Assembly: GCF_004087835.1 (NCBI RefSeq)
Contig: NZ_CP035119.1
Location: 248,001-312,000 of the forward strand
DNA from: Halorussus pelagicus
GTDB lineage: Archaea > Halobacteriota > Halobacteria > Halobacteriales > Haladaptataceae
Reading direction: 5' to 3'
DNA length: 64,000 nt
Each line of letters opens with the position of its first letter. The stretch's first letter is position 1. Of the stretch, positions 1 through 64,000 are shown in pieces. Both the position numbers and the translations under genes were made by a program. Below the pieces are notes generated by a model. It ran no database searches. It was not told where the DNA came from and worked only from the letters and a program-made list of their open reading frames with translations.

Positions 1-176
1 GCACAGCACCGCAACCGCGGGCCACACGCCTCCCCAACCGACTGCGGTCCTCACTCCGTTGCGGTCCTCGTCCACCGGCGGACAAACCGCGTCCGCCGAG
101 CCGTCGTTCGCATCCGCTCACGACGACCTCGCGCGGATGGGCGTGACCACTTGCGGGTCACGCTCGCACGCGCCGG
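1..176 (+). repeat. Hairpin-rich dispersed element, copy 1 (left end may be cut by window)
   Basis: This non-coding block shares order and motifs with blocks at 14592-14771 and 24360-24540 (reverse). It has the core CCTCCCCAACC at 29-39, a GCGGTCCTC pair, then three inverted repeats. H1 at 77-97 has stems GGCGGAC/GTCCGCC. H2 at 102-125 has stems CGTCGT/ACGACG. H3 at 141-163 has stems GCGTGACC/GGTCACGC. It lies just past the 3' end of the leftward tRNA-Ser gene. The stems are read directly from the sequence; the function is unknown. Confidence 0.8.
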
Positions 177-222
177 AGTTCGAAGTAAAAATATCGCTAC
201 TGAGTAAAGTTTCGTCAGAATA

Positions 223-305
223 CGGTGGGATTGGGATTTGAACCCAAGAGGCATGACGCCACCTGCTTTCAAGGCAGGCGCAATAGGCCGCTCTGCCATC
301 CCACC
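223..305 (-). tRNA. tRNA-Ser(UGA)
   Basis: Read on the minus strand, the sequence folds as a class II (long variable arm) tRNA. The acceptor stem is GGTGGGA/TCCCACC with discriminator G. The anticodon stem is CCTGC/GCAGG around the loop CTTGAAA, giving anticodon TGA (decodes UCA). The T-loop is TTCAAAT, closed by G53 and C61. The extra arm between anticodon and T stems, plus the UGA anticodon, identifies serine. CCA is not encoded. T-rich sequence follows the 3' end (about 189-192 read in reverse). No intron is seen. Confidence 0.93.
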
Positions 306-333
306 GCGCACTCGCACGTAGCGACTCGCGCGT

Positions 334-1110
334 CTAAGAACTGTCGGTCTGCCTTCGAACCAGTTCGAGACCGGCGTCGCCGTCCTCCACGCGGAGACTC
401 CACTCCCGAAGCAGGGTCGCGGTGTGGCCCGGAACGATGCGCCCGGCGGCGGCGCGGGCGTTCAGTTCGGGCACGAGCGAGACCAAATCGGCCCCCGTGG
501 CCACGCTGGTCGCGGTCGGCAGGAACCCGACCTCGTGGCCCGCATCGACGCCGCGGTTGGTCAGGGTCTCGACCTCGGGCGCGGCGTAGGCATCCTCGAA
601 GTCCACCGTTTCGGTGAACCCCGCGAAGTGGACCCGACCGCGCTCGCTCGGGCCGAGAACGACCTCGTTGCGCCGGAGTTTCATCGCGGCGCTGTCTATC
701 TCCTTACGAGTCAGCATCGGCGCAGTGGCCCGCACCACCGCGGCCGACTGCGCGCCCTCCTCGTTGAGCAGGTGCGAGACGGTGTTGCCAGCACGCGCGG
801 CGAACGTCGAGCCGACCTGCACCTCGAAGCGCGCGTCGTCGGGGTCTTCGAGGGCGTCGGCGACGAGCGCCCGGACCTCCGCCTCGGCGCTCGGGTCGCC
901 CGCGTCGGCGTGTTCGTCGGGAAGCGACTCCTCGTTGCGATAGTTGACCAGCAGTTCGCCGCCGCTCCGCTCTACCGCCCGGACGGTGTCTTTCAGCGTC
1001 GCGGCGTAGAGGTCGGCCGCCTCCTGCTCGGAGAGCGGCGACGACTCGGCGAGTTCCGGCAGTACCAGTCCCGGCCGCGGCGGATCCGCAAAGACGGCGA
1101 TGACAGTCAT
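334..1110 (-). CDS. DUF2064-like (glycosyltransferase-A fold) conserved protein
   Basis: A 258-residue soluble protein beginning MTVIAVFADPPRPG, as in haloarchaeal proteins related to the DUF2064/TIGR04282 group, a GT-A-like nucleotidyltransferase or glycosyltransferase fold. I see a plausible N-terminal beta strand and basic loop and an acidic central region, but no catalytic motif I can name with certainty. The stop lies 29 bases from the start of the tRNA-Ser gene, so the tRNA promoter must overlap this gene's 3' end. It is transcribed alone; the upstream gap contains a short tandem repeat. The substrate is unknown, and the family placement is from memory of similar proteins rather than a search. 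Confidence 0.7.
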   Translation of the reverse strand: MTVIAVFADPPRPGLVLPELAESSPLSEQEAADLYAATLKDTVRAVERSGGELLVNYRNEESLPDEHADAGDPSAEAEVRALVADALEDPDDARFEVQVGSTFAARAGNTVSHLLNEEGAQSAAVVRATAPMLTRKEIDSAAMKLRRNEVVLGPSERGRVHFAGFTETVDFEDAYAAPEVETLTNRGVDAGHEVGFLPTATSVATGADLVSLVPELNARAAAGRIVPGHTATLLREWSLRVEDGDAGLELVRRQTDSS

Positions 1111-1156
1111 ACCTCACTCTGGGTGGGCCGCGGCCTTGAAAGTCGTCATTCTCCGC

Positions 1157-1208
1157 TCGGCGACCCCGAGCGGTCGGCGAACCCCGAGCAGTAGGCGAAC
1201 CCCGAGTC
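1157..1208. repeat. Three imperfect 17-bp tandem copies
   Basis: The unit is close to TCGGCGAACCCCGAGCAG and occurs three times head to tail (1157-1173, 1174-1191, 1192-1208), with a weaker fourth piece near 1229. It sits in the gap between the divergent genes at 1110 and 1292. Three short units without spacers do not make a CRISPR. It is either a slippage product or a protein-binding array. Confidence 0.6.
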
Positions 1209-1291
1209 TTCGACAACACCGGAGCGCTCTCGGCGACCCCGCCATTCGACGCGGCGGTCCCTTTTTGTCACCGGCGACCCTCCCCTCGCGT

Positions 1292-1498
1292 ATGAACTGG
1301 GTAAAAGCGCTGGCGACGCTGGCGGTCCTGACGGTGACGTTCGTCGCGGTCGGCGCGCTCGTCGGACTAATCGCCGCGGTCCTCGACAGCGTCGCGGCGC
1401 TCGCGGTCGTTGTCTTGTTGCTCGCGGCACTCCTCGGAGCGAGCAAGGCGGGCGCGTCGCCGAACCGCTTGCTATCGAACCCCTACTGGGGTCGCTGA
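1292..1498 (+). CDS. Small two-segment membrane protein
   Basis: A 68-residue protein starting MNWVKALATL. Most of it is hydrophobic and forms two probable transmembrane helices (about residues 5-28 and 30-48), followed by a short polar tail ending NPYWGR. I chose the ATG at 1292 because the longer reading frame upstream is low-complexity, Arg-rich and crosses the tandem repeat, whereas this start gives a sensible membrane protein. No family is recognised. The gene is convergent with the glycosylase gene that ends at 1516. Function is unknown. Confidence 0.62.
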   Translation: MNWVKALATLAVLTVTFVAVGALVGLIAAVLDSVAALAVVVLLLAALLGASKAGASPNRLLSNPYWGR

Positions 1499-1515
1499 CC
1501 CACTCAGACCGGAAT

Positions 1516-2148
1516 TCAGCGACTCCGCCGCCCCTTCGTCTGGCGGTAGTCCCGACTCATCAGCGACGAGAAGTGGTCGAGAAACGCCTCGCGCTCGGCG
1601 TCCGAGAGCGCGAGCGGGTCGCGCATGGGGACGATTTCGAAGCCCCGGCCCCGAATCGTCGTCGCGTGGTCGTCGTTCGCGTCGAACTCCGCGGCCGGGG
1701 TCGTGGTGTACTCCGTCGCAATCTCGGTCAGCGCGCGCTGGCCGACCGGCACCAGAATCTCGGGGTTTATCATCCTCACCTCGGCGTTGAGGTAGGGTTC
1801 GCAAGTCCGAATCTCCTCGTCGGTCGGCGACCGGTCAGGGTCTCGACAGCGCGCGAGATAGGTCACAAAGGCGTTGTCGAGTTCCGGTTCCGGGTCGCTC
1901 GGCAGGGAGTTGTTGAGACCGAGCAGGCCCAAGACGTGCTGGAGGGCTTCGCCTCGCTCGTCGCCCGTGAAGGGGACGCCCGTCCGGTCGGCCCCGGAAC
2001 CGGGGGTCTCGCCGACGAACAGGAAGTCCGCGCCCACGTCACCGTAGCCGTGGACGACTTGCTCGCGGGTGGCACAGAGTTCCGGGCAGTTCTCGCAGTC
2101 GGCGTCCATCCCGAAAGGGTTCGAGCGAGTCTGCTGGTTCGCGTCCAT
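1516..2148 (-). CDS. Uracil-DNA glycosylase family 4-like protein with altered motif B
   Basis: A 210-residue protein starting MDANQQTRSNPFG. It resembles family 4 (iron-sulfur) uracil-DNA glycosylases, which remove uracil from DNA. It has the N-terminal cysteine pair CENC with a further Cys nearby, a motif GETPGSGADRTGVPF corresponding to the usual GEAPG-GxPF uracil pocket, and a later CRDP...TCEP cysteine pair, consistent with a 4Fe-4S cluster. In family 4 the second active-site motif carries a conserved His-Pro; here it reads VPMRDPLALS, so the His is absent. Activity is therefore uncertain. The ATG at 2148 is preferred because the longer frame upstream is Arg-rich antisense to its neighbour. 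Confidence 0.85.
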   Translation of the reverse strand: MDANQQTRSNPFGMDADCENCPELCATREQVVHGYGDVGADFLFVGETPGSGADRTGVPFTGDERGEALQHVLGLLGLNNSLPSDPEPELDNAFVTYLARCRDPDRSPTDEEIRTCEPYLNAEVRMINPEILVPVGQRALTEIATEYTTTPAAEFDANDDHATTIRGRGFEIVPMRDPLALSDAEREAFLDHFSSLMSRDYRQTKGRRSR

Positions 2149-2249
2149 CGTCGGTATCGAGGGGCGCGCGGGGTAAAAACCGGTCGGAGCGGGATGGACA
2201 GTCGTTCGGTCAGAGCGCCGAGAACCGGGGTACCGAACGCCGCGAGCAA

Positions 2250-3155
2250 TCAGTACCGGTCGCCGTCGCTTCCGAGCGCCTTCCGGAGATACGGTTCGAC
2301 GCGCTCGAAGTAGTCGCCCGGTTCGATTCGGTCGCGCTCTCGGTCGCGGGTGACCATCCCGAACGCCGCGAGTTTCGGCAGGTGGACGTGCCGGAGCGAG
2401 GTCACGACCCGCTCGCGGCCGACCGAACTCCGGGCCGCCACGCGGTCGGCGAGGTCCGGAACCGAAACCGGGTCGCCGTCGGACACCGCGTCGAGGGCGT
2501 ACCGGCGTCGGGGGTCCGCGACGGCCTCGAAGCAGTCGTCCACCGAGGGCCGAGCGACCGCGGTGGTCGGCGTCTCGACGGTCTCGACCACCGTGTCGAA
2601 CAGTGACGCGACTTCGCGGACGACCCGTCGCTCGTGGGCCGCGGGTCGCAAGCAGACGTAGCCGACGGCGTCGCGGGCGTCCAGTGCGCGGAAGAACTCG
2701 CGGAGAAATTCGGTCGCCTGCGAAGTGTCGAGAGAATCGAGAAGGTCGGTCAACGAGTCCAAGTAGACGAGGGTCCGGTCCCCGTCGGGCCATGCGTCGA
2801 GATACCCTGTCACGGCGGCGCGCAGTGCCTCCGTGTCGGTCGGGTCCGCGACGCCCCGGAGCGGGGTCCGGTCAGTGGGGAGCGGCGCGGCCGTGGCGGT
2901 CGAAGAGCGCATCCGTTCGCCGACGCTGACGACGCCGACGTTTCGGGGGGGCCGGTTGACTCGCTCGCGCCACTCGTGGAGGAACTGTTCGGACTGGCGG
3001 TGAGTCACCGCCACCGCGTCCGTGGGTTCCTTGGTCAGTAGGTCGAGCAGTACGTCGAATCGGGAATCGTCGTCGCCCGTTCGGCGCAGGACCAGCGTGT
3101 GCGGGTCGCTGCGTACGCACGTCCGGACGAGTTTCGTATCTTGCACACCACTCAC
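2250..3155 (-). CDS. Haloarchaeal regulator: RecA-like N-domain plus winged helix
   Basis: A 301-residue protein. The N-terminal part (about 15-185) has the pattern of haloarchaeal RecA/KaiC-like domains without a Walker A lysine motif (similar to DUF7504). It includes the strand DRTLVYLDSLTDLLD, which resembles a Walker B strand. The C-terminal part (about 205-295) looks like a DUF7344-type winged helix, with DPRRRYALDAVSDGDPVSVPDLADR as two helices and LRHVHLPKLAAFGMV as the recognition region. It starts four bases after the stop of the HalOD1 gene, so the two are one operon. It probably regulates transcription; the target is unknown. Confidence 0.72.
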   Translation of the reverse strand: MSGVQDTKLVRTCVRSDPHTLVLRRTGDDDSRFDVLLDLLTKEPTDAVAVTHRQSEQFLHEWRERVNRPPRNVGVVSVGERMRSSTATAAPLPTDRTPLRGVADPTDTEALRAAVTGYLDAWPDGDRTLVYLDSLTDLLDSLDTSQATEFLREFFRALDARDAVGYVCLRPAAHERRVVREVASLFDTVVETVETPTTAVARPSVDDCFEAVADPRRRYALDAVSDGDPVSVPDLADRVAARSSVGRERVVTSLRHVHLPKLAAFGMVTRDRERDRIEPGDYFERVEPYLRKALGSDGDRY

Positions 3156-3159
3156 CTCC

Positions 3160-3495
3160 TTAGTCGTCGTCTGAGACGTGTTCGTCTACGATTCGAACGC
3201 GGCCGTCGCTCCGAACGAGGACTTCGAGACCGCAAACCCGGAAGGTGGCTTGGGCCTTGCCCTCGCTGTCGGCGAACAGCGAGTCGAGTGCGTCCGGGTC
3301 TATTCTGTCGGCGATGGGGATGACAGTCGTCGTCGGGTCCACGTCCGCAACTTCGGCTATCGCTTCGATGACGACATCGCTCAGCGTCGCCGAACCGTCC
3401 GGGTCGTACGTCGCGCGGTAGACGCCGGGACGGTCAGGCGCTTCGGTCACCCCCGAGCTATCGTTGGTATTTTTTTCCATGTTACTTTTGGACAC
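3160..3495 (-). CDS. HalOD1 output-domain protein
   Basis: About 111 residues. A short acidic Ser/Asn-rich leader is followed by a HalOD1 domain (halobacterial output domain 1), recognisable by the TLSDVVIEAIAEVADVDPTT start, the IDPDALDSLFAD turn and the strands around VCGLEVLVRSDGRVRI. Such domains are thought to act as output modules in haloarchaeal sensory and transcription circuits. Two starts are possible: GTG at 3495 or ATG at 3480. The AT box at 3519-3527 is about 26 bases before 3495 and favours a leaderless GTG start. It leads the two-gene operon with the regulator at 2250. Confidence 0.75.
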   Translation of the reverse strand: MSKSNMEKNTNDSSGVTEAPDRPGVYRATYDPDGSATLSDVVIEAIAEVADVDPTTTVIPIADRIDPDALDSLFADSEGKAQATFRVCGLEVLVRSDGRVRIVDEHVSDDD

Positions 3496-3518
3496 GTTTC
3501 CGACCCTACTTCGTATTC

Positions 3519-3527
3519 AATTTATAG
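3519..3527 (-). promoter_or_regulatory. Probable TATA box for the HalOD1 operon
   Basis: CTATAAAT read on the minus strand, about 26 bases before the GTG at 3495, the typical distance from a haloarchaeal TATA box to the transcription start. Confidence 0.55.
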
Positions 3528-3762
3528 TTACAATAAATTTATGGCGAAAGTGGTCGGTGAGTTCGACCCGATGAGTCGAACCGTGGAATCGGAGTCCGAC
3601 CGCGCTCGTGACGCTCGTGTCGGGTGGGGCGGCAGGGCGTCGCTGGCGTCGAGACCGTTTACGCGGACGGAAAGCTCCCGTTACGAAGCCTCCTGCGAGT
3701 AAACGCGGAGAACGATTGACCCCATTTACTCCCTCTCGCGGAGACGTACACGGTGGGGTTTC

Positions 3763-4377
3763 ATGACACAGTCTCGACGCCGCTTTCTGAAAGCGGCAGC
3801 GGCGACAGGTGCATTGGCAGGTCTGAACGCGACGGTCCTCGCACAGGACGGTGGCGGCGGCGAAGAGGTAATCATCCTCGGCGGGGAAACAGCGGGGTGG
3901 CTCGGCTGGCGACTGCCGGGCGAAGGGTCCGAGAACGCGCCGTCGAACCCGACGCTGAACCTGCAAGCCGGGACGACCTACACGCTGTTCTGGGAGAACG
4001 TTGACGGTGTGGGCCACAACTTCGCCATTCAGGACGCGAACGGCAACAGTCTCGAAGTCCTCGAACCGCTCGGCGTCTCGTCCGACGTGTTCCAGCAGAT
4101 AAATGGGACCGCGCCCGACCAAAACGTCTCGCTCCAGATTTCGGACGGGAACGTCACCGGCGTCGGCAACGAGACCGGTGGAAACGCGACCGACGACCGA
4201 CAGGGAACGCCGTCGCTCGTCGCCGAGACCGAGATTATCACGGGGGAAGGGAGCGTACAGGGCGTCCGCTTCGAGACCAGCGAGGAGATGGCCCAGTACA
4301 TCTGTATCGTCCACCCGACCACGATGGTCGGCGAGGTGTCGATACAGGGTGGCGGCGGAGCCAACAGTTCCGGGTAG
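3763..4377 (+). CDS. Tat-exported blue copper (cupredoxin) protein
   Basis: A 204-residue halocyanin/plastocyanin-type electron carrier. Residues 1-27 form a twin-arginine signal (SRRRFLKAAAATGALAG). The cupredoxin barrel follows. The type 1 copper ligands are all visible: His85 in GHNF, then Cys181, His184 and Met188 in YICIVHPTTM. A Gly/Asn-rich insertion of NETGG type (about residues 130-150) is probably a surface loop. There is no lipobox Cys, so it is likely released or held by other contacts. It is transcribed alone. Which redox partner it serves cannot be told from the neighbours. Confidence 0.9.
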   Translation: MTQSRRRFLKAAAATGALAGLNATVLAQDGGGGEEVIILGGETAGWLGWRLPGEGSENAPSNPTLNLQAGTTYTLFWENVDGVGHNFAIQDANGNSLEVLEPLGVSSDVFQQINGTAPDQNVSLQISDGNVTGVGNETGGNATDDRQGTPSLVAETEIITGEGSVQGVRFETSEEMAQYICIVHPTTMVGEVSIQGGGGANSSG

Positions 4378-4428
4378 TCGAAGAGAGTCCAAAAACCGGT
4401 CGGACTGGCTTTTTTCGGCGACGCGGGG

Positions 4429-5595
4429 CTACTCGTTCTGCGGACCGCTCGGGTGGTAGTCCGTGTCGTACTCGCCCGGCCGGTCGTCCACGCGGTCGGG
4501 GTTGATGCGCCCGCCCAACAGCATGAAGTCCACGAGCGTCAGCGCGAGCATCGACTCCACGACGGGGACGCCCCGCGGCGGAAGCACCGGGTCGTGGCGG
4601 CCGATGACCTGTTCTTCTTTCTGTTCGCCCGTCTCCCAGTCCACGGTGGTCTGGGACTTCGGAATCGACGTGGGCGCGTGGAGCGTGACCTCGCCGTAGA
4701 CGGGTTCGCCCGTGGTGATGCCGCCCTGTAGCCCGCCGTGGTCGTTTTCGACCGGTACGGGGTCGCTCTCCTCGGGATTGTCGGGGTCCTCGAACTCCCA
4801 CTCGTCGTTTCGCTCCAGTCCGGTGTACTCGCGGGCCTCGCGGCCGAGTCCGAACTCGAAGGCCGTCGCGGCGGGGACGCTCATCATCGCCTGTCCGAGT
4901 CGGGCCTGCACCGAGTCGAATCGGGGCGCGCCGAGTCCCCGCGGGACGCCGCGGGCCTCGAAGTAGATGGATCCGCCGATGGAGTCGCCTTCCTGCTGGT
5001 ACTCGTCGATTCGCTCGCGCATTCGCTCGGCGGTCTCGGGGTGGGCACACCGGACCTCGTTGTCCTCGCTGTGTTCCAGCATCTCCTCGAAGGAGACTTC
5101 CGGGGCCTCGATGTCGCCGATCTGATTGACGTGGGCCTTGAGTTCGATTCCTTCTCGGGCGAGAATCTTCTTGGCGATGGCTCCGGCCGCGACCCAGTTG
5201 ACCGTCTCGCGGGCCGACGACCGGCCGCCGCCGCCCCAGTTGCGCGTGCCGAACTTCGCGGAGTAGGTGAAGTCGCCGTGGGAGGGTCGGGGCGCAGTGA
5301 CGAAGGGTTCGTACTTCTCGGAGCGGGCGTCCTTGTTGTCGATGACCATCCCGATTGGCGTGCCCGTGGTGTAGCCGTCCTGTAGCCCCGACTTGATGGA
5401 GACGTGGTCGGGTTCGCCGCGACTCGTCGTTATCATCGACTGGCCGGGCTTGCGGCGGTCAAGGTCGGCCTGTACGTCGTCCTCGTCGAGTTCCAGTCCG
5501 GCCGGACAACCGGAGACGGTGACGCCCATCGCCTCGCCGTGACTCTCGCCAAAGGTGGTCACTTGGAAGAGGCGTCCGAAGCTGTTTCCGTTCAT
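4429..5595 (-). CDS. aroC: Chorismate synthase
   Basis: A 388-residue enzyme converting 5-enolpyruvylshikimate-3-phosphate to chorismate, the last common step of aromatic synthesis; it needs reduced flavin. All three family signatures are present: FGESHGEAMGVTVSGCP near the N-terminus (residues 15-31), SARETVNWVAAGAIAKKIL in the middle, and RHDPVLPPRGVPVVESML near residue 330. Length is normal. It is a separate unit, facing the peptidase gene. EPSP synthase, which makes its substrate, lies 2.7 kb away on the other strand. Confidence 0.97.
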   Translation of the reverse strand: MNGNSFGRLFQVTTFGESHGEAMGVTVSGCPAGLELDEDDVQADLDRRKPGQSMITTSRGEPDHVSIKSGLQDGYTTGTPIGMVIDNKDARSEKYEPFVTAPRPSHGDFTYSAKFGTRNWGGGGRSSARETVNWVAAGAIAKKILAREGIELKAHVNQIGDIEAPEVSFEEMLEHSEDNEVRCAHPETAERMRERIDEYQQEGDSIGGSIYFEARGVPRGLGAPRFDSVQARLGQAMMSVPAATAFEFGLGREAREYTGLERNDEWEFEDPDNPEESDPVPVENDHGGLQGGITTGEPVYGEVTLHAPTSIPKSQTTVDWETGEQKEEQVIGRHDPVLPPRGVPVVESMLALTLVDFMLLGGRINPDRVDDRPGEYDTDYHPSGPQNE

Positions 5596-5701
5596 TACGG
5601 AGACGTTGGTCCGGGCGACTATTTAGGGTTTGCAGAAGCCGCAAGTTGCTCGGTGGGAATCGATCCGAGCGAAAATCGTCGCCGAACGCCCGTCGCGCCG
5701 C

Positions 5702-6874
5702 CTACAGTTCCAGCCGAATCGGATAGTCGGTCAGATTCTCGTAGCCGTCTTTGGTGACGACCACGAGGTCCTCGATGCGGATGCCGCCGACCTCGGGGTC
5801 GTAGAGACCGGGTTCGATGGTGACGATGTGGCCCGGCCGGAGTTCGCCGCCGTCCGGACTCACACGCGGGAGTTCGTGAACGTCGAGACCGATGCCATGA
5901 CCCGTGGTGTGGATGAATCCGGTCTCCGCGGAGGGGTTGCTCCGGAGGGTATCGAACCCCTCTCGCTCGTACACGTCACAGACCGCGTCGTGGACCTCCT
6001 TGCCAGTCACGCCGGGTTCGATGGCGTCGAGCGCGACCTCGAAGGCCTCGTGAGTGATGTCGTAGCGCCGCCGAACCTCGTCGCTGGCCTCGCCTTTGAC
6101 GAACGTCCGAGTCATATCGCCGTTGTATTTCGTGGACTTGTCTCGCGGGAAGATGTCGATGACGATGGTCTCGTTGGCTTCGAGCGGTCCGCTCCCGCGA
6201 TTGTGCGGTCCCGCGGCGTCCGCGCCGCAGGCGACGATGGTCTCGTCCAGCGCACAGCCGTGCCGCAGGAGCGTGACCTCGATTTCCTCCGTGACGCGCT
6301 CGCTGGTCAGCGCCTCGCCGTCGTGGTACAGGACGCCGTCCTTGACGGTGGCGGCGTCGATCAACTCCTCGGCGGCCGCCATCGCGGCCTCGTTAGCTTG
6401 CTGTGCGGCGTGGACGTGTTCGACCTCCTCGTCGGTCTTCGTCGCGCGGATTTCCTCCACCACGTCCCCGTCAAGCACCTCGACCGAGAGACCCTGCTCG
6501 CGCAGGCCATCGGCGGTGCCCAGCGGGAACCGCTCGGGCGCGGCGACCGACTCGACGCCGCGGTCCGCCAAGAACGCGGCCACGACGCGCTGTTTGCCCT
6601 CGGTGCGACCGTACTCGGCGACCTTCTCCTGAAAGCCGTAGTCCGAGAGTCGGGCGACGGCGTCGGCGCGACTCTCCTCGGTCGCGCGGCCGTACTCCAA
6701 CCCCGAGACGAGCAGGGCGGTCTCCTCGGGCGTGTAGAGCGTAACGAAGGGGTCAGGCGCGTCGAAGCCTGAGAGGTACAACTGGTCGGACTCCTCGGAG
6801 TCGGCGTCGAGGAGGTAGCCGTCTACGTCGGCGTCTGCGAGCGCGTCCGCGAGCGGTGACAGGTCGGGGTTCAT
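5702..6874 (-). CDS. M24 family Xaa-Pro aminopeptidase
   Basis: A 390-residue cytoplasmic metallopeptidase of the creatinase/aminopeptidase P fold. The N-terminal domain (about 1-140) is the substrate-gating module. The C-terminal pita-bread domain holds the expected metal ligands: Asp in IVIDIFP, Asp in NGDMTRTF, His in TTGHGIGLDVHE, Glu in TIEPGLY and Glu in IRIEDLV. It likely removes N-terminal residues ahead of proline. I start at ATG 6874 (MNPDLSPLADAL) because homologues begin close to this point; a longer reading from 6901 is possible. Confidence 0.92.
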   Translation of the reverse strand: MNPDLSPLADALADADVDGYLLDADSEESDQLYLSGFDAPDPFVTLYTPEETALLVSGLEYGRATEESRADAVARLSDYGFQEKVAEYGRTEGKQRVVAAFLADRGVESVAAPERFPLGTADGLREQGLSVEVLDGDVVEEIRATKTDEEVEHVHAAQQANEAAMAAAEELIDAATVKDGVLYHDGEALTSERVTEEIEVTLLRHGCALDETIVACGADAAGPHNRGSGPLEANETIVIDIFPRDKSTKYNGDMTRTFVKGEASDEVRRRYDITHEAFEVALDAIEPGVTGKEVHDAVCDVYEREGFDTLRSNPSAETGFIHTTGHGIGLDVHELPRVSPDGGELRPGHIVTIEPGLYDPEVGGIRIEDLVVVTKDGYENLTDYPIRLEL

Positions 6875-6932
6875 ACCGATTGCAAGCCGCGCGAACGGCA
6901 AAACGATACGGGTTCCGGAACTCCCGCCGAAC

Positions 6933-7517
6933 TCATCTCCGCGTCCCCGGTTTCCCCTCGCGTCGAACCGTCGAGTCCGGCCCGATCAAGTAGGTCGCGT
7001 ACTGCGTGAAGTAGTCCGCGTGAATCGTCGTCTCACCTTTCCCGGAGTTCGCCCACGCCGAACACCACGCGATGGCCTGGAAGCCCTCGCCGTACTCCGT
7101 CACCGAATCGACGCCGCACTCCTGAGAGACCGAACTCGACTCGCCCCGGTAGAGGTCGTTGTAGACCCACCGGCCCTCGAACGTTTCCACGTACGTCCGG
7201 ACCGATTCGGGGGTCAGGTCGGCCGGGCGCTCGGGGCGGGACTTCGGTCCCTCGGGGAACTCGACGGACCCCTCCGGAAGCGAGGTATCGACACCGAGCG
7301 CGTGGGTCGTGGGCGACTCGTCGGTCGGTTCCGTGGTCGTCTCGGGACCGGACGCAGCGGTCGTTTCGTCGTTAGCGTCGTCGAGCACCCCGGAGAAACA
7401 TCCGGCGACCGACCCGGCGAGCGCGACTGCGCCGAGGTGGAGGGCGCGGCGGCGCGACGACCGGAGAGCGCCGAGACGCGACGAGCTATCGGTCCGGCGG
7501 CGTTTCGACGGTGGCAC
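6933..7517 (-). CDS. Tat lipoprotein of unknown function
   Basis: A 194-residue secreted protein. The N-terminus has SRRRALHLGAVALAGSVAGC, a twin-arginine signal ending in a lipobox whose Cys40 would be lipidated, followed by a Thr/Glu-rich spacer (ETTTEPTDESPTT). The folded part (about 75-190) has two further cysteines that may pair, at SQECGV and AWCSAW. No enzyme motif is recognised. The polar Arg-rich leader before the signal may mean that the real start is a little further in. Confidence 0.65.
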   Translation of the reverse strand: MPPSKRRRTDSSSRLGALRSSRRRALHLGAVALAGSVAGCFSGVLDDANDETTAASGPETTTEPTDESPTTHALGVDTSLPEGSVEFPEGPKSRPERPADLTPESVRTYVETFEGRWVYNDLYRGESSSVSQECGVDSVTEYGEGFQAIAWCSAWANSGKGETTIHADYFTQYATYLIGPDSTVRREGKPGTRR

Positions 7518-7601
7518 GTCCGGCGACTCTCGCGGGCGAGGTAAATACTTTCTCCGCGTCGGGACGGAAGCTTTTCGCCCCCGCCGTTCGAAACCGAGAA
7601 C

Positions 7602-7889
7602 ATGTCAGGTAAGGATGATTCCGAGCGTACCCGCAAACCGTCTCCGGTGGTCCGCGGAACGCTCGCCCTGCTGTCGGTCCTCGTCATGCTGTATAGCCTT
7701 CTCATCGCTACTCGACCGCTTCTCGGCGTGCTGGTGGTGGCGTTGCTCTTCGTGACGTATCTCCTTTGGCGGTCGCTCAATCTCGCGGTGCGGTTCGTCG
7801 CGGCGTTCGAGCGCATCGCCGACGCGATGGAGAATCGACCGCCGGAGCGACACGAGGACCGAGCGCGAGACCGCGAACGCGAGTTCTGA
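7602..7889 (+). CDS. Small membrane protein
   Basis: A 95-residue protein with a polar N-terminus, two hydrophobic helices (about residues 20-36 and 43-58) and a charged C-terminal tail rich in Arg, Glu and Asp (PPERHEDRARDREREF). The start is MSGKDDSERT at 7602. I recognise no family. The next gene on the same strand is the shortened UspA relative 59 bases on, so the two may be co-transcribed. Function is unknown. Confidence 0.6.
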   Translation: MSGKDDSERTRKPSPVVRGTLALLSVLVMLYSLLIATRPLLGVLVVALLFVTYLLWRSLNLAVRFVAAFERIADAMENRPPERHEDRARDREREF

Positions 7890-7947
7890 GGCCCCGAGCG
7901 CGACGACGCGACTTTCTCTCGCCGACCGGTCTCGGGGAATCCCCCCA

Positions 7948-8199
7948 ATGCAAATCAGCCGATGCGTCGAAGTCGAGACCGGCCTGCTCTACGGCGAACC
8001 GGTCGAGGTCATCACCGAGTTCGCCGAAGGGCGGGATTCTTCGAGCGGTCGGGCAAGGTCTGACGACGCCGACATCGAGGGGGACGACGCCATCTTCGTC
8101 GGCCACCGCGGCCTCTCGGAGCGCTACGAGGGACTAGTCGGTTCGACCGCGAAGGAAATCGTCGGGCGGGCGACGGTGCCCGTGACGGTCGTTCGGTAG
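7948..8199 (+). pseudogene. Truncated universal stress protein (UspA) relic
   Basis: An 83-residue reading frame whose last 35 residues (DDAIFVGHRGLSERYEG through GRATVPVTVVR) match the C-terminal nucleotide-binding half of UspA proteins. Full-length UspA is about 140 residues. The N-terminal strand and the helix that normally begins such proteins are missing, and the central part (EGRDSSSGRARSDDADIEG) looks filled with unrelated sequence. It may be a decayed gene or a functional half-domain. The ATG at 7948 is the first in frame. Confidence 0.6.
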
Positions 8200-8277
8200 T
8201 GGGGCGCGAATCGGGCGTCGGGCGAATACTTCGCCACCTCCGGTATTCTGATACGCCCCCGGCCCGTCGGGCCGCAC

Positions 8278-9579
8278 ATGGACGTAGAGATAGACCCATC
8301 GACGCTCTCGGGGTCGGCGCGCGCGCCCTCCTCGAAGAGCTACACCCATCGGGCGATTCTGGCCGCGGGCTACTCCGGCGGCGCGCTGGTCTACGACCCC
8401 TTGGTCAGCGCCGACACGAAAGCGACGATGCGCGCCGTGGACGCCTTCGGCGGCGATGTCACGCGAGAGTCCGACCACCTCAACGTGGACGGGTTCGACG
8501 GCCGCCCCGAAGTGCCGGGCGACGTTATCGACTGCGCGAACAGCGGGACGACCATGCGCCTCGTGACCGCGGCCGCCGCCCTCGCGGACGGCGGCACCGT
8601 CCTGACGGGCGATAGCTCCCTGCGCTCGCGGCCCCACGGACCACTGCTCCGGGCCGTCGAGGAATTGGGCGGGAGCGCCAGAAGCACCCGCGGGAACGGG
8701 CAGGCCCCCCTCGTCGTGGACGGACCCATCTCGGGCGGCACGGTTTCGATGCCCGGCGACGTGTCCTCGCAGTTCGTGACCGCCCTGCTGATGGCTGGCG
8801 CGGTGACCGAAGAGGGCGTCGAGGTCGAACTCGAAACCGAACTCAAGTCCGCGCCGTACGTCGATATCACGCTCGAACTGCTGGACGAGTTCGGTATCGA
8901 GGCTGGGAAGCGCCAAGTGGACGGCGGCGGCGTGTATCACGTCGAAGGCGGCCAGTTCTACGAACCGGCGGACGGCGAGTACCACGTCCCCGGCGACTTC
9001 TCGTCTATCTCGTACCTGCTCGCGGTGGGCGCGATTGCGGCCGAAGAGGACGGCGAGGTGCGCGTACGGGGCGCGTACCCGAGCGCACAGGGCGACTCGA
9101 AAATCGTCGGCATCCTCGGGCGGATGGGCGCGGACGTGGATTGGAACCGCGACGACGGCGTGGCGACGGTCGAGCGCTCGGCCCTCTCGGGCGTCGAGGT
9201 GGACGTGGGCGACACGCCCGACCTCCTGCCGACCATCGCGGCGCTCGGCGCGGTCGCCGAGGGCGAGACCCGCATCGTCAACTGCGAACACGTCCGGTAT
9301 AAGGAGACCGACCGCGTGAGCGCGATGGCCGAGGAGTTGGAGAAGTTGGGCGTCGAGACCGAGGAGACCGAGGAGACGCTGACAATTCGGGGCGGCGAGT
9401 CGGAGTTGACCGGCGCGCAACTCGACGGCCGGGGCGACCACCGAATCGTGATGTCGCTGGCCGTCGCGGCGCTGGCGGCCGACGGCCCGACGACGATTTC
9501 GGGCGGCGAACACGTGGACGTATCATTCCCGGACTTTTTCGAGGTGCTGTACGACCTCGGCGCGACCGTGAACCGATGA
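8278..9579 (+). CDS. aroA: 3-phosphoshikimate 1-carboxyvinyltransferase (EPSP synthase)
   Basis: A 433-residue enzyme joining phosphoenolpyruvate to shikimate-3-phosphate. Diagnostic motifs are present: SSKSYTHRA near residue 19 (phosphate-binding Lys and Ser), [17 protein letters not shown] near 84, and [15 protein letters not shown] near 340 (a universal signature of the family), followed by [18 protein letters not shown]. Length and two-domain layout are normal. It starts at [10 protein letters not shown], as haloarchaeal homologues do, and is convergent with the Rsm22-like gene. It works directly before aroC in the pathway. Confidence 0.97.
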
Positions 9580-9586
9580 CGCCGAC

Positions 9587-10999
9587 TCAGACCGGAATCC
9601 GGTCCACGACGGTGTCCTCGTCCACGACGAGGTTGTACGCGTCGTTGTCGTCGTTCCACAGCACCAACACGTTCTCGAACGAGAGCAGGTCGCCGTAGTC
9701 GGCCGTTTCGAGGTCGGCGTTCATCGCCGTCTCGCGGGTCAGCACCGCGAAGTGGTCCTCAATCTCACTCCCGTCGCCGATTTTGAACAGCGGATTCCGG
9801 TCGCCCTCTGACAGCGAGTGGCTGAGTTTGAGCGCCACGAGGTCGATGCGCCGGGTGACGTGGCGCTCCATGTCGGCCATCTTGGCGACGTGTTCGGTGT
9901 CGAGGTCGAACTCGACCTTCCGGGTGCCGTCGGGGCGCAGAATCGAGTAGGAAAACTGCACGTCCACGTTGACGAACTCGCCCGACGCGCCCGCGGCCTC
10001 GTCCAGTTTGCGCTGGAACCCCGGCACCGCCACGTCGGGTTTCACGTCGAACGACCACCCGCGGTCGGTGGGGAACTCGCCGGGCCAGAGCCGAAGGGTC
10101 GGCGAGAATACCGTCGCGGCGCGCGCCTCGTCGGCGACGGCGCGTTCGACCTGCCGGAGTCCGATGCTGGTTTCGCGGTCGGCGGGTTCGAGCGCCACGA
10201 CAGACCCGTCGTCGGCGAGAAAGTCGAGATAGCGCCGGACGACCGCGGCGGGGTCGTCGAGTTCGTTCAGGACGTTGGCGAACAGCACGAGGTCGTAGGG
10301 GCGGTCGGAAGGCCGGTCGAACTCTTCGGCGGTCTCTCGATGCACCTCGGCGTGGAAATTCCGGTCGGCGTCCGCGAGCAGGTGTTCGAACACGTCGGCG
10401 GCCGCGCTCGGTTCGACCGCGTCGTACTCCACCACGGCGTCCTCGGGCAGGTAGTCTGCGAGTCCCAGCGCCGGACCGCCGACGCCAGCGCCCACGTCGA
10501 GAACTCGGAGTCGGCGGTCCAACAGTCCCTCTTCGGCGAGTTCGTGGACGACGTACTGGACCACGGCGTAGTTGTCCGGCAGGTGGTAGAGAGCGTACCC
10601 GAGCGCCGCGGTCTCGTCGTACTCGACCGGGTTATTCTGGAAATAATCCTCCTTGAGCCGCGCGATGACGTTCCGAAGTCGGTTGCCCGACTCGCCCTCG
10701 TGCCAGTCGGGACCGAAGCGCTCGACCAGCAGGTCTTCGAGCGCCCTCCCGTACTCGGGGGGAAACGCCTCGACGCCGTGGAACGTGGGCGAGACCGGAC
10801 CCTCCTCGACCGGTTCGAAGGTGCGGTCCCCGCGCTCGACTAGTCCGAGCGAGGGGGCTTCCTCGCGGAGAATCTGGCGGACGACGCCGGGGTGCGGTTG
10901 GCTCTCGATGTACTCGGCTATCTCGTCGGCGTCGATGGGTCGGACCTCCCGGAGGTACTTCGCGTTCTCCCGGACCTTCTGTCGTAACTCGTCGTTCAT
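9587..10999 (-). CDS. Rsm22-like (small ribosomal subunit) methyltransferase family protein
   Basis: A 470-residue protein. The N-terminal 150 residues are helical. A SAM-binding Rossmann domain follows, with LRVLDVGAGVGGPALGLADYL as motif I and FANVLNELDDP as the Rsm22-type motif IV region. A C-terminal part has VQFSYSILRP, matching the KFSYL segment of the family. Rsm22 proteins act on or with the small ribosomal subunit. Unusually, no cysteine occurs in the whole protein: the stretch that normally carries the iron-sulfur cysteines (CPH-CP-WCHF) reads SPTLRLWPG...RGWSF. The start at 10999 forms an ATGA overlap with tyrA. Confidence 0.78.
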   Translation of the reverse strand: MNDELRQKVRENAKYLREVRPIDADEIAEYIESQPHPGVVRQILREEAPSLGLVERGDRTFEPVEEGPVSPTFHGVEAFPPEYGRALEDLLVERFGPDWHEGESGNRLRNVIARLKEDYFQNNPVEYDETAALGYALYHLPDNYAVVQYVVHELAEEGLLDRRLRVLDVGAGVGGPALGLADYLPEDAVVEYDAVEPSAAADVFEHLLADADRNFHAEVHRETAEEFDRPSDRPYDLVLFANVLNELDDPAAVVRRYLDFLADDGSVVALEPADRETSIGLRQVERAVADEARAATVFSPTLRLWPGEFPTDRGWSFDVKPDVAVPGFQRKLDEAAGASGEFVNVDVQFSYSILRPDGTRKVEFDLDTEHVAKMADMERHVTRRIDLVALKLSHSLSEGDRNPLFKIGDGSEIEDHFAVLTRETAMNADLETADYGDLLSFENVLVLWNDDNDAYNLVVDEDTVVDRIPV

Positions 11000-11796
11000 C
11001 TGTTTTCTTTCTCCGTGGTCGCGCTCGCGTCCCGAATCGCGTCGCTCGCTTCGCGGTACAGTCGCTCGAACTCCTCGTCGTCGGCATCGGCAATGCACGC
11101 GGCCGCCTCTGCGACTCGGTCCGCGCCGTCGAACGTCGCCTGAATCTCGGCGTAGACCGAGGGCGAGTTGCCGGTGACCTGCTCGGCGACCGCGCTCAGG
11201 TCCTCGAAAATCGGCGTCGTCAGGCCGTCGGGAACGTCCTCGGCCGCGGCGGCGAACGCCAGCACCGCGGCGTGGGTCCCGGCTTGGACCGTCTCCATCG
11301 CCGAATCGTGTTCGCCGGGCGTCGTCTCCACCAGTCGGTTGCCCGCGGCCGCGAGCGCCTCGGAAATTCGGTCGGTGACGGGACCGGACTCGTCGATGAC
11401 GACCGCGACGTTGCCCGGCGCGTTCGACGCCGCGAACAGCGGATGCAGACTCACGCGCTCGCGGTGGGGCGCGGCCTCGCGCATCGCGGCCACGGGGTCG
11501 GCCATCCGACCGGTCACGTCCACGAGCGCGCGCTGGGCCGTCGGCGCGTGGCGCTCGATAGCCGACTCGGCGGCCGACATCGGAACCGCGATACAGACCG
11601 CGTCGAATCGCTCGTCGGTCGAGAGCGAGACCGCGCGGCCGCCGACCGCGTCGGCGGCCGCCCTTGCGACTTCGGTGTCGGTGTCGGCGAACGCTACGTC
11701 CGTCTCGTCGCCCGCGTCGGTCTCCGCGGCGTGCGCCGCTATCGCTCCGCCGAACCACCGGCCCATCTCGCCCGCGCCGACGACGAGGAACTTCAT
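10996..11796 (-). CDS. tyrA: Prephenate dehydrogenase
   Basis: A 266-residue enzyme oxidising prephenate to 4-hydroxyphenylpyruvate for tyrosine. The NAD-binding Rossmann motif is at the N-terminus (VVGAGEMGRWFGGAI), AVPMSAAESAI follows, and LVDVTGRM precedes the conserved HPLF of the active site (SLHPLFAASN). The helical C-terminal domain contains the substrate-side HDSAMETVQAGTHAAVLAF. There is no fused chorismate mutase; that enzyme is encoded at 22395. The gene overlaps the Rsm22-like gene by four bases and would be translated first in that operon. Confidence 0.93.
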   Translation of the reverse strand: MKFLVVGAGEMGRWFGGAIAAHAAETDAGDETDVAFADTDTEVARAAADAVGGRAVSLSTDERFDAVCIAVPMSAAESAIERHAPTAQRALVDVTGRMADPVAAMREAAPHRERVSLHPLFAASNAPGNVAVVIDESGPVTDRISEALAAAGNRLVETTPGEHDSAMETVQAGTHAAVLAFAAAAEDVPDGLTTPIFEDLSAVAEQVTGNSPSVYAEIQATFDGADRVAEAAACIADADDEEFERLYREASDAIRDASATTEKENR

Positions 11797-11975
11797 CGGG
11801 AGTGGCTAGCCGGTCGGGTCTCAAAAGGGGTTCGCTACGGACCGTCGAGCGACCGGCGGTGACGGCGGGCTCCCCCGGCGAACGTCCGAGACCGCAACGA
11901 CAGCGGCTCTCGGAACTGAACCGCATAGTTGGCCCGCGCCGCCCTCGAAACCATCCGGTATTATTAATTGCGGCG

Positions 11976-11984
11976 AGTATTTAT
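11976..11984 (+). promoter_or_regulatory. TATA box for the DUF3592 gene
   Basis: The AT box GTATTTATG sits about 25 bases before the ATG at 12004 and decides that start in a leaderless transcript. Upstream in-frame ATGs at 11968 and 11983 would fall before or inside the box. Confidence 0.6.
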
Positions 11985-12003
11985 GACGCCCTATACGCAA
12001 AAT

Positions 12004-12495
12004 ATGAAAATATCGATAATGGGAAAAAAACCCGACGCTCTCTACGGGGGAGCGTTGCTACTGATAGTTGGGATCGCCGTTGCTGGCTACGGTGGCTACG
12101 ACTACACACAACAGTCCGACGCCATCGAGGAGGCGACCACGGTGGACGCCACGGTCACCGAGACGAGTATAAACCGCGTCGCTGAACGTCGCGGACGCTC
12201 GGGGTTCGAGCCGAAAGTTACCTTCGAGTACGAGTACGAAGGGAAATCCTACACGTCGAAGAATCTCTACCCCGCTCAACTCACCACGAACTACGACGAG
12301 CGGTCCGAAGCTGAATCGGTCTTGGAGGAGTACACGGCGGGCGACACCGTGACCGCGTACGTGAACCCGAACTCGCCGGGGAAGGCGTTCCTCAAGGCCA
12401 AGAAGACGAACGGGCCGCTGAAAATCGCCGCGTTCGGCGGGGTGGTGGGACTCATGGGCTGCGTGTACGTGGTCCGCGGTCTCAGGCGGTCGTAG
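12004..12495 (+). CDS. DUF3592 membrane protein
   Basis: A 163-residue protein with two transmembrane helices flanking a beta-rich extracytoplasmic domain. Helix 1 covers about residues 10-32 (YGGALLLIVGIAVAGYG), helix 2 about 135-155 (IAAFGGVVGLMGCVYVV). The domain between them has DUF3592 features: VDATVTETSI, VTFEYEYEGKSYTSKNLYP, and the terminal YTAGDTVTAYVNPNSPGKAFL. The family is common in bacteria and archaea and has no established biochemical role. It is transcribed alone. Confidence 0.8.
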   Translation: MKISIMGKKPDALYGGALLLIVGIAVAGYGGYDYTQQSDAIEEATTVDATVTETSINRVAERRGRSGFEPKVTFEYEYEGKSYTSKNLYPAQLTTNYDERSEAESVLEEYTAGDTVTAYVNPNSPGKAFLKAKKTNGPLKIAAFGGVVGLMGCVYVVRGLRRS

Positions 12496-12520
12496 CGCGG
12501 ACCGACGACTTTTCTCTCCG

Positions 12521-13075
12521 CTACCGGAGCGAGCGCGCCATCTCCAACTCGCCGAGTCCGCTGTCTATCGGGGCGAACCCGGCCGAGCGGTAGAGGCTGA
12601 CCGCCGGGCGATTCGTCCGCTCGACCGACAGCCAGACACGCTCGACGCCCGCCGACCGGCCACAACCGAGGAGCGTTCGGAGGAGCGCCGTGCCGACGCC
12701 CGCCCCGTGGTAGTCGGGGTGAACGAACAGCGCGAGTTCGTGACCCGGTCCGCCGTCGAGTAAGATGGCGTGGCCGACCGCGACGCCCTCGTGGCGTGCA
12801 ACGACCTCGATGCCCTCCCGGAGCCTGTCGAGCCACTGAGCGCGCCGACGGGGATTCGCGGGTGGGATGCCCTGTGCGCGGTCGGGTGCGTCGAAGGCGT
12901 CGTACATCGCCGCGAGTGAGTCGCGCTCGGAGACCGACTCGTTTCCAAATTCGCCCGCGGAGTCGCCCGCGGCCCGGAACCGAATTACGCGGCCCTCCTC
13001 GTCCGTGAAGTTCCGCGGTGCGTTCGGGAAGTCCGGACGCTCGGCGTCGGATTCGGCGGCGTTGGCGCTCATCAT
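12521..13075 (-). CDS. GNAT family N-acetyltransferase
   Basis: A 184-residue acetyl-CoA-dependent transferase. The core GNAT signature is clear: LALFVHPDYHGAGVGTALLRTLL, with the acetyl-CoA pyrophosphate loop GAGVGTA near residues 124-130. It is followed by VERVWLSVERTNRPAVSLYRSAGF, the typical last strand and helix. An N-terminal stretch of about 60 residues carries sequence outside the minimal fold (VIRFRAAGDSAGEFGNE). The substrate is not predictable. MMSANAAES could start at either of two adjacent ATGs (13075 or 13072). Confidence 0.88.
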   Translation of the reverse strand: MMSANAAESDAERPDFPNAPRNFTDEEGRVIRFRAAGDSAGEFGNESVSERDSLAAMYDAFDAPDRAQGIPPANPRRRAQWLDRLREGIEVVARHEGVAVGHAILLDGGPGHELALFVHPDYHGAGVGTALLRTLLGCGRSAGVERVWLSVERTNRPAVSLYRSAGFAPIDSGLGELEMARSLR

Positions 13076-13289
13076 CCTCCGTCGCGCCCGCGCAGGCCGA
13101 GCGGGTCGGAAAGCGGACCGTCGGTCGGTCCGGCGCGAAGCGAGTTGTACGGGGCCATCGACGTGGGTCGTCGTCCCATTGCGCCCGGACCGAGGACGGG
13201 GCGGCAGTTAAAGATAATGGTCTTTCATGATAAATGTCGTAATATGCCCTTAATTCTCACACCCTGCGCGAAGCACCTCGCGCTCCGCG

Positions 13290-14441
13290 CTACTGGTTCC
13301 ACGGCGCTTTGTCGGGGTCCACGATTCGCCGACGCTCCTCGATGGAATCTATCTTCTCCACGTCCTCGTCGTCGAGTTCCACGTCGAGACTGAGCCAGTT
13401 CTCCCGGAGGTGGTCCTCGCTGGTCGCTTTCGGGATGGCCGTGACCTCCTTCTCGCGGAGCCACGCGAGGCTGACCTGTTGGGGAGTCGCGTCGTGTTTC
13501 TCGGCGACCGCCTGTAACTCGTCTACGTCCGACACGTCGCCGCGAGCGATGGGCGAGTACGCGACCAGTTCCACGTCCACGTCGTCCTGCGCGCAGAACT
13601 GTTGGAGTTCGGTCTGGGGAAGCAGGGGGTGCATCTCGACCTGATTGGCGAAGATGGGTTCTTCGGAGACTTCGACGGCCTCTTCGAGCAGGTCAACTGT
13701 GAAGTTGCTCACGCCGATTTCGCCGATGAGTCCCTCCTCGCGGAGTTCCGCGAAGGCTTCGAGCGTGTCGGTGGTCTCGTACTCGCCGGTCGGCCAGTGG
13801 ACGTACAGTAGGTCCACGAAATCGACGCCGAGCCGTTCGAAGCTATCGGCGGCGCTGGTCAGTACGTGGTCGTAGTCGAGGTTATCCGGACTCACCTTCG
13901 TCGCCAGAAACACGTCATCGCGGTCCACGTCGGAATCAGCGACGGCGTCGCCCACCGCGTCCTCGTTGTCGTACCCCTCGGCCGTATCGATATGCCGGTA
14001 CCCCATCCGGAGGGCCTGCCCGACGGTCTCGACGCACTCGTCGTACGCCTCTATCTGGTAGGTGCCGAGACCGAGCATCGGTATCCCGTGGGTCGTCGGC
14101 GGCGAGAGGGCGGCGACCTCCTCGTCGGTTTCGGCGGTCTCGGGTTCGGCGGATTCGGACTCCGCGGTCTCGGTTTCGGCAGTCTCGGATTCGGCAGATT
14201 CGGACTCAACGGACTCGCCAACCTCGCTCTCGCCGGGAGTCGCGCGCTCCCGAACCTCGCGCGCGGTCTCGCTCAGTCCGCCCTCCTCGCCGGAGATGGC
14301 CTCGGCACCGTCCCCGCGCTGTCTGCCGAGGACGAACCCCATTGCGAAGGCGAGTGCGAAGGGAAGCCCCTTCCGCAAGATACCGCCGTCGTCTCCTGAT
14401 TCTGCGCGTGGCTCGTCGGTCTCGGTTCGCTGTCGAAGCAT
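13290..14441 (-). CDS. Membrane-anchored aldo/keto reductase
   Basis: A 383-residue protein in three parts. A hydrophobic helix (GLPFALAFAMGFVLGRQRG, about residues 24-42) is followed by an acidic low-complexity linker of Ser/Glu/Ala/Thr repeats (about 70-110), then a complete aldo/keto reductase barrel (about 115-383). The catalytic tetrad is visible: Asp and Tyr in HIDTAEGYDNE, Lys in LATKVSPD, His in LLYVHWPTG. NADPH-binding residues lie in AIPKATSEDHL. Ordinary AKRs are about 280 soluble residues without an anchor. The start is ATG 14441 (MLRQRTETDEP); GTG or ATG codons further out give a Cys/His-rich leader that looks spurious. Confidence 0.88.
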   Translation of the reverse strand: MLRQRTETDEPRAESGDDGGILRKGLPFALAFAMGFVLGRQRGDGAEAISGEEGGLSETAREVRERATPGESEVGESVESESAESETAETETAESESAEPETAETDEEVAALSPPTTHGIPMLGLGTYQIEAYDECVETVGQALRMGYRHIDTAEGYDNEDAVGDAVADSDVDRDDVFLATKVSPDNLDYDHVLTSAADSFERLGVDFVDLLYVHWPTGEYETTDTLEAFAELREEGLIGEIGVSNFTVDLLEEAVEVSEEPIFANQVEMHPLLPQTELQQFCAQDDVDVELVAYSPIARGDVSDVDELQAVAEKHDATPQQVSLAWLREKEVTAIPKATSEDHLRENWLSLDVELDDEDVEKIDSIEERRRIVDPDKAPWNQ

Positions 14442-14591
14442 AGTCCGAGTTCGACGGACGCACACTTGCCGGTTGTGGCAGGTCTCTGGGAGAGACAATT
14501 CGCACAATTGGGGAGTGACGTTTCTTGCAGAGGAAGGAAAATCGCTAACTGAAAAGTCGAGTAGAAGCTAGCGTCAGGCTTGAGCAAATCA
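14442..14591. other. Upstream region of the aldo/keto reductase gene
   Basis: This part of the 410-base gap before the ATP-grasp gene holds no convincing gene. It must contain the promoter of the leftward reductase gene. The rest of the gap is repeat element copy 2. Confidence 0.5.
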
Positions 14592-14771
14592 GACCGCAAC
14601 CGCACAGCACCGCGAGAGCCACGTCCTCCCCAACCGCTTGCGGTCCTCACTTCGTTGCGGTCCTCAGCCCTCGCGCGCTGATGGCGCGACACGAGGTCGC
14701 GCCGTCGGACAAACCGCGTCCGACGAGCCTGCGCGAACGTCCGTTCGCGCAGACGCCAGCGCGCGCCGGAA
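14592..14771 (+). repeat. Hairpin-rich dispersed element, copy 2
   Basis: Same layout as the block at 1-176. The core CCTCCCCAACC is at 14625-14635 and a doubled GCGGTCCTC follows. Inverted repeats: H0 14683-14703 (GGCGCGAC/GTCGCGCC), H1 14704-14724 (GTCGGAC/GTCCGAC, with the same AAACCGC loop as copy 1), H2 14729-14752 (perfect 11-bp stems CTGCGCGAACG/CGTTCGCGCAG). The outer hairpin H3 of the other two copies is missing, and H0 is extra. The element ends with GCGCGCGCCGG. Confidence 0.8.
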
Positions 14772-14851
14772 GGAAATCCCAACTCGTCGTAGTCCCCGGA
14801 CGGTGTTGCCGACTCGCACGACTTTTAGCGCGCGAGACGCCAAGCAGGGGT

Positions 14852-16147
14852 ATGGCAACCTTCCGCTCCTTCGAGGGACTCCGCGACGCGCTCGCGGACG
14901 CCGAGTTCGACCGCCCGCCAGCAATCGTCTGCAACGCCCACGTCACCGGCCTGAGCGTGGCGCGCGCGCTGAAGGCCCGCGACGTGCCCGTCATCGCCAT
15001 CGACCGCAACGAGAAGGGCGTCGCGCCCTACTCCGAGACCGTGGACTTCGCCGGGCGGGTCACATACCCGCTGGACGACGAAGAGGGATTCCGCGAGGAC
15101 GTGGAAGCGCTGGCCGCGGAGTTGGACCACGAACCCGTGGCGTTCGGGTGCATGGACGAGTGGGTTCACGCCTTCTCCCGGACGGAACCGGAAGGCGTCG
15201 CGCTCCCGTTCGCCGAGCGCGCGACCATCGACCGCGTGCTGGACAAGGAATCGCTCTACACCGTCGCCGAGGAGTTGGATGTTCCCTACCCCGAGACCTA
15301 CCGCATCGCCGAGACCGACCCCGACGAGACCGGCGGCGAAGAGGGACCTGCCGGAGAGAACAGAGAGAGCGTCCCCGCCGCAGAGGCGGCCGAGCGACTG
15401 GGCTTCCCGCTAGTAATCAAGCCCGCGCTCAAGCGCAAGTTCTCCGAGGCCGTCGGTACGAACGTCATCGAGGTGGCCGACGAAGCAGAACTGGACGACG
15501 TGGTGGCCAACGCCGCCGACGAAGACATCCGCGTGATGGCCCAAGAGAAGGTCCCGGCCGTGCAGGGCGAGGACTGCTCGCTGGCCTCCTACGTCCCCGA
15601 ATCAGGGGACGCCGTCTCGTTCGTCGGGAACGCTCGGGTCCGCTACCCCTTGGGCTACGGCACCTCCTGCGTCGTCCGGCGCGCGACGGGCGAGTCCGCC
15701 CGCGAGGTCGAGGAGAACGCGCTCGCAGTGCTGGACGAGACCGACTACTACGGCATCAGCGAGGCCGAGTTCCTTTACGACGGCGACCGCGAGGAGTACG
15801 TCCTCATCGACGTGAACACCCGGCCGTGGAAGTGGATTTCTCTGCCAGTGCAGGCGGGCGCGAACCTCCCGCTGGCCGCGTACAGCGACGCCGTGGGAGA
15901 GAGCTACGAGGCCGACGAAATCCGGGACGCGAGTTGGGTCTACCTCGCAGACTACATGCAACTGCTCGGGAGCGACGACGCCTTCGCGGACGTACTGAGC
16001 GGAGACGACTGGCTCTCGCTCCTCTCGGGCGACTTCGAGGCGAGCGCGGACCTGACGACCGGCGTGTACCGACCGAGCGACCCCGGACCGGCGTATCAGC
16101 TTCTCAGCACCGAGTTCGGGACGCAGGAATACTACTGCTCCTGCTAG
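14852..16147 (+). CDS. ATP-grasp carboxylate-amine ligase-like protein
   Basis: A 431-residue cytoplasmic enzyme with the three-part ATP-grasp layout. A pre-ATP-grasp Rossmann domain (CNAHVTGLSVARALKARDVPVIAIDRN) comes first. The central domain carries nucleotide-contacting GFPLVIKPALKRKF (Lys of the first lid strand) and VMAQEKVPAVQGEDCS. The metal-binding end is ISEAEFLYD...VLIDVNTRPWKW, whose Glu and Asn bind magnesium. Such enzymes join a carboxylate to an amine or thiol through an acyl phosphate. The substrate is unknown. Translation starts at ATG 14852, straight after the repeat element. The protein ends YYCSC. Confidence 0.85.
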   Translation: MATFRSFEGLRDALADAEFDRPPAIVCNAHVTGLSVARALKARDVPVIAIDRNEKGVAPYSETVDFAGRVTYPLDDEEGFREDVEALAAELDHEPVAFGCMDEWVHAFSRTEPEGVALPFAERATIDRVLDKESLYTVAEELDVPYPETYRIAETDPDETGGEEGPAGENRESVPAAEAAERLGFPLVIKPALKRKFSEAVGTNVIEVADEAELDDVVANAADEDIRVMAQEKVPAVQGEDCSLASYVPESGDAVSFVGNARVRYPLGYGTSCVVRRATGESAREVEENALAVLDETDYYGISEAEFLYDGDREEYVLIDVNTRPWKWISLPVQAGANLPLAAYSDAVGESYEADEIRDASWVYLADYMQLLGSDDAFADVLSGDDWLSLLSGDFEASADLTTGVYRPSDPGPAYQLLSTEFGTQEYYCSC

Positions 16148-16302
16148 GTGACGGTTTCGCCGCGTCTCGTTCGTTCTCTCCGGCTCTCTTTTTCGATTCG
16201 TCGGCGTCTCTCTTCCGACTCCGAGAAACGAGTGTCTCAGTTCTACCACACGTCTCGCCGGTATCCCCGACTTTTCCCTCGGCGAACACCACCGGACGAA
16301 CA

Positions 16303-17664
16303 ATGAGCAGCGACTACATCCACCTGAATCTCTTCACGATGAACGCGGTCGAACACGTCACGACCGGCAACTGGCGGACGCCGGGCGACCAGTCGAGCCG
16401 CTACACCGACGCCGACTACTGGCAGGAGGTTGCCCGAACCGCCGAGCGCGGCGGGTTCGACGGCGTGTTCTTCGCCGACGTGCGGGGCATCTACGACGTG
16501 TACGGCGGCGACAGGGAGACCGCCATCGAGAACGCGATACAGACGCCGTCGAACGACCCCGCGTACCTCGTCCCCGCGATGGCGTCGGTCACCGATAACC
16601 TCGGCTTCGCGGTCACCAAGTCCACCTCGTACAACCACCCCTACCAGTTGGCCCGCGAACTCTCGACGCTCGACCACCTCACGGACGGCCGCGTCGCGTT
16701 CAACATCGTCACTTCCTATCTCGAAAGCGCGGCCCGAAACCTCGGACTCGGCGAGCGGATGGACCACGACGACCGGTACGACCGCGCCGACGAGTTCATG
16801 GAGGTCTGTTACGCGCTCTGGGAGGAGAGTTGGGACGACGACGCGGTGGTCAGCGACCGCGAGCGCGGCGTCTACACCGACCCCGAGAAGGTGCGGGCCA
16901 TCGACTTCGAGGGCGAGTTCTTCGACGTGCCCGGTCCCCACGGCGCGGAACCCTCGCCCCAGCGAACGCCCGTGTTGTATCAGGCGGGGTCGTCGGACCG
17001 CGGCCGGGAGTTCGCCGCTGACAACGCCGAGGCGGTCTTCGTCAGCCAACTCACCGAGGAGGGCGTCCGGGACTACGTCGAGGACATGCGCGACCGGGCC
17101 GCGGAGCGCGGGCGGGACCCCGACGACCTGCTGTTTTTCCCCGGTATCGCGCCCGTCGTGGGCGAGACCGAAGAGATAGCCCAGCAAAAGTACGAGACGT
17201 ACGCCGGGAACGTCGATACCGAGGCGACCCTCGCCCTGCTCTCGGGGTTCATCGACCTCGACTTCTCGGAACTCGACCCCGAACAGAAGGTCGAACACAT
17301 CGAGACCGACGCGATTCAGGGAGCCATCAACGCGTTCACGAAGAACGACCCCGACCGCGACTGGACCGTCGAAGAGGTCGCGGAGTTCGCGGGACTCGGA
17401 TCGACCTCCCCCGTCGTCGTCGGGAACCCCGAGCAGGTCGCCGACGTTCTCCAGCACTGGTACGAGGACGTAGGCGTGGACGGCTTCAACGTCAAGGAAA
17501 TCGTCCGGCCCGGCACGCTCCGGGACTTCGTGGACATGGTGGTCCCGGAACTGCGCGAGCGCGGACTGGTCCGCGAGGGCTACGAGGGCGAGACCCTGCG
17601 CGAGAACCTGTTCGAAAAAGAGGGTCGGACGGGGCTTGCCGAGGACCACCCGGCGCGGAACTGA
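16303..17664 (+). CDS. FMN-dependent monooxygenase, NtaA/SnaA/DszA branch of the luciferase family
   Basis: A 453-residue TIM-barrel flavin monooxygenase. Family features include the start IHLNLFTMNAVEHVTTGNWR, WQEVARTAERGGFDGVFFADV, the STLDHLTDGRVAFNIVTS strand with the long insertion typical of the NtaA/SoxA/DszA group, and PVLYQAGSSDRGREFAADNAE near the flavin phosphate. Relatives oxidise sulfur compounds or chelators such as nitrilotriacetate using reduced FMN from a separate reductase; none is encoded beside it. The substrate cannot be stated. The T-rich terminator lies just past the stop. Confidence 0.9.
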   Translation: MSSDYIHLNLFTMNAVEHVTTGNWRTPGDQSSRYTDADYWQEVARTAERGGFDGVFFADVRGIYDVYGGDRETAIENAIQTPSNDPAYLVPAMASVTDNLGFAVTKSTSYNHPYQLARELSTLDHLTDGRVAFNIVTSYLESAARNLGLGERMDHDDRYDRADEFMEVCYALWEESWDDDAVVSDRERGVYTDPEKVRAIDFEGEFFDVPGPHGAEPSPQRTPVLYQAGSSDRGREFAADNAEAVFVSQLTEEGVRDYVEDMRDRAAERGRDPDDLLFFPGIAPVVGETEEIAQQKYETYAGNVDTEATLALLSGFIDLDFSELDPEQKVEHIETDAIQGAINAFTKNDPDRDWTVEEVAEFAGLGSTSPVVVGNPEQVADVLQHWYEDVGVDGFNVKEIVRPGTLRDFVDMVVPELRERGLVREGYEGETLRENLFEKEGRTGLAEDHPARN

Positions 17665-17670
17665 AAGATA

Positions 17671-18309
17671 TTATCGACCGTTGTTCTTTTTCTTCTTTTT
17701 CATTTTCCGGCTTTGGATACGTGGCCTTGGTTCTGAACGTTGACCATTGTCGCACTGTTGTTGCTCAATTTCGTCTTCGAGCAAAGAAAGAAAAATCCTG
17801 GTACAGGTGTATATCAAGAGAACTATGAAAACAAATGGCACAGACGCTTCTGTGACCAGTATTGGCTCAAAACTAGCAACAAGGTTTCGTATTTCAGTAT
17901 AAAAAGCGATGGAAATAGCGGATACGGTCGAGGCCACCACATGAAAATGGAATGAGGAATATGGAACCCCGTTAGCGAGAAGCGTGTCATATTCCTCAAC
18001 TTCGAGAACAGGGAGTAAAACCCAAATAGCCCACAAGAAAACTCCCAAAACAAATCTAACATCACTTTCCGAGGTAGTACATAAAAATAGCACAAAAGCG
18101 AGGAGTACCGTGCTAGCAGCATGAAGAAAATTAAAACGGCCAAGCTCTGACTGATGCTTACCGACCTTATTATCAGAGAATAGGAAGAATCCGTGGTTTT
18201 GATTCACTACTTCAGTGAGGTCAATGTCTCGGGCAATACGGCTCAGTTCGAGAATGACGAGAAGAAGCAATGGAACGAGAGTAGTTACCGCCTGCTCGCT
18301 TATCGCCAT
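17671..18309 (-). CDS. AT-rich, probably acquired multi-pass membrane protein
   Basis: A 212-residue protein with about five hydrophobic helices (near residues 8-22, 62-80, 84-101, 122-142, 152-175) and a Lys-rich tail (RKMKKKKKNNGR). Base composition is far more AT-rich than its neighbours. The protein is not acidic and uses AAT, AAA, ATT and TTT codons that are rare elsewhere in the window. These are signs of recent transfer. I recognise no domain. It is convergent with the monooxygenase and divergent from surE. Confidence 0.7.
   Translation of the reverse strand: MAISEQAVTTLVPLLLLVILELSRIARDIDLTEVVNQNHGFFLFSDNKVGKHQSELGRFNFLHAASTVLLAFVLFLCTTSESDVRFVLGVFLWAIWVLLPVLEVEEYDTLLANGVPYSSFHFHVVASTVSAISIAFYTEIRNLVASFEPILVTEASVPFVFIVLLIYTCTRIFLSLLEDEIEQQQCDNGQRSEPRPRIQSRKMKKKKKNNGR
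17681..17706 (+). terminator. Pyrimidine-rich terminator of the monooxygenase gene
   Basis: A run of T and C tracts directly after the TGA at 17662-17664 matches archaeal T-tract termination. The same bases, read on the other strand, encode the KMKKKKKNN tail of the convergent membrane protein. Confidence 0.65.
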
Positions 18310-18412
18310 ACAGTTTATCTGTGGAGGATAGGGAAATTAATTCTTATCTGTTTTACCAAGAAGCGATAGAATGCCGTTGCGTTTTTCTCACTACGCTACA
18401 ATCTCTCCGCCA

Positions 18413-19228
18413 ATGACCGACTCCCGCGAAATCCTGCTGACGAACGACGACGGGATAGACAGCCCCGGCATCCGCGCCCTCTACGACGCCCTCTCGGAGG
18501 TCGGCAACGTCACGACCGTCGCGCCCGCAGACGACCAGAGCGCGGTCGGCCGGGCGATGACCTACGAGGTGCCGGTCCGCGAACACGAACTCGGCTACGC
18601 CATCGAGGGGACGCCCTCCGACTGCGTGGTCGCGGGACTCGCGGAACTCGGTCCCTACCCGGACATCGTGGTCTCGGGGTGCAACGAGGGCGCAAACATC
18701 GGCGCGTACGTCCTCGGGCGCTCGGGCACCGTCAGCGCCGCGGTCGAAGCGGCGTTCTTCGGCGTCCCGGCCATCGCGGCGTCGCTCCACATCCCCCAGA
18801 ACGAGTGGCCCCGAGAGACGAAGGTCGAGGAGTACGCGGAGGTCGCCGAGGCGGTGCGCTACCTCGTCGAGAACGCGCCCGAGGCGGGCGTCTTCGAGGA
18901 GGCAGAGTATCTGAACGTCAACGCGCCGCTTCCCACCGAGGCGAGCGCGGGCGAAGATGGCGCGCGCTCCGCGGCCGACGCCGCGGAGCGCGCGCCGATG
19001 GTCGTCACGCGGCCCTCGCACGTCTACGACATGGACGCGACGCGGGACGACGGCGTGGTGACGCTCCACGACCGGACGTGGGAGCAGTTGGACGGCGACT
19101 CGCTTTCGGACCCCGAGGGCACCGACCGCCGGGCGGTCTTCGAGGGGAAGGTCAGCGTCTCGCCGCTGACCGCGCCCCACACCACCGAGCATCACGAAGA
19201 ACTGGACGACCTCGCCGAGCGATTCTGA
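18413..19228 (+). CDS. surE: 5'-nucleotidase SurE
   Basis: A 271-residue metal-dependent phosphatase of the SurE family, which dephosphorylates nucleoside monophosphates. The N-terminal metal site reads ILLTNDDGIDSPGI (two Asp ligands), with the Ser/Asn ligands in VAPADDQSAVG and VVSGCNEGANIG. An Ala/Glu-rich insertion around residues 185-205 (PTEASAGEDGARSAADAAER) is longer than usual and looks like a haloarchaeal surface loop. The start is ATG 18413 (MTDSREIL); the upstream extension has no family resemblance. Confidence 0.93.
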   Translation: MTDSREILLTNDDGIDSPGIRALYDALSEVGNVTTVAPADDQSAVGRAMTYEVPVREHELGYAIEGTPSDCVVAGLAELGPYPDIVVSGCNEGANIGAYVLGRSGTVSAAVEAAFFGVPAIAASLHIPQNEWPRETKVEEYAEVAEAVRYLVENAPEAGVFEEAEYLNVNAPLPTEASAGEDGARSAADAAERAPMVVTRPSHVYDMDATRDDGVVTLHDRTWEQLDGDSLSDPEGTDRRAVFEGKVSVSPLTAPHTTEHHEELDDLAERF

Positions 19229-19263
19229 CCGGGCGCGAGCAGTACCGGAGCGGTCGCCCGACT

Positions 19264-19437
19264 CTACGCCGACTCGTCGAATCCGCTGTCGAAGCGGTCG
19301 CCGGTCTTGTCCAGGTTCTTCACGCCGGGACAGTCGTGTTTCTCCGGGAGTTGGTGGTCCGGACAGAAGGTTCCCTGACAGTACGAACAGCCCCGCGGTC
19401 CGGCCAGATTCTCGCCGCACTCCTCGCAGGTGTCCAT
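19264..19437 (-). CDS. AN1-type zinc finger protein
   Basis: A 57-residue protein read as MDTCEECGENLAGPRGC..., with the ligand pattern Cys4-Cys7-Cys17-Cys20-Cys25-His28-His34-Cys36, exactly an AN1 zinc finger that binds two zinc ions. The polar tail ends FDSGFDESA. AN1 fingers in eukaryotes bind ubiquitin-like proteins or act in stress responses; the archaeal role is not established. It lies tail-to-tail with surE, 35 bases away. The translation was done by hand from the minus strand; start and stop are unambiguous. Confidence 0.85.
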   Translation of the reverse strand: MDTCEECGENLAGPRGCSYCQGTFCPDHQLPEKHDCPGVKNLDKTGDRFDSGFDESA

Positions 19438-19573
19438 GCGTGAGATACACAGCCAATGACCAAGGAAGTATGGGTCGAAGGCGCTTGGACAGCGGTACGC
19501 GAAACCCGCGAAAAGTGCGTCGAACGCCGCGAGAGGCCGGACTTCCGGCCAACTGAGACCGACGTGAGCAAAG

Positions 19574-19581
19574 TTTATTTA
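19574..19581 (+). promoter_or_regulatory. TATA box for the CopG-like gene
   Basis: TTTATTTA, about 27 bases before the ATG at 19604, implies a leaderless transcript. Confidence 0.6.
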
Positions 19582-19603
19582 ACCTTGCTGAGAACATCTT
19601 ACC

Positions 19604-20023
19604 ATGGTCAAGAGTACCGTCCGATTTCCCGAACCCGTGGTTGAGGAAATCGAATCACTCGTCGAGGAGGGTGTCGTCGAGAGCAAGTCGGAGTTCCACC
19701 GGTTCTGCTCGGAGTACGTCCTCGCGCAACTCGACCCCGACTTCGAACCGGAGACGCTGGACTTCGAGGAACTCGAAGACGCGCTCATCCGCGACGCGGG
19801 TCCCTCAGAGGGCGACGGCCTCTCGTTTCTCGAATCGGTCCTCTTCATCCGGAAGCACGCGCTCCGCGGGAACGTCCAAGACGCCGAGGACTTCATCGAC
19901 CACCACTACGACCCCCACGACCGAGACGCGGTACTCTTGGAAGAACTCCTCTCGTTCTACCACGAGTCGGCCCCCGACTCGGTCTCGACGCCGCGTCGCT
20001 CCGCGCACCCCGAACAGCGGTAG
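19604..20023 (+). CDS. CopG/Arc ribbon-helix-helix transcription regulator
   Basis: A 139-residue protein. Residues 1-45 form a ribbon-helix-helix DNA-binding fold: the strand VKSTVRFPEPVV, helix EEIESLVEEG, turn and helix SKSEFHRFCSEYVLAQL. The acidic C-terminal part (about 50-139) contains EDFIDHHYDPHDRDAVLL, a possible ligand or oligomerisation region. It is longer than toxin-antitoxin CopG proteins and has no toxin partner beside it. Long haloarchaeal RHH regulators such as CdrL of the cell-division circuit are a possible comparison, but I cannot show orthology here. Confidence 0.8.
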   Translation: MVKSTVRFPEPVVEEIESLVEEGVVESKSEFHRFCSEYVLAQLDPDFEPETLDFEELEDALIRDAGPSEGDGLSFLESVLFIRKHALRGNVQDAEDFIDHHYDPHDRDAVLLEELLSFYHESAPDSVSTPRRSAHPEQR

Positions 20024-20098
20024 CGCGAAGACGACGGCGAGAGACGAGACTCAACCGAGACCCGAGGAGTAATTTTCTCCGAGTTCGTCCGAGCGAGC

Positions 20099-20779
20099 AT
20101 GCACGAGACCGTCATCGAACTGCTCCAGCGCAACGCCGACCACGCCGCGGAGTTCCAGTCGGCGTTTGGCGACGTACAGGACGCCCAGCACCCGGATGCG
20201 GTCACAGTCTGTTGCTCAGACTCGCGCGTGCTTCAGGACGCGATGTGGGGCAACGACGAACCCGGACGCCTCTTTACCTGTAGCAACATCGGCAACCGCG
20301 TCGTCCAGCGGACCGACGCGGGCGAAGTCGTCTCGGGCGACGTGCTCTACCCTCTCGAACATACCGGCACTGATACCGCGGTCGTCGTCGGTCACACCGG
20401 CTGTGGAGCCGTCACGGCGACCTACGACGCGTTGACTGAGGGTCTCTCGGAACCGCCGGGCATCGACCACTGTCTCGACCTGCTGAAGCCCGCCCTCGAA
20501 GCAGGCGTCGCGGCGTTGCCCGAGGACATCGGCCGGACCGAGGCGATAAATCGACTCGTGGAGTACAACGTCGATAGGCAGGTCGAGTCGCTGGTCGAGA
20601 GCGACGACGTGCCCGCCGACACCGACATCGTCGGCGTCGTCTACGACTTTCAGGACGTGTACGGCGAGCGCCGCGGCGAGGTCCACCTCATCAACGTCGG
20701 CGGTGAGACGACTGTCGAGACCCTGCGCGAGGAGCATCCGGACATCGAGGACCGAATCGGGCGGCTCTGGGCGTACTGA
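20099..20779 (+). CDS. Beta-class carbonic anhydrase
   Basis: A 226-residue zinc enzyme interconverting CO2 and bicarbonate. Zinc ligands and the catalytic dyad are in place: Cys39-Ser-Asp41-Ser-Arg43 (CCSDSR), then His99 and Cys102 in GHTGCGA. The SNIGNRV segment between them is also typical. Residues 118-175 form the helical insertion of the family. It follows the CopG-like gene on the same strand after a 75-base gap. The protein ends RIGRLWAY. Confidence 0.93.
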   Translation: MHETVIELLQRNADHAAEFQSAFGDVQDAQHPDAVTVCCSDSRVLQDAMWGNDEPGRLFTCSNIGNRVVQRTDAGEVVSGDVLYPLEHTGTDTAVVVGHTGCGAVTATYDALTEGLSEPPGIDHCLDLLKPALEAGVAALPEDIGRTEAINRLVEYNVDRQVESLVESDDVPADTDIVGVVYDFQDVYGERRGEVHLINVGGETTVETLREEHPDIEDRIGRLWAY

Positions 20780-20811
20780 GAAAGCGTCGGCATCTGGGGA
20801 GTCACCGTTGG

Positions 20812-20839
20812 CGCGTTTCGCGCTGTTCGGTCTCGTTCA
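20812..20839. repeat. Direct repeat DR1 (copy of chorismate mutase gene tail)
   Basis: It begins CGCGTTTCGCGCTGTTCGGT. It matches 21386-21413 at all but one base and the 3' end of the chorismate mutase gene (22399-22426) at about 24 of 28. Read in reverse it would still encode LNETEQRETR. It marks the left edge of a small island. Confidence 0.8.
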
Positions 20840-20868
20840 GGACTCAGAATGGCTTTCCCCCCAAAGTT

Positions 20869-20877
20869 CTTAAAATA
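20869..20877 (+). promoter_or_regulatory. TATA box for the island membrane protein gene
   Basis: CTTAAAATA lies about 26 bases before the ATG at 20898 and fits a leaderless transcript. Confidence 0.55.
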
Positions 20878-20897
20878 CTCTTCACCATGACATTGTA

Positions 20898-21344
20898 ATG
20901 CAACATCCCTCGTCCAACTCTCCGAAGAGAGAATCCTCGTTGGTCCATTTCCTTTTCGTCTGGTTTCTCGTCGGTTCGTCGTTCTTCGGTCCCGGATGGA
21001 ACATAGCCGATGCCGCCCCTGTCTCGATTCCTATCTCTTCGATGGAAGTCGGATTGCTCTTCGGAACGGTCGTCGTCGCCGTACTCTGGGTAGCAGGGTT
21101 CCGTCCCTCAATCTCGGCTAGTGGCGGATACTTTATCGCTGAGACGGGGTTGCATTATCTGCTGATTCTCGGTTGGAGCCTGTTTCTTCCCTTCGAGGAG
21201 ACGCTACCAGTGTGGCAAGACGTTTCGCTTTCTAGCCTCTCGATAGCACTCGCGGCCGCGCTCGTCTTCACCAGTACGGGAAGGCAAGCTCGTCACTTCA
21301 TCTGGAAGCACGGACGGAAGCTTGTCAAAACGTCTCCGACATAA
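20898..21344 (+). CDS. Orphan membrane protein between repeats DR1 and DR2
   Basis: A 148-residue protein with about four hydrophobic stretches (near residues 17-31, 50-68, 80-98, 111-125) and a basic C-terminus (RQARHFIWKHGRKLVK). It is not acidic, unlike most proteins here. I recognise no family. It has its own promoter, is the only gene between DR1 and DR2, and therefore looks like cargo of an integrated element rather than a core gene. Function is unknown; an immunity or stress membrane protein is a guess only. Confidence 0.6.
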   Translation: MQHPSSNSPKRESSLVHFLFVWFLVGSSFFGPGWNIADAAPVSIPISSMEVGLLFGTVVVAVLWVAGFRPSISASGGYFIAETGLHYLLILGWSLFLPFEETLPVWQDVSLSSLSIALAAALVFTSTGRQARHFIWKHGRKLVKTSPT

Positions 21345-21382
21345 ACCCATAGCTAGCCGGAGAGGGGTGTAGCAATTCCTGC

Positions 21383-21413
21383 TACCGCGTTTCGCGCTGT
21401 TCGGTCTAGTTCA
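21383..21413. repeat. Direct repeat DR2 (copy of chorismate mutase gene tail)
   Basis: It begins TACCGCGTTTCGCGCTGTTC. The first 21 bases are identical to 22396-22416, the 3' end of the chorismate mutase gene; after that it diverges at four positions and ends GTTCA as the gene does. In reverse it reads LN-stop-TEQRETR-stop. Confidence 0.85.
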
Positions 21414-21465
21414 GATCCTTGCGTTTTGGCGGTTAGAGCGTGTCGAACCAAACAATTACCCGCTG

Positions 21466-21640
21466 GTCAAGTGGATATCGACAACAACTTGTTCTTCGAA
21501 GTCGGAGTCGTCGCTCCAGATGTCGGCGTCGCTGGCCAGCACGCACGCGACGTACAGCAGAAGTTGTTCCGATTTCTCTCCGACGCGCGTTTGAGCCGCC
21601 TCGTTGATTCCGTCTGCGAGAGTTGATTCGTTATCACTCT
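21466..21640 (-). pseudogene. C-terminal remnant of a PIN-domain toxin
   Basis: On the minus strand an open frame without a start codon reads ...LLLYVACVLASDADIWSDDSDFEEQ and stops at 21466. The piece SDADIWSDDSDFEEQ is the C-terminal PIN-domain strand with its last acidic metal ligands. The first catalytic Asp and the middle Glu are absent, and a stop codon precedes the fragment. It is a decayed VapC-type nuclease beside the intact one at 21958, in opposite orientation. Confidence 0.6.
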
Positions 21641-21715
21641 CAAAACGCTATATCCTGAACCATGATCTATCTTTTAGTGGTAAGATTCTTTTCCAGTGGT
21701 AACGTAGTATACTCT

Positions 21716-21961
21716 ATGTCAGCAGAGACGGATAGGCAGGGGCGACTGTACATTCCGAAAAAGATTCGAGAGAAGTACGGCCAGAAGTATCACATCGTTA
21801 TGTATGAGGATAGAATCGAACTAATTCCGGTGGCAGACGACCCTCTCGCCGCGGTCCGCGAAGCCGCAGGTGAGCTTCGTGATACGTCAATCGAGGAGAT
21901 TCAGGAGGACATAGAGGCAGAGGCGAAAGACGAGGCCGAAGAGGTCGGCGGTGACAGATGA
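21716..21961 (+). CDS. AbrB/SpoVT-type antitoxin
   Basis: An 81-residue protein. The N-terminal swapped-hairpin DNA-binding domain is clear (DRQGRLYIPKKIREKYG, then YHIVMYEDRIELIPV). The acidic C-terminal helix (SIEEIQEDIEAEAKDEAEEV) should wrap the partner toxin. It overlaps the PIN gene by ATGA and would repress the shared promoter, as antitoxins of this type do. The start is ATG 21716 (MSAETDRQGR); an upstream in-frame ATG at 21662 gives a hydrophobic leader absent from the family. AT content upstream of 21716 fits a promoter there. Confidence 0.85.
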   Translation: MSAETDRQGRLYIPKKIREKYGQKYHIVMYEDRIELIPVADDPLAAVREAAGELRDTSIEEIQEDIEAEAKDEAEEVGGDR

Positions 21962-22344
21962 CGGTGTACGTCGAGACCGATTTCTTGCTCGCGCTCGCCA
22001 AAGAGACTGATTGGCTGCAGGGTTCCGCAGAGGACGCCCTCGCCGAGTACGATGTCGAAACGTCACCGTTCTCGTATCTCGAATTACTTCTCGCCCGAGA
22101 ACGCTACGAGTTCGACTACGTTCCGCTGGTGGCGAATCTACTCGAACTCGTTCCCGTACGGGACGAGGAGGAGCAACAGGTAGTGCTGAAAGCCGTCAAC
22201 TACTACGACGAGGGAATGACGCCGTTCGACGCGTTCCACGCGGCGACTGCGGAAACGCGAGGGATGAACGTACTTTCTTCCGAGAAAGACTACGAAGAGA
22301 TCGAAGTCGAACGAGTCTCACTCGAACCGACCGACGAAGAGTGA
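21958..22344 (+). CDS. PIN-domain toxin (VapC-like RNase)
   Basis: A 128-residue magnesium-dependent ribonuclease fold. The acidic site is intact: Asp8 (VYVETDFLLAL), Glu42 (YLELLLARERY), Asp91 (MTPFDAFHAATA) and Asp111 (SSEKDYEEI). With the AbrB-type antitoxin it forms a toxin-antitoxin operon (four-base overlap). Toxins of this class cut specific RNAs, often tRNA, when the antitoxin is degraded. It is the main intact cargo between DR2 and DR3 and is convergent with the chorismate mutase gene. Confidence 0.88.
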   Translation: MTVYVETDFLLALAKETDWLQGSAEDALAEYDVETSPFSYLELLLARERYEFDYVPLVANLLELVPVRDEEEQQVVLKAVNYYDEGMTPFDAFHAATAETRGMNVLSSEKDYEEIEVERVSLEPTDEE

Positions 22345-22394
22345 CTGCCGACTGAAAGAGTACGTACTACTTGCAGTCGCCGTGGGTACACAGC

Positions 22395-22661
22395 TTACCG
22401 CGTTTCGCGCTGTTCGACCTTGTTCAACTCTATCAACAGCCTGAAAATCGCTTTCACCAAGTTGGCGTCCACGTCGAACTGCTCGGCGTTCTCGCCCGCG
22501 CGGTCCATCACGCGCTGTTCTTGGTCCTCGTCGGTCGTGGGCATCTCCCGCTGGGCTTTGACCTCCGCGACCGTCTCGGCCACGTAGGTCCGGCGGGCGA
22601 TGAGTTCGACTATCTCGCGGTCGATGCTTTCGATCTCCTCGCGGAGTTCCGCGAGGCTCAT
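22395..22661 (-). CDS. Chorismate mutase (AroQ type)
   Basis: An 88-residue all-helical enzyme turning chorismate into prephenate. The start MSLAELREEIESIDREIVEL carries the first active-site Arg; RRTYVAETVAEVK carries the second Arg and Lys; the last helix LLIELNKVEQRETR contains the catalytic-site Gln. I prefer ATG 22661, which overlaps the shikimate kinase stop as ATGA, over the in-frame ATG at 22700 that adds 13 polar residues. Its final codons coincide with repeat DR3. Prephenate dehydrogenase for the next step is at 10996. Confidence 0.92.
   Translation of the reverse strand: MSLAELREEIESIDREIVELIARRTYVAETVAEVKAQREMPTTDEDQEQRVMDRAGENAEQFDVDANLVKAIFRLLIELNKVEQRETR
22396..22426. repeat. 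Direct repeat DR3 (authentic chorismate mutase 3' end)
   Basis: It begins TACCGCGTTTCGCGCTGTTC. This copy is in frame within the gene and encodes LNKVEQRETR up to the stop. It has the same orientation as DR1 and DR2 and forms the right edge of the island. Confidence 0.85.
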
Positions 22662-23521
22662 CTCGTCCGGGTGCCGTCGTTCTGTGTCGTCGTCAACCAT
22701 GTCGTACCATCTCGTTTGCTCCAATGTTCGCGTACCTGTTCGACCGCCGCGCGCTCGCCGACCGCGACGAAACTCGGGCCGGTGCCCGACAGCGAAACGC
22801 CCTGCACGTCCGGTAGGGCCTCTAACATCGGGTCCGCCGAGAACCCGAGCGCCGCGGCGAACGCAAAGCCGTTGACCGTCATCGCGTCGCCGTACCGGCC
22901 GTCGAGCGCGAGGTCCGCGACGACTTCTGCGACCGGCGCGATGCGCTGGCACCGCTCGGCGTCGGCGTCGGCGCTGTAGGCCTGCTCGGGCGGGGTCCAG
23001 ACCGCAACGTCCCACTCGACAGGTTCGCGGGCGAGCAGTTCGTCGCTCCGGTTGTCGGTGACGGTGACGCCGCCGAGCATGCTCGCGCTCGCGTCGTCGA
23101 ACGCGCCGGTGACGGTCACGCCCGCGTCGCGGGCCGCCCGGACGCCGAGTCGGCAGGCCGCCTCGCGGGGCACCTCGTCGGCGACGCCGAGCGCCGAGAG
23201 CGTCGCCAGCACGGTGGCGTTCGCGGCGGCACTGGAACTCTTGAGTCCGGCGGCCATCGGAATCTCGCTCTCGGTCCGGACGCGGCCGCCGGAGATATCC
23301 GCTACTTCGTCGGCGTACTCCGCGACCCCCAACTCGACACAGCGCTCTATCAGGGTCGTGTCGGCGTCGGGCGCGTCGGCGATTTCGGCGTCGAACGACC
23401 CCGAGGCGTCGAGTTCGACCGTCGCGGTCGTCTCGGCGTCGATGGCGAACGCCGACCCCTTCCCGCAGGCGAGCGCGTTGAGTACCGTGCCCGCCGCGGG
23501 GGCGGATGCTCGGCCGTCCAT
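22658..23521 (-). CDS. aroK: Archaeal shikimate kinase (GHMP family)
   Basis: A 287-residue kinase phosphorylating shikimate. It belongs to the archaeal GHMP type, unrelated to bacterial AroK. GHMP motif 1 is near the N-terminus (APAAGTVLNALACGKGSAFA), the phosphate loop is EIPMAAGLKSSSAAANA, and the C-terminal motif is GVSLSGTGPSFVAVGE. It forms an operon with chorismate mutase. The gene symbol follows usage for function; the fold is distinct. The start is ATG 23521 (MDGRASAPAAG). Confidence 0.94.
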   Translation of the reverse strand: MDGRASAPAAGTVLNALACGKGSAFAIDAETTATVELDASGSFDAEIADAPDADTTLIERCVELGVAEYADEVADISGGRVRTESEIPMAAGLKSSSAAANATVLATLSALGVADEVPREAACRLGVRAARDAGVTVTGAFDDASASMLGGVTVTDNRSDELLAREPVEWDVAVWTPPEQAYSADADAERCQRIAPVAEVVADLALDGRYGDAMTVNGFAFAAALGFSADPMLEALPDVQGVSLSGTGPSFVAVGERAAVEQVREHWSKRDGTTWLTTTQNDGTRTR

Positions 23522-23614
23522 GTGCGGGACTCTCTCGCGGGTGGTAATGACGCTGGTGGTTCGCGCAATCGCCGAAACACACCCCTTTTCCCCGACGCCG
23601 ACGAAAATCCGGGC

Positions 23615-24043
23615 ATGAGCGCACGCAACGACGTGGCCCCCGACACCCTCGGCGTTGAGTTGTCCGAGGACGGCATCGTCGTGGAGTACACCGACGGCCG
23701 GGAGGCCTACTACCGCGGGGTTCCGACGAAGGAGTCGGGCACCCTCCGCGCCCAACCCGGCAAACTCGTCCAGATTCTCGTGACGGACCCGACCGAGACC
23801 GAGGGCGTGCTGATGTACGTCAACGACCGCAACACCCACGACGACATCCTCGAATCGACCGGCGTCGGTCGGGTAATGCTCGAACCGGGCGAGGAAGAGG
23901 AACTGTTCCCCGGCGTCACGGTGCGCGTGGACGGCTACGCCATCGAAGTCGAGGCCGACCCCGAGACGGCCCGCGGCCGGGTGTTCGTCTTCGAGGAGGA
24001 CGAACTCGGCGAACAGTCCTACGAAATCGTCAACGAGGACTAA
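23615..24043 (+). CDS. DUF5796 family protein
   Basis: A 142-residue acidic beta-rich protein that matches, from memory, the haloarchaeal DUF5796 family. It has MSARNDVAPDTLGVEL at the start, VVEYTDGREAYYRGVP, VLMYVNDRNTHDDILESTGVGR in the middle and DPETARGRVFVFEEDELGE near the end. Its conservation across haloarchaea suggests a housekeeping role, still unknown. I start at ATG 23615 because the in-frame extension lies in the promoter region of the divergent shikimate kinase gene. The next gene follows after 11 bases. Confidence 0.8.
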   Translation: MSARNDVAPDTLGVELSEDGIVVEYTDGREAYYRGVPTKESGTLRAQPGKLVQILVTDPTETEGVLMYVNDRNTHDDILESTGVGRVMLEPGEEEELFPGVTVRVDGYAIEVEADPETARGRVFVFEEDELGEQSYEIVNED

Positions 24044-24054
24044 GAGGCGAAAAT

Positions 24055-24300
24055 ATGCCACTACCGAAACGCTGGCAGACGCTGAACCGGCCGACGGTCG
24101 GCTCTGCGCCCGAGCAGTACGGCGTCTACGAACTCGGCGAGGACGGCGACGTGCTAGAAGTCGGGTGGGGCGTCCTCCGCGACGAACTCAAGGACGCGCT
24201 GGCCTACGGGTCGGGCGACGAAGTGCGCTGGAAGACCTGCCAGACGAAGGCCGAGGCGCGCGAGTCGGCGAATGAACACCGCGAGCGCGCCGGGTTGTAG
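24055..24300 (+). CDS. Small conserved haloarchaeal protein, GIY-YIG-like
   Basis: An 81-residue protein in an operon with the DUF5796 gene. YGVYELGEDGDVLEVGWGVLRDELKDAL resembles the opening of a GIY-YIG fold (strand, turn, strand, helix), and the end (VRWKTCQTKAEARESANEHRERAG) resembles its second helix. The catalytic Tyr-Arg-Glu set is not evident, so nuclease activity is doubtful. This comparison is my reading of the pattern and is unconfirmed. Confidence 0.65.
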   Translation: MPLPKRWQTLNRPTVGSAPEQYGVYELGEDGDVLEVGWGVLRDELKDALAYGSGDEVRWKTCQTKAEARESANEHRERAGL

Positions 24301-24359
24301 GGTCGAGTGGCGTAGGTCGGGTGACTTTTTCCGGGAGGCGCGAGGGTCGGTTCTCTTTT

Positions 24360-24540
24360 CGGCGCGCGCTGGCGCGACGCACGGCGGCGTCGCGCCAACC
24401 GCGCGAGGTCTGCACGAGCGAAGCGAGTGCAGGCTCGTCAGAGCTTGCCTCTGGCGGTGGATGACCGAGCGACTGGAAGGAGCGACCGAAGAGGTTGGGG
24501 AGGTGTGAGGCCTGCGGTTGCGGTGCAGTACTGTGCGGTC
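24360..24540 (-). repeat. Hairpin-rich dispersed element, copy 3
   Basis: The reverse-strand copy of the element at 1-176 and 14592-14771. The core is at 24493-24503 (GGTTGGGGAGG on the plus strand). Inverted repeats: H1 24439-24453 (CAGAG/CTCTG), H2 24410-24432 (CTGCAC/GTGCAG outer stems), H3 24371-24396 (GGCGCGACGC/GCGTCGCGCC). The shared word GACGAGCCTG links H1 and H2 as in copy 2. A reading frame through it (24272-24508) is rejected as a gene. Confidence 0.8.
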
Positions 24541-24694
24541 ATGATTGGCGTCGGCAATAGCTAGCTCTACCACGTCTTCCACTTCTGAGCAACCTCTCCG
24601 TCGTCTCCCACTCCGAGACCGACACGGACCACGCAAAACTCCTGAACCCACAGGACGACAACCCCACCACGCACACCCCCGACGAACCACCGAG
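24541..24694. other. Unassigned sequence between repeat copy 3 and a zinc-finger gene
   Basis: There is no gene with a proper start. One plus-strand frame (about 24580-24680) reads LLSNLSVVSHSETDTDHAKLLNPQDD without start or recognisable family and could be a gene relic. Confidence 0.3.
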
Positions 24695-24829
24695 CTACTG
24701 GATGTACGAGGGGTCTTCGTGGTCGCAGTTGGCTTCGTGTTGCTCGGCGTCCTCCTCGTCGTCGAACATCATTCCACAGCCCTCGCACTTGTACCACGTC
24801 ATCTCGTCGCGTTCGGTTGTGACGACCAT
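24695..24829 (-). CDS. Small zinc-finger protein (DUF7128-like)
   Basis: A 44-residue protein, MVVTTERDEMTWYKCEGCGM..., with Cys15-x2-Cys18 and a later His34/Cys38/His40 cluster (EEDAEQHEANCDHEDPSYIQ), so one zinc site of C2H2 or C2HC type. Small single-finger proteins of this kind are frequent in haloarchaea; I recall the DUF7128 group but cannot verify membership. It was translated by hand on the minus strand. It is divergent from cdc48, whose start lies 127 bases away. Confidence 0.78.
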   Translation of the reverse strand: MVVTTERDEMTWYKCEGCGMMFDDEEDAEQHEANCDHEDPSYIQ

Positions 24830-24955
24830 GTTCGTGGATACACCGGACGAAAGTAAATCGTTTACCCCGGATAGCGGGCCGTCGGCGTCTCGATTGGATA
24901 CCCGTCATCGTTCCACAGGGGAACCCTCAATACGGACGAGCAACGAGAGGGTGTC

Positions 24956-27166
24956 ATGAACGCGAAGGGTTCGGCCGCAGTCGAACTCACCGTACAGGGC
25001 GCAGAGAAGCGCGACGCGGGCCGGGGAATCGCGCGCGTCCCCGAATCCGCCCGGTCGGCGCTGGGCGTCCTGAGCGGCGACACCGTGGTCGTAGAGGGCG
25101 AGCGCGACACCGTGGTCAAGGTGTGGCCAGCAGGAACCGACGTAGAGCGCGGGGTCCTCCAAGTGGACGGCGAGACGCGCGCCAACGCCGGAGTCAGCAT
25201 CGGCGACACCGTGACCGTCCGGCAAATTTCGGTCGCCGACGCCCAGTCGGTGACGCTCGCGCCGACCGCGACGTTCGACCCCGACGACCGCGAGACGCTA
25301 GAAACCGCGCTCAAGCGAACGCTCAGAGACCGGCCGGTCAAAGAGGGCGAGCGCGTCCGCATCGAACGCCTCGGGGACGGCGGGACCTTCCACGTCGGGG
25401 GGACCGACCCCGACGGCGTGGTCCGCGTGACCGACGACACCGCGGTCAGGGTCGCGCTGTCGGGGAGTTCCGGCGCGGCCGGGACGAGCGCCGACTCCGA
25501 ATCCGGGAGCGTTTCCATACCGATTGGGGGCGACGACGGCGCGGGCGACGACGCCCCGACGAAGCCGACGGGCGCGACCTACGAGGACATCGGCGGTCTC
25601 GAAGAGGAACTCCGGCGGGTCCGCGAGATGGTCGAACTGCCCCTCTCGAACCCCCAACTGTTCCGACGACTCGGCATCGACCCGCCGAAGGGCGTCCTGC
25701 TCTATGGCCCGCCCGGCACCGGGAAGACGATGATAGCGAAGGCGGTCGCCAACGAGGTCAACGCCCACTTCATCACGGTTTCCGGGCCGGAAATCATGAG
25801 CAAGTACAAGGGCGAGAGCGAGGAGCGCATGCGGGAGGTGTTCGAGCAGGCCCGTGAGAACGCCCCGACAATCGTCTTCTTCGACGAGATAGACGCCATC
25901 GCGGGCGAGCGAGACGAGGACAGCGACGTGGAGAACCGCGTCGTCGCCCAGATGCTCTCGATGATGGACGGGCTGGAGTCCCGCGGCGAGGTTGTGGTCA
26001 TCGGCGCGACCAACCGCGTGGACGCCATCGACCCCGCGCTCCGCCGAGGCGGGCGCTTCGACCGCGAAATCGAAATCGGCGTGCCCGGCGAGGCGGGCCG
26101 CCGCGAGATTATGGACGTTCACACCCGCGGAATGCCGCTGGCAGAGGATTTGGACCTCGACAGACTCGCGGCCAGCACGCACGGGTTCGTCGGCGCGGAC
26201 CTCCACACGCTCTCGACGGAGGCCGCAATGGCGGCGCTCCGGCGGGCGCGCGACGCCGGGGCCGACGAAGAGGAGCTGATGAACGTCGAAGTCACCCGCG
26301 CGGACTTCGAGAGCGCGATGGCCTCCGTGGACCCCTCGGCGATGCGGGAGTTCGTCGCCGAATCGCCCGAAATCGACTTCTCGGCGGTGGGCGATTTGGA
26401 CGAGGCCAAGCAGACGCTGACCGAGGCCGTCGAGTGGCCGCTGGCGTATCGCAACATCTTCGAGAAGACCAACACCGAACCGCCGACGGGCATCCTGCTC
26501 CACGGGCCGCCCGGCACGGGCAAGACCCTGCTCGCGCGGGCGCTGGCGGGCGAGAGCGACGTGAACTTCATCCACGTTGACGGCCCGGAACTGCTGGACC
26601 GCTACGTCGGCGAGTCCGAGAAGGCCGTTCGGGAAATCTTCGACCGCGCGCGGCAGGCGAGTCCCGCAATCGTGTTCTTCGACGAGATCGACTCCATCGC
26701 GGGCGAGCGTGGGGGCGGGATGGGCGGCGGCGCGGAAGTCAGCGAGCGGGTCGTCTCCCAACTCCTGACCGAGATGGACGGTCTCGCCGAGAATCCCAAC
26801 ATGGTCGTGCTGGCCGCGACCAACCGGCGGGACGCGCTCGACCGCGCACTCTTGCGCCCCGGCCGACTGGAGGAACACATCGAGGTGCCCGCGCCCAACG
26901 AGGCGGGTCGCCGCGCGATTCTGTCGGTCCACGCCGACGACAAACCGCTCGCCGACGACGTGAGTTTAGACGACCTCGCCGCCGAGTTGGAGGGGTACAC
27001 CGGCGCGGACTTGGAGGCGGTCGTCCGCGACGCCTCGATGCGCGCGATTCGGGAGGCCGCGGACGCGTGGGGCGTCGAACAGGCCGACCGGAACGCCGAC
27101 GAGATCGAAATCGGCCGGAAGCACTTCGACGCCGCCGTCGAGAAGCTCCGGCCGACGCTCGACTGA
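24956..27166 (+). CDS. AAA+ ATPase of the CDC48/VAT family
   Basis: A 736-residue protein-unfolding ATPase. The N-terminal double-psi barrel/substrate domain covers about 1-190 ([20 protein letters not shown]). Domain D1 has Walker A GPPGTGKT at 251 and Walker B FFDEIDAI. Domain D2 has Walker A GPPGTGKT at 517, Walker [15 protein letters not shown] and arginine-finger regions in both. It forms a hexamer that pulls proteins into the proteasome or disassembles complexes. Length is normal for the haloarchaeal paralogues. It is followed, after 68 bases, by the CBS-domain gene. Confidence 0.95.
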
Positions 27167-27234
27167 CCGCCGAGTGACTGTCGGCAAGAACGTTCAAACT
27201 GGCGCGGACAGTAACCCGAACCGGTGGGGAACGA

Positions 27235-28482
27235 ATGAACATCTCCGACGCGGTTACGACCGAATACGTTGATGTGAACCCCGGCACGAGACTGGGGAAG
27301 CTCCGAGGCATGTTCGACGAGGACCGGAGCCTCGACGCCATCGTCGTCCGGGGCGAGGGGAAGTTCGACGGACTGGTCACGCGCAACGAGCTGGTGAGTT
27401 CGCACCGCGACCCCGACACGAAGGCCCAGTCGGTGGTGCGCAACCCGCCGAAGATATCTCGGACCGAGGACGTGCGCGAGACCGCGCGGTTGATGGTCGA
27501 GAACGGAGTGAAACTGCTGCCCGTGTTCGAGGGCGACGCGTTCCGGGGCGTCGTGAGCGCGACTGGTCTCCTACAGACGGTTCACGACAACCTCGGCGCG
27601 CTCGACGTGGCCGACGTGTACGCCTCGGAACTGCTGACGGTCGGTCCCGACGAAAGTCTCGGCGAGGTCATTCACCTAATTCGGACCCACAGGTTCACTC
27701 GCGTCCCGGTCGTGGACGGCGGCGAGGCGGTCGGCATGATAAGCCTCTTCGACCTCGTGGAGTTCACGACGAGAGAGACCAAACAGGAACAGGGCGGCAA
27801 CAGCGATGCCACCGACTCGTTCGGCGGCGGCGTCTCCAAGAGTCAGGGTCGCACGCACGGCGGCTGGGGCGAGCGCTCGGGGGTCGAGGGGCGACTGCTG
27901 AACCTGCCAGCGCGCGATGTGATGAACTCACCCGTCGCAACGATAACGCCCGACGCGGGTCTCGACGAAGCGCTCGACGCGATGCTGGAGCGGGGCTACT
28001 CGTCGCTGGTCGTCGTCCCCGAGGAGTCCGCCGAACCCGCGGGCATCGTGACCGAGACCGACCTGCTCCGGGCGCTGACGTGGACCGAGGACGAGCAGTA
28101 CGACGTGCAGGTGTTCGGCGTCGATCTGATGGACGACCTCTCGCGCGCGGACGTGGCAGACCGAATCGAGGAAATCGACGGCAAGTACCAGAAGATGGAC
28201 GTGCTGGAGGCCAACGTTGTCTTCCACCGCCACAAGGAGAAGCTACGGGGGACGCCGCTCCTACAGGCCACGATTCGGCTGTTCACCGACGAGGGGTTGT
28301 TCTCGGGCACGGGCGAGGGGTACGGCGCGAAGGCGTCGTTCGACGAGGCCGCCAGCATCCTCGAAGAGAACGCGCTGTCGGACAAGGAGCGCAAGTCGCC
28401 GAGAAACCGGACCGAACGGGAGCGCGAGCGGACCGCCGAACTCCTCCGGTGGTGGCGCATCGGCGACGTTTCCGAGGGGTAG
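27235..28482 (+). CDS. Multi-CBS-domain protein
   Basis: A 415-residue protein with four CBS repeats in two pairs. The first pair covers about 1-115 (ISDAVTTEYVDVNPGTRLGKL; VRNPPKISRTEDVRETARLMVENG), the second about 125-285 (YASELLTVGPDESLGEVIHLI; DVMNSPVATITPDAGLDEALDAML). A Gly/Ser-rich linker lies near 185-215. The last 130 residues (from about VQVFGVDLMDDLSRADVAD) resemble a ribosome-hibernation or ribosome-associated domain found after CBS in archaea; this is tentative. CBS pairs bind adenine nucleotides, so it may be an energy sensor. Confidence 0.85.
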   Translation: MNISDAVTTEYVDVNPGTRLGKLRGMFDEDRSLDAIVVRGEGKFDGLVTRNELVSSHRDPDTKAQSVVRNPPKISRTEDVRETARLMVENGVKLLPVFEGDAFRGVVSATGLLQTVHDNLGALDVADVYASELLTVGPDESLGEVIHLIRTHRFTRVPVVDGGEAVGMISLFDLVEFTTRETKQEQGGNSDATDSFGGGVSKSQGRTHGGWGERSGVEGRLLNLPARDVMNSPVATITPDAGLDEALDAMLERGYSSLVVVPEESAEPAGIVTETDLLRALTWTEDEQYDVQVFGVDLMDDLSRADVADRIEEIDGKYQKMDVLEANVVFHRHKEKLRGTPLLQATIRLFTDEGLFSGTGEGYGAKASFDEAASILEENALSDKERKSPRNRTERERERTAELLRWWRIGDVSEG

Positions 28483-28593
28483 GAGGCGAGCGCCCCAATC
28501 GAGCGAGAAGCTACTATTTTAAATTACCCAGTGAAAAATCAACACCGGTGTTGTTCATAAATTTTCATAGAAGTTAAACTAGTGTGATACACA

Positions 28594-28947
28594 GTGACAA
28601 TCGAGATGCCCGAAGAGTCGCTCCAGTCCGCTTTCGAGACGCCGCGGGCCGCTTCCCCGGTCGAGGACCGTCGCCGCCGACACCTCACTGACGCCGACGA
28701 GTCGGCGAGCGAAGCGGTCGTCGCCGCGGTCGCAAACGCCGAAGACGCCGACGCGGACGCGCTCGCGCCGCTTGAGGACTGCCTCGACACCGAAAGTCTC
28801 GACTCGCTCGTGGACACGAAAACCACACCGCCCGCTGGCGGTCTCATCTTCACGCGAACCGAGGAGTTGGCCACGGAGATAGAAGTCTCGTTTCGGTACG
28901 CGGGCTACGACGTGACGGTCTCGGAGAGCTACGTCCTGCTGGAGTAG
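28594..28947 (+). CDS. HalOD1 output-domain protein
   Basis: About 117 residues, a second HalOD1 protein in the window (compare 3160). It has the SASEAVVAAVANAEDAD helix, LAPLEDCLDTESLDSLVD and the paired strands GGLIFTRTEEL...EVSFRYAGYDVTVSE. The start could be GTG 28594 or ATG 28606 (MPEESLQSAF); AT-rich sequence at 28553-28578 contains the promoter for either. There is no partner gene, unlike the first HalOD1 operon. Confidence 0.72.
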   Translation: MTIEMPEESLQSAFETPRAASPVEDRRRRHLTDADESASEAVVAAVANAEDADADALAPLEDCLDTESLDSLVDTKTTPPAGGLIFTRTEELATEIEVSFRYAGYDVTVSESYVLLE

Positions 28948-29063
28948 TCGCTCGCGGGCGACGCCGGGGCGACTCGACTCCAGTCTCTTCGTCAGCTTCG
29001 GTATGTAAAAAAGCGATTTGAGCCTACGGAAGGTCCTTTGAACTGGCCCGGCAACGGTGAGGT

Positions 29064-29939
29064 ATGAACCGACGCGAACTCCTCCGTCGCGGCAGTGCGA
29101 TAACCGCCCTCATCGGTCTCGCTGGCTGTATCGGCAGTTCACCCGGTTCGAGTCCGGACGAAACCACGACCGACCCCGCCACGACCACGTCGCCCGAGGA
29201 GTTCTCGGGCGTCCGGTCGGACGACGACGACCCCTTCCGGACGATTTCGGTCGGCGACCGCGAGTCGGTCGCGTTCCCCGACAACAACCGGGTCCGCGAC
29301 GTGCGCGTCTGGAACGACGCCGACGAGAGCCGCAAAATCGACGTTGAAGTGTCTCGAAGCGCCGACATCGTCGTGGACCGGACAATCGAGTTCGCGGCCG
29401 ACGCCTACCTCGCAATCGACCTGAACGAACCCGCGGACTACGACATTGCGGTCGGTCTCGCCGACGGCGAGACCACCACGTTCACCGTCGAGCGAAGCCA
29501 GTTCGACTGCAACGACGCCGGAACCGACGTGGGTGTCATGCCGGATGGCCGGGTCGAAACCTTCGGCGACTCGACGGCGATGGGTTGTCCCGGTCCGAGC
29601 GTTGCCGACAGCGCGCTCTCGACGGGGCAGGGCGAGTGCGGGAAGGCCCACAGCGCGAGCGTCACATTCGACGGCGAGACGGTCGCAGTCGAAGGGCGAG
29701 TCAAAACGCCGACGCCCCAATCGGACCTCGAACTCGGGGCCGCGAACTACGACGCGGACGCCGACGCGCTGACCGTCCGAGTGAGCGACGCCGGAAGCGG
29801 TTCCGAAATCGGCAACCAGTGCATCGGCGAGGTCCCCTACGAGGCGACCGTGGACTTCGAGAACGCGCTCCCCGCGGCGGTCGCCGTCGTCCACGAGAGC
29901 ATGGACGAGACGGTCGAAGTGACGCGAACCGAGCGGTAG
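29064..29939 (+). CDS. Secreted lipoprotein of unknown function
   Basis: A 291-residue protein with a Tat-like signal (MNRRELLRRGSAITALIG) ending in the lipobox LAGC, so Cys22 is probably lipidated. An acidic Thr-rich spacer (DETTTDPATTTSPEE) follows. The mature part is beta-rich, with two immunoglobulin-like halves and several Cys (FDCNDAG, AMGCPGPS, GECGK, NQCIGE) that could form disulfides. I recognise no domain. It is convergent with another secreted protein gene at 29987. Confidence 0.68.
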   Translation: MNRRELLRRGSAITALIGLAGCIGSSPGSSPDETTTDPATTTSPEEFSGVRSDDDDPFRTISVGDRESVAFPDNNRVRDVRVWNDADESRKIDVEVSRSADIVVDRTIEFAADAYLAIDLNEPADYDIAVGLADGETTTFTVERSQFDCNDAGTDVGVMPDGRVETFGDSTAMGCPGPSVADSALSTGQGECGKAHSASVTFDGETVAVEGRVKTPTPQSDLELGAANYDADADALTVRVSDAGSGSEIGNQCIGEVPYEATVDFENALPAAVAVVHESMDETVEVTRTER

Positions 29940-29986
29940 ACCGCTTTTTCTCCGGCCTGACTCGTCTCGGACGGCGACGGGCGCGC

Positions 29987-30571
29987 TTACCGCGACTTGG
30001 GTCCGAGCGCGGTCGTCGGCGACGCCGCGGGTTCGAGCGATAGCCGAGAGAGGCTATCGCACTTCGACATCGACGCGACCCTATACCACTCGCCGAGTCG
30101 TATCTCCGGGAGCGCGTTCCCAGCGCGGGTCGTCGTCTCGTCCTGCATCGCAGCCTCGGTCGCAGTCGCCGAGACCGTCGGTGGGACGAACAGCCCCTCG
30201 TAGCCGAATTGAATGTCGCTCCGGTAGGCTCGGACGACGAACGCCGCGAACTCCCGCGACCCGCCGTCGAGGCACGTCGCTGGAATCGTCTCCGTCGCGG
30301 GGTCGTCCTCCGCGGTTCGTAGCCGAGACTCCACGCGGAAGCGGTCGCCTTGCTGTAGGTCGTAGCTGAACGCATACGCGCTCTCGGCGTCCTGCGTCGT
30401 CGTTCGCTGGTCGTCCGTCGTCCGCTCGCCGTCGGTCGTCTGCTGGTTCGCGGTCGCCGCGGTCCGGTCCGCCCCGGATGCGCCGCCCGCCGACCACCCG
30501 AACGCGACCAGTCCCGCGACTGCGCCCGCCCGGAGGAAGTCGCGCCGACGCCGCGATTCACCCTCTCCCAT
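29987..30571 (-). CDS. Tat-secreted hypothetical protein
   Basis: A 194-residue protein with a twin-arginine signal (ESRRRRDFLRAGAVAGLVAFG; cleavage probable after ASGA). A Thr/Gln/Asp linker (QTTDGERTTDDQRTTTQD) follows, then a compact domain with two Cys (PATCLDGG, MSKCDSL) and the strands AYAFSYDLQQGDRFRVES. There is no lipobox. I recognise no family. It ends convergently with the lipoprotein gene, 47 bases apart. Confidence 0.62.
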   Translation of the reverse strand: MGEGESRRRRDFLRAGAVAGLVAFGWSAGGASGADRTAATANQQTTDGERTTDDQRTTTQDAESAYAFSYDLQQGDRFRVESRLRTAEDDPATETIPATCLDGGSREFAAFVVRAYRSDIQFGYEGLFVPPTVSATATEAAMQDETTTRAGNALPEIRLGEWYRVASMSKCDSLSRLSLEPAASPTTALGPKSR

Positions 30572-30680
30572 GCGATACCTCCCGTCGGTCCGGAAGTTAT
30601 AGCGGTCCGACCGTTCACACCGTTCACGCCCGCGCGAGTCCGATAACTGGCGTTACGCCGCCGAAAGCGACGATTTCCGG

Positions 30681-33533
30681 TCAGTCCCAGAACGATTGGG
30701 TTCGAGCGTACTGGCGCTCTTGGGCCAGAATGTCGCGGTAGAACTCGTCTTCGTCCTCGCGTAACTTGGCGATGATTCGGGCCGCATTCCGGGGACCGAC
30801 GCCGCGGGCCGCAAGGGCTATCACGGCCTGCTTGCCGTGGCTCTGGACGAGGCTCGCGGCCTTGTGCGCCCGGCGAGTCATCTTCTCCTGCTCGTCGTCC
30901 TTCTCGGACGCACGGACGGCCTTCACCACCTCGTCGGCCCACGGGTTCAGCGCGGCGATGCGTGTCGAGTCGCACTCGGGACACTCCGGTCCGTCGCGGA
31001 CGCGCCGGACGGGTTTCTTGCGCTTCCAGTCCTCGCAGTGGAGACAGAACAGGATGACCTCGTCGTCCCGAATCCTGTCTTTGACCGTCTGGATGACGCT
31101 CGCGTCGGCGTTCTCGGGCGCGAGCAGTTCCCGGCCCGACGAGCGCCCGCCGGACCCGACCGGGGTGCGCCCGCCCGTGGTGACGACCTCGATGTCGTCT
31201 GAGTGGATTCGCCGCAGGACTTCGGCGGTCTCCTCGACCGCGAGGTCGTCGTGAAACACCTCCCGAACCGCCTCGTCGTACATCGGCGTGTCTTCGAGCG
31301 CGGCCATCAGCCGCGAGATTTGAGGTCCGCCCGAACTGCCCTCCCACGTCCGGAGCGTCCCGAACTTCGCGGCGACCTGCGAGAGCTTGAACTTCAACGA
31401 GTCGGAATGTTTGAGGCTCAACTCGATGATTGCCTCGACGTGGTCCGGGTCGGTCTCTTCGAGGACCGCCGCGACTGCCTGCCCGTTGACCTTCGCGGGC
31501 ACGTCGAGTTCGATGCGGTAGGGGTCCACGTCGAGACCGACCGACGACCCCGTGCGCTGGCCCACCAGCGACGAGAGGACCCGCCCGAGCGTTTCGTTGA
31601 CCTTGTGGCCGAAACACGAATTGACGACCACGGTGTTGGCGGCGTGTTCGATTACGATTCGGTCCGCGGTGGGGAGCGGAGACTCGGTCTCGGCGTGGCG
31701 GTCGAGTTGCGAGAGCGCCTCGCTCGCGGTGTACTCGTCTGTCGGGTAGCGGTTCGTGAACTCCGTCGCAACGCCCTCTCGGGGTGCGCCGCGCTCGAAC
31801 TGCGGTCCCGCGACGGCGCGCATCTCGCCGACCTCTTGGGCTACGTCGGAGGGGACCGGAATCTCTTGACCGACCCACGAGGGAATCTCGCCGCCGGGGT
31901 CCTCGATTGGCGAGACCTTGACAGTCTCTTCGTCGTCGTCAACCTCCGTGATTCGCCACATCTCGCCGCGCTGGACGAATATCTCGCCGGGTTGGGCGAA
32001 GTTGACGACGAACCGCTCGTCGAGGGTTCCGACCTGCGACCCGCTGGCGATGTCCTCGACGGCGTACTTCTGCTCGTCGGGAATCATCGAGAGGTTGGCG
32101 TAGAAGTATTGCCACGTTTGACTCGACTTTTCGATTCGGTCTTCCTTCTCGTCCAGCCAGACGAGACGATTGCCCTTCAACTCGCGGCAGACCGCCTTGA
32201 ACTCCGACTCCGAGAGGTCCCGGAAGGGGTAGGCGCGGGTCACGATGTCGTAGGCCCGCATCGCCGAGAGGTCGCCGAAGTCCATCACTAACCCCACGAT
32301 TTGGTTCGCCACGGTGTCGAGACTGCCGTCGTGAATCTCGACGGTCTCCACGTCACCCTGCTTTGCCCGGCGCGCGATGGCCAGCGCTTCGAGGGTGTCG
32401 TCGGGGTGTTTGGTGATGACGGTTCCGTGCGATATCTCTTCGCTCCGGTGGCCCGCGCGCCCAACGCGCTGGAGCAGGCGCGCGACCTCGCGGGGACTCG
32501 AATACTGGACGACGTGGTCGATGCGGCCCACGTCGATGCCCAACTCCATCGAGGAGGTACAGAGCAGAGCGTCTAACTCCCCGGCCTTGAAGCGGTCCTC
32601 CACGTCGATGCGGGTCTCTTTCGACAGCGACCCGTGGTGGACGCCGACGTTCGCGTCCAACTGCTTGAACCGCGACCCGAGGGCTTCGGCGGTCTGGCGC
32701 GTGTTGACGAAGACGAGCGTCGAGTCGTGGTCTGCGACCACCTCCAGAATCGCCCGGACGTGGCTGGCGACCGACTCGTCGGTGGCGAGTTCGCCCGCGA
32801 GTCGCTCGTCCTCGTCGGTAATCGCGGGTTCGCTGACCTCGAACTCGACTTTGCTCCCCACGTCCACCTCCACGATTTCGCAGTCCTCGCCGCCGGTCAG
32901 AAAGCGCCCGACCTCGCCGGGGTCGCCGACCGTCGCCGACAGACCGATGCGCTGGAAGTCGCCCGCGAGTTCGCGCAGGCGCTCCAAGCCGACGGTCAAC
33001 TGCGCGCCGCGCTTGGCGCTGGCGAGTTCGTGGACCTCGTCAACGACGACGTGATGCACGTCTTCGAGGGCCGTCCGGAGTTTCGAACCAGTTAACATCG
33101 CTTGCAGGGTCTCGGGCGTCGTCACCAGCACGTCCGGCGGGTCGTTTGCCTGCTTCTGGCGCTGGTAGTCGGTGGTGTCGCCGTGGCGCACGTCCACGTC
33201 CAAATCCAACTGTTCGCCCCACCACTCCAATCGCTGGCGCATGTCCCGGTTGAGGGCGCGAAGCGGCGTGACGTACAGCGCCGAGATACCGAACCGAGGA
33301 CCGTTCTCGGCCTGGTTGCTCGCAACGGCGTCGAGAACCGGCAACATCGCGGTCTCGGTCTTGCCAGTCCCAGTCGGTGCGATGACCAGCGCGTGGTCGC
33401 CGCGAGCGAGCGGCGGGATAGCCCGTCGCTGTGGCTCGGTCGGCGTCGAGAAGCCGCGTTCGGAGAGCGCCGCCCGCACCTGCTCGCCGAGTCGTGCGAA
33501 GGCCGCAGAACCCGCGGCCCGTTGGTCGCTCAT
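30681..33533 (-). CDS. Lhr-type superfamily 2 ATP-dependent helicase
   Basis: A 950-residue DNA or RNA helicase. Q motif and Walker A are at residues 33-59 (TEPQRRAIPP; APTGTGKTE), with the DEVHELA Walker B near 165, the SATVGDPGEV motif III, and the VQYSSPREVARLLQRVGRAGHR motif VI region. A winged-helix and core Lhr-like region follow. Near residue 860 a four-cysteine zinc ribbon (CLHC...CPEC) is added. The C-terminus has a helix-hairpin-helix-like ARGVGPRNAARIIAKL. Archaeal Lhr proteins act in DNA repair and replication-fork processing. It is transcribed alone. Confidence 0.92.
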   Translation of the reverse strand: MSDQRAAGSAAFARLGEQVRAALSERGFSTPTEPQRRAIPPLARGDHALVIAPTGTGKTETAMLPVLDAVASNQAENGPRFGISALYVTPLRALNRDMRQRLEWWGEQLDLDVDVRHGDTTDYQRQKQANDPPDVLVTTPETLQAMLTGSKLRTALEDVHHVVVDEVHELASAKRGAQLTVGLERLRELAGDFQRIGLSATVGDPGEVGRFLTGGEDCEIVEVDVGSKVEFEVSEPAITDEDERLAGELATDESVASHVRAILEVVADHDSTLVFVNTRQTAEALGSRFKQLDANVGVHHGSLSKETRIDVEDRFKAGELDALLCTSSMELGIDVGRIDHVVQYSSPREVARLLQRVGRAGHRSEEISHGTVITKHPDDTLEALAIARRAKQGDVETVEIHDGSLDTVANQIVGLVMDFGDLSAMRAYDIVTRAYPFRDLSESEFKAVCRELKGNRLVWLDEKEDRIEKSSQTWQYFYANLSMIPDEQKYAVEDIASGSQVGTLDERFVVNFAQPGEIFVQRGEMWRITEVDDDEETVKVSPIEDPGGEIPSWVGQEIPVPSDVAQEVGEMRAVAGPQFERGAPREGVATEFTNRYPTDEYTASEALSQLDRHAETESPLPTADRIVIEHAANTVVVNSCFGHKVNETLGRVLSSLVGQRTGSSVGLDVDPYRIELDVPAKVNGQAVAAVLEETDPDHVEAIIELSLKHSDSLKFKLSQVAAKFGTLRTWEGSSGGPQISRLMAALEDTPMYDEAVREVFHDDLAVEETAEVLRRIHSDDIEVVTTGGRTPVGSGGRSSGRELLAPENADASVIQTVKDRIRDDEVILFCLHCEDWKRKKPVRRVRDGPECPECDSTRIAALNPWADEVVKAVRASEKDDEQEKMTRRAHKAASLVQSHGKQAVIALAARGVGPRNAARIIAKLREDEDEFYRDILAQERQYARTQSFWD

Positions 33534-33890
33534 TGGTCGTTTTTAGCGGGGAGACGGTCATAAGCACGTTGCCTGTGAAATCCGACGAGTCGGTCCGAGA
33601 GCGTTTGTCAGGCCGCGAATTTTATAGTACCAGATTTTTGAACCGGTGGGCGATACGAATAGATTCTGAGCCACCCAGCGACGGGAGCGTCGAGCGCGAC
33701 CCACATTACTTCGCAAAAAAGTAGAACCCCGACGCCCTCGAACCACTCGGTCTATTTCCGAACGTGTTCGGGGGAAATTATAACCCCGAGACGCGCCCAT
33801 CTTCGTCCGTCGCCGGTCCGGTTCGACCGCGAATAGAGTTACGACTATCGCACGGTCGCCGACCCCGGCGGCCAGGACGGAAATACACGG
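33534..33890. other. Divergent promoter region between the helicase and haemoglobin genes
   Basis: 357 bases without a gene. An AT box near 33618-33627 (reverse strand) suits the leftward helicase gene, and AAATTATAA at 33775-33783 suits the rightward haemoglobin gene with a leader of about 80 bases. A perfect inverted repeat CCGAAC-GT-GTTCGG (33758-33771) sits immediately before the latter box. Confidence 0.5.
33758..33771. promoter_or_regulatory. Inverted repeat upstream of the haemoglobin promoter
   Basis: CCGAAC-GT-GTTCGG, six-base perfect arms, ending four bases before the presumed TATA box at 33775. The position suits an activator or repressor site; the binding protein is unknown. Confidence 0.45.
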
Positions 33891-34256
33891 ATGTCTTCAG
33901 AAGAAACCCTCTACCATCGGTTAGGCGGCGAAGAACAGATCTCAAGCATCGTTGACGACTTCTACGAGCGCGTCCTCGACGACGAGTCGGTCGCGGGCTT
34001 CTTCGACGATGTCGATATGGCGGCCCAACGCGCTCACCAGACGCAGTTCCTGAGTGCGGTCGCTGGCGGGCCGGTCGAGTACGACGGCGCGGAGATGCGC
34101 GAGGCCCACGAGGGTCTCGGTCTCGAACAGGAACACTTCGCGGCGATTGCGACTCATCTCGAAGCCTCGCTCCGCGAGTTCGACGTATCGGACGAGGCCG
34201 TCGAAGACATCATGTCAGAGGTCGCGGCACTCGAAGACGATATTCTCGTTCGGTAG
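33891..34256 (+). CDS. Truncated haemoglobin, group I
   Basis: A 121-residue haem protein with the 2-on-2 globin fold. It starts ETLYHRLGGEEQISSIVDDFYERV (helices A-B), then GFFDDVDMAAQRAHQTQFLSAVAGGP (the Phe-Phe before the E helix), and MREAHEGLGLEQEHFAAIATHL, where His of REAHEGL is the proximal haem ligand. Group I members bind O2 and detoxify NO. The leader is long for this organism, consistent with regulation. Confidence 0.92.
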   Translation: MSSEETLYHRLGGEEQISSIVDDFYERVLDDESVAGFFDDVDMAAQRAHQTQFLSAVAGGPVEYDGAEMREAHEGLGLEQEHFAAIATHLEASLREFDVSDEAVEDIMSEVAALEDDILVR

Positions 34257-34304
34257 CCCCGACTTCCGGCGAAGGTTTTTCTCCCGAAACGGCGAAGCAG
34301 TTCC

Positions 34305-34778
34305 ATGGAGACCGAAGTTCACTTCCGGGAGACCCAGCGGTTCGACCAGTTGTGGCTCTGGGGACTGCTCGCTCTGGGCGCTCTTGCGGACCTCGTTGCC
34401 CTCGCGCGCCGGAATCGCGACCTCCGCGAGACCGCTCGGCGACTCGCGGCGCTCGGTGCCGCCGCGCTCTTCCTCCGAGTCGCTACTCTCCGGACCGAAG
34501 TCCGGGACGACGGCGTCTACGTCAACTTCGCGCCGTTCCACCGGTCGGACAAGCGCGTGCCCTTCTCGGACCTCGCGGACGTGCAGGCGACGGGCTACAG
34601 CCCCCTGCGCTACGGCGGGTGGGGCATCCGGTGGAGTCCGAGCGGTATCGCCTACACCGTCAGCGGTCGGAGCGGCGTCCGGTTCGAGCGCACCGGCAGG
34701 AAGTCGGTGTTCGTCGGGTCCGACCGACCGGACGAACTCGTCGGAGCGGTCCAAGAGGCGAGCGAGCGGACTGTCTAA
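34305..34778 (+). CDS. DUF6141-like membrane protein
   Basis: A 157-residue protein. Two helices at about residues 16-33 and 44-58 are followed by a PH-like beta domain. The segment SPLRYGGWGIRWSPSGIAYTVSG and then VFVGSDRPDELVGAV matches the conserved GGWGIR and GS-x-RP-x-EL signature I associate with DUF6141 and related bacterial PH proteins. The membrane helices lie at the N-terminus and the domain is probably cytoplasmic. Role unknown. Confidence 0.72.
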   Translation: METEVHFRETQRFDQLWLWGLLALGALADLVALARRNRDLRETARRLAALGAAALFLRVATLRTEVRDDGVYVNFAPFHRSDKRVPFSDLADVQATGYSPLRYGGWGIRWSPSGIAYTVSGRSGVRFERTGRKSVFVGSDRPDELVGAVQEASERTV

Positions 34779-34820
34779 GAGAAATCGGTCTGGCGGCAAA
34801 GCGCGTTTTTTGGGAGCGAA

Positions 34821-35564
34821 CTACACGTCCTCGTACGCGCCCAACCGCGTCCCGTCGAGCAGATACGCCTGCCCGTCGGCCAACCCGGCGGGCAGGAACG
34901 GGGCCAGAAACTCCTGTCCCGCGACGTTGACCCACGTCTTGCCTACGAGGTCGTTGAACGCCGGGAAGACGACGATTTCCGCGCCGGGCCGCGGTTCCGT
35001 TCCGCGGTCGGCGAAAGCGTCCGCGGCCAGCGACCCCCGGAGCCAGACGCGCTCGGCGCGGCTTCCGCCGACTTCGTCTTCCAGTCGCACCGCGGGGTGT
35101 TCGTGGCCGACGCAGACCACCTCGCTGTCCAGCACCTCGGGCGCGGGCCACGTATGGCCGTGGACGAACCCCACGTCGCCGAGTCGGACCCCCGCGCCGT
35201 CAGTCACGTTGAGGTCGGCCCACGACTCTATCGCGCCGTCGTGGTTGCCCTTGACGAGCGCGGCGGCCACACCGCGCTCGTCTAAGCGTTCCAGCAGGAC
35301 CTCGATTTCGCCGCGCTCCGCGCCGCCGGGGTCGCCGATGGCGTGCATCAAATCGCCCAGAAAGACGACCCGCTCGGCGTCGGTCCGGGCGACCAGCGCG
35401 AGGAGACGCTCGCGGCGCTCGCTCGCGTGGCTGTCGAGCGAGACGCCCTCCGCGCGGAGCGCCTGCTCGACGCCCGCGTGGAAGTCCGCGATCACCAGCG
35501 CGCGCTCGCCAGCGAGGTCGGCGAGCGCGGCCGGTTCGCCGGGAACCGGCTCCACGAGGCTCAT
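34821..35564 (-). CDS. RPA-associated metallophosphoesterase
   Basis: A 247-residue calcineurin-like phosphoesterase. Metal motifs are in order: ADFHAG (Asp, His), FLGDLMH (Asp), KGNHDG (Asn, His), VHGHTW (His) and GHEHP (His). It is the last gene of the RPA operon; its ATG overlaps the stop of the RPAP gene by one base (TGATG). In Haloferax the equivalent gene is linked to the RPA1 operon (rpe), as I recall. It probably acts on a nucleic acid or nucleotide phosphodiester. The start is ATG 35564, not the upstream ATG at 35603. Confidence 0.9.
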   Translation of the reverse strand: MSLVEPVPGEPAALADLAGERALVIADFHAGVEQALRAEGVSLDSHASERRERLLALVARTDAERVVFLGDLMHAIGDPGGAERGEIEVLLERLDERGVAAALVKGNHDGAIESWADLNVTDGAGVRLGDVGFVHGHTWPAPEVLDSEVVCVGHEHPAVRLEDEVGGSRAERVWLRGSLAADAFADRGTEPRPGAEIVVFPAFNDLVGKTWVNVAGQEFLAPFLPAGLADGQAYLLDGTRLGAYEDV

Positions 35565-37042
35565 CAGATAGGCTTGAGCGTCTCCTCGCCCGACTCGTAG
35601 CACCGACCGGCCATCAGCGCGGCTTCGAGCGCGTCCTCCACGTCGGCTGGCGTCACGTCGTACTCCTGCACCACCGCCGCCAGCAGTGTGTCGCGTTCCA
35701 CGCCGTCGCCGTCGTTCAACTCGCGCATCTCGTCCATCACGGTGTCTTCGAGGTTCGCGGGCGCTTCCTGCTCGCCATCGTCGGTCGAGTCGGTGTCGGC
35801 CGTCTCGGCCGGGGTTTCGTCGGCCGCGCCTGCACCGCCTTCGTCGGTCGCGTCGGCGGCGTCCGCGTCGGAGACGCCTCCGAAGTCGCCGAGGTCGTCG
35901 CCAGCGGCCGAGTCGCTTCCCGAATCGGGGTCGCTATCGAGTCCGGTCTCCGGGTCGGGCGCGTCGAGGTCGGACTCCTCGGGGCTATCGACTTCGGACC
36001 CCGAGGAGAATTCGAGACCGTACTCCGCTTCGACCTCCTCGCGCTCCTCGTCGTCGAACTCGTACATCTCGTCGCCAGCGCCAGCGGTGCCGATGTCCGG
36101 TCCCTCCTCGTCGCCGTCGGACTCGGCGGTCGTCTCCGACTCCGGCGCGTCACCGAGGTCGGTCTCGGACGCCGAGTCGGTCGGTTCCGCAGTGTCAGAG
36201 TCGTCCGCGGTTTCGGTCTCGTCCGACGGGTCCGCCGTCGCCGTATCGAGGTCCGCCTCGCCCGCCTCGCCGTCGGTCAGCGAGTAGTCGAGGTCCACGT
36301 CGGTCTCGTCGCCGCCCTCGCCGGGCGCGAGTTCGAGCGGACCGACCTCGTCGGCCGAGAGTTCACCCGCGACGACCCGCGCCGAATCGAGCGCGAGGTC
36401 CCACACGTCGGCGAGGTAGGCCGTCGTCGTCCCGTAGTGGTCGAGCGCGAGCGGGATGCCCGCCGCGAGTCCCGAGTCCGCGCCGTCGGTCTCCAGCGCG
36501 TTCCGGAGCGCGTCGCCGCGCTCGCCCGAGTCGATGGCGTCGGCGAACGTCGAGACCCGCGCGAGGGTCTGCTCGGCGGTCTGGACCACCCAGCGGTCGC
36601 GGGTGTCGGCGTCCACGCGGTTGATGGACTCGGGGCGAATCGACGTGAACACGCGGTCGGAGTCGTCGGGTTGGAAGGTTCTGGCTTTGCCCGTCACCGC
36701 GACGAATGCGGGCGGGTCGGCGTTCTCCAAGAAGGCCATCTCGTCGGGTTGGTACTGCCCAGCGTAGAGGACGAACGCACCGGTCGGGTCCACGACACGG
36801 CCGCGCAACACGTCGTCGCTAACCCGTTCGACCTCGGTCAGAACTCCGACGACGAACAGGCGGTTGATTCGCGCGCCGGTCGGCGTGACCACGTAGTTGG
36901 GCGCGCGCTCCTCGTCGCTCTCCGAATAGTCGAAGTCCGAATCGTCGTACTCCGCGGCGAAGACGCGCCACGCGACTTCGCGGCGGCCCGCGCCGCCCTG
37001 ACTGTCGCCGTCCGAGTCGTTACCCTCGCCGTTCGAACTCAT
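35564..37042 (-). CDS. RPA-associated protein (RPAP, COG3390)
   Basis: A 492-residue partner of haloarchaeal RPA. The N-terminal OB-fold part (about 20-200) has VAWRVFAAEYDDSDFDYSES and VLRGRVVDPTGAFVLYAGQYQPDE. The middle (about 225-420) is a long acidic low-complexity linker of Asp, Glu, Ser and Thr. The C-terminal 60 residues form a small winged-helix-like domain (GDGVERDTLLAAVVQEYDVTPADVEDALEAALMAGRCYE), which resembles the RPA32 C-terminal protein-interaction domain. It is translated with RPA through an ATGA overlap. Confidence 0.9.
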   Translation of the reverse strand: MSSNGEGNDSDGDSQGGAGRREVAWRVFAAEYDDSDFDYSESDEERAPNYVVTPTGARINRLFVVGVLTEVERVSDDVLRGRVVDPTGAFVLYAGQYQPDEMAFLENADPPAFVAVTGKARTFQPDDSDRVFTSIRPESINRVDADTRDRWVVQTAEQTLARVSTFADAIDSGERGDALRNALETDGADSGLAAGIPLALDHYGTTTAYLADVWDLALDSARVVAGELSADEVGPLELAPGEGGDETDVDLDYSLTDGEAGEADLDTATADPSDETETADDSDTAEPTDSASETDLGDAPESETTAESDGDEEGPDIGTAGAGDEMYEFDDEEREEVEAEYGLEFSSGSEVDSPEESDLDAPDPETGLDSDPDSGSDSAAGDDLGDFGGVSDADAADATDEGGAGAADETPAETADTDSTDDGEQEAPANLEDTVMDEMRELNDGDGVERDTLLAAVVQEYDVTPADVEDALEAALMAGRCYESGEETLKPI

Positions 37043-38310
37043 CGAGCCACCTCCGCGAGCAGGTCGGCGGCGCGGTCGGCGGGCGAGTCGCCCGACTGCT
37101 CGAACTCCGTCACTTCGAGATTCGCGCCGTAGTCGTCCACCGAGAGGTTCCCGCGGACGCGGTACTCGTGGCCGACGACGCGCTCACGAATCTCATCGGC
37201 GACGACTTCCTTGTCCATCGCGTCGCGGGCTTGGGCCTTGGCGTCTTCGATGTCGCCACCGTAGACTTCCTCGGTGCGCTCGGCGTCCAGAACCGCGGTG
37301 ACGGTGCCGGTGCCGTCGTCAACGATGGCTTTCACGCGCAGGTCGTCCTCGCCGTCCACGTCCCCGTGGCTTCGACACTGGCCGTTCTGCGTGACTCGGC
37401 CACAGTCGGGACAGCGCTCGATGAGGCCCGACCCGTCGCGGACCGCAACGACGCTTCCGAGGACTTCAACGTCGTAGGCACCGCCGGTCTCGACGGCCTC
37501 CCGGACGGCCATCCGCGTGCCGGTGTCGCTGATAGCCAACTCGCGGTCGAGGGGCGAGACCTCGGTGAACTCCGAGAGGTTGACCGAGGGGACCCCGCGA
37601 AACTCCCGGACGTACACGTCTTCGAGGCGCAGGGTCGCGCCCTCGGCGAGTTCGGGCCGGGCCTCCCAGTCGGTGAACGGGAGGCGGGCGCTCTCGTCGG
37701 CGAGGACGCCGCTCTTGATTTCGGTCTCGCCGTCGCGGCCGTCGATGACTTTCTGCTCGACCTCGACGACTTCGACATCGAGAGTGATGCCGCGGTCGCC
37801 GGGGTCGAGTGCTTCGAGGTCCGACTCGCCGCCGACGGGGTAGGGAACCTCGATGGCGTCCTCGAAGGCGACGTTGGTACTTTCGCCGAGGTTCAGTTCG
37901 GGTTCGCCCTCCCACTCGCGGACGCCAGCGTTGCCCGCGGTGATGGTGTCACCAGCCGAGAGACCGAAGTCTTCCCACGCGGTGTAAGAGATTTTCCCGG
38001 TCTCGTCGGCGAGTTCGCCCTCGTGGATGACTTGCTCGTTTCCCTGATACCGAATCGAGCGCTGCCCGACCGTCAGCACCGTCGCGGTGACGGTGACGTT
38101 GCTGTCCTCGGTGGACACGTCGGCGATATCGGCTTTCGAGGGACCGCCGGAACCGCCGCCGCCGTCGCCGTACTTGCGCCGCAGGCTCTGCTTGGCCTCG
38201 TCCACGGGGACGCTGTACTCCACTAAGTTCTCGAGGTCCGCCTTGACCTCCTCCTTGTCAACGCCGAGGTCGGAGGCGAGGTCCTCGGCATGGTCGTCCA
38301 AACTCATCAC
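37039..38310 (-). CDS. Replication protein A (single-stranded DNA-binding)
   Basis: A 423-residue single-stranded DNA-binding protein. Three OB folds are expected at about 60-165 (VTATVLTVGQRSIRYQG), 175-270 (LDVEVVEVEQKVIDG) and 285-400. The third is interrupted by a zinc site CPDCGRVTQNGQCRSHG (Cys-x2-Cys, then Cys-x2-His). The N-terminal 45 residues are helical. With the next two genes it makes the RPA-RPAP-phosphoesterase operon of haloarchaea. Two adjacent ATGs (38310 and 38307) are possible starts. Confidence 0.93.
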   Translation of the reverse strand: MMSLDDHAEDLASDLGVDKEEVKADLENLVEYSVPVDEAKQSLRRKYGDGGGGSGGPSKADIADVSTEDSNVTVTATVLTVGQRSIRYQGNEQVIHEGELADETGKISYTAWEDFGLSAGDTITAGNAGVREWEGEPELNLGESTNVAFEDAIEVPYPVGGESDLEALDPGDRGITLDVEVVEVEQKVIDGRDGETEIKSGVLADESARLPFTDWEARPELAEGATLRLEDVYVREFRGVPSVNLSEFTEVSPLDRELAISDTGTRMAVREAVETGGAYDVEVLGSVVAVRDGSGLIERCPDCGRVTQNGQCRSHGDVDGEDDLRVKAIVDDGTGTVTAVLDAERTEEVYGGDIEDAKAQARDAMDKEVVADEIRERVVGHEYRVRGNLSVDDYGANLEVTEFEQSGDSPADRAADLLAEVAR

Positions 38311-38399
38311 TGGAACTTTGCCCGGACGGATTAAAAGTGTTCGTCACGGAAACCGAACCGCGATTGGCGCACGAATCGACACCGCGAGCGCCCGACGCC

Positions 38400-39728
38400 T
38401 CACTCTCGGCGCACCGGCCACTGGAACGACAGCGAGAACGAGGCGTTCCGGTACTCCAAGACCGCCCAGACCAGCAGGGTCAGCGCGAGCAAGAGTGCGA
38501 GCGCGCCGTCGATCATCCCCATCCAGACCGGGAGGACGAACGAGATGCTGTTCGAGACCTTTCGAGGCGTGAATCCCGCGACCGAAGTCGTCTCGGAGGC
38601 GTTCGGGACCGAATCTGCGCCGCGCGAGTCGAGACCCGCCGCGGCGGCGCTCGGCCCGCCCGCGCTCTCGTCGCCCGTGCCGAGTCGTTCGAGTTCGTAG
38701 GGCGCGTAGAACTCCGCGCTCCAGACCGTCTCGCCGGTCTCGTTGACTTCCAGCACGCGGTGGGCGTTGGTGTCCGCGATGAGCGTGTTGCCGTTGGGCA
38801 GGCGGTCGGCGTCGCGGGGCCACTTCATCTCGTCGTCGCTCCAGACCCACGACTGCTCCCAGGACCCGTCTTCTCGCTGGTACTCGACGATGCGGTCGTT
38901 GAGCGAGTCGGCGACGATGGCCGCCGGGCCGCCGTTCGACTCGTTGATGTAGTCGGGGTTGTGCTGTTCGTAGAGGATGTCGTGGGCACCGTCCTCGCCG
39001 AGCGTCCAGTTGCCCTGCACGCCCGTCTCGGGGTCGATGAAGGCGACCGCGTCCTGATTCCGGAGGCTGGTCATGATTCGGCCGTCAGCGAGTTTCTCCA
39101 CGTCGTTGAGATGCGCCCAGTCTGCGGGGTAGGGACCGCCGCCCGAGATGGGGTAGGCCTGCTTGGTTGACCACTCCCACGTCGTCATGCCCGTTGTGGT
39201 GTTGACGACGTAGATTTCGTCGGTGTTGATGGCCCCGACGAGCAGTCGGTCCTCCCCGAGGCGGTCCACGTCGTGCCAGTTGGCCCCGCGGTCGGCGGGG
39301 ATGATTCGGGAGTAGACTCGCTCGATGTCGCCGGTCGAGAGGTTCAGACGCTCGACGGCCGAGACGGTACACTTGCCGTCGCAGTCGTCGCCCTCGTAGT
39401 TACGTTCGGCGACGTACTCGACGGTCATCTCGGTCCCCGTCACGGGGTCTACGTCGAAGTAACCGTGGAAGGTGTCGTTGTGATAGAGGACCCTCCCGTC
39501 GGGACCGAACGCGACCAGTGCGGCCGACTCGCCCTTCATGCCGTGTCCAGCGACGACGGTGACGTTGTCGCGGGTCGGCACGACCTGCGTTCGCTCGTCG
39601 GCCGGGAGGTCGGCCTGTTGTGCGTAGGTCGTCACCGCGGCGTTGGCGGGCGAGGAGACGTAACTATACCCGAGCGTGCTGGCGCAGACGAGGACCACGA
39701 GGGCGAAGGCGACACGGTAGCGGCGCAC
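38400..39728 (-). CDS. Arylsulfotransferase-like beta-propeller membrane protein
   Basis: A 442-residue protein. Signal or anchor helix at 4-24 (YRVAFALVVLVCASTLGY), a six-bladed propeller with PQQ/ASST-like repeats (NWHDVDRLGEDRLLVGAINTDEIYVV; WAHLNDVEKLADGRIMTSLRNQDAVAFID; RDADRLPNGNTLIADTNAHRVLEV), and a second helix near 405-430. It is anchored at both ends with the propeller outside. Catalytic arylsulfotransferase His residues are suggested (HDVD, HLND, HDIL) but unproven. The start is GTG 39728, selected because a TATA box lies 27 bases before it; no ATG fits. Confidence 0.82.
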   Translation of the reverse strand: MRRYRVAFALVVLVCASTLGYSYVSSPANAAVTTYAQQADLPADERTQVVPTRDNVTVVAGHGMKGESAALVAFGPDGRVLYHNDTFHGYFDVDPVTGTEMTVEYVAERNYEGDDCDGKCTVSAVERLNLSTGDIERVYSRIIPADRGANWHDVDRLGEDRLLVGAINTDEIYVVNTTTGMTTWEWSTKQAYPISGGGPYPADWAHLNDVEKLADGRIMTSLRNQDAVAFIDPETGVQGNWTLGEDGAHDILYEQHNPDYINESNGGPAAIVADSLNDRIVEYQREDGSWEQSWVWSDDEMKWPRDADRLPNGNTLIADTNAHRVLEVNETGETVWSAEFYAPYELERLGTGDESAGGPSAAAAGLDSRGADSVPNASETTSVAGFTPRKVSNSISFVLPVWMGMIDGALALLLALTLLVWAVLEYRNASFSLSFQWPVRRE

Positions 39729-39750
39729 ACCTCGAACTACACGCTCGGCG

Positions 39751-39760
39751 ACATAAATCG
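39751..39760 (-). promoter_or_regulatory. TATA box setting the GTG start at 39728
   Basis: CGATTTATGT on the minus strand, centred about 27 bases before the GTG at 39728. It supports a leaderless transcript with a GTG start. Confidence 0.55.
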
Positions 39761-39798
39761 ACCGAAAGCGGTTTTCGGGCCGACCCGCTACCGGGAGT

Positions 39799-40461
39799 AT
39801 GCGCGTGGTCGTCAACGCCGCGATGAGCGCCGACGGCAAACTCTCCTCGAAGCGCCGCGAGCAGATAGCCATCAGCGGCCCGGCCGACTTCGACCGGATG
39901 GACGCGCTCCGCGCCGGGAGCGACGCGGTCATGGTCGGCGTCGGCACGGTTCTGGCCGACGACCCGCACCTCACGCTGGACGACAGCGAGCGACAGGTCG
40001 CCCGCAGGGAGCGCGACGAACCCGCCCACCCGATGCGGGTCGTCGCCGACTCTCGGGCGCGGACGCCGACCGACGCCCGAATTTTGGACGACGCCGCGAC
40101 GACCTACGTCCTCGTCGCCGAGTCCGCGCCCGCCGAGCGAATCGAGGCGCTGGAGACCGCGGGCGCGCGACTCGTCACCGCTGGCGACGAGCGCGTGGAC
40201 CTGTCGAGCGCACTCTCGTCGCTGGAGCGAGAGGGCGTCGAGCAACTGATGGTCGAGGGCGGCGGCGAACTCATTTTCTCGCTGTTCGAGGACGGACTGG
40301 CCGACGAACTCCGGGTGTTCGTCGGGTCGAAACTCATCGGCGGCCGCGACGCGCCCACGCTGGCAGACGGCGAGGGGTTCGTCGCGGAGTTCCCGGAACT
40401 CGACCTCGAAGACGTAGGACGGGTAGACGACGGCGTGCGACTGCGGTACGCGGTCGTCTGA
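39799..40461 (+). CDS. 2,5-diamino-6-ribosylaminopyrimidinone 5'-phosphate reductase
   Basis: A 220-residue NADPH-dependent enzyme of riboflavin synthesis (archaeal RibD C-terminal type, often called arfC or RIB7). It begins MRVVVNAAMSADGKLSS, with the AMSxDGK substrate motif, then GSDAVMVGVGTVLADDPHLT, VVADSRARTPTDARIL and EGGGELIFSLFEDGLADELRVFV with GSKLIGGRDAP. It is complete. It stands alone, divergent from the propeller gene. Confidence 0.93.
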   Translation: MRVVVNAAMSADGKLSSKRREQIAISGPADFDRMDALRAGSDAVMVGVGTVLADDPHLTLDDSERQVARRERDEPAHPMRVVADSRARTPTDARILDDAATTYVLVAESAPAERIEALETAGARLVTAGDERVDLSSALSSLEREGVEQLMVEGGGELIFSLFEDGLADELRVFVGSKLIGGRDAPTLADGEGFVAEFPELDLEDVGRVDDGVRLRYAVV

Positions 40462-40501
40462 GAGCGACGGAGGGCCGAAAGTGTCGAGACGGGGGAGAGT
40501 T

Positions 40502-40702
40502 CTATGACGCCTCCAACCGGTCGATGGCGAGCATGTGGCCGGTCCGCTGGCCGTGGTCGATGAGGACCTTTGCGGGTTTCGAGTCGTCGGTCCCCTGCAC
40601 GACGCGCTCAAACGAACAGTCCCGACAGCGAACCCGAATCCGTGTTTCTCGCTCGTCCATCTCCGGCATCGGGACGTATTTCACAGGCATTCGGGGAGTC
40701 AC
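40502..40702 (-). CDS. Small zinc-binding protein
   Basis: About 62-66 residues. RVRCRDCSFERVVQG supplies Cys-x2-Cys, and VLIDHGQRTGHML supplies two His seven residues apart, consistent with one C2H2 zinc site. It starts at ATG 40702 or 40690 (MPVKYVPMPEM), and the latter gives a tidier protein. I recognise no named family, although similar small proteins are common in haloarchaea. Confidence 0.65.
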   Translation of the reverse strand: MTPRMPVKYVPMPEMDERETRIRVRCRDCSFERVVQGTDDSKPAKVLIDHGQRTGHMLAIDRLEAS

Positions 40703-40831
40703 TGTCCCCTGCCATGTAAACTGTTTTTAACCACCGGCGGGAGAGAATCCTCTCGACGGGTTTCGGGACGCGTCGCTCCGCGTCGAAACGTCGTCGAAAA
40801 GATAGCTCGGCGGACGATCAGTTCCGAGCGA

Positions 40832-41131
40832 TTAGTGGGAGTGGCCGGTCATCTCGCCGAACGTCTGGCCGAAGCGCTCCTCGAACAGTTCCATCGTCTT
40901 CTCCTCGTTGGCGAGGACTTCGTCGCTGGGTTCCTCGGGCGCGTGGTGGACGAGCGCGTGGGCCTGCTGTGCGAACGAGAGCATCGTCAGGTCGCCAAGT
41001 ACCGAGGTGTCGGTCTCCGACTCGTCCTCGCGGAGCAGGTCAACGACGCCTTTCGGAAGCGTCAGGTCTTCGGTCTCGCCCTCGGGCGACTCGATGGTGT
41101 ACGTTACCGTCTCGACTTCGGTGTCAGTCAT
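40832..41131 (-). CDS. Small acidic haloarchaeal protein (DUF7545-like)
   Basis: A 99-residue acidic protein, MTDTEVETVTYTIESPEG..., with a beta N-terminal half (VTYTIESPEGETEDLTLPKGVVDLL) and a helical C-terminal half (VLGDLTMLSFAQQAHALVHHAPEEPSDEV...EERFGQTFGEMTG). It ends GHSH. It resembles proteins I recall as DUF7545. The ATG at 41131 is preferred over an Arg/Pro-rich upstream extension to 41215. It is divergent from the TetR-MATE operon. Function unknown. Confidence 0.75.
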   Translation of the reverse strand: MTDTEVETVTYTIESPEGETEDLTLPKGVVDLLREDESETDTSVLGDLTMLSFAQQAHALVHHAPEEPSDEVLANEEKTMELFEERFGQTFGEMTGHSH

Positions 41132-41281
41132 ACCTTTCTCTTCCGGAGGCAAACGTAAAGATGTGAGGATGTGGAGTCGGGCGGGAGGATGCGGAAACGG
41201 GCGGCGTCGTCTCAACGGACGGTGTAACGGGGTTCGAGACGGAGCATCGACCGGACCGGGTTTCGGTTCAAAACACTTTTG

Positions 41282-41295
41282 ACTGACTAGTCAGT
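41282..41295. promoter_or_regulatory. Palindromic operator of the TetR-MATE operon
   Basis: ACTGACTAGTCAGT is a perfect 14-base palindrome ending 15 bases before the TetR-family start codon. It sits at the probable transcription start, as expected for autorepression by the adjacent regulator. Confidence 0.7.
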
Positions 41296-41310
41296 AAGTT
41301 CGCGTAGAGA

Positions 41311-41886
41311 ATGGATGCAGAGACTTCCGAACAGATGATGGAGGCGACGTACCGTGCCCTCTGCGAACACGGCTACGCCGACCTGACGATGCAGCGGATA
41401 GCCGACGAATCGTCCGTCTCGAAGGCGACGTTTCACTACCACTTCGACACGAAAGAGGAGTTGCTGAACGCGTTTCTCGACCACCTGCTGGCGCAGTTCG
41501 AGGGACGACTGGCCTGCGAGGCGAGCGACCCGCGGGAACGACTCGACACCCTTCTGGAGGCGATATTCTCGCGCGCCGAGGACAGTTCCCCCATCGCGCT
41601 CATCGAACTGAAGGCCCAGTCTCCGTATCACGACACCTACCGCGAGCGGTTCGTGGAGATGGACGACCGACTGCGAGAGGTCATCGCCAGCGCCGTCCGC
41701 GACGGCATCGAGTCGGGGCAGTTCGACGACGCCGACCCGGAGAAGGTCGCGCGGTTCATCGTCACGGCGATAAACGGCGCGCACGTCCGGGAAGTCGCGC
41801 TCGGTGAAGCCCCGAGCGAGACCCGACGGCTGGTCGAGGAACATCTCGAACATGAACTGGGACGCACGCCGGAGGTGGCCGCGTGA
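41311..41886 (+). CDS. TetR family transcription regulator
   Basis: A 191-residue repressor. The N-terminal helix-turn-helix is typical: MMEATYRALCEHGYADLTMQRIADESSVSKATFHYHFDTKEEL (about residues 8-50). The remainder is the helical ligand-binding domain, with the conserved DAxPEKVARFIVTAINGAH-like end (DPEKVARFIVTAINGA). It overlaps the MATE gene by four bases (GTGA), and a 14-base palindrome precedes it, so it most likely represses its own efflux operon until a drug or metabolite binds. Confidence 0.93.
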   Translation: MDAETSEQMMEATYRALCEHGYADLTMQRIADESSVSKATFHYHFDTKEELLNAFLDHLLAQFEGRLACEASDPRERLDTLLEAIFSRAEDSSPIALIELKAQSPYHDTYRERFVEMDDRLREVIASAVRDGIESGQFDDADPEKVARFIVTAINGAHVREVALGEAPSETRRLVEEHLEHELGRTPEVAA

Positions 41887-43352
41887 ACTTCTTCAAGGGA
41901 CAGGAGGAACTCGAACTCACCGAGGGCAACATCGTCAAGCCGCTCATCTACCTCTCGCTCCCCATCGTCGTCACGAACCTGATGCAGACGGCGTACAACC
42001 TCGCCGACACGTTCTGGCTCGGCCAATACTCGACGGAGGCGCTGGCGGCGATTAGCTTCGGCTTCCCGATGGTGTTCCTGCTTATCTCGCTCGGGATGGG
42101 ACTGTCGGTGGCAGGGAGCGTCCTCGTCGCCCAGCACACCGGAGCCGACGAGACCGAGCAAGCCGAGTACGCCGCCTCCCAGACGGTCTCGTTCGCGTTC
42201 ATCGCGTCGGTGATTCTCGGTGCGGTCGGCTACCCGTTCGTCCGGCCGTTCCTCGACTTCCTCGGGGCCTCGCCGGAGGTCCTTCCGGGCGCGACGGCCT
42301 ACATGCAGGTCATCGCGCTCGGTCTCCCGTTCATGTTCGGGTTCTTCGTGTTCATCTCGCTCATGCGCGGCGCTGGCGACACGATTACCCCGATGTTCGT
42401 GATGGGCGGGACGGTCGTTCTCAACGTCATCCTCGACCCGTTCCTCATCAACGGGTGGAATATCGGACCGCTGGCAGTCCCCGAGCTCGGTATCGAAGGG
42501 GCCGCCATTGCGACGGTGTTCTCCCGGAGCGTGGCGATGTTGGTCGGTCTCGCCATCATGCTCGCGGGGAATCGCGGCATCCAGATCAACCTCGAAGACA
42601 TGCGACCGGACTTCGAGTATCTGCGGAAGATTCTCCAAATCGGCATCCCCGCGAGCATCGAGGGGACCGGCCGCGCGCTCTCGATCAACGCGCTCCTGAT
42701 AATCGTCGGCCTGTTCCCGACGACCGTCGTCGCGGCCTACGGTATCGGCACGCGGGTGTTCTCGGTCATCTTCCTCCCGGCCATCGCCGTCGCGCGCGGC
42801 GTCGAGACGATGACCGGCCAGAACATCGGCGCAGGGAAGTACGACCGCGCGGCGAAGGCGAACTACGTCGCCGCGAAGGGTCTGTTCGTCGTCCTCGCGC
42901 TCGCTGGCGTCCTTATCTTCCTGATTCCGACGCCCATCGTCGCGGTGTTCACCAACGACCCCGAGGTGCTGGCGGAAGGCGCGACCTTCCTGCGGTACGT
43001 CGCGCTCTCGTTCGGCTTCATCGGCATCATGCGGGCGTTCACCGGCGGACTCCGCGGCGCGGGCAAGACGATGGTCGCCGCCGTGATCTCCATCGTGACG
43101 CTGGCCGGGATTCGACTTCCGGTCGCCTACGTCGCCTCGCAGTTCCGTCTCCAGATTCCGTTCGTCCCCACTGACGCCATATTCGGCGTCAGGGGTATCT
43201 GGATCGCGTTCTTCATCTCGAACGTCTCGGGCGCGATTATCGCGTACCTGTGGTTCTCGCAGGACACATGGCGCGACGGGGACGTTCGCGGCACGCCCAG
43301 TCAGGGAGCCGTCGATTCGGACGACGGCGATGCGGCGATTTCGGACGACTAA
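41883..43352 (+). CDS. MATE family multidrug efflux transporter
   Basis: A 489-residue integral membrane antiporter with about twelve helices. It starts at GTG 41883 (read MNFFKGQEEL). Family features include GNIVKPLIYLSLPIVVTNLMQ, LADTFWLGQYSTEALAAIS at helices 1-2 and the second-half equivalent VARGVETMTGQNIGAGKYDRA, RAFTGGLRGAGKTM. It exports cationic compounds using Na+ or H+ gradients. The tail is acidic (DSDDGDAAISDD). Control by the overlapping TetR gene is probable. Confidence 0.94.
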   Translation: MNFFKGQEELELTEGNIVKPLIYLSLPIVVTNLMQTAYNLADTFWLGQYSTEALAAISFGFPMVFLLISLGMGLSVAGSVLVAQHTGADETEQAEYAASQTVSFAFIASVILGAVGYPFVRPFLDFLGASPEVLPGATAYMQVIALGLPFMFGFFVFISLMRGAGDTITPMFVMGGTVVLNVILDPFLINGWNIGPLAVPELGIEGAAIATVFSRSVAMLVGLAIMLAGNRGIQINLEDMRPDFEYLRKILQIGIPASIEGTGRALSINALLIIVGLFPTTVVAAYGIGTRVFSVIFLPAIAVARGVETMTGQNIGAGKYDRAAKANYVAAKGLFVVLALAGVLIFLIPTPIVAVFTNDPEVLAEGATFLRYVALSFGFIGIMRAFTGGLRGAGKTMVAAVISIVTLAGIRLPVAYVASQFRLQIPFVPTDAIFGVRGIWIAFFISNVSGAIIAYLWFSQDTWRDGDVRGTPSQGAVDSDDGDAAISDD

Positions 43353-43453
43353 CCGGCCGTCGCGTTTCTTTGCGGAAAAAGAGATACCGCCACCGGACGA
43401 CGGTCGAACGCTGGTCAGCGTTCGCCCGGCTTCCCCGACGGGACAGCGCAAGG

Positions 43454-44119
43454 CTACCCGTCGTTCGTCTCGGTTGCGTTCACGATGACCTGTTCGGTCG
43501 TCTCCACCGCGGTCGTGGTTTCGTCGGACGGCGTCGTCGTTTCGTCCAGCGTCGTCGTGCCGTCCGATGTCGCGGTCGTTCCGTCCGGCGCGGTGGTCGT
43601 AGCGCCGTCGGCCGGAGGAGTCGTCTCGGTCGTCGTGGTCGTTTGCGTCGTCGTCGGTTCCTCGGTCGTGTCCGTCTCCGTCGTCGTTTCTTCGGTCGTC
43701 GCCTCGGGTTGGGTCTCGGTTCCACCTTCTTCGGTCGTCTCGTCTCCCGCATCCTGCCCGGCCGCTTGGCCAGCGCCTCGCCGTATCCGCGCTTCGAGCA
43801 GTTGGAGCGAATTGCTGAAGAAGATAGCGTCGGTGGTGAACGAGTAGGTTTGGCCCTCCTCCAGCAGACCCTCTCGCAGGAAGACGAGGTTGTAGTTACC
43901 GAGTCCACATTTCTGTTGGTCAACGAGGTATCCGTTCCAGTCCGTCGGGTCAACGACCGCGCCGTCGCCTCGGTCGGGGTTTGCCGGGTCCACGTAGCCC
44001 AGAATCTCGTTGACTGTCGGCTGTTGGATTCGGCTCACCACTCGGAACCCGATGCCGGGCCGGTAGTCATCGACAAAGACGAGTCCGGTGTTCGGTTGCT
44101 GCGCGTTCTCTTGCATCAT
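43454..44119 (-). CDS. Paralogue of the secreted 44229 protein, lacking a signal peptide
   Basis: A 221-residue protein. Residues 2-120 are about 60 percent identical by eye to the mature part of the 44229 product (NTGLVFVDDYRPGIGFRVVSRIQQP; YVDPANPDRGDGAVVDPTDWNGYLV; VFLREGLLEEGQTYSFTTDAIFFSN). The rest is a Thr/Glu-rich stalk, usual in exported proteins. It starts exactly where homology begins (MMQENAQQ), with no Tat or Sec signal in this or adjacent frames. It lies 109 bases downstream of its paralogue. It may be a defective duplicate or use another export route. Confidence 0.65.
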   Translation of the reverse strand: MMQENAQQPNTGLVFVDDYRPGIGFRVVSRIQQPTVNEILGYVDPANPDRGDGAVVDPTDWNGYLVDQQKCGLGNYNLVFLREGLLEEGQTYSFTTDAIFFSNSLQLLEARIRRGAGQAAGQDAGDETTEEGGTETQPEATTEETTTETDTTEEPTTTQTTTTTETTPPADGATTTAPDGTTATSDGTTTLDETTTPSDETTTAVETTEQVIVNATETNDG

Positions 44120-44228
44120 GTCCTCCGTGGCGATTTCGCGGCGTCCTCTCGACCGGGGTCGCGCGGCCCATCGCCGACGAGTTCCGAACGCCGAACGACC
44201 GCGGATGCACTTCCCCGACCTCCGTTCA

Positions 44229-44750
44229 TCATGGACTGGTCATGTTTCCGCCGCCACCGCCACCACCATTACCGCCGCCACCGCCGCCGGTGCCCTGCTG
44301 TATCTCCGATTCGAGCAGGCCCAGTTGGTTGCTGAAGAAGACGGCATTAGTGGTGAACGAGTACGTCGTTCCCTGTTCGAGCAGACCCTCCCGCAGGAAG
44401 ATCATCTCGTAGTTGCCGGGACCACAGCCCTGATAGTTGATGATGTAGCCGTTCCAGTCGTCCGGATCGACGACTGCACCGCTACTTTGGCCGGGGTTGG
44501 CCGGGTCCACGTAGCCGAGGATTCCCTCGACCGTCGGCTGCTGAAGCCGACTGACCAGCTGGAACCCGACGCCGGGCTTGTAGCTATCGACGAAGACGAG
44601 TCCGGTGTTCGGTTCCTGTGCGTTCTCCTGCGCGCCGGTGCTTCCGCTACTGGCGAGTCCGAGCGCGACCGCGCTCGACGCCAGCGCACCCTTTTTCATG
44701 AACGACCGCCGCGAGTCGTCGGTCTCTTCCGTGTTGTCTTCTCGTGGCAT
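44229..44750 (-). CDS. Tat-exported protein of unknown function
   Basis: A 173-residue protein with a twin-arginine signal (DDSRRSFMKKGALASSAVALG; cleavage after STGA). The mature domain carries QLVSRLQQPTVEGILGYVDPANP, DDWNGYIINYQGCGPGNYEMIFLREGLLEQGTTYSFTTNAVFFSN. A Gly-rich tail (GTGGGGGGNGGGGGGGN) follows. A single Cys in the mature part is also present in its paralogue. I recognise no family. The start is ATG 44750 (MPREDNTEETD). An AT box near 44788-44805 gives it a leader of about 20-30 bases. Confidence 0.72.
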   Translation of the reverse strand: MPREDNTEETDDSRRSFMKKGALASSAVALGLASSGSTGAQENAQEPNTGLVFVDSYKPGVGFQLVSRLQQPTVEGILGYVDPANPGQSSGAVVDPDDWNGYIINYQGCGPGNYEMIFLREGLLEQGTTYSFTTNAVFFSNQLGLLESEIQQGTGGGGGGNGGGGGGGNMTSP

Positions 44751-45124
44751 AGTTCTCTCTCGCCCCTGTGGGGGCATCCGTAGATGCGATTAACTAATTG
44801 ATAAAAAAGCACGACCGTTCGGTCGGCAACGGATTCTTTCGATTTCGGAAATTAATATTACAGGATTCTCGTAGCCTGTATTAGGAGTTACGGGGGGGTA
44901 TGCGGTTGTTTACCACGACTCGGTTCGGCGGAGGCGGCGTCGTTTCCCGCCGAAGCGACACACCCTCGGTAGCAGTTCGCCGACCGGCCGCATTATTCGG
45001 CGTTATAGCGCTCTAGCACGAGAATAACCCCGTGAACGGTCGGGAGACTATATCCTCCGATGCAAAGTGTGTTCTCACACATCATGTATACCCGAAAAAT
45101 ACGGTGTTACGAGGTGAGGGCACG
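44751..45124. other. Divergent promoter region
   Basis: 374 bases without a gene. AT-rich segments at 44788-44815 and 44848-44866 probably serve the leftward gene. A small inverted repeat GTGTG-TTCT-CACAC at 45066-45079 lies upstream of the rightward gene. Confidence 0.45.
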
Positions 45125-46027
45125 ATGACGCCGAGTGGCGGCCGACGCCGGACGGCGGCGATAGTTCTCGTTACCGCACTCGTCGTTTCGGGAGCGGGCG
45201 TCGTCGTGACCGGCGCACCATCCTCCGCCGACGAGTCCGCCGCGCTTCAGGAGACGACCACGACGGCGGAGCCAACAGCGAGCGTTTCGCTCGAAAATCT
45301 CTCGTCGCCCGAACGAGTCAGCGCCGGAACGAACTACACCGTCTCGGCGACCGTCGTCAACCGGGGCGACGAACTGGTCACGGAGCAGGTCAGCTACCGA
45401 ATCACCGGCAACGTCATCGCGGCGACGTTCGTTGACGTACCCGCCAACGAGACGAGACCGGTGCAGTTCAACGTCACGGGAGAGGACACCGCCGGGTTCC
45501 CCGCGGGGACGTTCACCCACGGCGTGTTCGTCGGCGACGCCGCGGTAACTGCCAACCTGACGCTGGTAAACGAGACTGCCGAGACCACGACCGAGGCGAC
45601 ACCCGCAGAGAACGAGACGACCATCACGTTCGAGCGCCAGACCTCGAACGGGAGCGCGGTCACCGTGCAGTCGGTAACCATTCCGGAAGGCGGCTTCGTC
45701 GTCGTTCACGACAACGGCGTCGTCGAGGGAGAAGTCGTCGAGAGCATCCTCGGCGTCTCCGACTACGTGGAACCGGGCGCACAGGAGAACGTGACGGTGG
45801 AACTCGACCCGTCGCTCACCCAGTCTCAGCAACTCGTCGCAATCGCGTACCGCGATTCGAACGACAATCAGGAGTTCGACTTGGTGACCTCAAACCGGAC
45901 GGCCGACGGGCCGTACACCCAGCCGGATTCGAGGGAAGCGGTCAACGGAATCGCCGTCGTGGACGTGACCGACGGATCGACCAACGAAACGACCGACGGA
46001 ACAAGTAACGAGACGACTCAGGCCTAA
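45125..46027 (+). CDS. Secreted DUF7282-type protein
   Basis: A 300-residue protein. The N-terminal helix (RRTAAIVLVTALVVSGAGVVVTG) is a Sec signal or anchor. Residues about 45-145 form an immunoglobulin-like domain (VSAGTNYTVSATVVNRGDELV). Residues 160-275 match the haloarchaeal DUF7282 pattern: ITFERQTSNGSAVTVQSVTIPEGGFVVVHD then VVESILGVSDYVEPGAQENVTVEL. The Thr/Asn-rich tail (STNETTDGTSNETTQA) is a likely glycosylation region. ATG 45125 is used; the upstream ATG frame adds 31 unrelated residues. Confidence 0.75.
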   Translation: MTPSGGRRRTAAIVLVTALVVSGAGVVVTGAPSSADESAALQETTTTAEPTASVSLENLSSPERVSAGTNYTVSATVVNRGDELVTEQVSYRITGNVIAATFVDVPANETRPVQFNVTGEDTAGFPAGTFTHGVFVGDAAVTANLTLVNETAETTTEATPAENETTITFERQTSNGSAVTVQSVTIPEGGFVVVHDNGVVEGEVVESILGVSDYVEPGAQENVTVELDPSLTQSQQLVAIAYRDSNDNQEFDLVTSNRTADGPYTQPDSREAVNGIAVVDVTDGSTNETTDGTSNETTQA

Positions 46028-46031
46028 CGGC

Positions 46032-47348
46032 TCAGTCGTCGCCCGCGGCGGCCTCGGTCGCGCCTTCTTGGGCTTCGAGTTCGGCGGTTTCGAGGTAGTC
46101 GTCGGCGTCGAGTGCGGCCTTACAGCCCATGCCCGCGGCGGTCACGGCCTGCTGGTAGTGGTAGTCCACCACGTCGCCAGCGCCGAAGATGCCGGGGACG
46201 CCGGTCTCGGTCTGGCCACCGCCCTTGCCGCCCTCGGTCTTGATGTAGCCCGCGTCGTCCATCTCGACGGCCGTGTCTTCGAGGTAGTCGGTGTTCGGCG
46301 TGTGGCCGATGGCGAGGAAGACAGCGCCCACGTCCATCTCGAACGCCTCGGTCTCGGGGTCGTCGAGTTTGTCGGTGGGACGGCCCTCGGGGTGGCGCAC
46401 GAGGTCAACGTAATCGACGCCATCCTCGACGGAGCCGTGAATCTCGCGGACTTCCGCGTTCTTGACGACCTCTATCTCTCCCTCTTCGACCTTCTCGTGG
46501 GTTCGGTCTATCCAGTAGTCTTCGGCGCGGAACTCCTCGCGGCGGTGGACCAGATACACCTTCGAGGCGAACTTTGTGAGGAAGTTGGCCTCCTCCATCG
46601 CGGCGTCGCCCCCGCCGACGACGATCATCTCCTCGTCGCGGAAGAACGCGCCGTCACACGTCGCGCAGGTCGAGACGCCGTAGCCCATGAGTTCGTCCTC
46701 ACCGGGGATGCCCAGCGTCCGAGCGCTCGCGCCGGAGGCGGCGATAAAGGCGTCGGTGGTGTACACGTCGCCGTTCGCAAGTTCGACGCGGTAGGGCCGC
46801 GAGGAGTCGTCTACGTCCTCGATGACGCCGTTCTTGACCTCCGCACCGAAGCGCTCGGCCTGCTCTTTCATGTTGTTGATGAGGTCCGGGCCGCTGATTC
46901 CCTCGGGGAATCCGGGGTAGTTCTCCACGTCAGTCGTCAGGGTCAACTGGCCGCCGGGTTCGTCGCCCTCCAGCACGAGGGGGTCGTTGTTCGACCGCGC
47001 GGCGTAGATGGCCGCGGTCAGACCCGAGATGCCGCTCCCCGAGATTATCATCGTGCGGTGTTCGACGCCGCCGTCCGTGGTTTCGATTCCCAGTTTCTCG
47101 TTTAATTCGCCCGCCTCGTCAAGCGCCTGCGTGTCGTCGAACCCGCCGATGAGTTCGTCGTCGATGAACACTTCGGGCGCGGTCTGGCGGCCGTCGGCAC
47201 GCTCGACCATCTCATCGAACAGTTCCTCGTTTCCGGTGACGTTATACGTCTCGTACTCGACGCCCTTCGAGTCGAAGAGGTCCTTTGCCTTCTCGCAGTA
47301 CGGGCAGTCCTCCTTCGTGTAAATCTCTACGTGCGGGTGTTCGCTCAT
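46032..47348 (-). CDS. Glutaredoxin-thioredoxin reductase fusion
   Basis: A 438-residue two-domain flavoprotein. Residues 1-85 are a glutaredoxin-like domain with active site Cys15-Pro-Tyr-Cys18 and TAPEVFIDDELIGGFDD. Residues 98-420 are a full thioredoxin reductase: FAD motif ISGSGISGLTAAIYAA, redox pair Cys228-Ala-Thr-Cys231, NADPH motif VVGGGDAAMEEANFL and the final GAGDVVDYHYQQAVTAAGMG. The tail is acidic. The fusion suggests that the reductase passes electrons to its own attached glutaredoxin. It is convergent with the DUF7282 gene. Confidence 0.93.
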   Translation of the reverse strand: MSEHPHVEIYTKEDCPYCEKAKDLFDSKGVEYETYNVTGNEELFDEMVERADGRQTAPEVFIDDELIGGFDDTQALDEAGELNEKLGIETTDGGVEHRTMIISGSGISGLTAAIYAARSNNDPLVLEGDEPGGQLTLTTDVENYPGFPEGISGPDLINNMKEQAERFGAEVKNGVIEDVDDSSRPYRVELANGDVYTTDAFIAASGASARTLGIPGEDELMGYGVSTCATCDGAFFRDEEMIVVGGGDAAMEEANFLTKFASKVYLVHRREEFRAEDYWIDRTHEKVEEGEIEVVKNAEVREIHGSVEDGVDYVDLVRHPEGRPTDKLDDPETEAFEMDVGAVFLAIGHTPNTDYLEDTAVEMDDAGYIKTEGGKGGGQTETGVPGIFGAGDVVDYHYQQAVTAAGMGCKAALDADDYLETAELEAQEGATEAAAGDD

Positions 47349-47433
47349 GGTGCAATATTGCTACCGAGAGGGTATTTAGCTTGTGTTGTCCCCTCGGTTT
47401 TCCGGTTCCCGCGCTGAGACGCAACGAGACCCG

Positions 47434-47814
47434 TTACGGGATTCTGTCGCGGAGAGCGAGAAGCCACAGGGTCGAAACGAGCGCACCAGCCAGTCCGAGG
47501 AACACTGTGAGTCGCTCGGAGATGCCGCTCCACTCGCCCAACAGCGACCCCGCGTTGAATCCGAGCGGGAGTCCGCCGACCACGAGTACACTCTCGGCCG
47601 AGGAGTCCGTGTACTTGCCGACGAGGGAAGCGCCCGCGAGGAGGGCACCGGCACCGACGACCGCCACGACAGCGATAGCGGGAAGGCCGAACGAACCGCG
47701 TACTCCCGATTGGAGATACCAGTAGGGAGCGAACGGCGCGGCGAGAGCGACCAACACGAGGAGATAGCTCCCTATCGTCCCGAGACTGCCAGTCGTTCGT
47801 TCTGTTTCGCTCAC
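47434..47814 (-). CDS. Small four-helix membrane protein
   Basis: A 126-residue integral membrane protein with about four helices (near residues 14-31, 43-62, 74-92 and 103-121). The loops are short, with PFAPYWYLQSG after helix 1 and a conserved-looking GLPLGFNAGSLLGEWSG. I recognise no family. The start is MSETERTTGSLG. It has no obvious partner; the next gene upstream is divergent (DUF357). Function unknown. Confidence 0.65.
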   Translation of the reverse strand: MSETERTTGSLGTIGSYLLVLVALAAPFAPYWYLQSGVRGSFGLPAIAVVAVVGAGALLAGASLVGKYTDSSAESVLVVGGLPLGFNAGSLLGEWSGISERLTVFLGLAGALVSTLWLLALRDRIP

Positions 47815-47972
47815 ATGCGGTCGTCGCTCGAAGCGGAAATAATTCTTTCGCGGCGACCGCCCTCGAAACGCCGCTCCGATGCCCGCGGCCGTCGGCCACT
47901 CGTCCGCGAACGTCGGGTGACTGCACCGTTGACAGTCGAAGTTTTTACCCCTCGTTTCGGCCTATGGCGAGT

Positions 47973-48257
47973 ATGCCCGCCGACCTCGAAGAGAAGACCG
48001 ACCGCTACGAGGGCCTGCTCGCCGAAGCGCTCGACGCCGCCAAAATCGCGCCGCCGGAGGACACACCGATGGGCGAGGCCGCCGCCGAGTGTCTGGAGAT
48101 GGCGACCTCTTACCTCGAAGACGGCCGTCACTTCCGCGAGAACGACGACCCCGTGAACGCACTGGCGTCGTTCTCCTACGGCCACGCGTGGCTGGATGCG
48201 GGTGCCCGCGTCGGCCTCTTCGACGTGCCGCGCGAGGGCCACCTCTTCACCGTCTGA
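47973..48257 (+). CDS. DUF357 family protein
   Basis: A 94-residue helical protein conserved in archaea. Family features: DLEEKTDRYEGLLAEALDAAKIAPPEDTPMGEAAAECLEMATSYLEDGRHF and the NDDPVNALASFSYGHAWLDAGARVG helix pair, similar to a HEPN or tetratricopeptide-like bundle. ATG 47973 (MPADLEEK) is preferred over 47964, matching the family start. Its role is unknown. Confidence 0.85.
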   Translation: MPADLEEKTDRYEGLLAEALDAAKIAPPEDTPMGEAAAECLEMATSYLEDGRHFRENDDPVNALASFSYGHAWLDAGARVGLFDVPREGHLFTV

Positions 48258-48330
48258 ACGCTCGCGGTCTCGGACTCGGACCTTCGCAGTCGGTGACGGA
48301 GCGTCAAAATAAGCACGACGGGCGAGTCGC

Positions 48331-48429
48331 TCAGTGCGACGAGTGGCGACGGTCCGTCTCGTGGCTCTCGTGGAGACCCTGTTCGTTCGCCGCTTCGCGC
48401 CGTCGCTGCTCTTTGTGCGAATTAGCCAT
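48331..48429 (-). CDS. Possible 32-residue basic/His-rich peptide
   Basis: Minus-strand frame MANSHKEQRRREAANEQGLH..., ending RRHSSH. It is highly charged, with seven Arg/Lys and five His. It lies 55 bases downstream of the metal-exporter gene on the same strand and could be translated from its transcript; His clusters would suit a metal-binding peptide. It is too short to judge by codon use, so it is only a candidate. Confidence 0.35.
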   Translation of the reverse strand: MANSHKEQRRREAANEQGLHESHETDRRHSSH

Positions 48430-48484
48430 CTTCGAAACCCCCGCGAGGAGGTTGCGCGAGGACATCGTTAGCCGTGCTGGCTAC

Positions 48485-49702
48485 TCACCCGACGACGCCG
48501 AAGCCGAACATCGGACCGAACAGCAGGTGGAGACCGACGCCCACGAAGAGCGCCGGAATCGTGGTGTAGATGGAAGCGACGACCGCGGCGGTCTTGTCCA
48601 CCGCGAGCAGGGGGAACAGCGCGTCGCCGTCCTGACTGATGGCGTTGGCCACCAGCGCCGAGAAGGGAACCGCGCCCTCGGCGTAGACGCCGGTGAGGAC
48701 GATCTGCGGGCCACAGCCCGGAATGAGTCCCACGAGCGCGCCCGCGACGGGTGCGAACAGGCCCGCGGCCGCGGCCAGCGCGCCCACGTCCACGCCGAGC
48801 AGGACGACGCCGTACTCGTAGAGCAGGTACGCCGCCAGCACCCAGACGGTAACGAAACTCGTCTCCATCGCGGCGTGGACCAGCGTGTCGTACGTTCCGG
48901 AGAACGATTCGCGGGCGCGGCCCACCTGCCCGTCGCCGAGATACCGCCGACCGATGAAGTAGAGGAAAAACGACAGCGAGGTTCCCGCGATGCCGACGAC
49001 GGTGAACAGGCCCGCGAACGAGAGACCGAGTTCCAGCGGGACCTCGGGCGCGCCAGCGAGAAGGTACGTCACACCGAGCGCGAGCGCCGCGAGCGCGGCG
49101 ACCCACCAGAGCGCGTGAACCGCGTGAGAGAGCGGCGTCAGGACCGGAGACTCGCGGGCGGGGTCGTCGTGAGTCCCACAGCTATCGCCCTCGAAGCCGT
49201 GCGGGCCGGTCGCCGGGTTGCCGGGAACCGGAGCGCCGGACGACATCGCGCCGCCGTCGGTCACGGCCGGGTCGATTTTTCGAACCGCGGCGTCAACTCG
49301 GGCGACACCCACGCCGAACCGGTCGATGACGTAGCCCGAGACGACGGCCGCGACGAATGCGATGCCGTAGGCGTAGAGACCCGCCTTCGGCGCGAGCGCC
49401 AGAATCACGAACGCCGAGTCGCCCGCGGTGGCGATGAGCGTGGCGACGACGGTGCCGAAACTGACCGTCCCGCGGACGTAGAGAGGCATCATGACGATGG
49501 CACCGCCACAGCCGGGGGTCAGCCCCATCGCCGCGCCGACGAGCGGTTGGATGCGCTCGCTGTCGCTCAGTCGCTCCACCAGCGCCCCGCCGGTCCAGTA
49601 TTGGACGAGACTGAACAGCAGGACCGTCACCGCGACGAACGCGCTGACTTGCACGTAGCCGTCGCGGACCGACGCGACGAAAATATCGAACAGTTCGGAC
49701 AT
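48485..49702 (-). CDS. Putative heavy-metal (manganese-type) exporter, ArsP_2-like
   Basis: A 405-residue membrane protein with about ten helices and an internal repeat. TPGCGGAIVMMPLYVRGTVS in the first half answers to IPGCGPQIVLTGVYAEGAVP in the second, and both continue into VATLIATAGDSAF / VANAISQDGDALF. The Pro-Gly-Cys-Gly loops and Asp residues suit metal transport, matching the family annotated as putative 10-helix heavy-metal or manganese exporters (PF11449, from memory). A cytoplasmic loop near 135-185 holds Cys/His (GDSCGTHDD). Two palindromes cover its transcription start. Confidence 0.82.
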   Translation of the reverse strand: MSELFDIFVASVRDGYVQVSAFVAVTVLLFSLVQYWTGGALVERLSDSERIQPLVGAAMGLTPGCGGAIVMMPLYVRGTVSFGTVVATLIATAGDSAFVILALAPKAGLYAYGIAFVAAVVSGYVIDRFGVGVARVDAAVRKIDPAVTDGGAMSSGAPVPGNPATGPHGFEGDSCGTHDDPARESPVLTPLSHAVHALWWVAALAALALGVTYLLAGAPEVPLELGLSFAGLFTVVGIAGTSLSFFLYFIGRRYLGDGQVGRARESFSGTYDTLVHAAMETSFVTVWVLAAYLLYEYGVVLLGVDVGALAAAAGLFAPVAGALVGLIPGCGPQIVLTGVYAEGAVPFSALVANAISQDGDALFPLLAVDKTAAVVASIYTTIPALFVGVGLHLLFGPMFGFGVVG

Positions 49703-49746
49703 CTCAGGGGTCCTCCGCGGCGACGAGTTCGCCGCCGAACAGTGGA

Positions 49747-49772
49747 TTAGACATATCTAAAAATAGATTTAG
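49747..49772. promoter_or_regulatory. Twin TTAG/CTAA palindromes at the exporter promoter
   Basis: TTAGACATATCTAA (49747-49760) overlaps CTAAAAATAGATTTAG (49757-49772). Both have TTAG/CTAA-type arms. The exporter TATA box (TTATAAATT, 49780-49788 reverse) puts the transcription start about here, so a bound repressor would block it. The arms resemble sites of DtxR/SirR-type metal regulators in haloarchaea. Confidence 0.6.
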
Positions 49773-49779
49773 CATAGTA

Positions 49780-49788
49780 GAATTTATA
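49780..49788 (-). promoter_or_regulatory. TATA box for the metal exporter gene
   Basis: TTATAAATT on the minus strand, about 26 bases before the palindromes. It implies a leader of roughly 55 bases before the ATG at 49702. Confidence 0.55.
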
Positions 49789-49863
49789 ACTTTCGGCATA
49801 GCTCGTTCTCCGAGGGGATTTCGCGGCAAGTTTTTTCTATTAGCCACGCCCATGGTACTTTGT

Positions 49864-50043
49864 ATGAACGAAACGTACGTGCGGCTGCTCTGTCCGGAGT
49901 GTGGCAAGGACTGGGAAGCGACGCCCGACAACCTTCCGTCCCACGACGAGACGTTCCACTGTCCGGGCTGTCACGCCTCGCGGCGGACCGCGGAGTTCGC
50001 GCGGACCGAGCGGGACTTGGAGACGCTAAAACAGTTCCAGTAG
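49864..50043 (+). CDS. Small zinc-ribbon protein
   Basis: A 59-residue protein with two knuckles, LLCPECGKDW and FHCPGCHASR, forming a four-cysteine zinc ribbon, followed by a charged helix (TAEFARTERDLETLKQF). ATG 49864 (MNETYVRLL) is preferred to the in-frame ATG at 49852. It ends one base before the aIF2-beta gene ends on the other strand. Small zinc ribbons of this kind are widespread in haloarchaea; the role is unknown. Confidence 0.82.
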   Translation: MNETYVRLLCPECGKDWEATPDNLPSHDETFHCPGCHASRRTAEFARTERDLETLKQFQ

Positions 50044-50451
50044 CTAGCTACTGGTCGCGGAGCGCGCACCGCACGCTTCGCACCGCAACAACTGCGCTCC
50101 CTGTTCTCGTTCGAGTTTCGTGTCCGGTAGGCCACACTCCGAACAGCGGACGAACTTCTCGACGTACTCGTCGAGGGCGTCCTCGATGCGGCGCTGGCCG
50201 AACTCGCCGGTCAGGCGCGCGCGTCCGCTCTCGTCGATGTGCGCGCTAGTCCCGAGGTCGTTCTGGAGGAACTTCAGAACGTGGTCCTCGTCCCTGCCGA
50301 GTCTGTCGAGCGTGTCCTGAAAGTTCTCGTAGACCGTGACGTTGCCCTCTTGGCGCACGTCGGCGTCGGGCACGTCGAAACGGTCGCCGCTGCCCTCTCT
50401 CTCGGGCGTCTCGTCCATTGCCCGTTCGAGGTGGTCGTCGTAACCCTCCAT
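50044..50451 (-). CDS. Translation initiation factor 2 subunit beta (aIF2-beta)
   Basis: A 135-residue factor of the initiator-tRNA-delivering aIF2 complex. It has an N-terminal helix, then the core VTVYENFQDTLDRLGRDEDHVLKFLQNDLGTSAHID and LTGEFGQRRIEDALDEYVEKFV, and a C-terminal zinc ribbon CSEC...CEAC that contacts aIF2-gamma. Length agrees with other archaeal beta subunits. It is transcribed alone and tail-to-tail with the zinc-ribbon gene. Confidence 0.95.
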   Translation of the reverse strand: MEGYDDHLERAMDETPEREGSGDRFDVPDADVRQEGNVTVYENFQDTLDRLGRDEDHVLKFLQNDLGTSAHIDESGRARLTGEFGQRRIEDALDEYVEKFVRCSECGLPDTKLEREQGAQLLRCEACGARSATSS

Positions 50452-50701
50452 AGCGGGACCAACGGTCCTGAGCCGATAAAAAGTTTACAGACTCGCGGAA
50501 ACTCCGTCGGAACGCGCGTTACGATTCGTCCAAGCTCGCGTTTCCGCGCGGAACGAACGGAACGCTACGAGATAATCGCGTACTACCGTGCTATCGGGTA
50601 ACACCGCCGATTACGGGGTCGTACGCCAGAGTGGTACGCAAAGCATGTTAACTGGACTCAAGATAATACTATAACCCTGCAACTGTTAGCCTCGTTTGCT
50701 T

Positions 50702-50941
50702 ATGAAGAAGCAGGAACTTATCCACCTTCACGGCCTGCTCGCGGAGGTCGGGAACTACTTCGAGGCGGAGAACAGCACAGAAATCGACTTCGACGAGTAC
50801 GAGTCTCTTGGCGTACGACCAACTTCCATTCATAAATCGAAGACTGACCACAAGGCGGCAGTCTTTGCTATGGCGAACGCAATCACGTCCGAAATGACCG
50901 AAGCCGAGGCGGACGAGAAGGTCGCCGCCAAGGCCGACTGA
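50702..50941 (+). CDS. UPF0058 family protein
   Basis: A 79-residue helical protein of the archaeal UPF0058 family: MKKQELIHLHGLLAEVGNYFE at the start, VRPTSIHKSKTDHKAAVFAMANAIT in the middle. His residues in LIHLHGLL, SIHKSKTDHK could bind a metal. ATG 50702 is the family start; 50696 is a weaker alternative. It is universally conserved in haloarchaea, with unknown function. AT-rich sequence around 50668-50676 probably contains its promoter. Confidence 0.88.
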   Translation: MKKQELIHLHGLLAEVGNYFEAENSTEIDFDEYESLGVRPTSIHKSKTDHKAAVFAMANAITSEMTEAEADEKVAAKAD

Positions 50942-51131
50942 ACTCCGACGCGACGCTTCCTCAGGAAATCAATTCGACAGCGGCAGCGCTGTCCGCGAGC
51001 GGCCGTTTTCAGCTTCGTCTCTTCGAATAGCTTCGACTACCGAACCGCCTGTAGACAGAGAAGTCGAGGCCGCAGTGTGAGGCAACAAGCCGCGAAGGGC
51101 ACGTCGCCGGGGAGACCGACAGCGCCGGGCG

Positions 51132-51581
51132 TTACTCGATGAGGTCCTCGAACTCGGGAAGAACCTCGTCGTCGTCGCTCGTTCCGTCCTCCGCGTCGTC
51201 GGACGCCTCCTCGGCGTCGGTCTCAGAGTCGTCTTCCTCGTCGTCCTCGATGACTTCGACTTCGAGGACGGTCAGGGGGATATTTTCGAGGCGCTGGCCG
51301 ATTTCCTTCCGAGCGATGCGCGAGGCGTGTTCTTCGCGCTCGACGTTGAATACCGTCATCTCCAGTTCCAGCGCGACGAGGCTCTCGTCGGCCGCGATGA
51401 ACGCCGGTTCCAGTTCCTCCCCGCAGTGCGGACACGACCGCTCGCCCATGTTTATCTCGACGTAGTTGAGGTCGGGGTTGAGCAACTCCCCGGTCTTCGA
51501 GATGGCGATCCGAACTGCTTCGTCCGCCGTCTCCACGTCGTAGACCGGGACTGCGGCTTCCACGACAACTCTGCAGTTCAT
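51132..51581 (-). CDS. UPF0212 (DUF555) family protein
   Basis: A 149-residue protein of an archaeal family with no assigned function. Near-invariant segments are present: VVVEAAVPVYDVETADEAVRIAISKTGELLNPDLNYVEINMGER, then a CPHCGEELEPAFIAADESLVALELEM zinc-like knuckle (only one Cys-x2-Cys) and FNVEREEHASRIARKEIGQRLENIPL. The tail is acidic. The start MNCRVVVEA at 51581 is typical. It is divergent from the OGG gene, 85 bases away. Confidence 0.9.
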   Translation of the reverse strand: MNCRVVVEAAVPVYDVETADEAVRIAISKTGELLNPDLNYVEINMGERSCPHCGEELEPAFIAADESLVALELEMTVFNVEREEHASRIARKEIGQRLENIPLTVLEVEVIEDDEEDDSETDAEEASDDAEDGTSDDDEVLPEFEDLIE

Positions 51582-51666
51582 GACGCGTAGAAGTTGTAGC
51601 GCCAACAGTATCAACTTTGGCCCTAAAGCGAAAGGTTCCCATGTGTTCGTCCCGTTCGGTCCCGCG

Positions 51667-52572
51667 ATGGAGTCGGGTTCGATACCGGTGACGGACCTCT
51701 CGGGGGGCGTAGACCTACAAGCGACGCTGGAAAGCGGCCAGACGTTCTGCTGGCGACGCGAAGACGACCGGATGTACGACTCGGTCGGTCCGAGCGGCGG
51801 GTCGGCGTGGTACTCGACCGTCGTCGGCGGCCACGCCGACGCCGACCCGGAAGTGGTCCGCGTGCGCCAGCGCGACGGGATGATCGAATGGGAAGCGACG
51901 ACAGACGCCGACTCGCTGGTAGTCGAGCGACTCCGACTCGACGACGACCTGCCAGCCATCTTCGAGGCGATTCCGGACGACGACCTGCTCTCGGAGGCCA
52001 CCGACGCCTACCGGGGACTTCGTATCGTGGACGACCCCTTCTTCCCCTGCCTGATTTCGTTCATCTGCTCGGCCCAGATGCGCGTCGAGCGCATCCACGG
52101 GATGCAGACCGCCCTCGCCCGCGAGTTCGGCGAGACCGTCGCGTTCGACGGCGAGACCTACCACGCGTTCCCGACCCCGAAGCGCCTCGCGCGCGCCAGC
52201 GAGGACGACCTCCGGGAGTTGGGCTTGGGCTACCGCGCGCCCTACGTCCAGCGGTCCGCGGAGTTGGTCGCCTCGGGCGAGACCACGGCCGAGGACGTTT
52301 GGGGTCTCGACTACGCCGACGCCCGCGAGGCGATACAGGCGTTCGTCGGCGTCGGCGACAAGGTGGCCGACTGCGTGTTGCTGTTCTCGCTGGGGTATCT
52401 GGAGGCGGTTCCGCTGGATACGTGGATTCAGAGCGCCATCGAGGAGTATTACCCCGACTGCGAGCGCGGGTCGTACGCCGAAACGTCGGACGCCATCCGG
52501 ACCGCGTTCGGGGGCGAGTACGCGGGCTACGCCCAAACCTACGTGTTTCACTATCTGCGGAATCAGGAGTAG
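51667..52572 (+). CDS. 8-oxoguanine DNA glycosylase/lyase, OGG1 type
   Basis: A 301-residue repair enzyme that removes 8-oxoguanine and nicks the strand. The N-terminal domain has LQATLESGQTFCWRRE. The helix-hairpin-helix-GPD core has FFPCLISFICSAQMRVERIHGMQ and FVGVGDKVADCVLLFSLG, with catalytic Lys232, followed by VPLDTWIQSAI with catalytic Asp251. Length fits eukaryote-like OGG1. ATG 51667 starts just after a non-homologous extension. The acylphosphatase gene follows on the same strand. Confidence 0.92.
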   Translation: MESGSIPVTDLSGGVDLQATLESGQTFCWRREDDRMYDSVGPSGGSAWYSTVVGGHADADPEVVRVRQRDGMIEWEATTDADSLVVERLRLDDDLPAIFEAIPDDDLLSEATDAYRGLRIVDDPFFPCLISFICSAQMRVERIHGMQTALAREFGETVAFDGETYHAFPTPKRLARASEDDLRELGLGYRAPYVQRSAELVASGETTAEDVWGLDYADAREAIQAFVGVGDKVADCVLLFSLGYLEAVPLDTWIQSAIEEYYPDCERGSYAETSDAIRTAFGGEYAGYAQTYVFHYLRNQE

Positions 52573-52658
52573 CACCGATTCGGACACGTCGCATCTCGCG
52601 GCCGGTTCGCACGCACCCGAACCGACTTCCGTCGGAACGACGAATCGGCGTCCGAGCC

Positions 52659-52958
52659 ATGCCGAACGACTCCGAAAACAGCGAGGAGCGAACGCGGGCA
52701 CACGCGTTCGTCTCCGGGACGGTACAGGGCGTCTACTACCGCGCGAACACCCGCAACACCGCCGTCGAAAAGGGCGTTGAGGGCTGGGTCCGAAATCTCG
52801 ATGACGGCCGCGTCGAGGCGGTCTTCGAGGGACCAGCGGCGGCCGTCGAGGAGATGGTCGAGTGGTGTCACACCGGCAGTCCCGCCGCCGAGGTCGAGGA
52901 CGTGGAAGTCGAGTACGGCGACCCGGAAGGCGAAGACAGTTTCCGAATTCGGCGGTGA
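52659..52958 (+). CDS. Acylphosphatase
   Basis: A 99-residue enzyme that hydrolyses acyl phosphates. The active-site pair is present: Arg in GTVQGVYYRANTR and Asn in GVEGWVRNLDDGRVE. The remainder (AVFEGPAAAVEEMVEWCHTGSP) agrees with the family. The N-terminal 12 residues are an acidic haloarchaeal extension. It is on the same strand as OGG and Nnr, with 86- and 94-base gaps, so co-transcription is possible but unproven. Confidence 0.93.
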   Translation: MPNDSENSEERTRAHAFVSGTVQGVYYRANTRNTAVEKGVEGWVRNLDDGRVEAVFEGPAAAVEEMVEWCHTGSPAAEVEDVEVEYGDPEGEDSFRIRR

Positions 52959-53052
52959 GAATTTCCCGACGGCCTGCGGCGTCGGCCAGCGCGAGCGTCG
53001 GTGACGACCCCCGACGACAGCACTTAACGCGCTCCCGGCCGAACCGCCGGGT

Positions 53053-54492
53053 ATGATTACCTCCGAGCGGATGGCGCAGGTGGACGCGAATGCAGCCGCC
53101 CTCGGCGTACCGCGCAAGCAGTTGATGGAGTCGAGCGGGAACGCGGTCGCCCGCGAGGTCCGGGCGGTCGCCGACCCCGGTGCGCGGGTCGCCGTCGTCG
53201 CGGGCCGCGGGAACAACGGCGGCGACGCCTTCGTCGCGGCCCGGTTCCTGAACGACTACGACGTGTCGGTCCACTTGCTGGGCCGCGAAGAGACGATTGC
53301 GACCGACATCGCCCGCGAGAACTGGTCGGCGCTCCAACAGAGCGACTACGCGACTGAGACCGTCACCGACTCGCGGGACTTCGCCCTTCCGGACTGCGAA
53401 GTCGTCGTGGACGCGATGCTCGGAACCGGCGTCACGGGCGCGCTCCGGGAACCCGAGACCACCGCCGCCGAGCGAATCAACGAGAGCGACGCGACCGTCG
53501 TCGCGGTGGACGTTCCCTCCGGCGTCGATGCGGACACCGGAGGGGCCGAAGGCACTGCGGTCTCGGCCGACCGCGTGGTCACCTTCCACGACCGGAAACC
53601 CGGTCTCGACTCGCTGGACGCCGAGATTACGGTCGCCGACATCGGCATTCCCGCCGCGGCTGAGCGATACGTCGGGCCGGGCGACATGCGCCCGGTCAGG
53701 CGAGAATCAGGGACCGGGGACGCCCGCGCCTACGTCATCGGCGGCGGGCCGTACACCGGCGCGCCAGCGCTCGCCGCGCAGGCCGCGCTCCGGGCGGGCG
53801 CGAACCTCTCGTTCGTCGCCGCGCCCGGCCCGGTCGCGCCCCAGATTCAGGGCTACACCGAAGACCTCATCGTCCAATCCTACGAGGGTGAGCGTCTGAC
53901 GCCCGAGCAGGTTCCGAACCTCGTGGACACCGCCGAGAGCTACGACGACGTGGTCGTCCTCGGGCCGGGCCTCGGCAACGCCGACGAGACCCTAGAGGCC
54001 GCAAAGCAGTTCCTCGAATCGTTCTCCGGGCGCGCCGTCGTGGACGCCGACGCGCTCCCGGTCGTTCCCGAAGTCGAGACTGACGCCACGCTCGTCTGCA
54101 CGCCCAACCGCAAGGAGTTGGCGAAGATGGGCGGCCCGGAAGTCGAGTCGGCCGACGCGCTCGCGGACCGCGCCGACGAAATCGAGGCCTTCGCCGCCGA
54201 CCTCGGCCACGTCGTGGTGGCGAAGGCGAGCGAGGACGTGATTTCGGACGGCGAGCGCACCCGCGTCTCGCGGGCCGGAACCTCCGGCATGACGGTCGGC
54301 GGCACGGGCGACACGCTCGCAGGCGCGACCGCGGGCCTGCTCGCGGCCCACGATCCCTTCACGGCGGCCTGCGCGGCGGCGTACGCCAACGGCCGCGCGG
54401 CGGAGCTGCTGGAAGACCGCCACGACGGCCTGCTGGCTTCGGACCTGTTAGACGTACTTCCCCGCGCAATCTGGGGTGGCGACGATGCGTGA
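53053..54492 (+). CDS. nnr: Bifunctional NAD(P)H-hydrate repair enzyme
   Basis: A 479-residue fusion that repairs damaged NAD(P)H hydrates. The N-terminal YjeF_N epimerase (about 1-210) has VAVVAGRGNNGGDAFVAARFL and VVVDAMLGTGVTG. The C-terminal ADP-dependent dehydratase of ribokinase fold (about 225-479) has VLGPGLGNADETLEAA, the TPNRKELAKM loop and the catalytic/phosphate motif GGTGDTLAGATAGLLA. It overlaps moaC by eight bases. It is complete with both active sites. Confidence 0.95.
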   Translation: MITSERMAQVDANAAALGVPRKQLMESSGNAVAREVRAVADPGARVAVVAGRGNNGGDAFVAARFLNDYDVSVHLLGREETIATDIARENWSALQQSDYATETVTDSRDFALPDCEVVVDAMLGTGVTGALREPETTAAERINESDATVVAVDVPSGVDADTGGAEGTAVSADRVVTFHDRKPGLDSLDAEITVADIGIPAAAERYVGPGDMRPVRRESGTGDARAYVIGGGPYTGAPALAAQAALRAGANLSFVAAPGPVAPQIQGYTEDLIVQSYEGERLTPEQVPNLVDTAESYDDVVVLGPGLGNADETLEAAKQFLESFSGRAVVDADALPVVPEVETDATLVCTPNRKELAKMGGPEVESADALADRADEIEAFAADLGHVVVAKASEDVISDGERTRVSRAGTSGMTVGGTGDTLAGATAGLLAAHDPFTAACAAAYANGRAAELLEDRHDGLLASDLLDVLPRAIWGGDDA

Positions 54493-55033
54493 GGAGCGCG
54501 GGTCGCCGGAGGCGAACCGAAACGGAAGCGGCGACGCCGCCGGGGACGGAGCCGACAGCGAGACCGAACTGACCCACACCGACGACGAGGGCGAGGTCCA
54601 GATGGTGGACGTGGGCGACAAGCCCGACACGGCGCGCCGAGCGGTCGCCGCAGGCGAGATTCGTCTTCAAGCGTCCACTGTCGCGGCGATTCGGGACAAC
54701 GACGTGAGCAAGGGCGACGTGCTGGCCACCGCCCGCGTCGGCGCGGTGCAGGCGGTCAAACATACGTGGGAGACCATTCCGATGTGCCACCAGATTCCCA
54801 TCACGAACGTCGAGACCGACTTCGAAGTCGGCGACGAGCGCGTGAGCCTCGAAGTCGCCGTCGAGACCACGGGCAAGACCGGGTGCGAGATGGAGGCTTT
54901 AGAGGGCGTCACGACTGGGCTGAACGTCGTCTGGGACATGGTGAAAGCCGCCGAGAAGGACGCCGACGGTCAGTATCCGGAGACGGCTATCGAGAACGTC
55001 CGAGTGGTCGAGAAGCAGAAGCGCGAACTGTAA
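54485..55033 (+). CDS. moaC: Cyclic pyranopterin monophosphate synthase MoaC
   Basis: A 182-residue molybdenum-cofactor enzyme. An acidic N-terminal extension (about 1-30, haloarchaeal) precedes VDVGDKPDTARRAVAAG. The substrate motifs are HTWETIPMCHQIPITNVETDF and TGCEMEALEGVTTGLNVVWDMVKAAEKD (Asp and Lys catalytic). ATG 54485 is chosen; 54476 lies deeper in nnr. It abuts the opposite-strand regulator gene, stop next to stop. Confidence 0.95.
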   Translation: MREERGSPEANRNGSGDAAGDGADSETELTHTDDEGEVQMVDVGDKPDTARRAVAAGEIRLQASTVAAIRDNDVSKGDVLATARVGAVQAVKHTWETIPMCHQIPITNVETDFEVGDERVSLEVAVETTGKTGCEMEALEGVTTGLNVVWDMVKAAEKDADGQYPETAIENVRVVEKQKREL

Positions 55034-55747
55034 TCAAGTCGCTCTGTCGCCGGTCTCGTCTTCGCCGTCGGTTCCCTCGTTTTCGGCTGTTTCCGACTCG
55101 TTTCGTTCCTCGTTTTCCGCCTCGTCGTCCGCTTCCCCGCGCGGGTCCCGATACGTCACCTCCTCTTCCAGCGTGACGAGGAAGTCCGGCGGCATGTCCT
55201 CGTTCGCCCGCCGCCAGCGGTACACGTCGTACCAGTGGCCGAGACTCGCCACTGCAAACAGGACGACGACGAGCGCCGCCGCGACGATTGAGTCCACCCC
55301 GTCGAACGGCGCGACGCCGAGTCGGACCAGCGCGAGGAATCCGGCCGAAATCGCGGTGACGAGGAGATACACCTTGTACCACGCGACTCGCGTCCGCGGG
55401 TCGTTGGCCAGTAGCAACTCGACGGTCGGGTCGCTCACGCGACCCACCACCCTGTCGCGGTCGGCGTCATAGGCGACGAGACCCCACTCGGCTAGTATCG
55501 GAAGGTGACGCCGTCGAAGCGTCGCGGCGACCGCCGCGACGCGCTCGGAAGCCACCTCGTCGCGCGTCGCGGGTCGCTCCCACGCCGCGACCTGTCGCGC
55601 CACCTCCGCGACCGGGACGGGACCGGACCGCTGGTGCAGGTAGTAGAGTGCATATCTGCGGCGGCGGTTTCGGACGACCGCGGCGACCAGTCGCTCCCGA
55701 GAGCGAGGGTCGGTCTTCGAGCGCCTGCGGTTTCGGTCGCTGTCCAT
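55034..55747 (-). CDS. Winged-helix membrane protein (DUF7344-like)
   Basis: A 237-residue protein. Residues 18-100 form a winged helix of the DUF7344 type (NRRRRYALYYLHQRSGPVPVAEVARQVA; RRRHLPILAEWGLVAYDADRDRV). Two membrane helices follow (about 124-142 and 152-170), then an acidic Glu/Asn/Thr tail. A DNA-binding head tethered to the membrane suggests a membrane-bound regulator. It ends adjacent to moaC on the opposite strand. Its target is unknown. Confidence 0.75.
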   Translation of the reverse strand: MDSDRNRRRSKTDPRSRERLVAAVVRNRRRRYALYYLHQRSGPVPVAEVARQVAAWERPATRDEVASERVAAVAATLRRRHLPILAEWGLVAYDADRDRVVGRVSDPTVELLLANDPRTRVAWYKVYLLVTAISAGFLALVRLGVAPFDGVDSIVAAALVVVLFAVASLGHWYDVYRWRRANEDMPPDFLVTLEEEVTYRDPRGEADDEAENEERNESETAENEGTDGEDETGDRAT

Positions 55748-55940
55748 CGTCTACGAAGGGAGTGTTCGAGAGATCGGGCGTGGCCGCGCCTGTCGTCGGT
55801 AACTGACGGTCGGGGCTACTTTGTTATTCGCTCGGGGTTTCCGTCGGCATCGAGACAATCAGAGATACGAGGACGGAAATCGCGGTTACCGGGGTCGAAA
55901 GCCGCCGTAACGCGCGTTTCGGGAGTCGAGACCGACCCAC

Positions 55941-57236
55941 TTAGGCCGAGAGCGCGTTCGCCAACTCCCCGGCCTTTGCTCTGGACTGTTCGACGATGGC
56001 GGGCCGGGCCTCGAAGTCCACGACCACCTCGTCGTCGGCGTAGGACACGTCGTTGACCCGCGCGTGGTCGTGGACCCACGAGACGACGCTCATCGTGTCG
56101 TCGGTCATCGGCAGGACCAACTTCTCGCGCTCCCAGTCGGGGAGTTCGTCGTCGATGCGCCCGCGCAGGCCGACCAAATTCGTCTGCTCTTTGCCCGAGA
56201 CCGCGATGGGATTCGGCGCGAGCGCGGAAAGGGCTTCGACCTTCTCGGCGAGTTCGTCCTCGCTCACGGCGTCGATTTTGTTCAACACCGTCACGATGGG
56301 TGCCTCGTTGCGCTCGTAAAGGGTGTCGTGACAGGTGACGAGTTTCTCGCGTATCTCCTCGATTGGTTCGCTCACGTCCACGACGAGCAAAACGAGGTCG
56401 GCGTGATACACCGCGTCGAGCGTGGATTTGAACGACTCGACCAGCCAGTGGGGCAGGTCGCTAATGAACCCCACAGTGTCCGTGAGGAGCACGTCGCGGC
56501 GCTCCATGTCCATCTTTCGCGTGGTCGTGCCGAGCGTGGTGAACAGTCGGTCCTGCGCCTCGGCGGTCGTGTCCAAGTCGGGGTGCAACTCCTCGTTCTC
56601 GCCGAGTTCGATGTCGGCCGCGAGGCTCTGCATCAGGGTCGATTTCCCGGCGTTCGTGTAGCCAGCCATCGCCACGAGGTCGAATCCCGACTCCCTCCGG
56701 CGGGCGCGGCGGTCGGCCTCCGTCCGGGCGATGGAGTCGAGTTCGTCCTTGATGTTCGAAATCTGGTTTTTGATGTCCTGCTCGCGGCTCTCGTCGTACT
56801 CGCCAAGCCCCATGAACCCCGGCCGCTCGTCGCGCTTGGCGAGGCTGGTCTTGGCCTCCGCGCGCGGGAGTTCGTAGCGCAACTCGGCCAGTTCGACCTG
56901 CAACTGGGCCTTCCGAGTCCGTGCGCGCTGGCCGAATATTTCGAGGATGAGCCTGAATCGGTCGATGACCTTGGCCTCCTCGGGGAACGTCTGGCCGAGG
57001 TTGTACGTCTGGTACGGGCCGAGTTCGTTGTCGAAGATGACGACTTCGGCTCCGGTCTCGGCGACCGCGGTCCCGATTTCGGTCGCTTTCCCCTCCCCGA
57101 CCTGTAGCGCCGCGTCCTCCTTGCGCGACTGGGTGAACTCGGCGACGACTTCGTAGCCCGCGGCGCGGGCGAGGTCGCGTATCTCTTCGGTGTCTGGCGT
57201 GCCGGAATCGACTCGCTTGACGATTATCGCTTTCAT
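55941..57236 (-). CDS. hflX: GTPase HflX
   Basis: A 431-residue ribosome-associated GTPase. The N-terminal HflX domain (about 1-180) has VVIFDNELGPYQTYNLGQ and the coiled-coil helices with RTRKAQLQVELAELRYELPR. The G domain has P-loop GYTNAGKSTLMQSL, switch LTDTVGFISDLP and NKID (specificity). HflX splits stalled ribosomes in bacteria; the archaeal role is assumed similar. The upstream DUF2209 gene overlaps it by four bases (ATGA). Confidence 0.94.
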   Translation of the reverse strand: MKAIIVKRVDSGTPDTEEIRDLARAAGYEVVAEFTQSRKEDAALQVGEGKATEIGTAVAETGAEVVIFDNELGPYQTYNLGQTFPEEAKVIDRFRLILEIFGQRARTRKAQLQVELAELRYELPRAEAKTSLAKRDERPGFMGLGEYDESREQDIKNQISNIKDELDSIARTEADRRARRRESGFDLVAMAGYTNAGKSTLMQSLAADIELGENEELHPDLDTTAEAQDRLFTTLGTTTRKMDMERRDVLLTDTVGFISDLPHWLVESFKSTLDAVYHADLVLLVVDVSEPIEEIREKLVTCHDTLYERNEAPIVTVLNKIDAVSEDELAEKVEALSALAPNPIAVSGKEQTNLVGLRGRIDDELPDWEREKLVLPMTDDTMSVVSWVHDHARVNDVSYADDEVVVDFEARPAIVEQSRAKAGELANALSA

Positions 57237-57631
57237 AGGAACAGTTTTCGGGCGGCGTAGGCGGCGTGGTGTGCGGCTTGCACGGTCTTGCGTTCGGCTA
57301 TACTCTCGACGTACTTGAAACTCGGGCCAAGGAACTGCTCGACTCTCACGTCGGGTTCCTCGTAGAACTCGCCGCGCTCGGCAACCACGGGACCCTCGGG
57401 CGGTTCGGGCAGGTCCGCGACTGCATCCGCGACGACGCGGGCGGCGTTCTCGAACGTCGGCGGATTCCTGCTCGTTGCGAACCCCATCCCCTCGACGGAC
57501 CGCAGACGATTCGTGCCGACGGCGGCGTAGACCGCCGCCGCGACCATCAGGTACTCGCCGGACTCCTCGTGGCGGCCGCTGATATCGACGCCGACAACGG
57601 TGGTTCCGCTGGCGTTAGCCTCGCCGGGCCT
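57233..57631 (-). CDS. DUF2209-like protein with no canonical start codon
   Basis: From ATG 57547 the frame gives 104 residues (MVAAAVYAAVGTNRLRSV...). The family signature GVDISGRHEESGEYL lies upstream in the same frame (57592-57548), so the real protein must start earlier. Between the in-frame TGA (57632-57634) and 57547 there is no ATG, GTG or TTG. Either a rare start codon is used, or a frameshift joins it to the short frame starting at ATG 57662 (MGIADVETEVKARRG). The coordinates show the whole open frame. It overlaps hflX as ATGA. Confidence 0.65.
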   Translation of the reverse strand, partial: RPGEANASGTTVVGVDISGRHEESGEYLMVAAAVYAAVGTNRLRSVEGMGFATSRNPPTFENAARVVADAVADLPEPPEGPVVAERGEFYEEPDVRVEQFLGPSFKYVESIAERKTVQAAHHAAYAARKLFL

Positions 57632-57738
57632 TCACCTCGGTTTCCACGTCCGCAATGCCCATGTGAGGAGGCTACGGTCCCGCGGCATTTCAATCATGCG
57701 TCGGCCGGACTTCCGAGAGGTCGTCGCCAATCGACTGC

Positions 57739-58623
57739 TCACCGACCGTTCGTGGCGTTGATCGCCTCGTCGTACCACGGTGGTCGTTCGACGGTCGTCT
57801 CGCCGACCGCCGAGTATCGAACGTCCATCGTCCGATGGCCCGAGACGTTCCCGCGCTCGAAGTCGTACTCGTAGGTGAGGTCTGTCACTAGACCCGACGG
57901 AGCGACGAGCGCGGTGGCCGTGAGGTTCGTCGCCCGGACTTCGACGGTCTCGTTAGAGTAGCGGTAGGTGAACGTCTCGTCGTCGCGCTCGGCCGCGACT
58001 TGGAACCACATCCGTTCGTTCCGTTCGACCGTCGTCACGCTCGTCTCGGAGGCGTCGAACGCGTCCGTGAGAAGCGACGTGCTACTGAACTGGGTCGCCG
58101 CAAATCCTCGCCCCGCGTGGCGTCGATAGTTATCGGTGTTGAACAGCGTGACTGAACCGTTCGTGTAGACGCGAAGGTCGTCGATTGCGTGCCCGCCGAC
58201 GGTGACGCCGGTCCCGGTCTGTGTGTTGTTGAACCGCAGTCGTTCGGGACCGACCTGTACGCGTTCGGTCCAGTTGCCGAGTCGGGTTCCGTTCGGGGCG
58301 GTGACGGTCGCGTTCCGAGTGTACGTGTACGACCGATTCGCCAGCGCCGCTTCGTGGGCGGCGGCGAACGCCTCGGCGTCCGTCACTCCCGACGGGGAGA
58401 GGCCCGGAGGAGAATCGTCTTCGACTACGGTCGCTGTCGTCGTATCGTCAGTATTTGTCGTCGCAGTAGCGGTTGCAGTCGTCGGAATTGTAGTCGTCAC
58501 GTCTGTTACAGTCGTCGTCTCGGCAGTAGTCGAGGGCGATGCTTCGCTTCCGCCGGGTGCGCTACTGCATCCCGCGAGGACGAGCGTCAGTCCGAGGAGA
58601 GCCGTCAGGGCAACGCGTTTCAT
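57739..58623 (-). CDS. Secreted lipoprotein (DUF7537-like)
   Basis: A 294-residue Sec-type lipoprotein. Its signal MKRVALTALLGLTLVLAGC ends at lipidated Cys19, followed by a Thr-rich stalk (about 30-70, likely O-glycosylated). The mature domain has SYTYTRNATVTAPNGTRLGNWTERVQVGPERLRF, and near the end DLTYEYDFERGNVSG. The fold resembles LolA/LppX-type lipid-carrier barrels and haloarchaeal DUF7537 as I recall it. It ends WYDEAINATNGR. It is convergent with the DUF2209/HflX group across a small gap. Confidence 0.75.
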   Translation of the reverse strand: MKRVALTALLGLTLVLAGCSSAPGGSEASPSTTAETTTVTDVTTTIPTTATATATTNTDDTTTATVVEDDSPPGLSPSGVTDAEAFAAAHEAALANRSYTYTRNATVTAPNGTRLGNWTERVQVGPERLRFNNTQTGTGVTVGGHAIDDLRVYTNGSVTLFNTDNYRRHAGRGFAATQFSSTSLLTDAFDASETSVTTVERNERMWFQVAAERDDETFTYRYSNETVEVRATNLTATALVAPSGLVTDLTYEYDFERGNVSGHRTMDVRYSAVGETTVERPPWYDEAINATNGR

Positions 58624-58802
58624 GTCTACCTATTGACTGTCGCTGTACAAATATTTCCGGTCGATACGTCGCGTAGGCGAACTACCGCCGAGACCGCGTC
58701 CAGTATTAAAGTAGCACCTAGAACTTGAACCGCTCTCGGTCGTAATCAATGACGGAGTAGTTCACCACAAGAACCTTAACCCGCTAATGAGCCATTTTGG
58801 AT

Positions 58803-59123
58803 ATGCCCCTCGAAATAGACCCCCAACAACTCGGACTCGAATTCGGGTCCGGGGCCGTCGTCGGCGGTATCATCGGCTTTGCCGCCAAGAAGATAGCGAA
58901 GCTACTCGCCGTCATCGTCGGTCTCGAACTGGCTCTCTTCAAGTTCCTCGAATCGCGCGGTATCCTGACGGTCGATTGGGACCGCCTCACTGCGGGCGTC
59001 CTCCAGACCAGCGAAGTCGCCCAGAACGGCGCGCCCCCGTCGTGGGTGACGACCATCCTCTCGACGCTCTCGGTCGGTGCCGGGTTCACCGGCGGCTTCA
59101 TGGTCGGCTTCCGGAAGGGATAG
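58803..59123 (+). CDS. FUN14 family membrane protein
   Basis: A 106-residue membrane protein with three helices. The FUN14 signature is recognisable: GAVVGGIIGFAAKKIAKLLAVIVGLELALFKFLESRGI followed by VDWDRL and, at the end, FTGGFMVGFRKG. Eukaryotic FUN14 proteins sit in the mitochondrial outer membrane; the archaeal role is unknown. ATG 58803 is chosen over the TTG at 58797. Its end overlaps the end of the convergent gene by 26 bases. Confidence 0.88.
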   Translation: MPLEIDPQQLGLEFGSGAVVGGIIGFAAKKIAKLLAVIVGLELALFKFLESRGILTVDWDRLTAGVLQTSEVAQNGAPPSWVTTILSTLSVGAGFTGGFMVGFRKG

Positions 59124-59457
59124 TTTCGAAGTCGTACTGCTCAGCGGCGTCTCGCCGTTCGACGCTCTCCGCGACGACGGTCGGCACGAACCGCTTCATT
59201 TTCCACGCCTGATAGACCGTCAGTCCGAGCGCACCCAGCACGGCGACCAGCCCGAACAGCGGTCGCTGGACGACCAGAAGCGTGTAGCCGAGTGCCGCGG
59301 CGCTCGCTACCCCCGCGAATGCGAGGAGGACGAGGCGGCGCTTCCGTAGCTCGTCTTCGTGAGCGGCGACGATTTCGCCAGCGCGACCTGCTTCGACCGC
59401 CCGATAGGTGGTCTCGTCGTTGGGTTGGTCGTACGCCAGCACGTCTACGAGCGCCAT
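59098..59457 (-). CDS. Two-helix membrane protein
   Basis: A 119-residue protein with a polar N-terminus (ALVDVLAYDQPNDETTYRAVEAGRAGEIV), basic KRRL just before helix 1 (about 42-62), helix 2 (about 66-84), and a charged tail (KMKRFVPTVVAESVERR). It starts directly (one base) after the stop of the SBDS gene, so it is the second gene of that operon. I recognise no family; presence next to SBDS is the only functional hint. Confidence 0.72.
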   Translation of the reverse strand: MALVDVLAYDQPNDETTYRAVEAGRAGEIVAAHEDELRKRRLVLLAFAGVASAAALGYTLLVVQRPLFGLVAVLGALGLTVYQAWKMKRFVPTVVAESVERRDAAEQYDFETIPSGSRP

Positions 59458-60183
59458 TTAGCGCATGCTGATGTCGTCTTCGTCCTTGATAATCTGGGTC
59501 TCGGCCTCGCCGCTGGTGTGTTCGTTCACGAGGTCGTAGAAGTCGTTCTGCATTCCCGCGGGGAACGTGAGGACGCCGACCCACCCGCCGTCGTTCTGCC
59601 ACTCCTCGCGTTCGAGTTCGCCGAACTGCCGAATCTTGGCCTGCGCGCTCCCGGCGTAGTCGGCGGGCACCTGCACCGCGACGGTCACTTCGTCGAACCG
59701 GATGGGGATGACCGGCCGGAGCGCGTCGAGGGCGTCATCGACCTGCGTCTCGACGGGTTCCATCGGATCGACGCGAAAGTCGGTTTCCTCCAGCGCGGAC
59801 TCGATGCGCTCGGGTGGGTGGGGCGCGTTGTCCATCTGGGGGTTGACCGCGTTGCGCGTGATGCGGTTGACCAGATTCTTGTGCTTCTGTTCTTGCATCT
59901 CGCGGCGCTGTTCGGCCGTAATCTGTATCTCTCCGTCCGTGATGACCTCGGGGATGATTTCGAGCGGGTCGGTCGTGCCGAACACCTCTTCGAGGGCGCT
60001 CTCGGCGGGTCGGTCGCCGCGACTCGCGTTCTCGAACACGTCCTCGGCCGCGATAACGTCGGTTAGTTCGCCGTCGAAGTCGCCGCGCTTGATTTCGAGC
60101 GCGGCGTCGGGGTCTACCAGCACCTCGAACCGTTCGCCGTGGGATTCGAGGCGGGCGGTCACCGCCTCTTCGAGTGGTATCAT
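59458..60183 (-). CDS. Ribosome maturation protein SBDS/Sdo1
   Basis: A 241-residue protein releasing the anti-association factor aIF6 from the large ribosomal subunit. Domain I: VTARLESHGERFEVLVDPDAALEIKRG and VFENASRGDRPAESALEEVFGTTD. Domain II: EIQITAEQRREMQEQKHKNLVNRITRNAVNP. Domain III: RPVIPIRFDEVTVAVQVPADYAGSA. Length is normal. It is followed immediately by the two-helix membrane gene. Confidence 0.95.
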   Translation of the reverse strand: MIPLEEAVTARLESHGERFEVLVDPDAALEIKRGDFDGELTDVIAAEDVFENASRGDRPAESALEEVFGTTDPLEIIPEVITDGEIQITAEQRREMQEQKHKNLVNRITRNAVNPQMDNAPHPPERIESALEETDFRVDPMEPVETQVDDALDALRPVIPIRFDEVTVAVQVPADYAGSAQAKIRQFGELEREEWQNDGGWVGVLTFPAGMQNDFYDLVNEHTSGEAETQIIKDEDDISMR

Positions 60184-60244
60184 GGATTACGGTAGTGCCC
60201 CGCGGCTAAAATAAGCTTCCCGTCGGAGAAGAGCACCCCCGACC

Positions 60245-60724
60245 CTACTCGTCGGTCCGTCGCTCCACGAGGAGCAACACGGCTAACCCGAGGATGATGA
60301 TGGTGTAGGCGGTCGCGGCCAACAGCGCGGCGTTTTCGGAACTGTACTCGCCAGTTCGGAAGATAATCGCCTTCCGGACCATGGCGATGACGCCGGTGTA
60401 GATGACCAACCGGACGATGCGGCGGGTGTTGCTCTCTTGGGTGTAGGCGACGACGGTCTCGTACACCTCCACGATGATGAACAGCAACAGCGCGGTGTCG
60501 ATAAACCCGACGACGACGAGCGGATCGGTGATGTCGCCGCTGACCGCCGTCTGGAAAATCTGCAACCCGAGGTCGAAGACGCCGATGGCGAACAGAACGA
60601 CTAACACGAGCGCCGCGACGACCTCGACGTAGCGGATGAGCGACTCGCTCATATCGAGGATTCGCTCCGGGGTGGTGTCGGCCTCCGAGACCGAAGCGTC
60701 CGCAACCTCCTCGTCGGCGGCCAT
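60245..60724 (-). CDS. PsiE-like four-helix membrane protein
   Basis: A 159-residue membrane protein of the phosphate-starvation-inducible PsiE family. The four helices are near residues 33-54, 70-92, 105-122 and 136-153. The family segment VVAYTQESNTRRIVRLVIYTGVIAMVRKAIIF is clear. In bacteria PsiE is PhoB-controlled; nothing here shows phosphate regulation. A markedly AT-rich block separates it from the next, divergent gene. Confidence 0.85.
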   Translation of the reverse strand: MAADEEVADASVSEADTTPERILDMSESLIRYVEVVAALVLVVLFAIGVFDLGLQIFQTAVSGDITDPLVVVGFIDTALLLFIIVEVYETVVAYTQESNTRRIVRLVIYTGVIAMVRKAIIFRTGEYSSENAALLAATAYTIIILGLAVLLLVERRTDE

Positions 60725-60797
60725 ACGCCTGAGTTGGGTTACATCATAAAGAATCTAGGTTTCAGTCAGCGATTCGAGAAGATCGAACTGGACCAAC

Positions 60798-60864
60798 TAT
60801 ATAATATATTTTATATTTTATTATTAAATATTTATCTATTAATTAGAAAATATTAACTTATTAT
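60798..60864. promoter_or_regulatory. AT-only block in divergent promoter region
   Basis: Sixty-seven bases with only about three G or C, in DNA that is otherwise GC-rich. It contains several overlapping TATA-like words and precedes the Tat-secreted gene at 60884; the divergent psiE-like gene starts at 60724. Promoter function is probable. Confidence 0.5.
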
Positions 60865-60883
60865 GGTAGGACTTCCAACCGCA

Positions 60884-61264
60884 ATGTCCGAAACACGACG
60901 ATCGGTACTGAAGAAAGGAATCGCCGCGGCAACTGTCGGTAGTGCCGGACTCGCTAGCGTCACCGGTTCGGCATCGGCGGCGACGTACGATACCCTAATT
61001 CGGGTCGAACCGAAGAACACCTCAACTGGCCCACAGAACTACGAGGTGGAGTTCCCGAGTGCGTACGTAGAAGGTGAAGACGGGAGCATCGAGAGTGACA
61101 CGTACTTCCAGTCGGAAAACGGTAAGATCCAGTTTGGCGGGACCGTCAACTTTGATGGCGATAGATTCGACGAGATTTCCACTACGGCCGACCCGGCGAA
61201 CGTAGAAGTGAACTTCGCCGACGACGTGTACGTTCTCGTCAACGACGAGTTTATTTACTACTAG
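60884..61264 (+). CDS. Small Tat-secreted protein
   Basis: A 126-residue protein with a twin-arginine signal (MSETRRSVLKKGIAAATVG; cleavage after GSASA). The mature part of about 95 residues is beta-rich (YDTLIRVEPKNTSTGPQNYEVEFPSAYVEG; IQFGGTVNFDGDRFDEIST) and ends DEFIYY. No Cys occurs. ATG 60884 is preferred because it places the Arg pair at 5-6; the upstream ATG 60863 is inside or next to the AT block. The mature half is less GC-rich than its neighbours. Function unknown. Confidence 0.72.
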   Translation: MSETRRSVLKKGIAAATVGSAGLASVTGSASAATYDTLIRVEPKNTSTGPQNYEVEFPSAYVEGEDGSIESDTYFQSENGKIQFGGTVNFDGDRFDEISTTADPANVEVNFADDVYVLVNDEFIYY

Positions 61265-61317
61265 TTTCAGTCGAAAGCCTGAGCGGAGCCGTTACTACGA
61301 CGACTATTTTTGACGGA

Positions 61318-61767
61318 TTACTCCTCCTGCGCCGCGAACTCGACCAGCGTCAAGTCCCTATCCAGCATGCAGTAGTCGTGGGGCGGGTCACCCAGTATTT
61401 CGGCTATCTGGTAGTCCTCGTCGAAGTCCGCGCCGACCGGTTCGCAGTACTCGTGGCTCGGACACTCCGTGTGCGGGCACGGCCCGTCGAGACTCGCCTT
61501 GCTCCCGGCGTAGGCGTTCTTCGCGGAGACGTTGGCTTTCATTCCGACTGGTTCGACCTCGACGGCCGTGACGCCGGTGTCGTGGACGCCGCAGTCGAGG
61601 GTTTGGGCACCCTCGCGCACGTCGCTAACGCGGTAGCGCACGCCTTCCGAGAGGTTGAGACACTGGTCGCGGTACGGACAGCCGTCACAGGCGGCGGCTT
61701 CGCCCTGATAGACGAACTCCTGTCCGGGGTTGGCGAGTCGAGTTCCGATGAGGGTGATGGACGACAT
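61318..61767 (-). CDS. UPF0179 family protein
   Basis: A 149-residue archaeal protein of the UPF0179 family. It has eight or nine Cys in metal-cluster-like spacing: CDGCPYRDQCLNL (Cys-x2-Cys-x5-Cys), TLDCGVHDTGV, GPCPHTECPSHEYCEPVG and HDYCMLDRD. The N-terminus ITLIGTRLANPGQEFVYQGE is conserved. Iron-sulfur or zinc binding is likely, but function is not known. It is transcribed alone. Confidence 0.9.
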   Translation of the reverse strand: MSSITLIGTRLANPGQEFVYQGEAAACDGCPYRDQCLNLSEGVRYRVSDVREGAQTLDCGVHDTGVTAVEVEPVGMKANVSAKNAYAGSKASLDGPCPHTECPSHEYCEPVGADFDEDYQIAEILGDPPHDYCMLDRDLTLVEFAAQEE

Positions 61768-61894
61768 GGCGACGAATACGCAGGCCGCTCGGTTAAGACT
61801 CTCGTCCCATCGTTTCGAGACGCCGTCGGTGCGAAATTCGCGTAGACGCCGGTCGCTCGGCGGCCAAAATCACCGAGCGCGCGACGAGCGTTCG

Positions 61895-62386
61895 TTACTC
61901 CCCAGTCAGTTCGTCCAGTTCGTCCAGATACGCATCCCGCGGGACCTGATACGCGTCCCGATAGTCGAGGTCCCCACGGGCGAACTCCGCGGCGAGTTCG
62001 CGTGCGTTCTCGACCGCTTCCGCGCGCGTGTCGTACGTCCGCGCCGGGACGAGTTCGACCTCGGGTTCGAGGAAGAACTCGACGCGCCAGACGTTCGTCC
62101 GCCCGTATTCGGCCTCCGCGGCCGGTCGGTTGGCCTGTCCCGCCGCGACGTACAGCGTCGGCATGCAGGCCGCGGGGAACTGGTCGGCGTCGAACACGTC
62201 CGGGCGATACGCGTAGATTGCCCGCCCGTCGGGTTCGTCGTTCCAGACCGTCCAGCCTTCCGGCAGGTCCGCGTCGGTCGGTCCGTCGCGCGCCGACGAG
62301 TCGGGGTCGGAGTCGCGCCGGGATGAGGTGTCGGGGTCGCTCTCCGGTGACATGTCGGCGTCGTTCGTATCGTCGCCGTCGCTCAT
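61895..62386 (-). CDS. DUF5820-like acidic protein
   Basis: A 163-residue protein. The N-terminal 45 residues are Ser/Asp-rich and disordered. The folded part begins LPEGWTVWNDEPDGRAIYAYRPD and includes PTLYVAAGQANRPAAE, NVWRVEFFLEPEVELVPA and the C-terminal helix AELAAEFARGDLDYRDAYQ-like region. I recall this as haloarchaeal DUF5820. It has no cofactor motif. It lies 127 bases beyond the UPF0179 gene on the same strand and is otherwise alone. Confidence 0.72.
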   Translation of the reverse strand: MSDGDDTNDADMSPESDPDTSSRRDSDPDSSARDGPTDADLPEGWTVWNDEPDGRAIYAYRPDVFDADQFPAACMPTLYVAAGQANRPAAEAEYGRTNVWRVEFFLEPEVELVPARTYDTRAEAVENARELAAEFARGDLDYRDAYQVPRDAYLDELDELTGE

Positions 62387-62956
62387 ATACGTCGGTTCGC
62401 CCCTGTCGCGGAAGACCTTACTGGTCGCCAGCGGGCGACAGCGACTCCCTGCGTACGGGTATATTTAAAGACGTTATATGGTACTAACTCTCAAACGAGG
62501 GACGACGCCACTCGCCCGCCTCAGTCGTCGGATTCGAGAGAGTTAATTCAGTGAGAGCCGAAATTGAATCGGAATAACATTTATATGGCTTCATCCCATC
62601 TATTAAATAGTATCGGTGGTAACGCGCCACGCGGTATGCGGTAACACCTACCAAAACACATTCACGTCCGCCCGAACCCTGTCGCCCTCCGATGTCGTGT
62701 CGCAGTGAATGTGGTGTGGGGATGGCACGCACATGATCGGCCAGCACGTAAGCGTCCCGCGCGCGAGCGGGACCGAAGGGGTTGAAAGGGGCATCTGGCA
62801 CCGACAGCACCGAGCTTGCGGTAAGTTGTCAATTAACAGACTGGCCGACACCTCTTTGTGCGTGTGTAACTACCACATATTTCGACCGCGAACGGCCAGA
62901 ACCATCGGTCAGCGGTTCGCGCGCTCTCGGACTCTCCCAACGAAATACGTGATACG
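62387..62956. other. 570-base gene-free region upstream of prkA
   Basis: I find no convincing gene; the frames present (for example 62709-62960) are not protein-like. AT-rich boxes occur at 62462-62478 and 62573-62610. The latter is followed by a GC-rich stretch with two GGTAAC words (62612-62650). The region must hold the promoter and probably a long leader of the kinase gene. Confidence 0.45.
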
Positions 62957-64000
62957 ATGACAGAATCACTGGAAGAACTCAGCCAGCGGTACCAAGAATC
63001 GATGCCCGAAGACCTCCGCGAGACCAAGTCCTTCGACTGGTATCTCGACGAGGTGTACGAGGACCCAAAAATCGCCAGAAACGCCCACCAGCGGGTCGCG
63101 GACATGTTCGACTACTACGGCACCGAGTACGACGAGGACGCCGGAGTCGTCGAATACCTGCTCGCCTCGGAGGACCCGCTTCACGACGGCGAGAACACCT
63201 TCTACGGCCACGAGATTCACCGCGCAATCCACGAGTTCGTGAACAAAGTGAAGTCCGGCGCGCGCGGTCTCGGCCCGGAGAAGCGTATCAAACTCCTGCT
63301 AGGTCCGGTCGGCTCGGGCAAGTCTGACTTCGACCGGCAGGTCCGGACCTACTTCGAGGACTACACTCTCAGCGACGAGGGCCGGATGTACACCTACCGG
63401 TGGACGAACCTCTGTGAGGTGATTCACGACCAAGACCCGGCCGACGACACGGTCCGGTCGCCGATGAACCAAGACCCCCTCGTCTTACTCCCGGTGGACC
63501 AGCGCCAGCGCGTCATCGACGACCTCAACGAGAATCTGGACGCGCCCTACACAATCCAGAACGAGCAGAGCCTCGACCCCGCCTCGGCGTTCTACATGGA
63601 CGAACTGCTGGCCCACTACGACGACGACATCAAGCAGGTGCTGGAGAATCACGTCGAGGTCGTCCGTCTCACGGCCGACGAGAACAAGCGACAAGCCGTC
63701 GAGACCTTCGAACCGAAGGACAAGAAGAATCAGGACGAGACCGAGCTGACCGGCGACGTGAACTACAGCAAAATCGCCATCTACGGCGAGTCCGACCCCC
63801 GCGCGTTCGACTACTCGGGGGCGTTCTGTAACGCGAATCGGGGCATCTTCTCGGGCGAGGAACTCCTAAAGCTTCAGCGCGAATTCCTCTACGACTTCCT
63901 CCACGCCACGCAAGAACAGACCATCAAGCCGAAGAACAACCCCCGAATCGACATCGACCAGGTCATCGTCGGCCGGACGAACATGCCCGAGTACCGGGAC
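62957..64000 (+). CDS. prkA: PrkA-type serine protein kinase, partial (cut at window end)
   Basis: The first 348 codons of a protein that usually has about 690 residues. It starts MTESLEELSQRYQES. The AAA-type P-loop LLLGPVGSGKSDFDRQV is near residue 118, after the family segment FYGHEIHRAIHEFVNKVKSGARG. Later come YRWTNLCEV, NYSKIAIYGESDPRAFDYSGAFCNANRGIFSGEELLKLQREFL and, at the edge, VIVGRTNMPEYRD. PrkA proteins are stress-related kinases, often encoded with a paralogue and a YeaH-like gene; those would lie outside the window. Confidence 0.93.
   Translation, partial: MTESLEELSQRYQESMPEDLRETKSFDWYLDEVYEDPKIARNAHQRVADMFDYYGTEYDEDAGVVEYLLASEDPLHDGENTFYGHEIHRAIHEFVNKVKSGARGLGPEKRIKLLLGPVGSGKSDFDRQVRTYFEDYTLSDEGRMYTYRWTNLCEVIHDQDPADDTVRSPMNQDPLVLLPVDQRQRVIDDLNENLDAPYTIQNEQSLDPASAFYMDELLAHYDDDIKQVLENHVEVVRLTADENKRQAVETFEPKDKKNQDETELTGDVNYSKIAIYGESDPRAFDYSGAFCNANRGIFSGEELLKLQREFLYDFLHATQEQTIKPKNNPRIDIDQVIVGRTNMPEYRD

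Follow-up and report, generated by a model that had tools for sequence, protein, structure and literature searches.

The element at 14567..14767 (forward strand) of the window, by which the whole analysed stretch of 64,000 nucleotides is meant, belongs to a dispersed family that is best explained, at roughly even probability, as a non-coding mosaic extragenic palindromic family of Halobacteria, REP/BIME-like and vertically retained, that depends on structure by way of its folded purine strand. Its members are mosaics of fixed anchors and exchangeable palindromic cassettes; the hairpins are under pairing constraint, and a ladder of mismatches within them is conserved while the pairs change. So explained, it would be an archaeal REP-like family in about a third of sampled Halobacteria genomes. 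Nature offers one fold here in hundreds of variants, each a natural experiment that alters the pairs and leaves the mismatches as they are, and strand-specific structure, a binding factor and a gene-boundary role thereby become open to direct testing. The family accounts for recurrent GC-rich palindromic intergenic sequence in Halorussus, Haladaptatus, Halorubrum and related genomes.

Anatomy, gene context and distribution

The three shared gene-free blocks that a first-pass annotation had reported, with their named H1 and H2 stems, were all confirmed by reading the window sequence, in which the exact core CCTCCCCAACC has three matches. Copy 1 (1..174, forward strand) is truncated by the window edge, with its 5' box GACTAGC just beyond it (L005), and comprises a C-rich leader (1-28), the core (29-39), palindrome cassette A (40-72), module B (74-126), anchor CTCGCGCG (128-135), hairpin C (141-163) and end anchor GCACGCGCC (166-174). 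Its module B contains H1 (77-97), in which GGCGGAC (77-83) and GTCCGCC (91-97) enclose the loop AAACCGC, and H2 (102-125), formed by CGTCGT (102-107) and ACGACG (120-125). A tRNA-Ser(TGA) on the minus strand at 222-306 directly adjoins this copy. Copy 2, the element under study, begins with a GCTAGC box (14567-14572) followed by the C-rich leader, the core anchor CCTCCCCAACC (GGTTGGGGAGG on the purine strand; 14625-14635), cassette A (14636-14668), anchor CTCGCGCG (14670-14677), hairpin C (14683-14703), the exchangeable module B (14704-14752) and end anchor GCGCGCGCC, which extends up to 14767. Here module B, 3' of hairpin C, consists of the AAACCGC-loop hairpin H1, with arms GTCGGAC (14704-14710) and GTCCGAC (14718-14724), and a second hairpin with the 11-bp stem CTGCGCGAACG/CGTTCGCGCAG (14729-14752). 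Copy 3 (24361..24565) lies on the minus strand, reading from a GCTAGC box (24565-24560) through the core (24503-24493), ladder cassette A (24492-24460) and module B (24455-24411) to anchor CTCGCGCG, hairpin C and an end anchor that reaches 24361; on that strand its H1 is GCCAGAG (24455-24449) with CTCTGAC (24443-24437), and its second hairpin is TGCAC/GTGCA (24431-24411). The parts had been described as following the same order in all copies, but the H1/H2 module precedes hairpin C in copies 1 and 3 and follows it (as the hairpin CGCGAC..GTCGCG) in copy 2.

On the C-rich strand, the general order is the GCTAGC box, CTTCAGGCTTGAGC or CTACTGCCGACGCC, a C-rich leader of CCGCAC-type repeats, CCWCRC, the core, cassette A, an optional module B, CCTCGCRCG, hairpin C, the alternative site of module B and RCGCGCC. 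The fixed anchors are the GCTAGC box, the C-rich leader, CCTCCCCAACC, CCTCGCRCG and RCGCGCC, and the hairpin cassettes between them are exchangeable; by simple count, module B (~50 bp) is 5' of CTCGCRCG in at least 7 copies of this genome and 3' of it in at least 8. Elements are ~150-300 bp long, and each contains several different hairpins. The two ends of a single copy differ (GCTAGC.. and ..RCGCGCC), and paired copies form long inverted repeats: the unit of Haladaptatus often consists of two inverted copies placed tail to tail around a spacer of 40-60 bp, and head-to-head pairs are present in several Halorussus species. G-skew extends over ~110 bp to the left of GCTAGC, and in several species G-rich minisatellite-like tandem repeats lie directly upstream of this box (L107, L117, L068, L070). 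CTAG is rare in the window (28 occurrences in 1-64000, at 65% GC), and most copies of the element start with GCTAGC; a role as a CTAG methylation hub was rejected because the copies contain, by extrapolation, only a few per cent of genomic CTAG sites. An isolated near-palindrome at 50044, CCAGTAGCTAGCTACTGG, resembles two 5' boxes of the element head to head, with no core nearby.

The 3.49-Mb genome contains 57 exact cores (27 forward, 30 reverse), all of which were retrieved and inspected, versus 4 matches to the reversed pattern; the dispersed core is not a product of chance. A genome-wide covariance-model search, as the first-pass annotation had proposed, found approximately nine further full-length copies with a near-core such as CCTCCCCAGCC. 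Thus the three copies reported at first are real but belong to a family of ~66 in this genome, roughly 85% of which retain the exact core. All 57 exact-core copies are intergenic according to a simple codon-bias gene caller. Their flanking genes are convergent in 23 cases, divergent in 12 and tandem in 22, and the 34 intergenic gaps of at least 100 bp in the window are 5 convergent, 15 divergent and 14 tandem, from which it follows that convergent gaps are favoured. The 57 copies obey no strand rule with respect to neighbouring genes (10 ++, 12 --), and the suggested terminator role fails accordingly: function as a cis terminator, 3'-UTR element or riboswitch in mRNA was rejected because orientation to genes is not strand-consistent.

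Within the taxonomic family, the core is present in 26 of 28 genomes, with up to 136 copies, and has zero matches in G019 and G010; copy number within the genus runs from 0 (G019) through 4 (G017) to 136 (G013), and G002, G011 and G013 carry 75-136 copies. Across the class, 102 of the 292 Halobacteria genomes, representing 33 of the 77 genera, contain the composite of core and CCTCGCRCG; the reversed control has no match in any genome. This distribution bears out the first-pass annotation's mention of similar blocks in other haloarchaea. Hosts include Halorussus, Haladaptatus, Halorubrum, Halosimplex, Halococcus, Halolamina, Natrinema and Natronorubrum; among the matches listed (80 loci), 4 are scattered bacterial, consistent with chance.

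Covarying hairpins and the strand that probably folds

From core to anchor, 206 unique cassettes were collected, with their interiors playing no part in selection. Among the 65 unique cassettes of 33 nt, positions 14 and 20 are complementary in 60 (21.5 +/- 3.7 expected from shuffles) and positions 10 and 24 in 43 (20.5 +/- 3.4 expected), and pairs 3-31, 6-28, 7-27, 10-24, 11-23, 14-20 and 15-19 all score above shuffles (z 3.4-10.5). Positions 4-5/29-30, 8-9/25-26 and 12-13/21-22 are nearly always TC/TC in the 39 ladder-type cassettes, in which the apex is TNC. On the purine strand this is a ladder with a four-base period, in which two covarying pairs alternate with tandem GA/GA and a GNA triloop forms the cap. 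A UNCG tetraloop on the C-rich strand was rejected because covariation of pair 14-20 (z 10.5) fixes the apex as a triloop, and a kink-turn because the tandem G.A is there but the three-base bulge is absent. A second type of cassette, TGCGNTNC..TGCGNTNC, has offset pairing with single mismatches by inspection. The same TC/GA ladder hairpin (for example CGCTCGCTCACTCCCTTCGGTCGTTCGCTCGCG) was also observed in a second dispersed family, CTTTTGCTGCG..hairpin..GGCAAAAG..ACACTGCGCTCCTC, that is without the CCTCCCCAACC core (L367, L369-L373; G000:C1 near 687132, 2206241, 2421772, 646625, 642480 and 142766).

An alignment of 22 sequences, limited to the ladder type with four atypical 33-mers excluded by eye (the z-scores of pairs cover all 65), has invariant GA columns, 80.8% paired positions versus 57.5 +/- 2.1 when shuffled, and a covariation of 0.687 versus 0.247 +/- 0.030 when shuffled and 0.01-0.18 in slid controls. 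Double changes affect eight of the nine pairs, giving 52 double-changed paired cells versus 17.8 +/- 3.4. Covariation far beyond both kinds of control supports the selection on structure that the first-pass annotation had proposed. RNAalifold finds the inner ladder unaided; the two most distal ladder pairs are weak in the TCC subtype. Most copies have retained their stems: 119 of 144 unique sequences of hairpin C (3 when shuffled) form 7 bp or more, and the arms of module B are paired at 197 of 294 positions versus 100 +/- 9. Covariation is also present in the stems of both. The compensatory G-C to T-A change in H1, on which the idea of pairing kept through sequence drift was founded, is real, but whole cassettes are often substituted in one piece and not base by base, and exchange of cassettes accounts for much of the variation.

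The purine strand folds more stably than its complement in 143 of 190 cassettes as RNA and in 144 of 190 as DNA, with an RNA stability z of -1.87 versus -1.01. Residual mispairs on the purine strand favour G.T over A.C by 31:14 overall, composed of 23:14 in the ladders and 8:0 in hairpin C. Both the stability and the bias favour one folded strand over a cruciform; thus, as against the cruciform DNA offered at first as one alternative, folding of just the purine strand is likelier than a symmetric cruciform. The strand data could fit RNA and single-stranded DNA alike, and the G.T bias could be partly mutational.

Conserved sites and competing explanations

Different species keep copies at orthologous sites and in a single orientation, although the cassettes inside them are replaced. 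An element is present at the same place and in the same orientation as copy 2 in G014 and G024, and as copy 3 in G024, G013, G018 and G015; some other species have no element at these sites. Comparison of 24 copies of G014 and 50 of G024 with those of this genome, requiring both flanks, identified 21 orthologous sites, and the orientation is identical at all 21. Left-flank identity at these sites is 0.61 versus 0.56 for random pairs, and CTCGCRCG is retained at 18 and RCGCGCC at 19 of them, neither anchor having been used for selection. The cassettes at one orthologous site are often wholly different, which points to exchange between copies. G017 has no clear remnant at two sites common to G000 and G014; G014 and G017 have a common gene insertion at the copy-3 site, and so these two element-less sites of G017 are probably losses. 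The gene at the copy-3 site of G017 (L108) and G014 (L109), where other species have the element, appears by eye to be GNAT acetyltransferase-like. The swings in copy number within the genus and the missing remnants in G017 imply that the element is dispensable.

A selfish non-autonomous mobile element (MITE/REPIN/PATE-like), the transposase or recombinase of which needs a folded single strand, is a possible explanation of the family, though a less likely one. Such an element would suit the range of 0 to 136 copies among close relatives, the empty orthologous sites, the REPIN-like inverted pairs (tail-to-tail in Haladaptatus, head-to-head in Halorussus) and the insertion-like occurrence of module B at two different places, but the identical orientation of all 21 shared sites argues against it, as do the lack of a burst of near-identical copies and of an autonomous version. 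No clean target duplication is seen, in flanks too diverged to define one. IS200/RAYT-driven mobility was rejected because PF01797 (Y1) does not track copy number and is absent from G002, G011 and G013, the genomes with 75-136 copies. An IS605/TnpB origin as PATE or omega-RNA was rejected because none of the 4 TnpB in G000 is near any of the 57 copies and G019, with 7 TnpB, has zero copies. Viral origin was rejected on matches in 3 of 2.9 million viral contigs and none in annotated phages, and plasmid spread because only two Halorussus megaplasmids match copy 2.

It is improbable that the copies are transcribed from the purine strand, whether as genes for small structured RNAs or as elements of RNA processing. 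Sustained compensatory change, the greater stability of this strand as RNA and the preponderance of G.U over A.C among its mismatches (8:0 in hairpin C) would be expected of an RNA, but the C(GNA)G loop and tandem G.A ladder suit DNA equally, orientation to neighbouring genes is inconsistent, base composition reveals no zone that is AT-rich like a promoter at a set distance from the element's right end, and an Rfam search of the window matched only the tRNA (at 223-305) and not the element. Far less probable still is neutral palindrome turnover, in which template switching or gene conversion makes perfect inverted repeats with no structural selection. Palindromes are mutational hot spots, and wholesale cassette swaps at one site are as expected of recombination between copies, but conservation is highest at the TC/TC mismatches, with varying bases in the pairs, and template switching would repair these mismatches inside covarying stems; moreover, the anchors persist at orthologous sites despite saturated flanks.

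For the preferred explanation, a vertically retained mosaic family, the purine strand would act in folded form, either exposed in single-stranded DNA or transcribed, and a host factor may recognise its shape and anchors and not the letters of its stems. Recombination or gene conversion would swap cassettes from one dispersed copy to another. Most tentatively of these steps, the element may have its place at the ends and boundaries of genes, favouring convergent pairs and leaving promoters clear, and may serve there as a local structure in DNA or RNA, for instance an insulator or a processing block. A shape-only code is also conceivable, though less likely than not, in which a GA-ladder hairpin of more than one repeat family would be read by a dedicated host factor at dozens of gene boundaries; the ladder as proposed consists of two covarying pairs and a tandem sheared G.A step, repeated and capped by a GNA loop, in single-stranded DNA or RNA.

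Relation to known repeat systems

REP-like extragenic elements are well known in bacteria. Their REP/BIME/REPIN families place tens to hundreds of palindromic units between the genes of one genome, mosaic and in inverted pairs, with conserved mismatches in their stems and a preference for gene 3' ends. REP/BIME are associated with RAYT (Y1 family) transposase, and are marked by an influence on the stability or termination of mRNA or by binding of gyrase, IHF or Pol I. The archaeal family resembles REP/BIME in its many extragenic palindromic copies, mosaic build, alternating orientations, inverted pairs, conserved stem mismatches and preference for gene 3' ends, but is longer, with several hairpins per unit, unrelated anchors, the tandem G.A ladder and no RAYT/Y1 correlation. 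Mini-hairpins of the d(GCGAAGC) type and tandem sheared G.A are known as isolated stable motifs; the C(GNA)G triloop and tandem GA/GA steps recur on the purine strand of the element, but in a repeated ladder of four-base period with covarying steps.

The first-pass annotation knew of no described family, and none was found in libraries or in literature on haloarchaeal repeats, archaeal REP, Halorussus repeats and the core, a search in which coverage of subscription papers was light; as far as this literature shows, no account of the family or of an archaeal counterpart with the same anatomy was found. The nearest described haloarchaeal elements are PATEs and SMRs, which differ in defining features. 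PATEs of Haloquadratum have near-terminal palindromes in common with IS605-type transposons and make strain-specific insertions (PMC3119063). Like the present family they are haloarchaeal, non-coding and palindromic, fall into heterogeneous families and have no terminal inverted repeats, as in the single-copy form here (PMC3119063), but the present family has no TnpB or Y1 linkage and its sites are conserved between species; the comparison made here, which was between species only, saw element gains and losses as well as the 21 shared sites. SMR-A of Haloquadratum is ~110 bp long with prominent terminal inverted repeats and commonly >95% identity (PMC3119063). Such short repeats occur inside palindromes of other elements (PMC3119063), recalling the two places of module B, but the stems of module B, at half that length, are variable and covarying.
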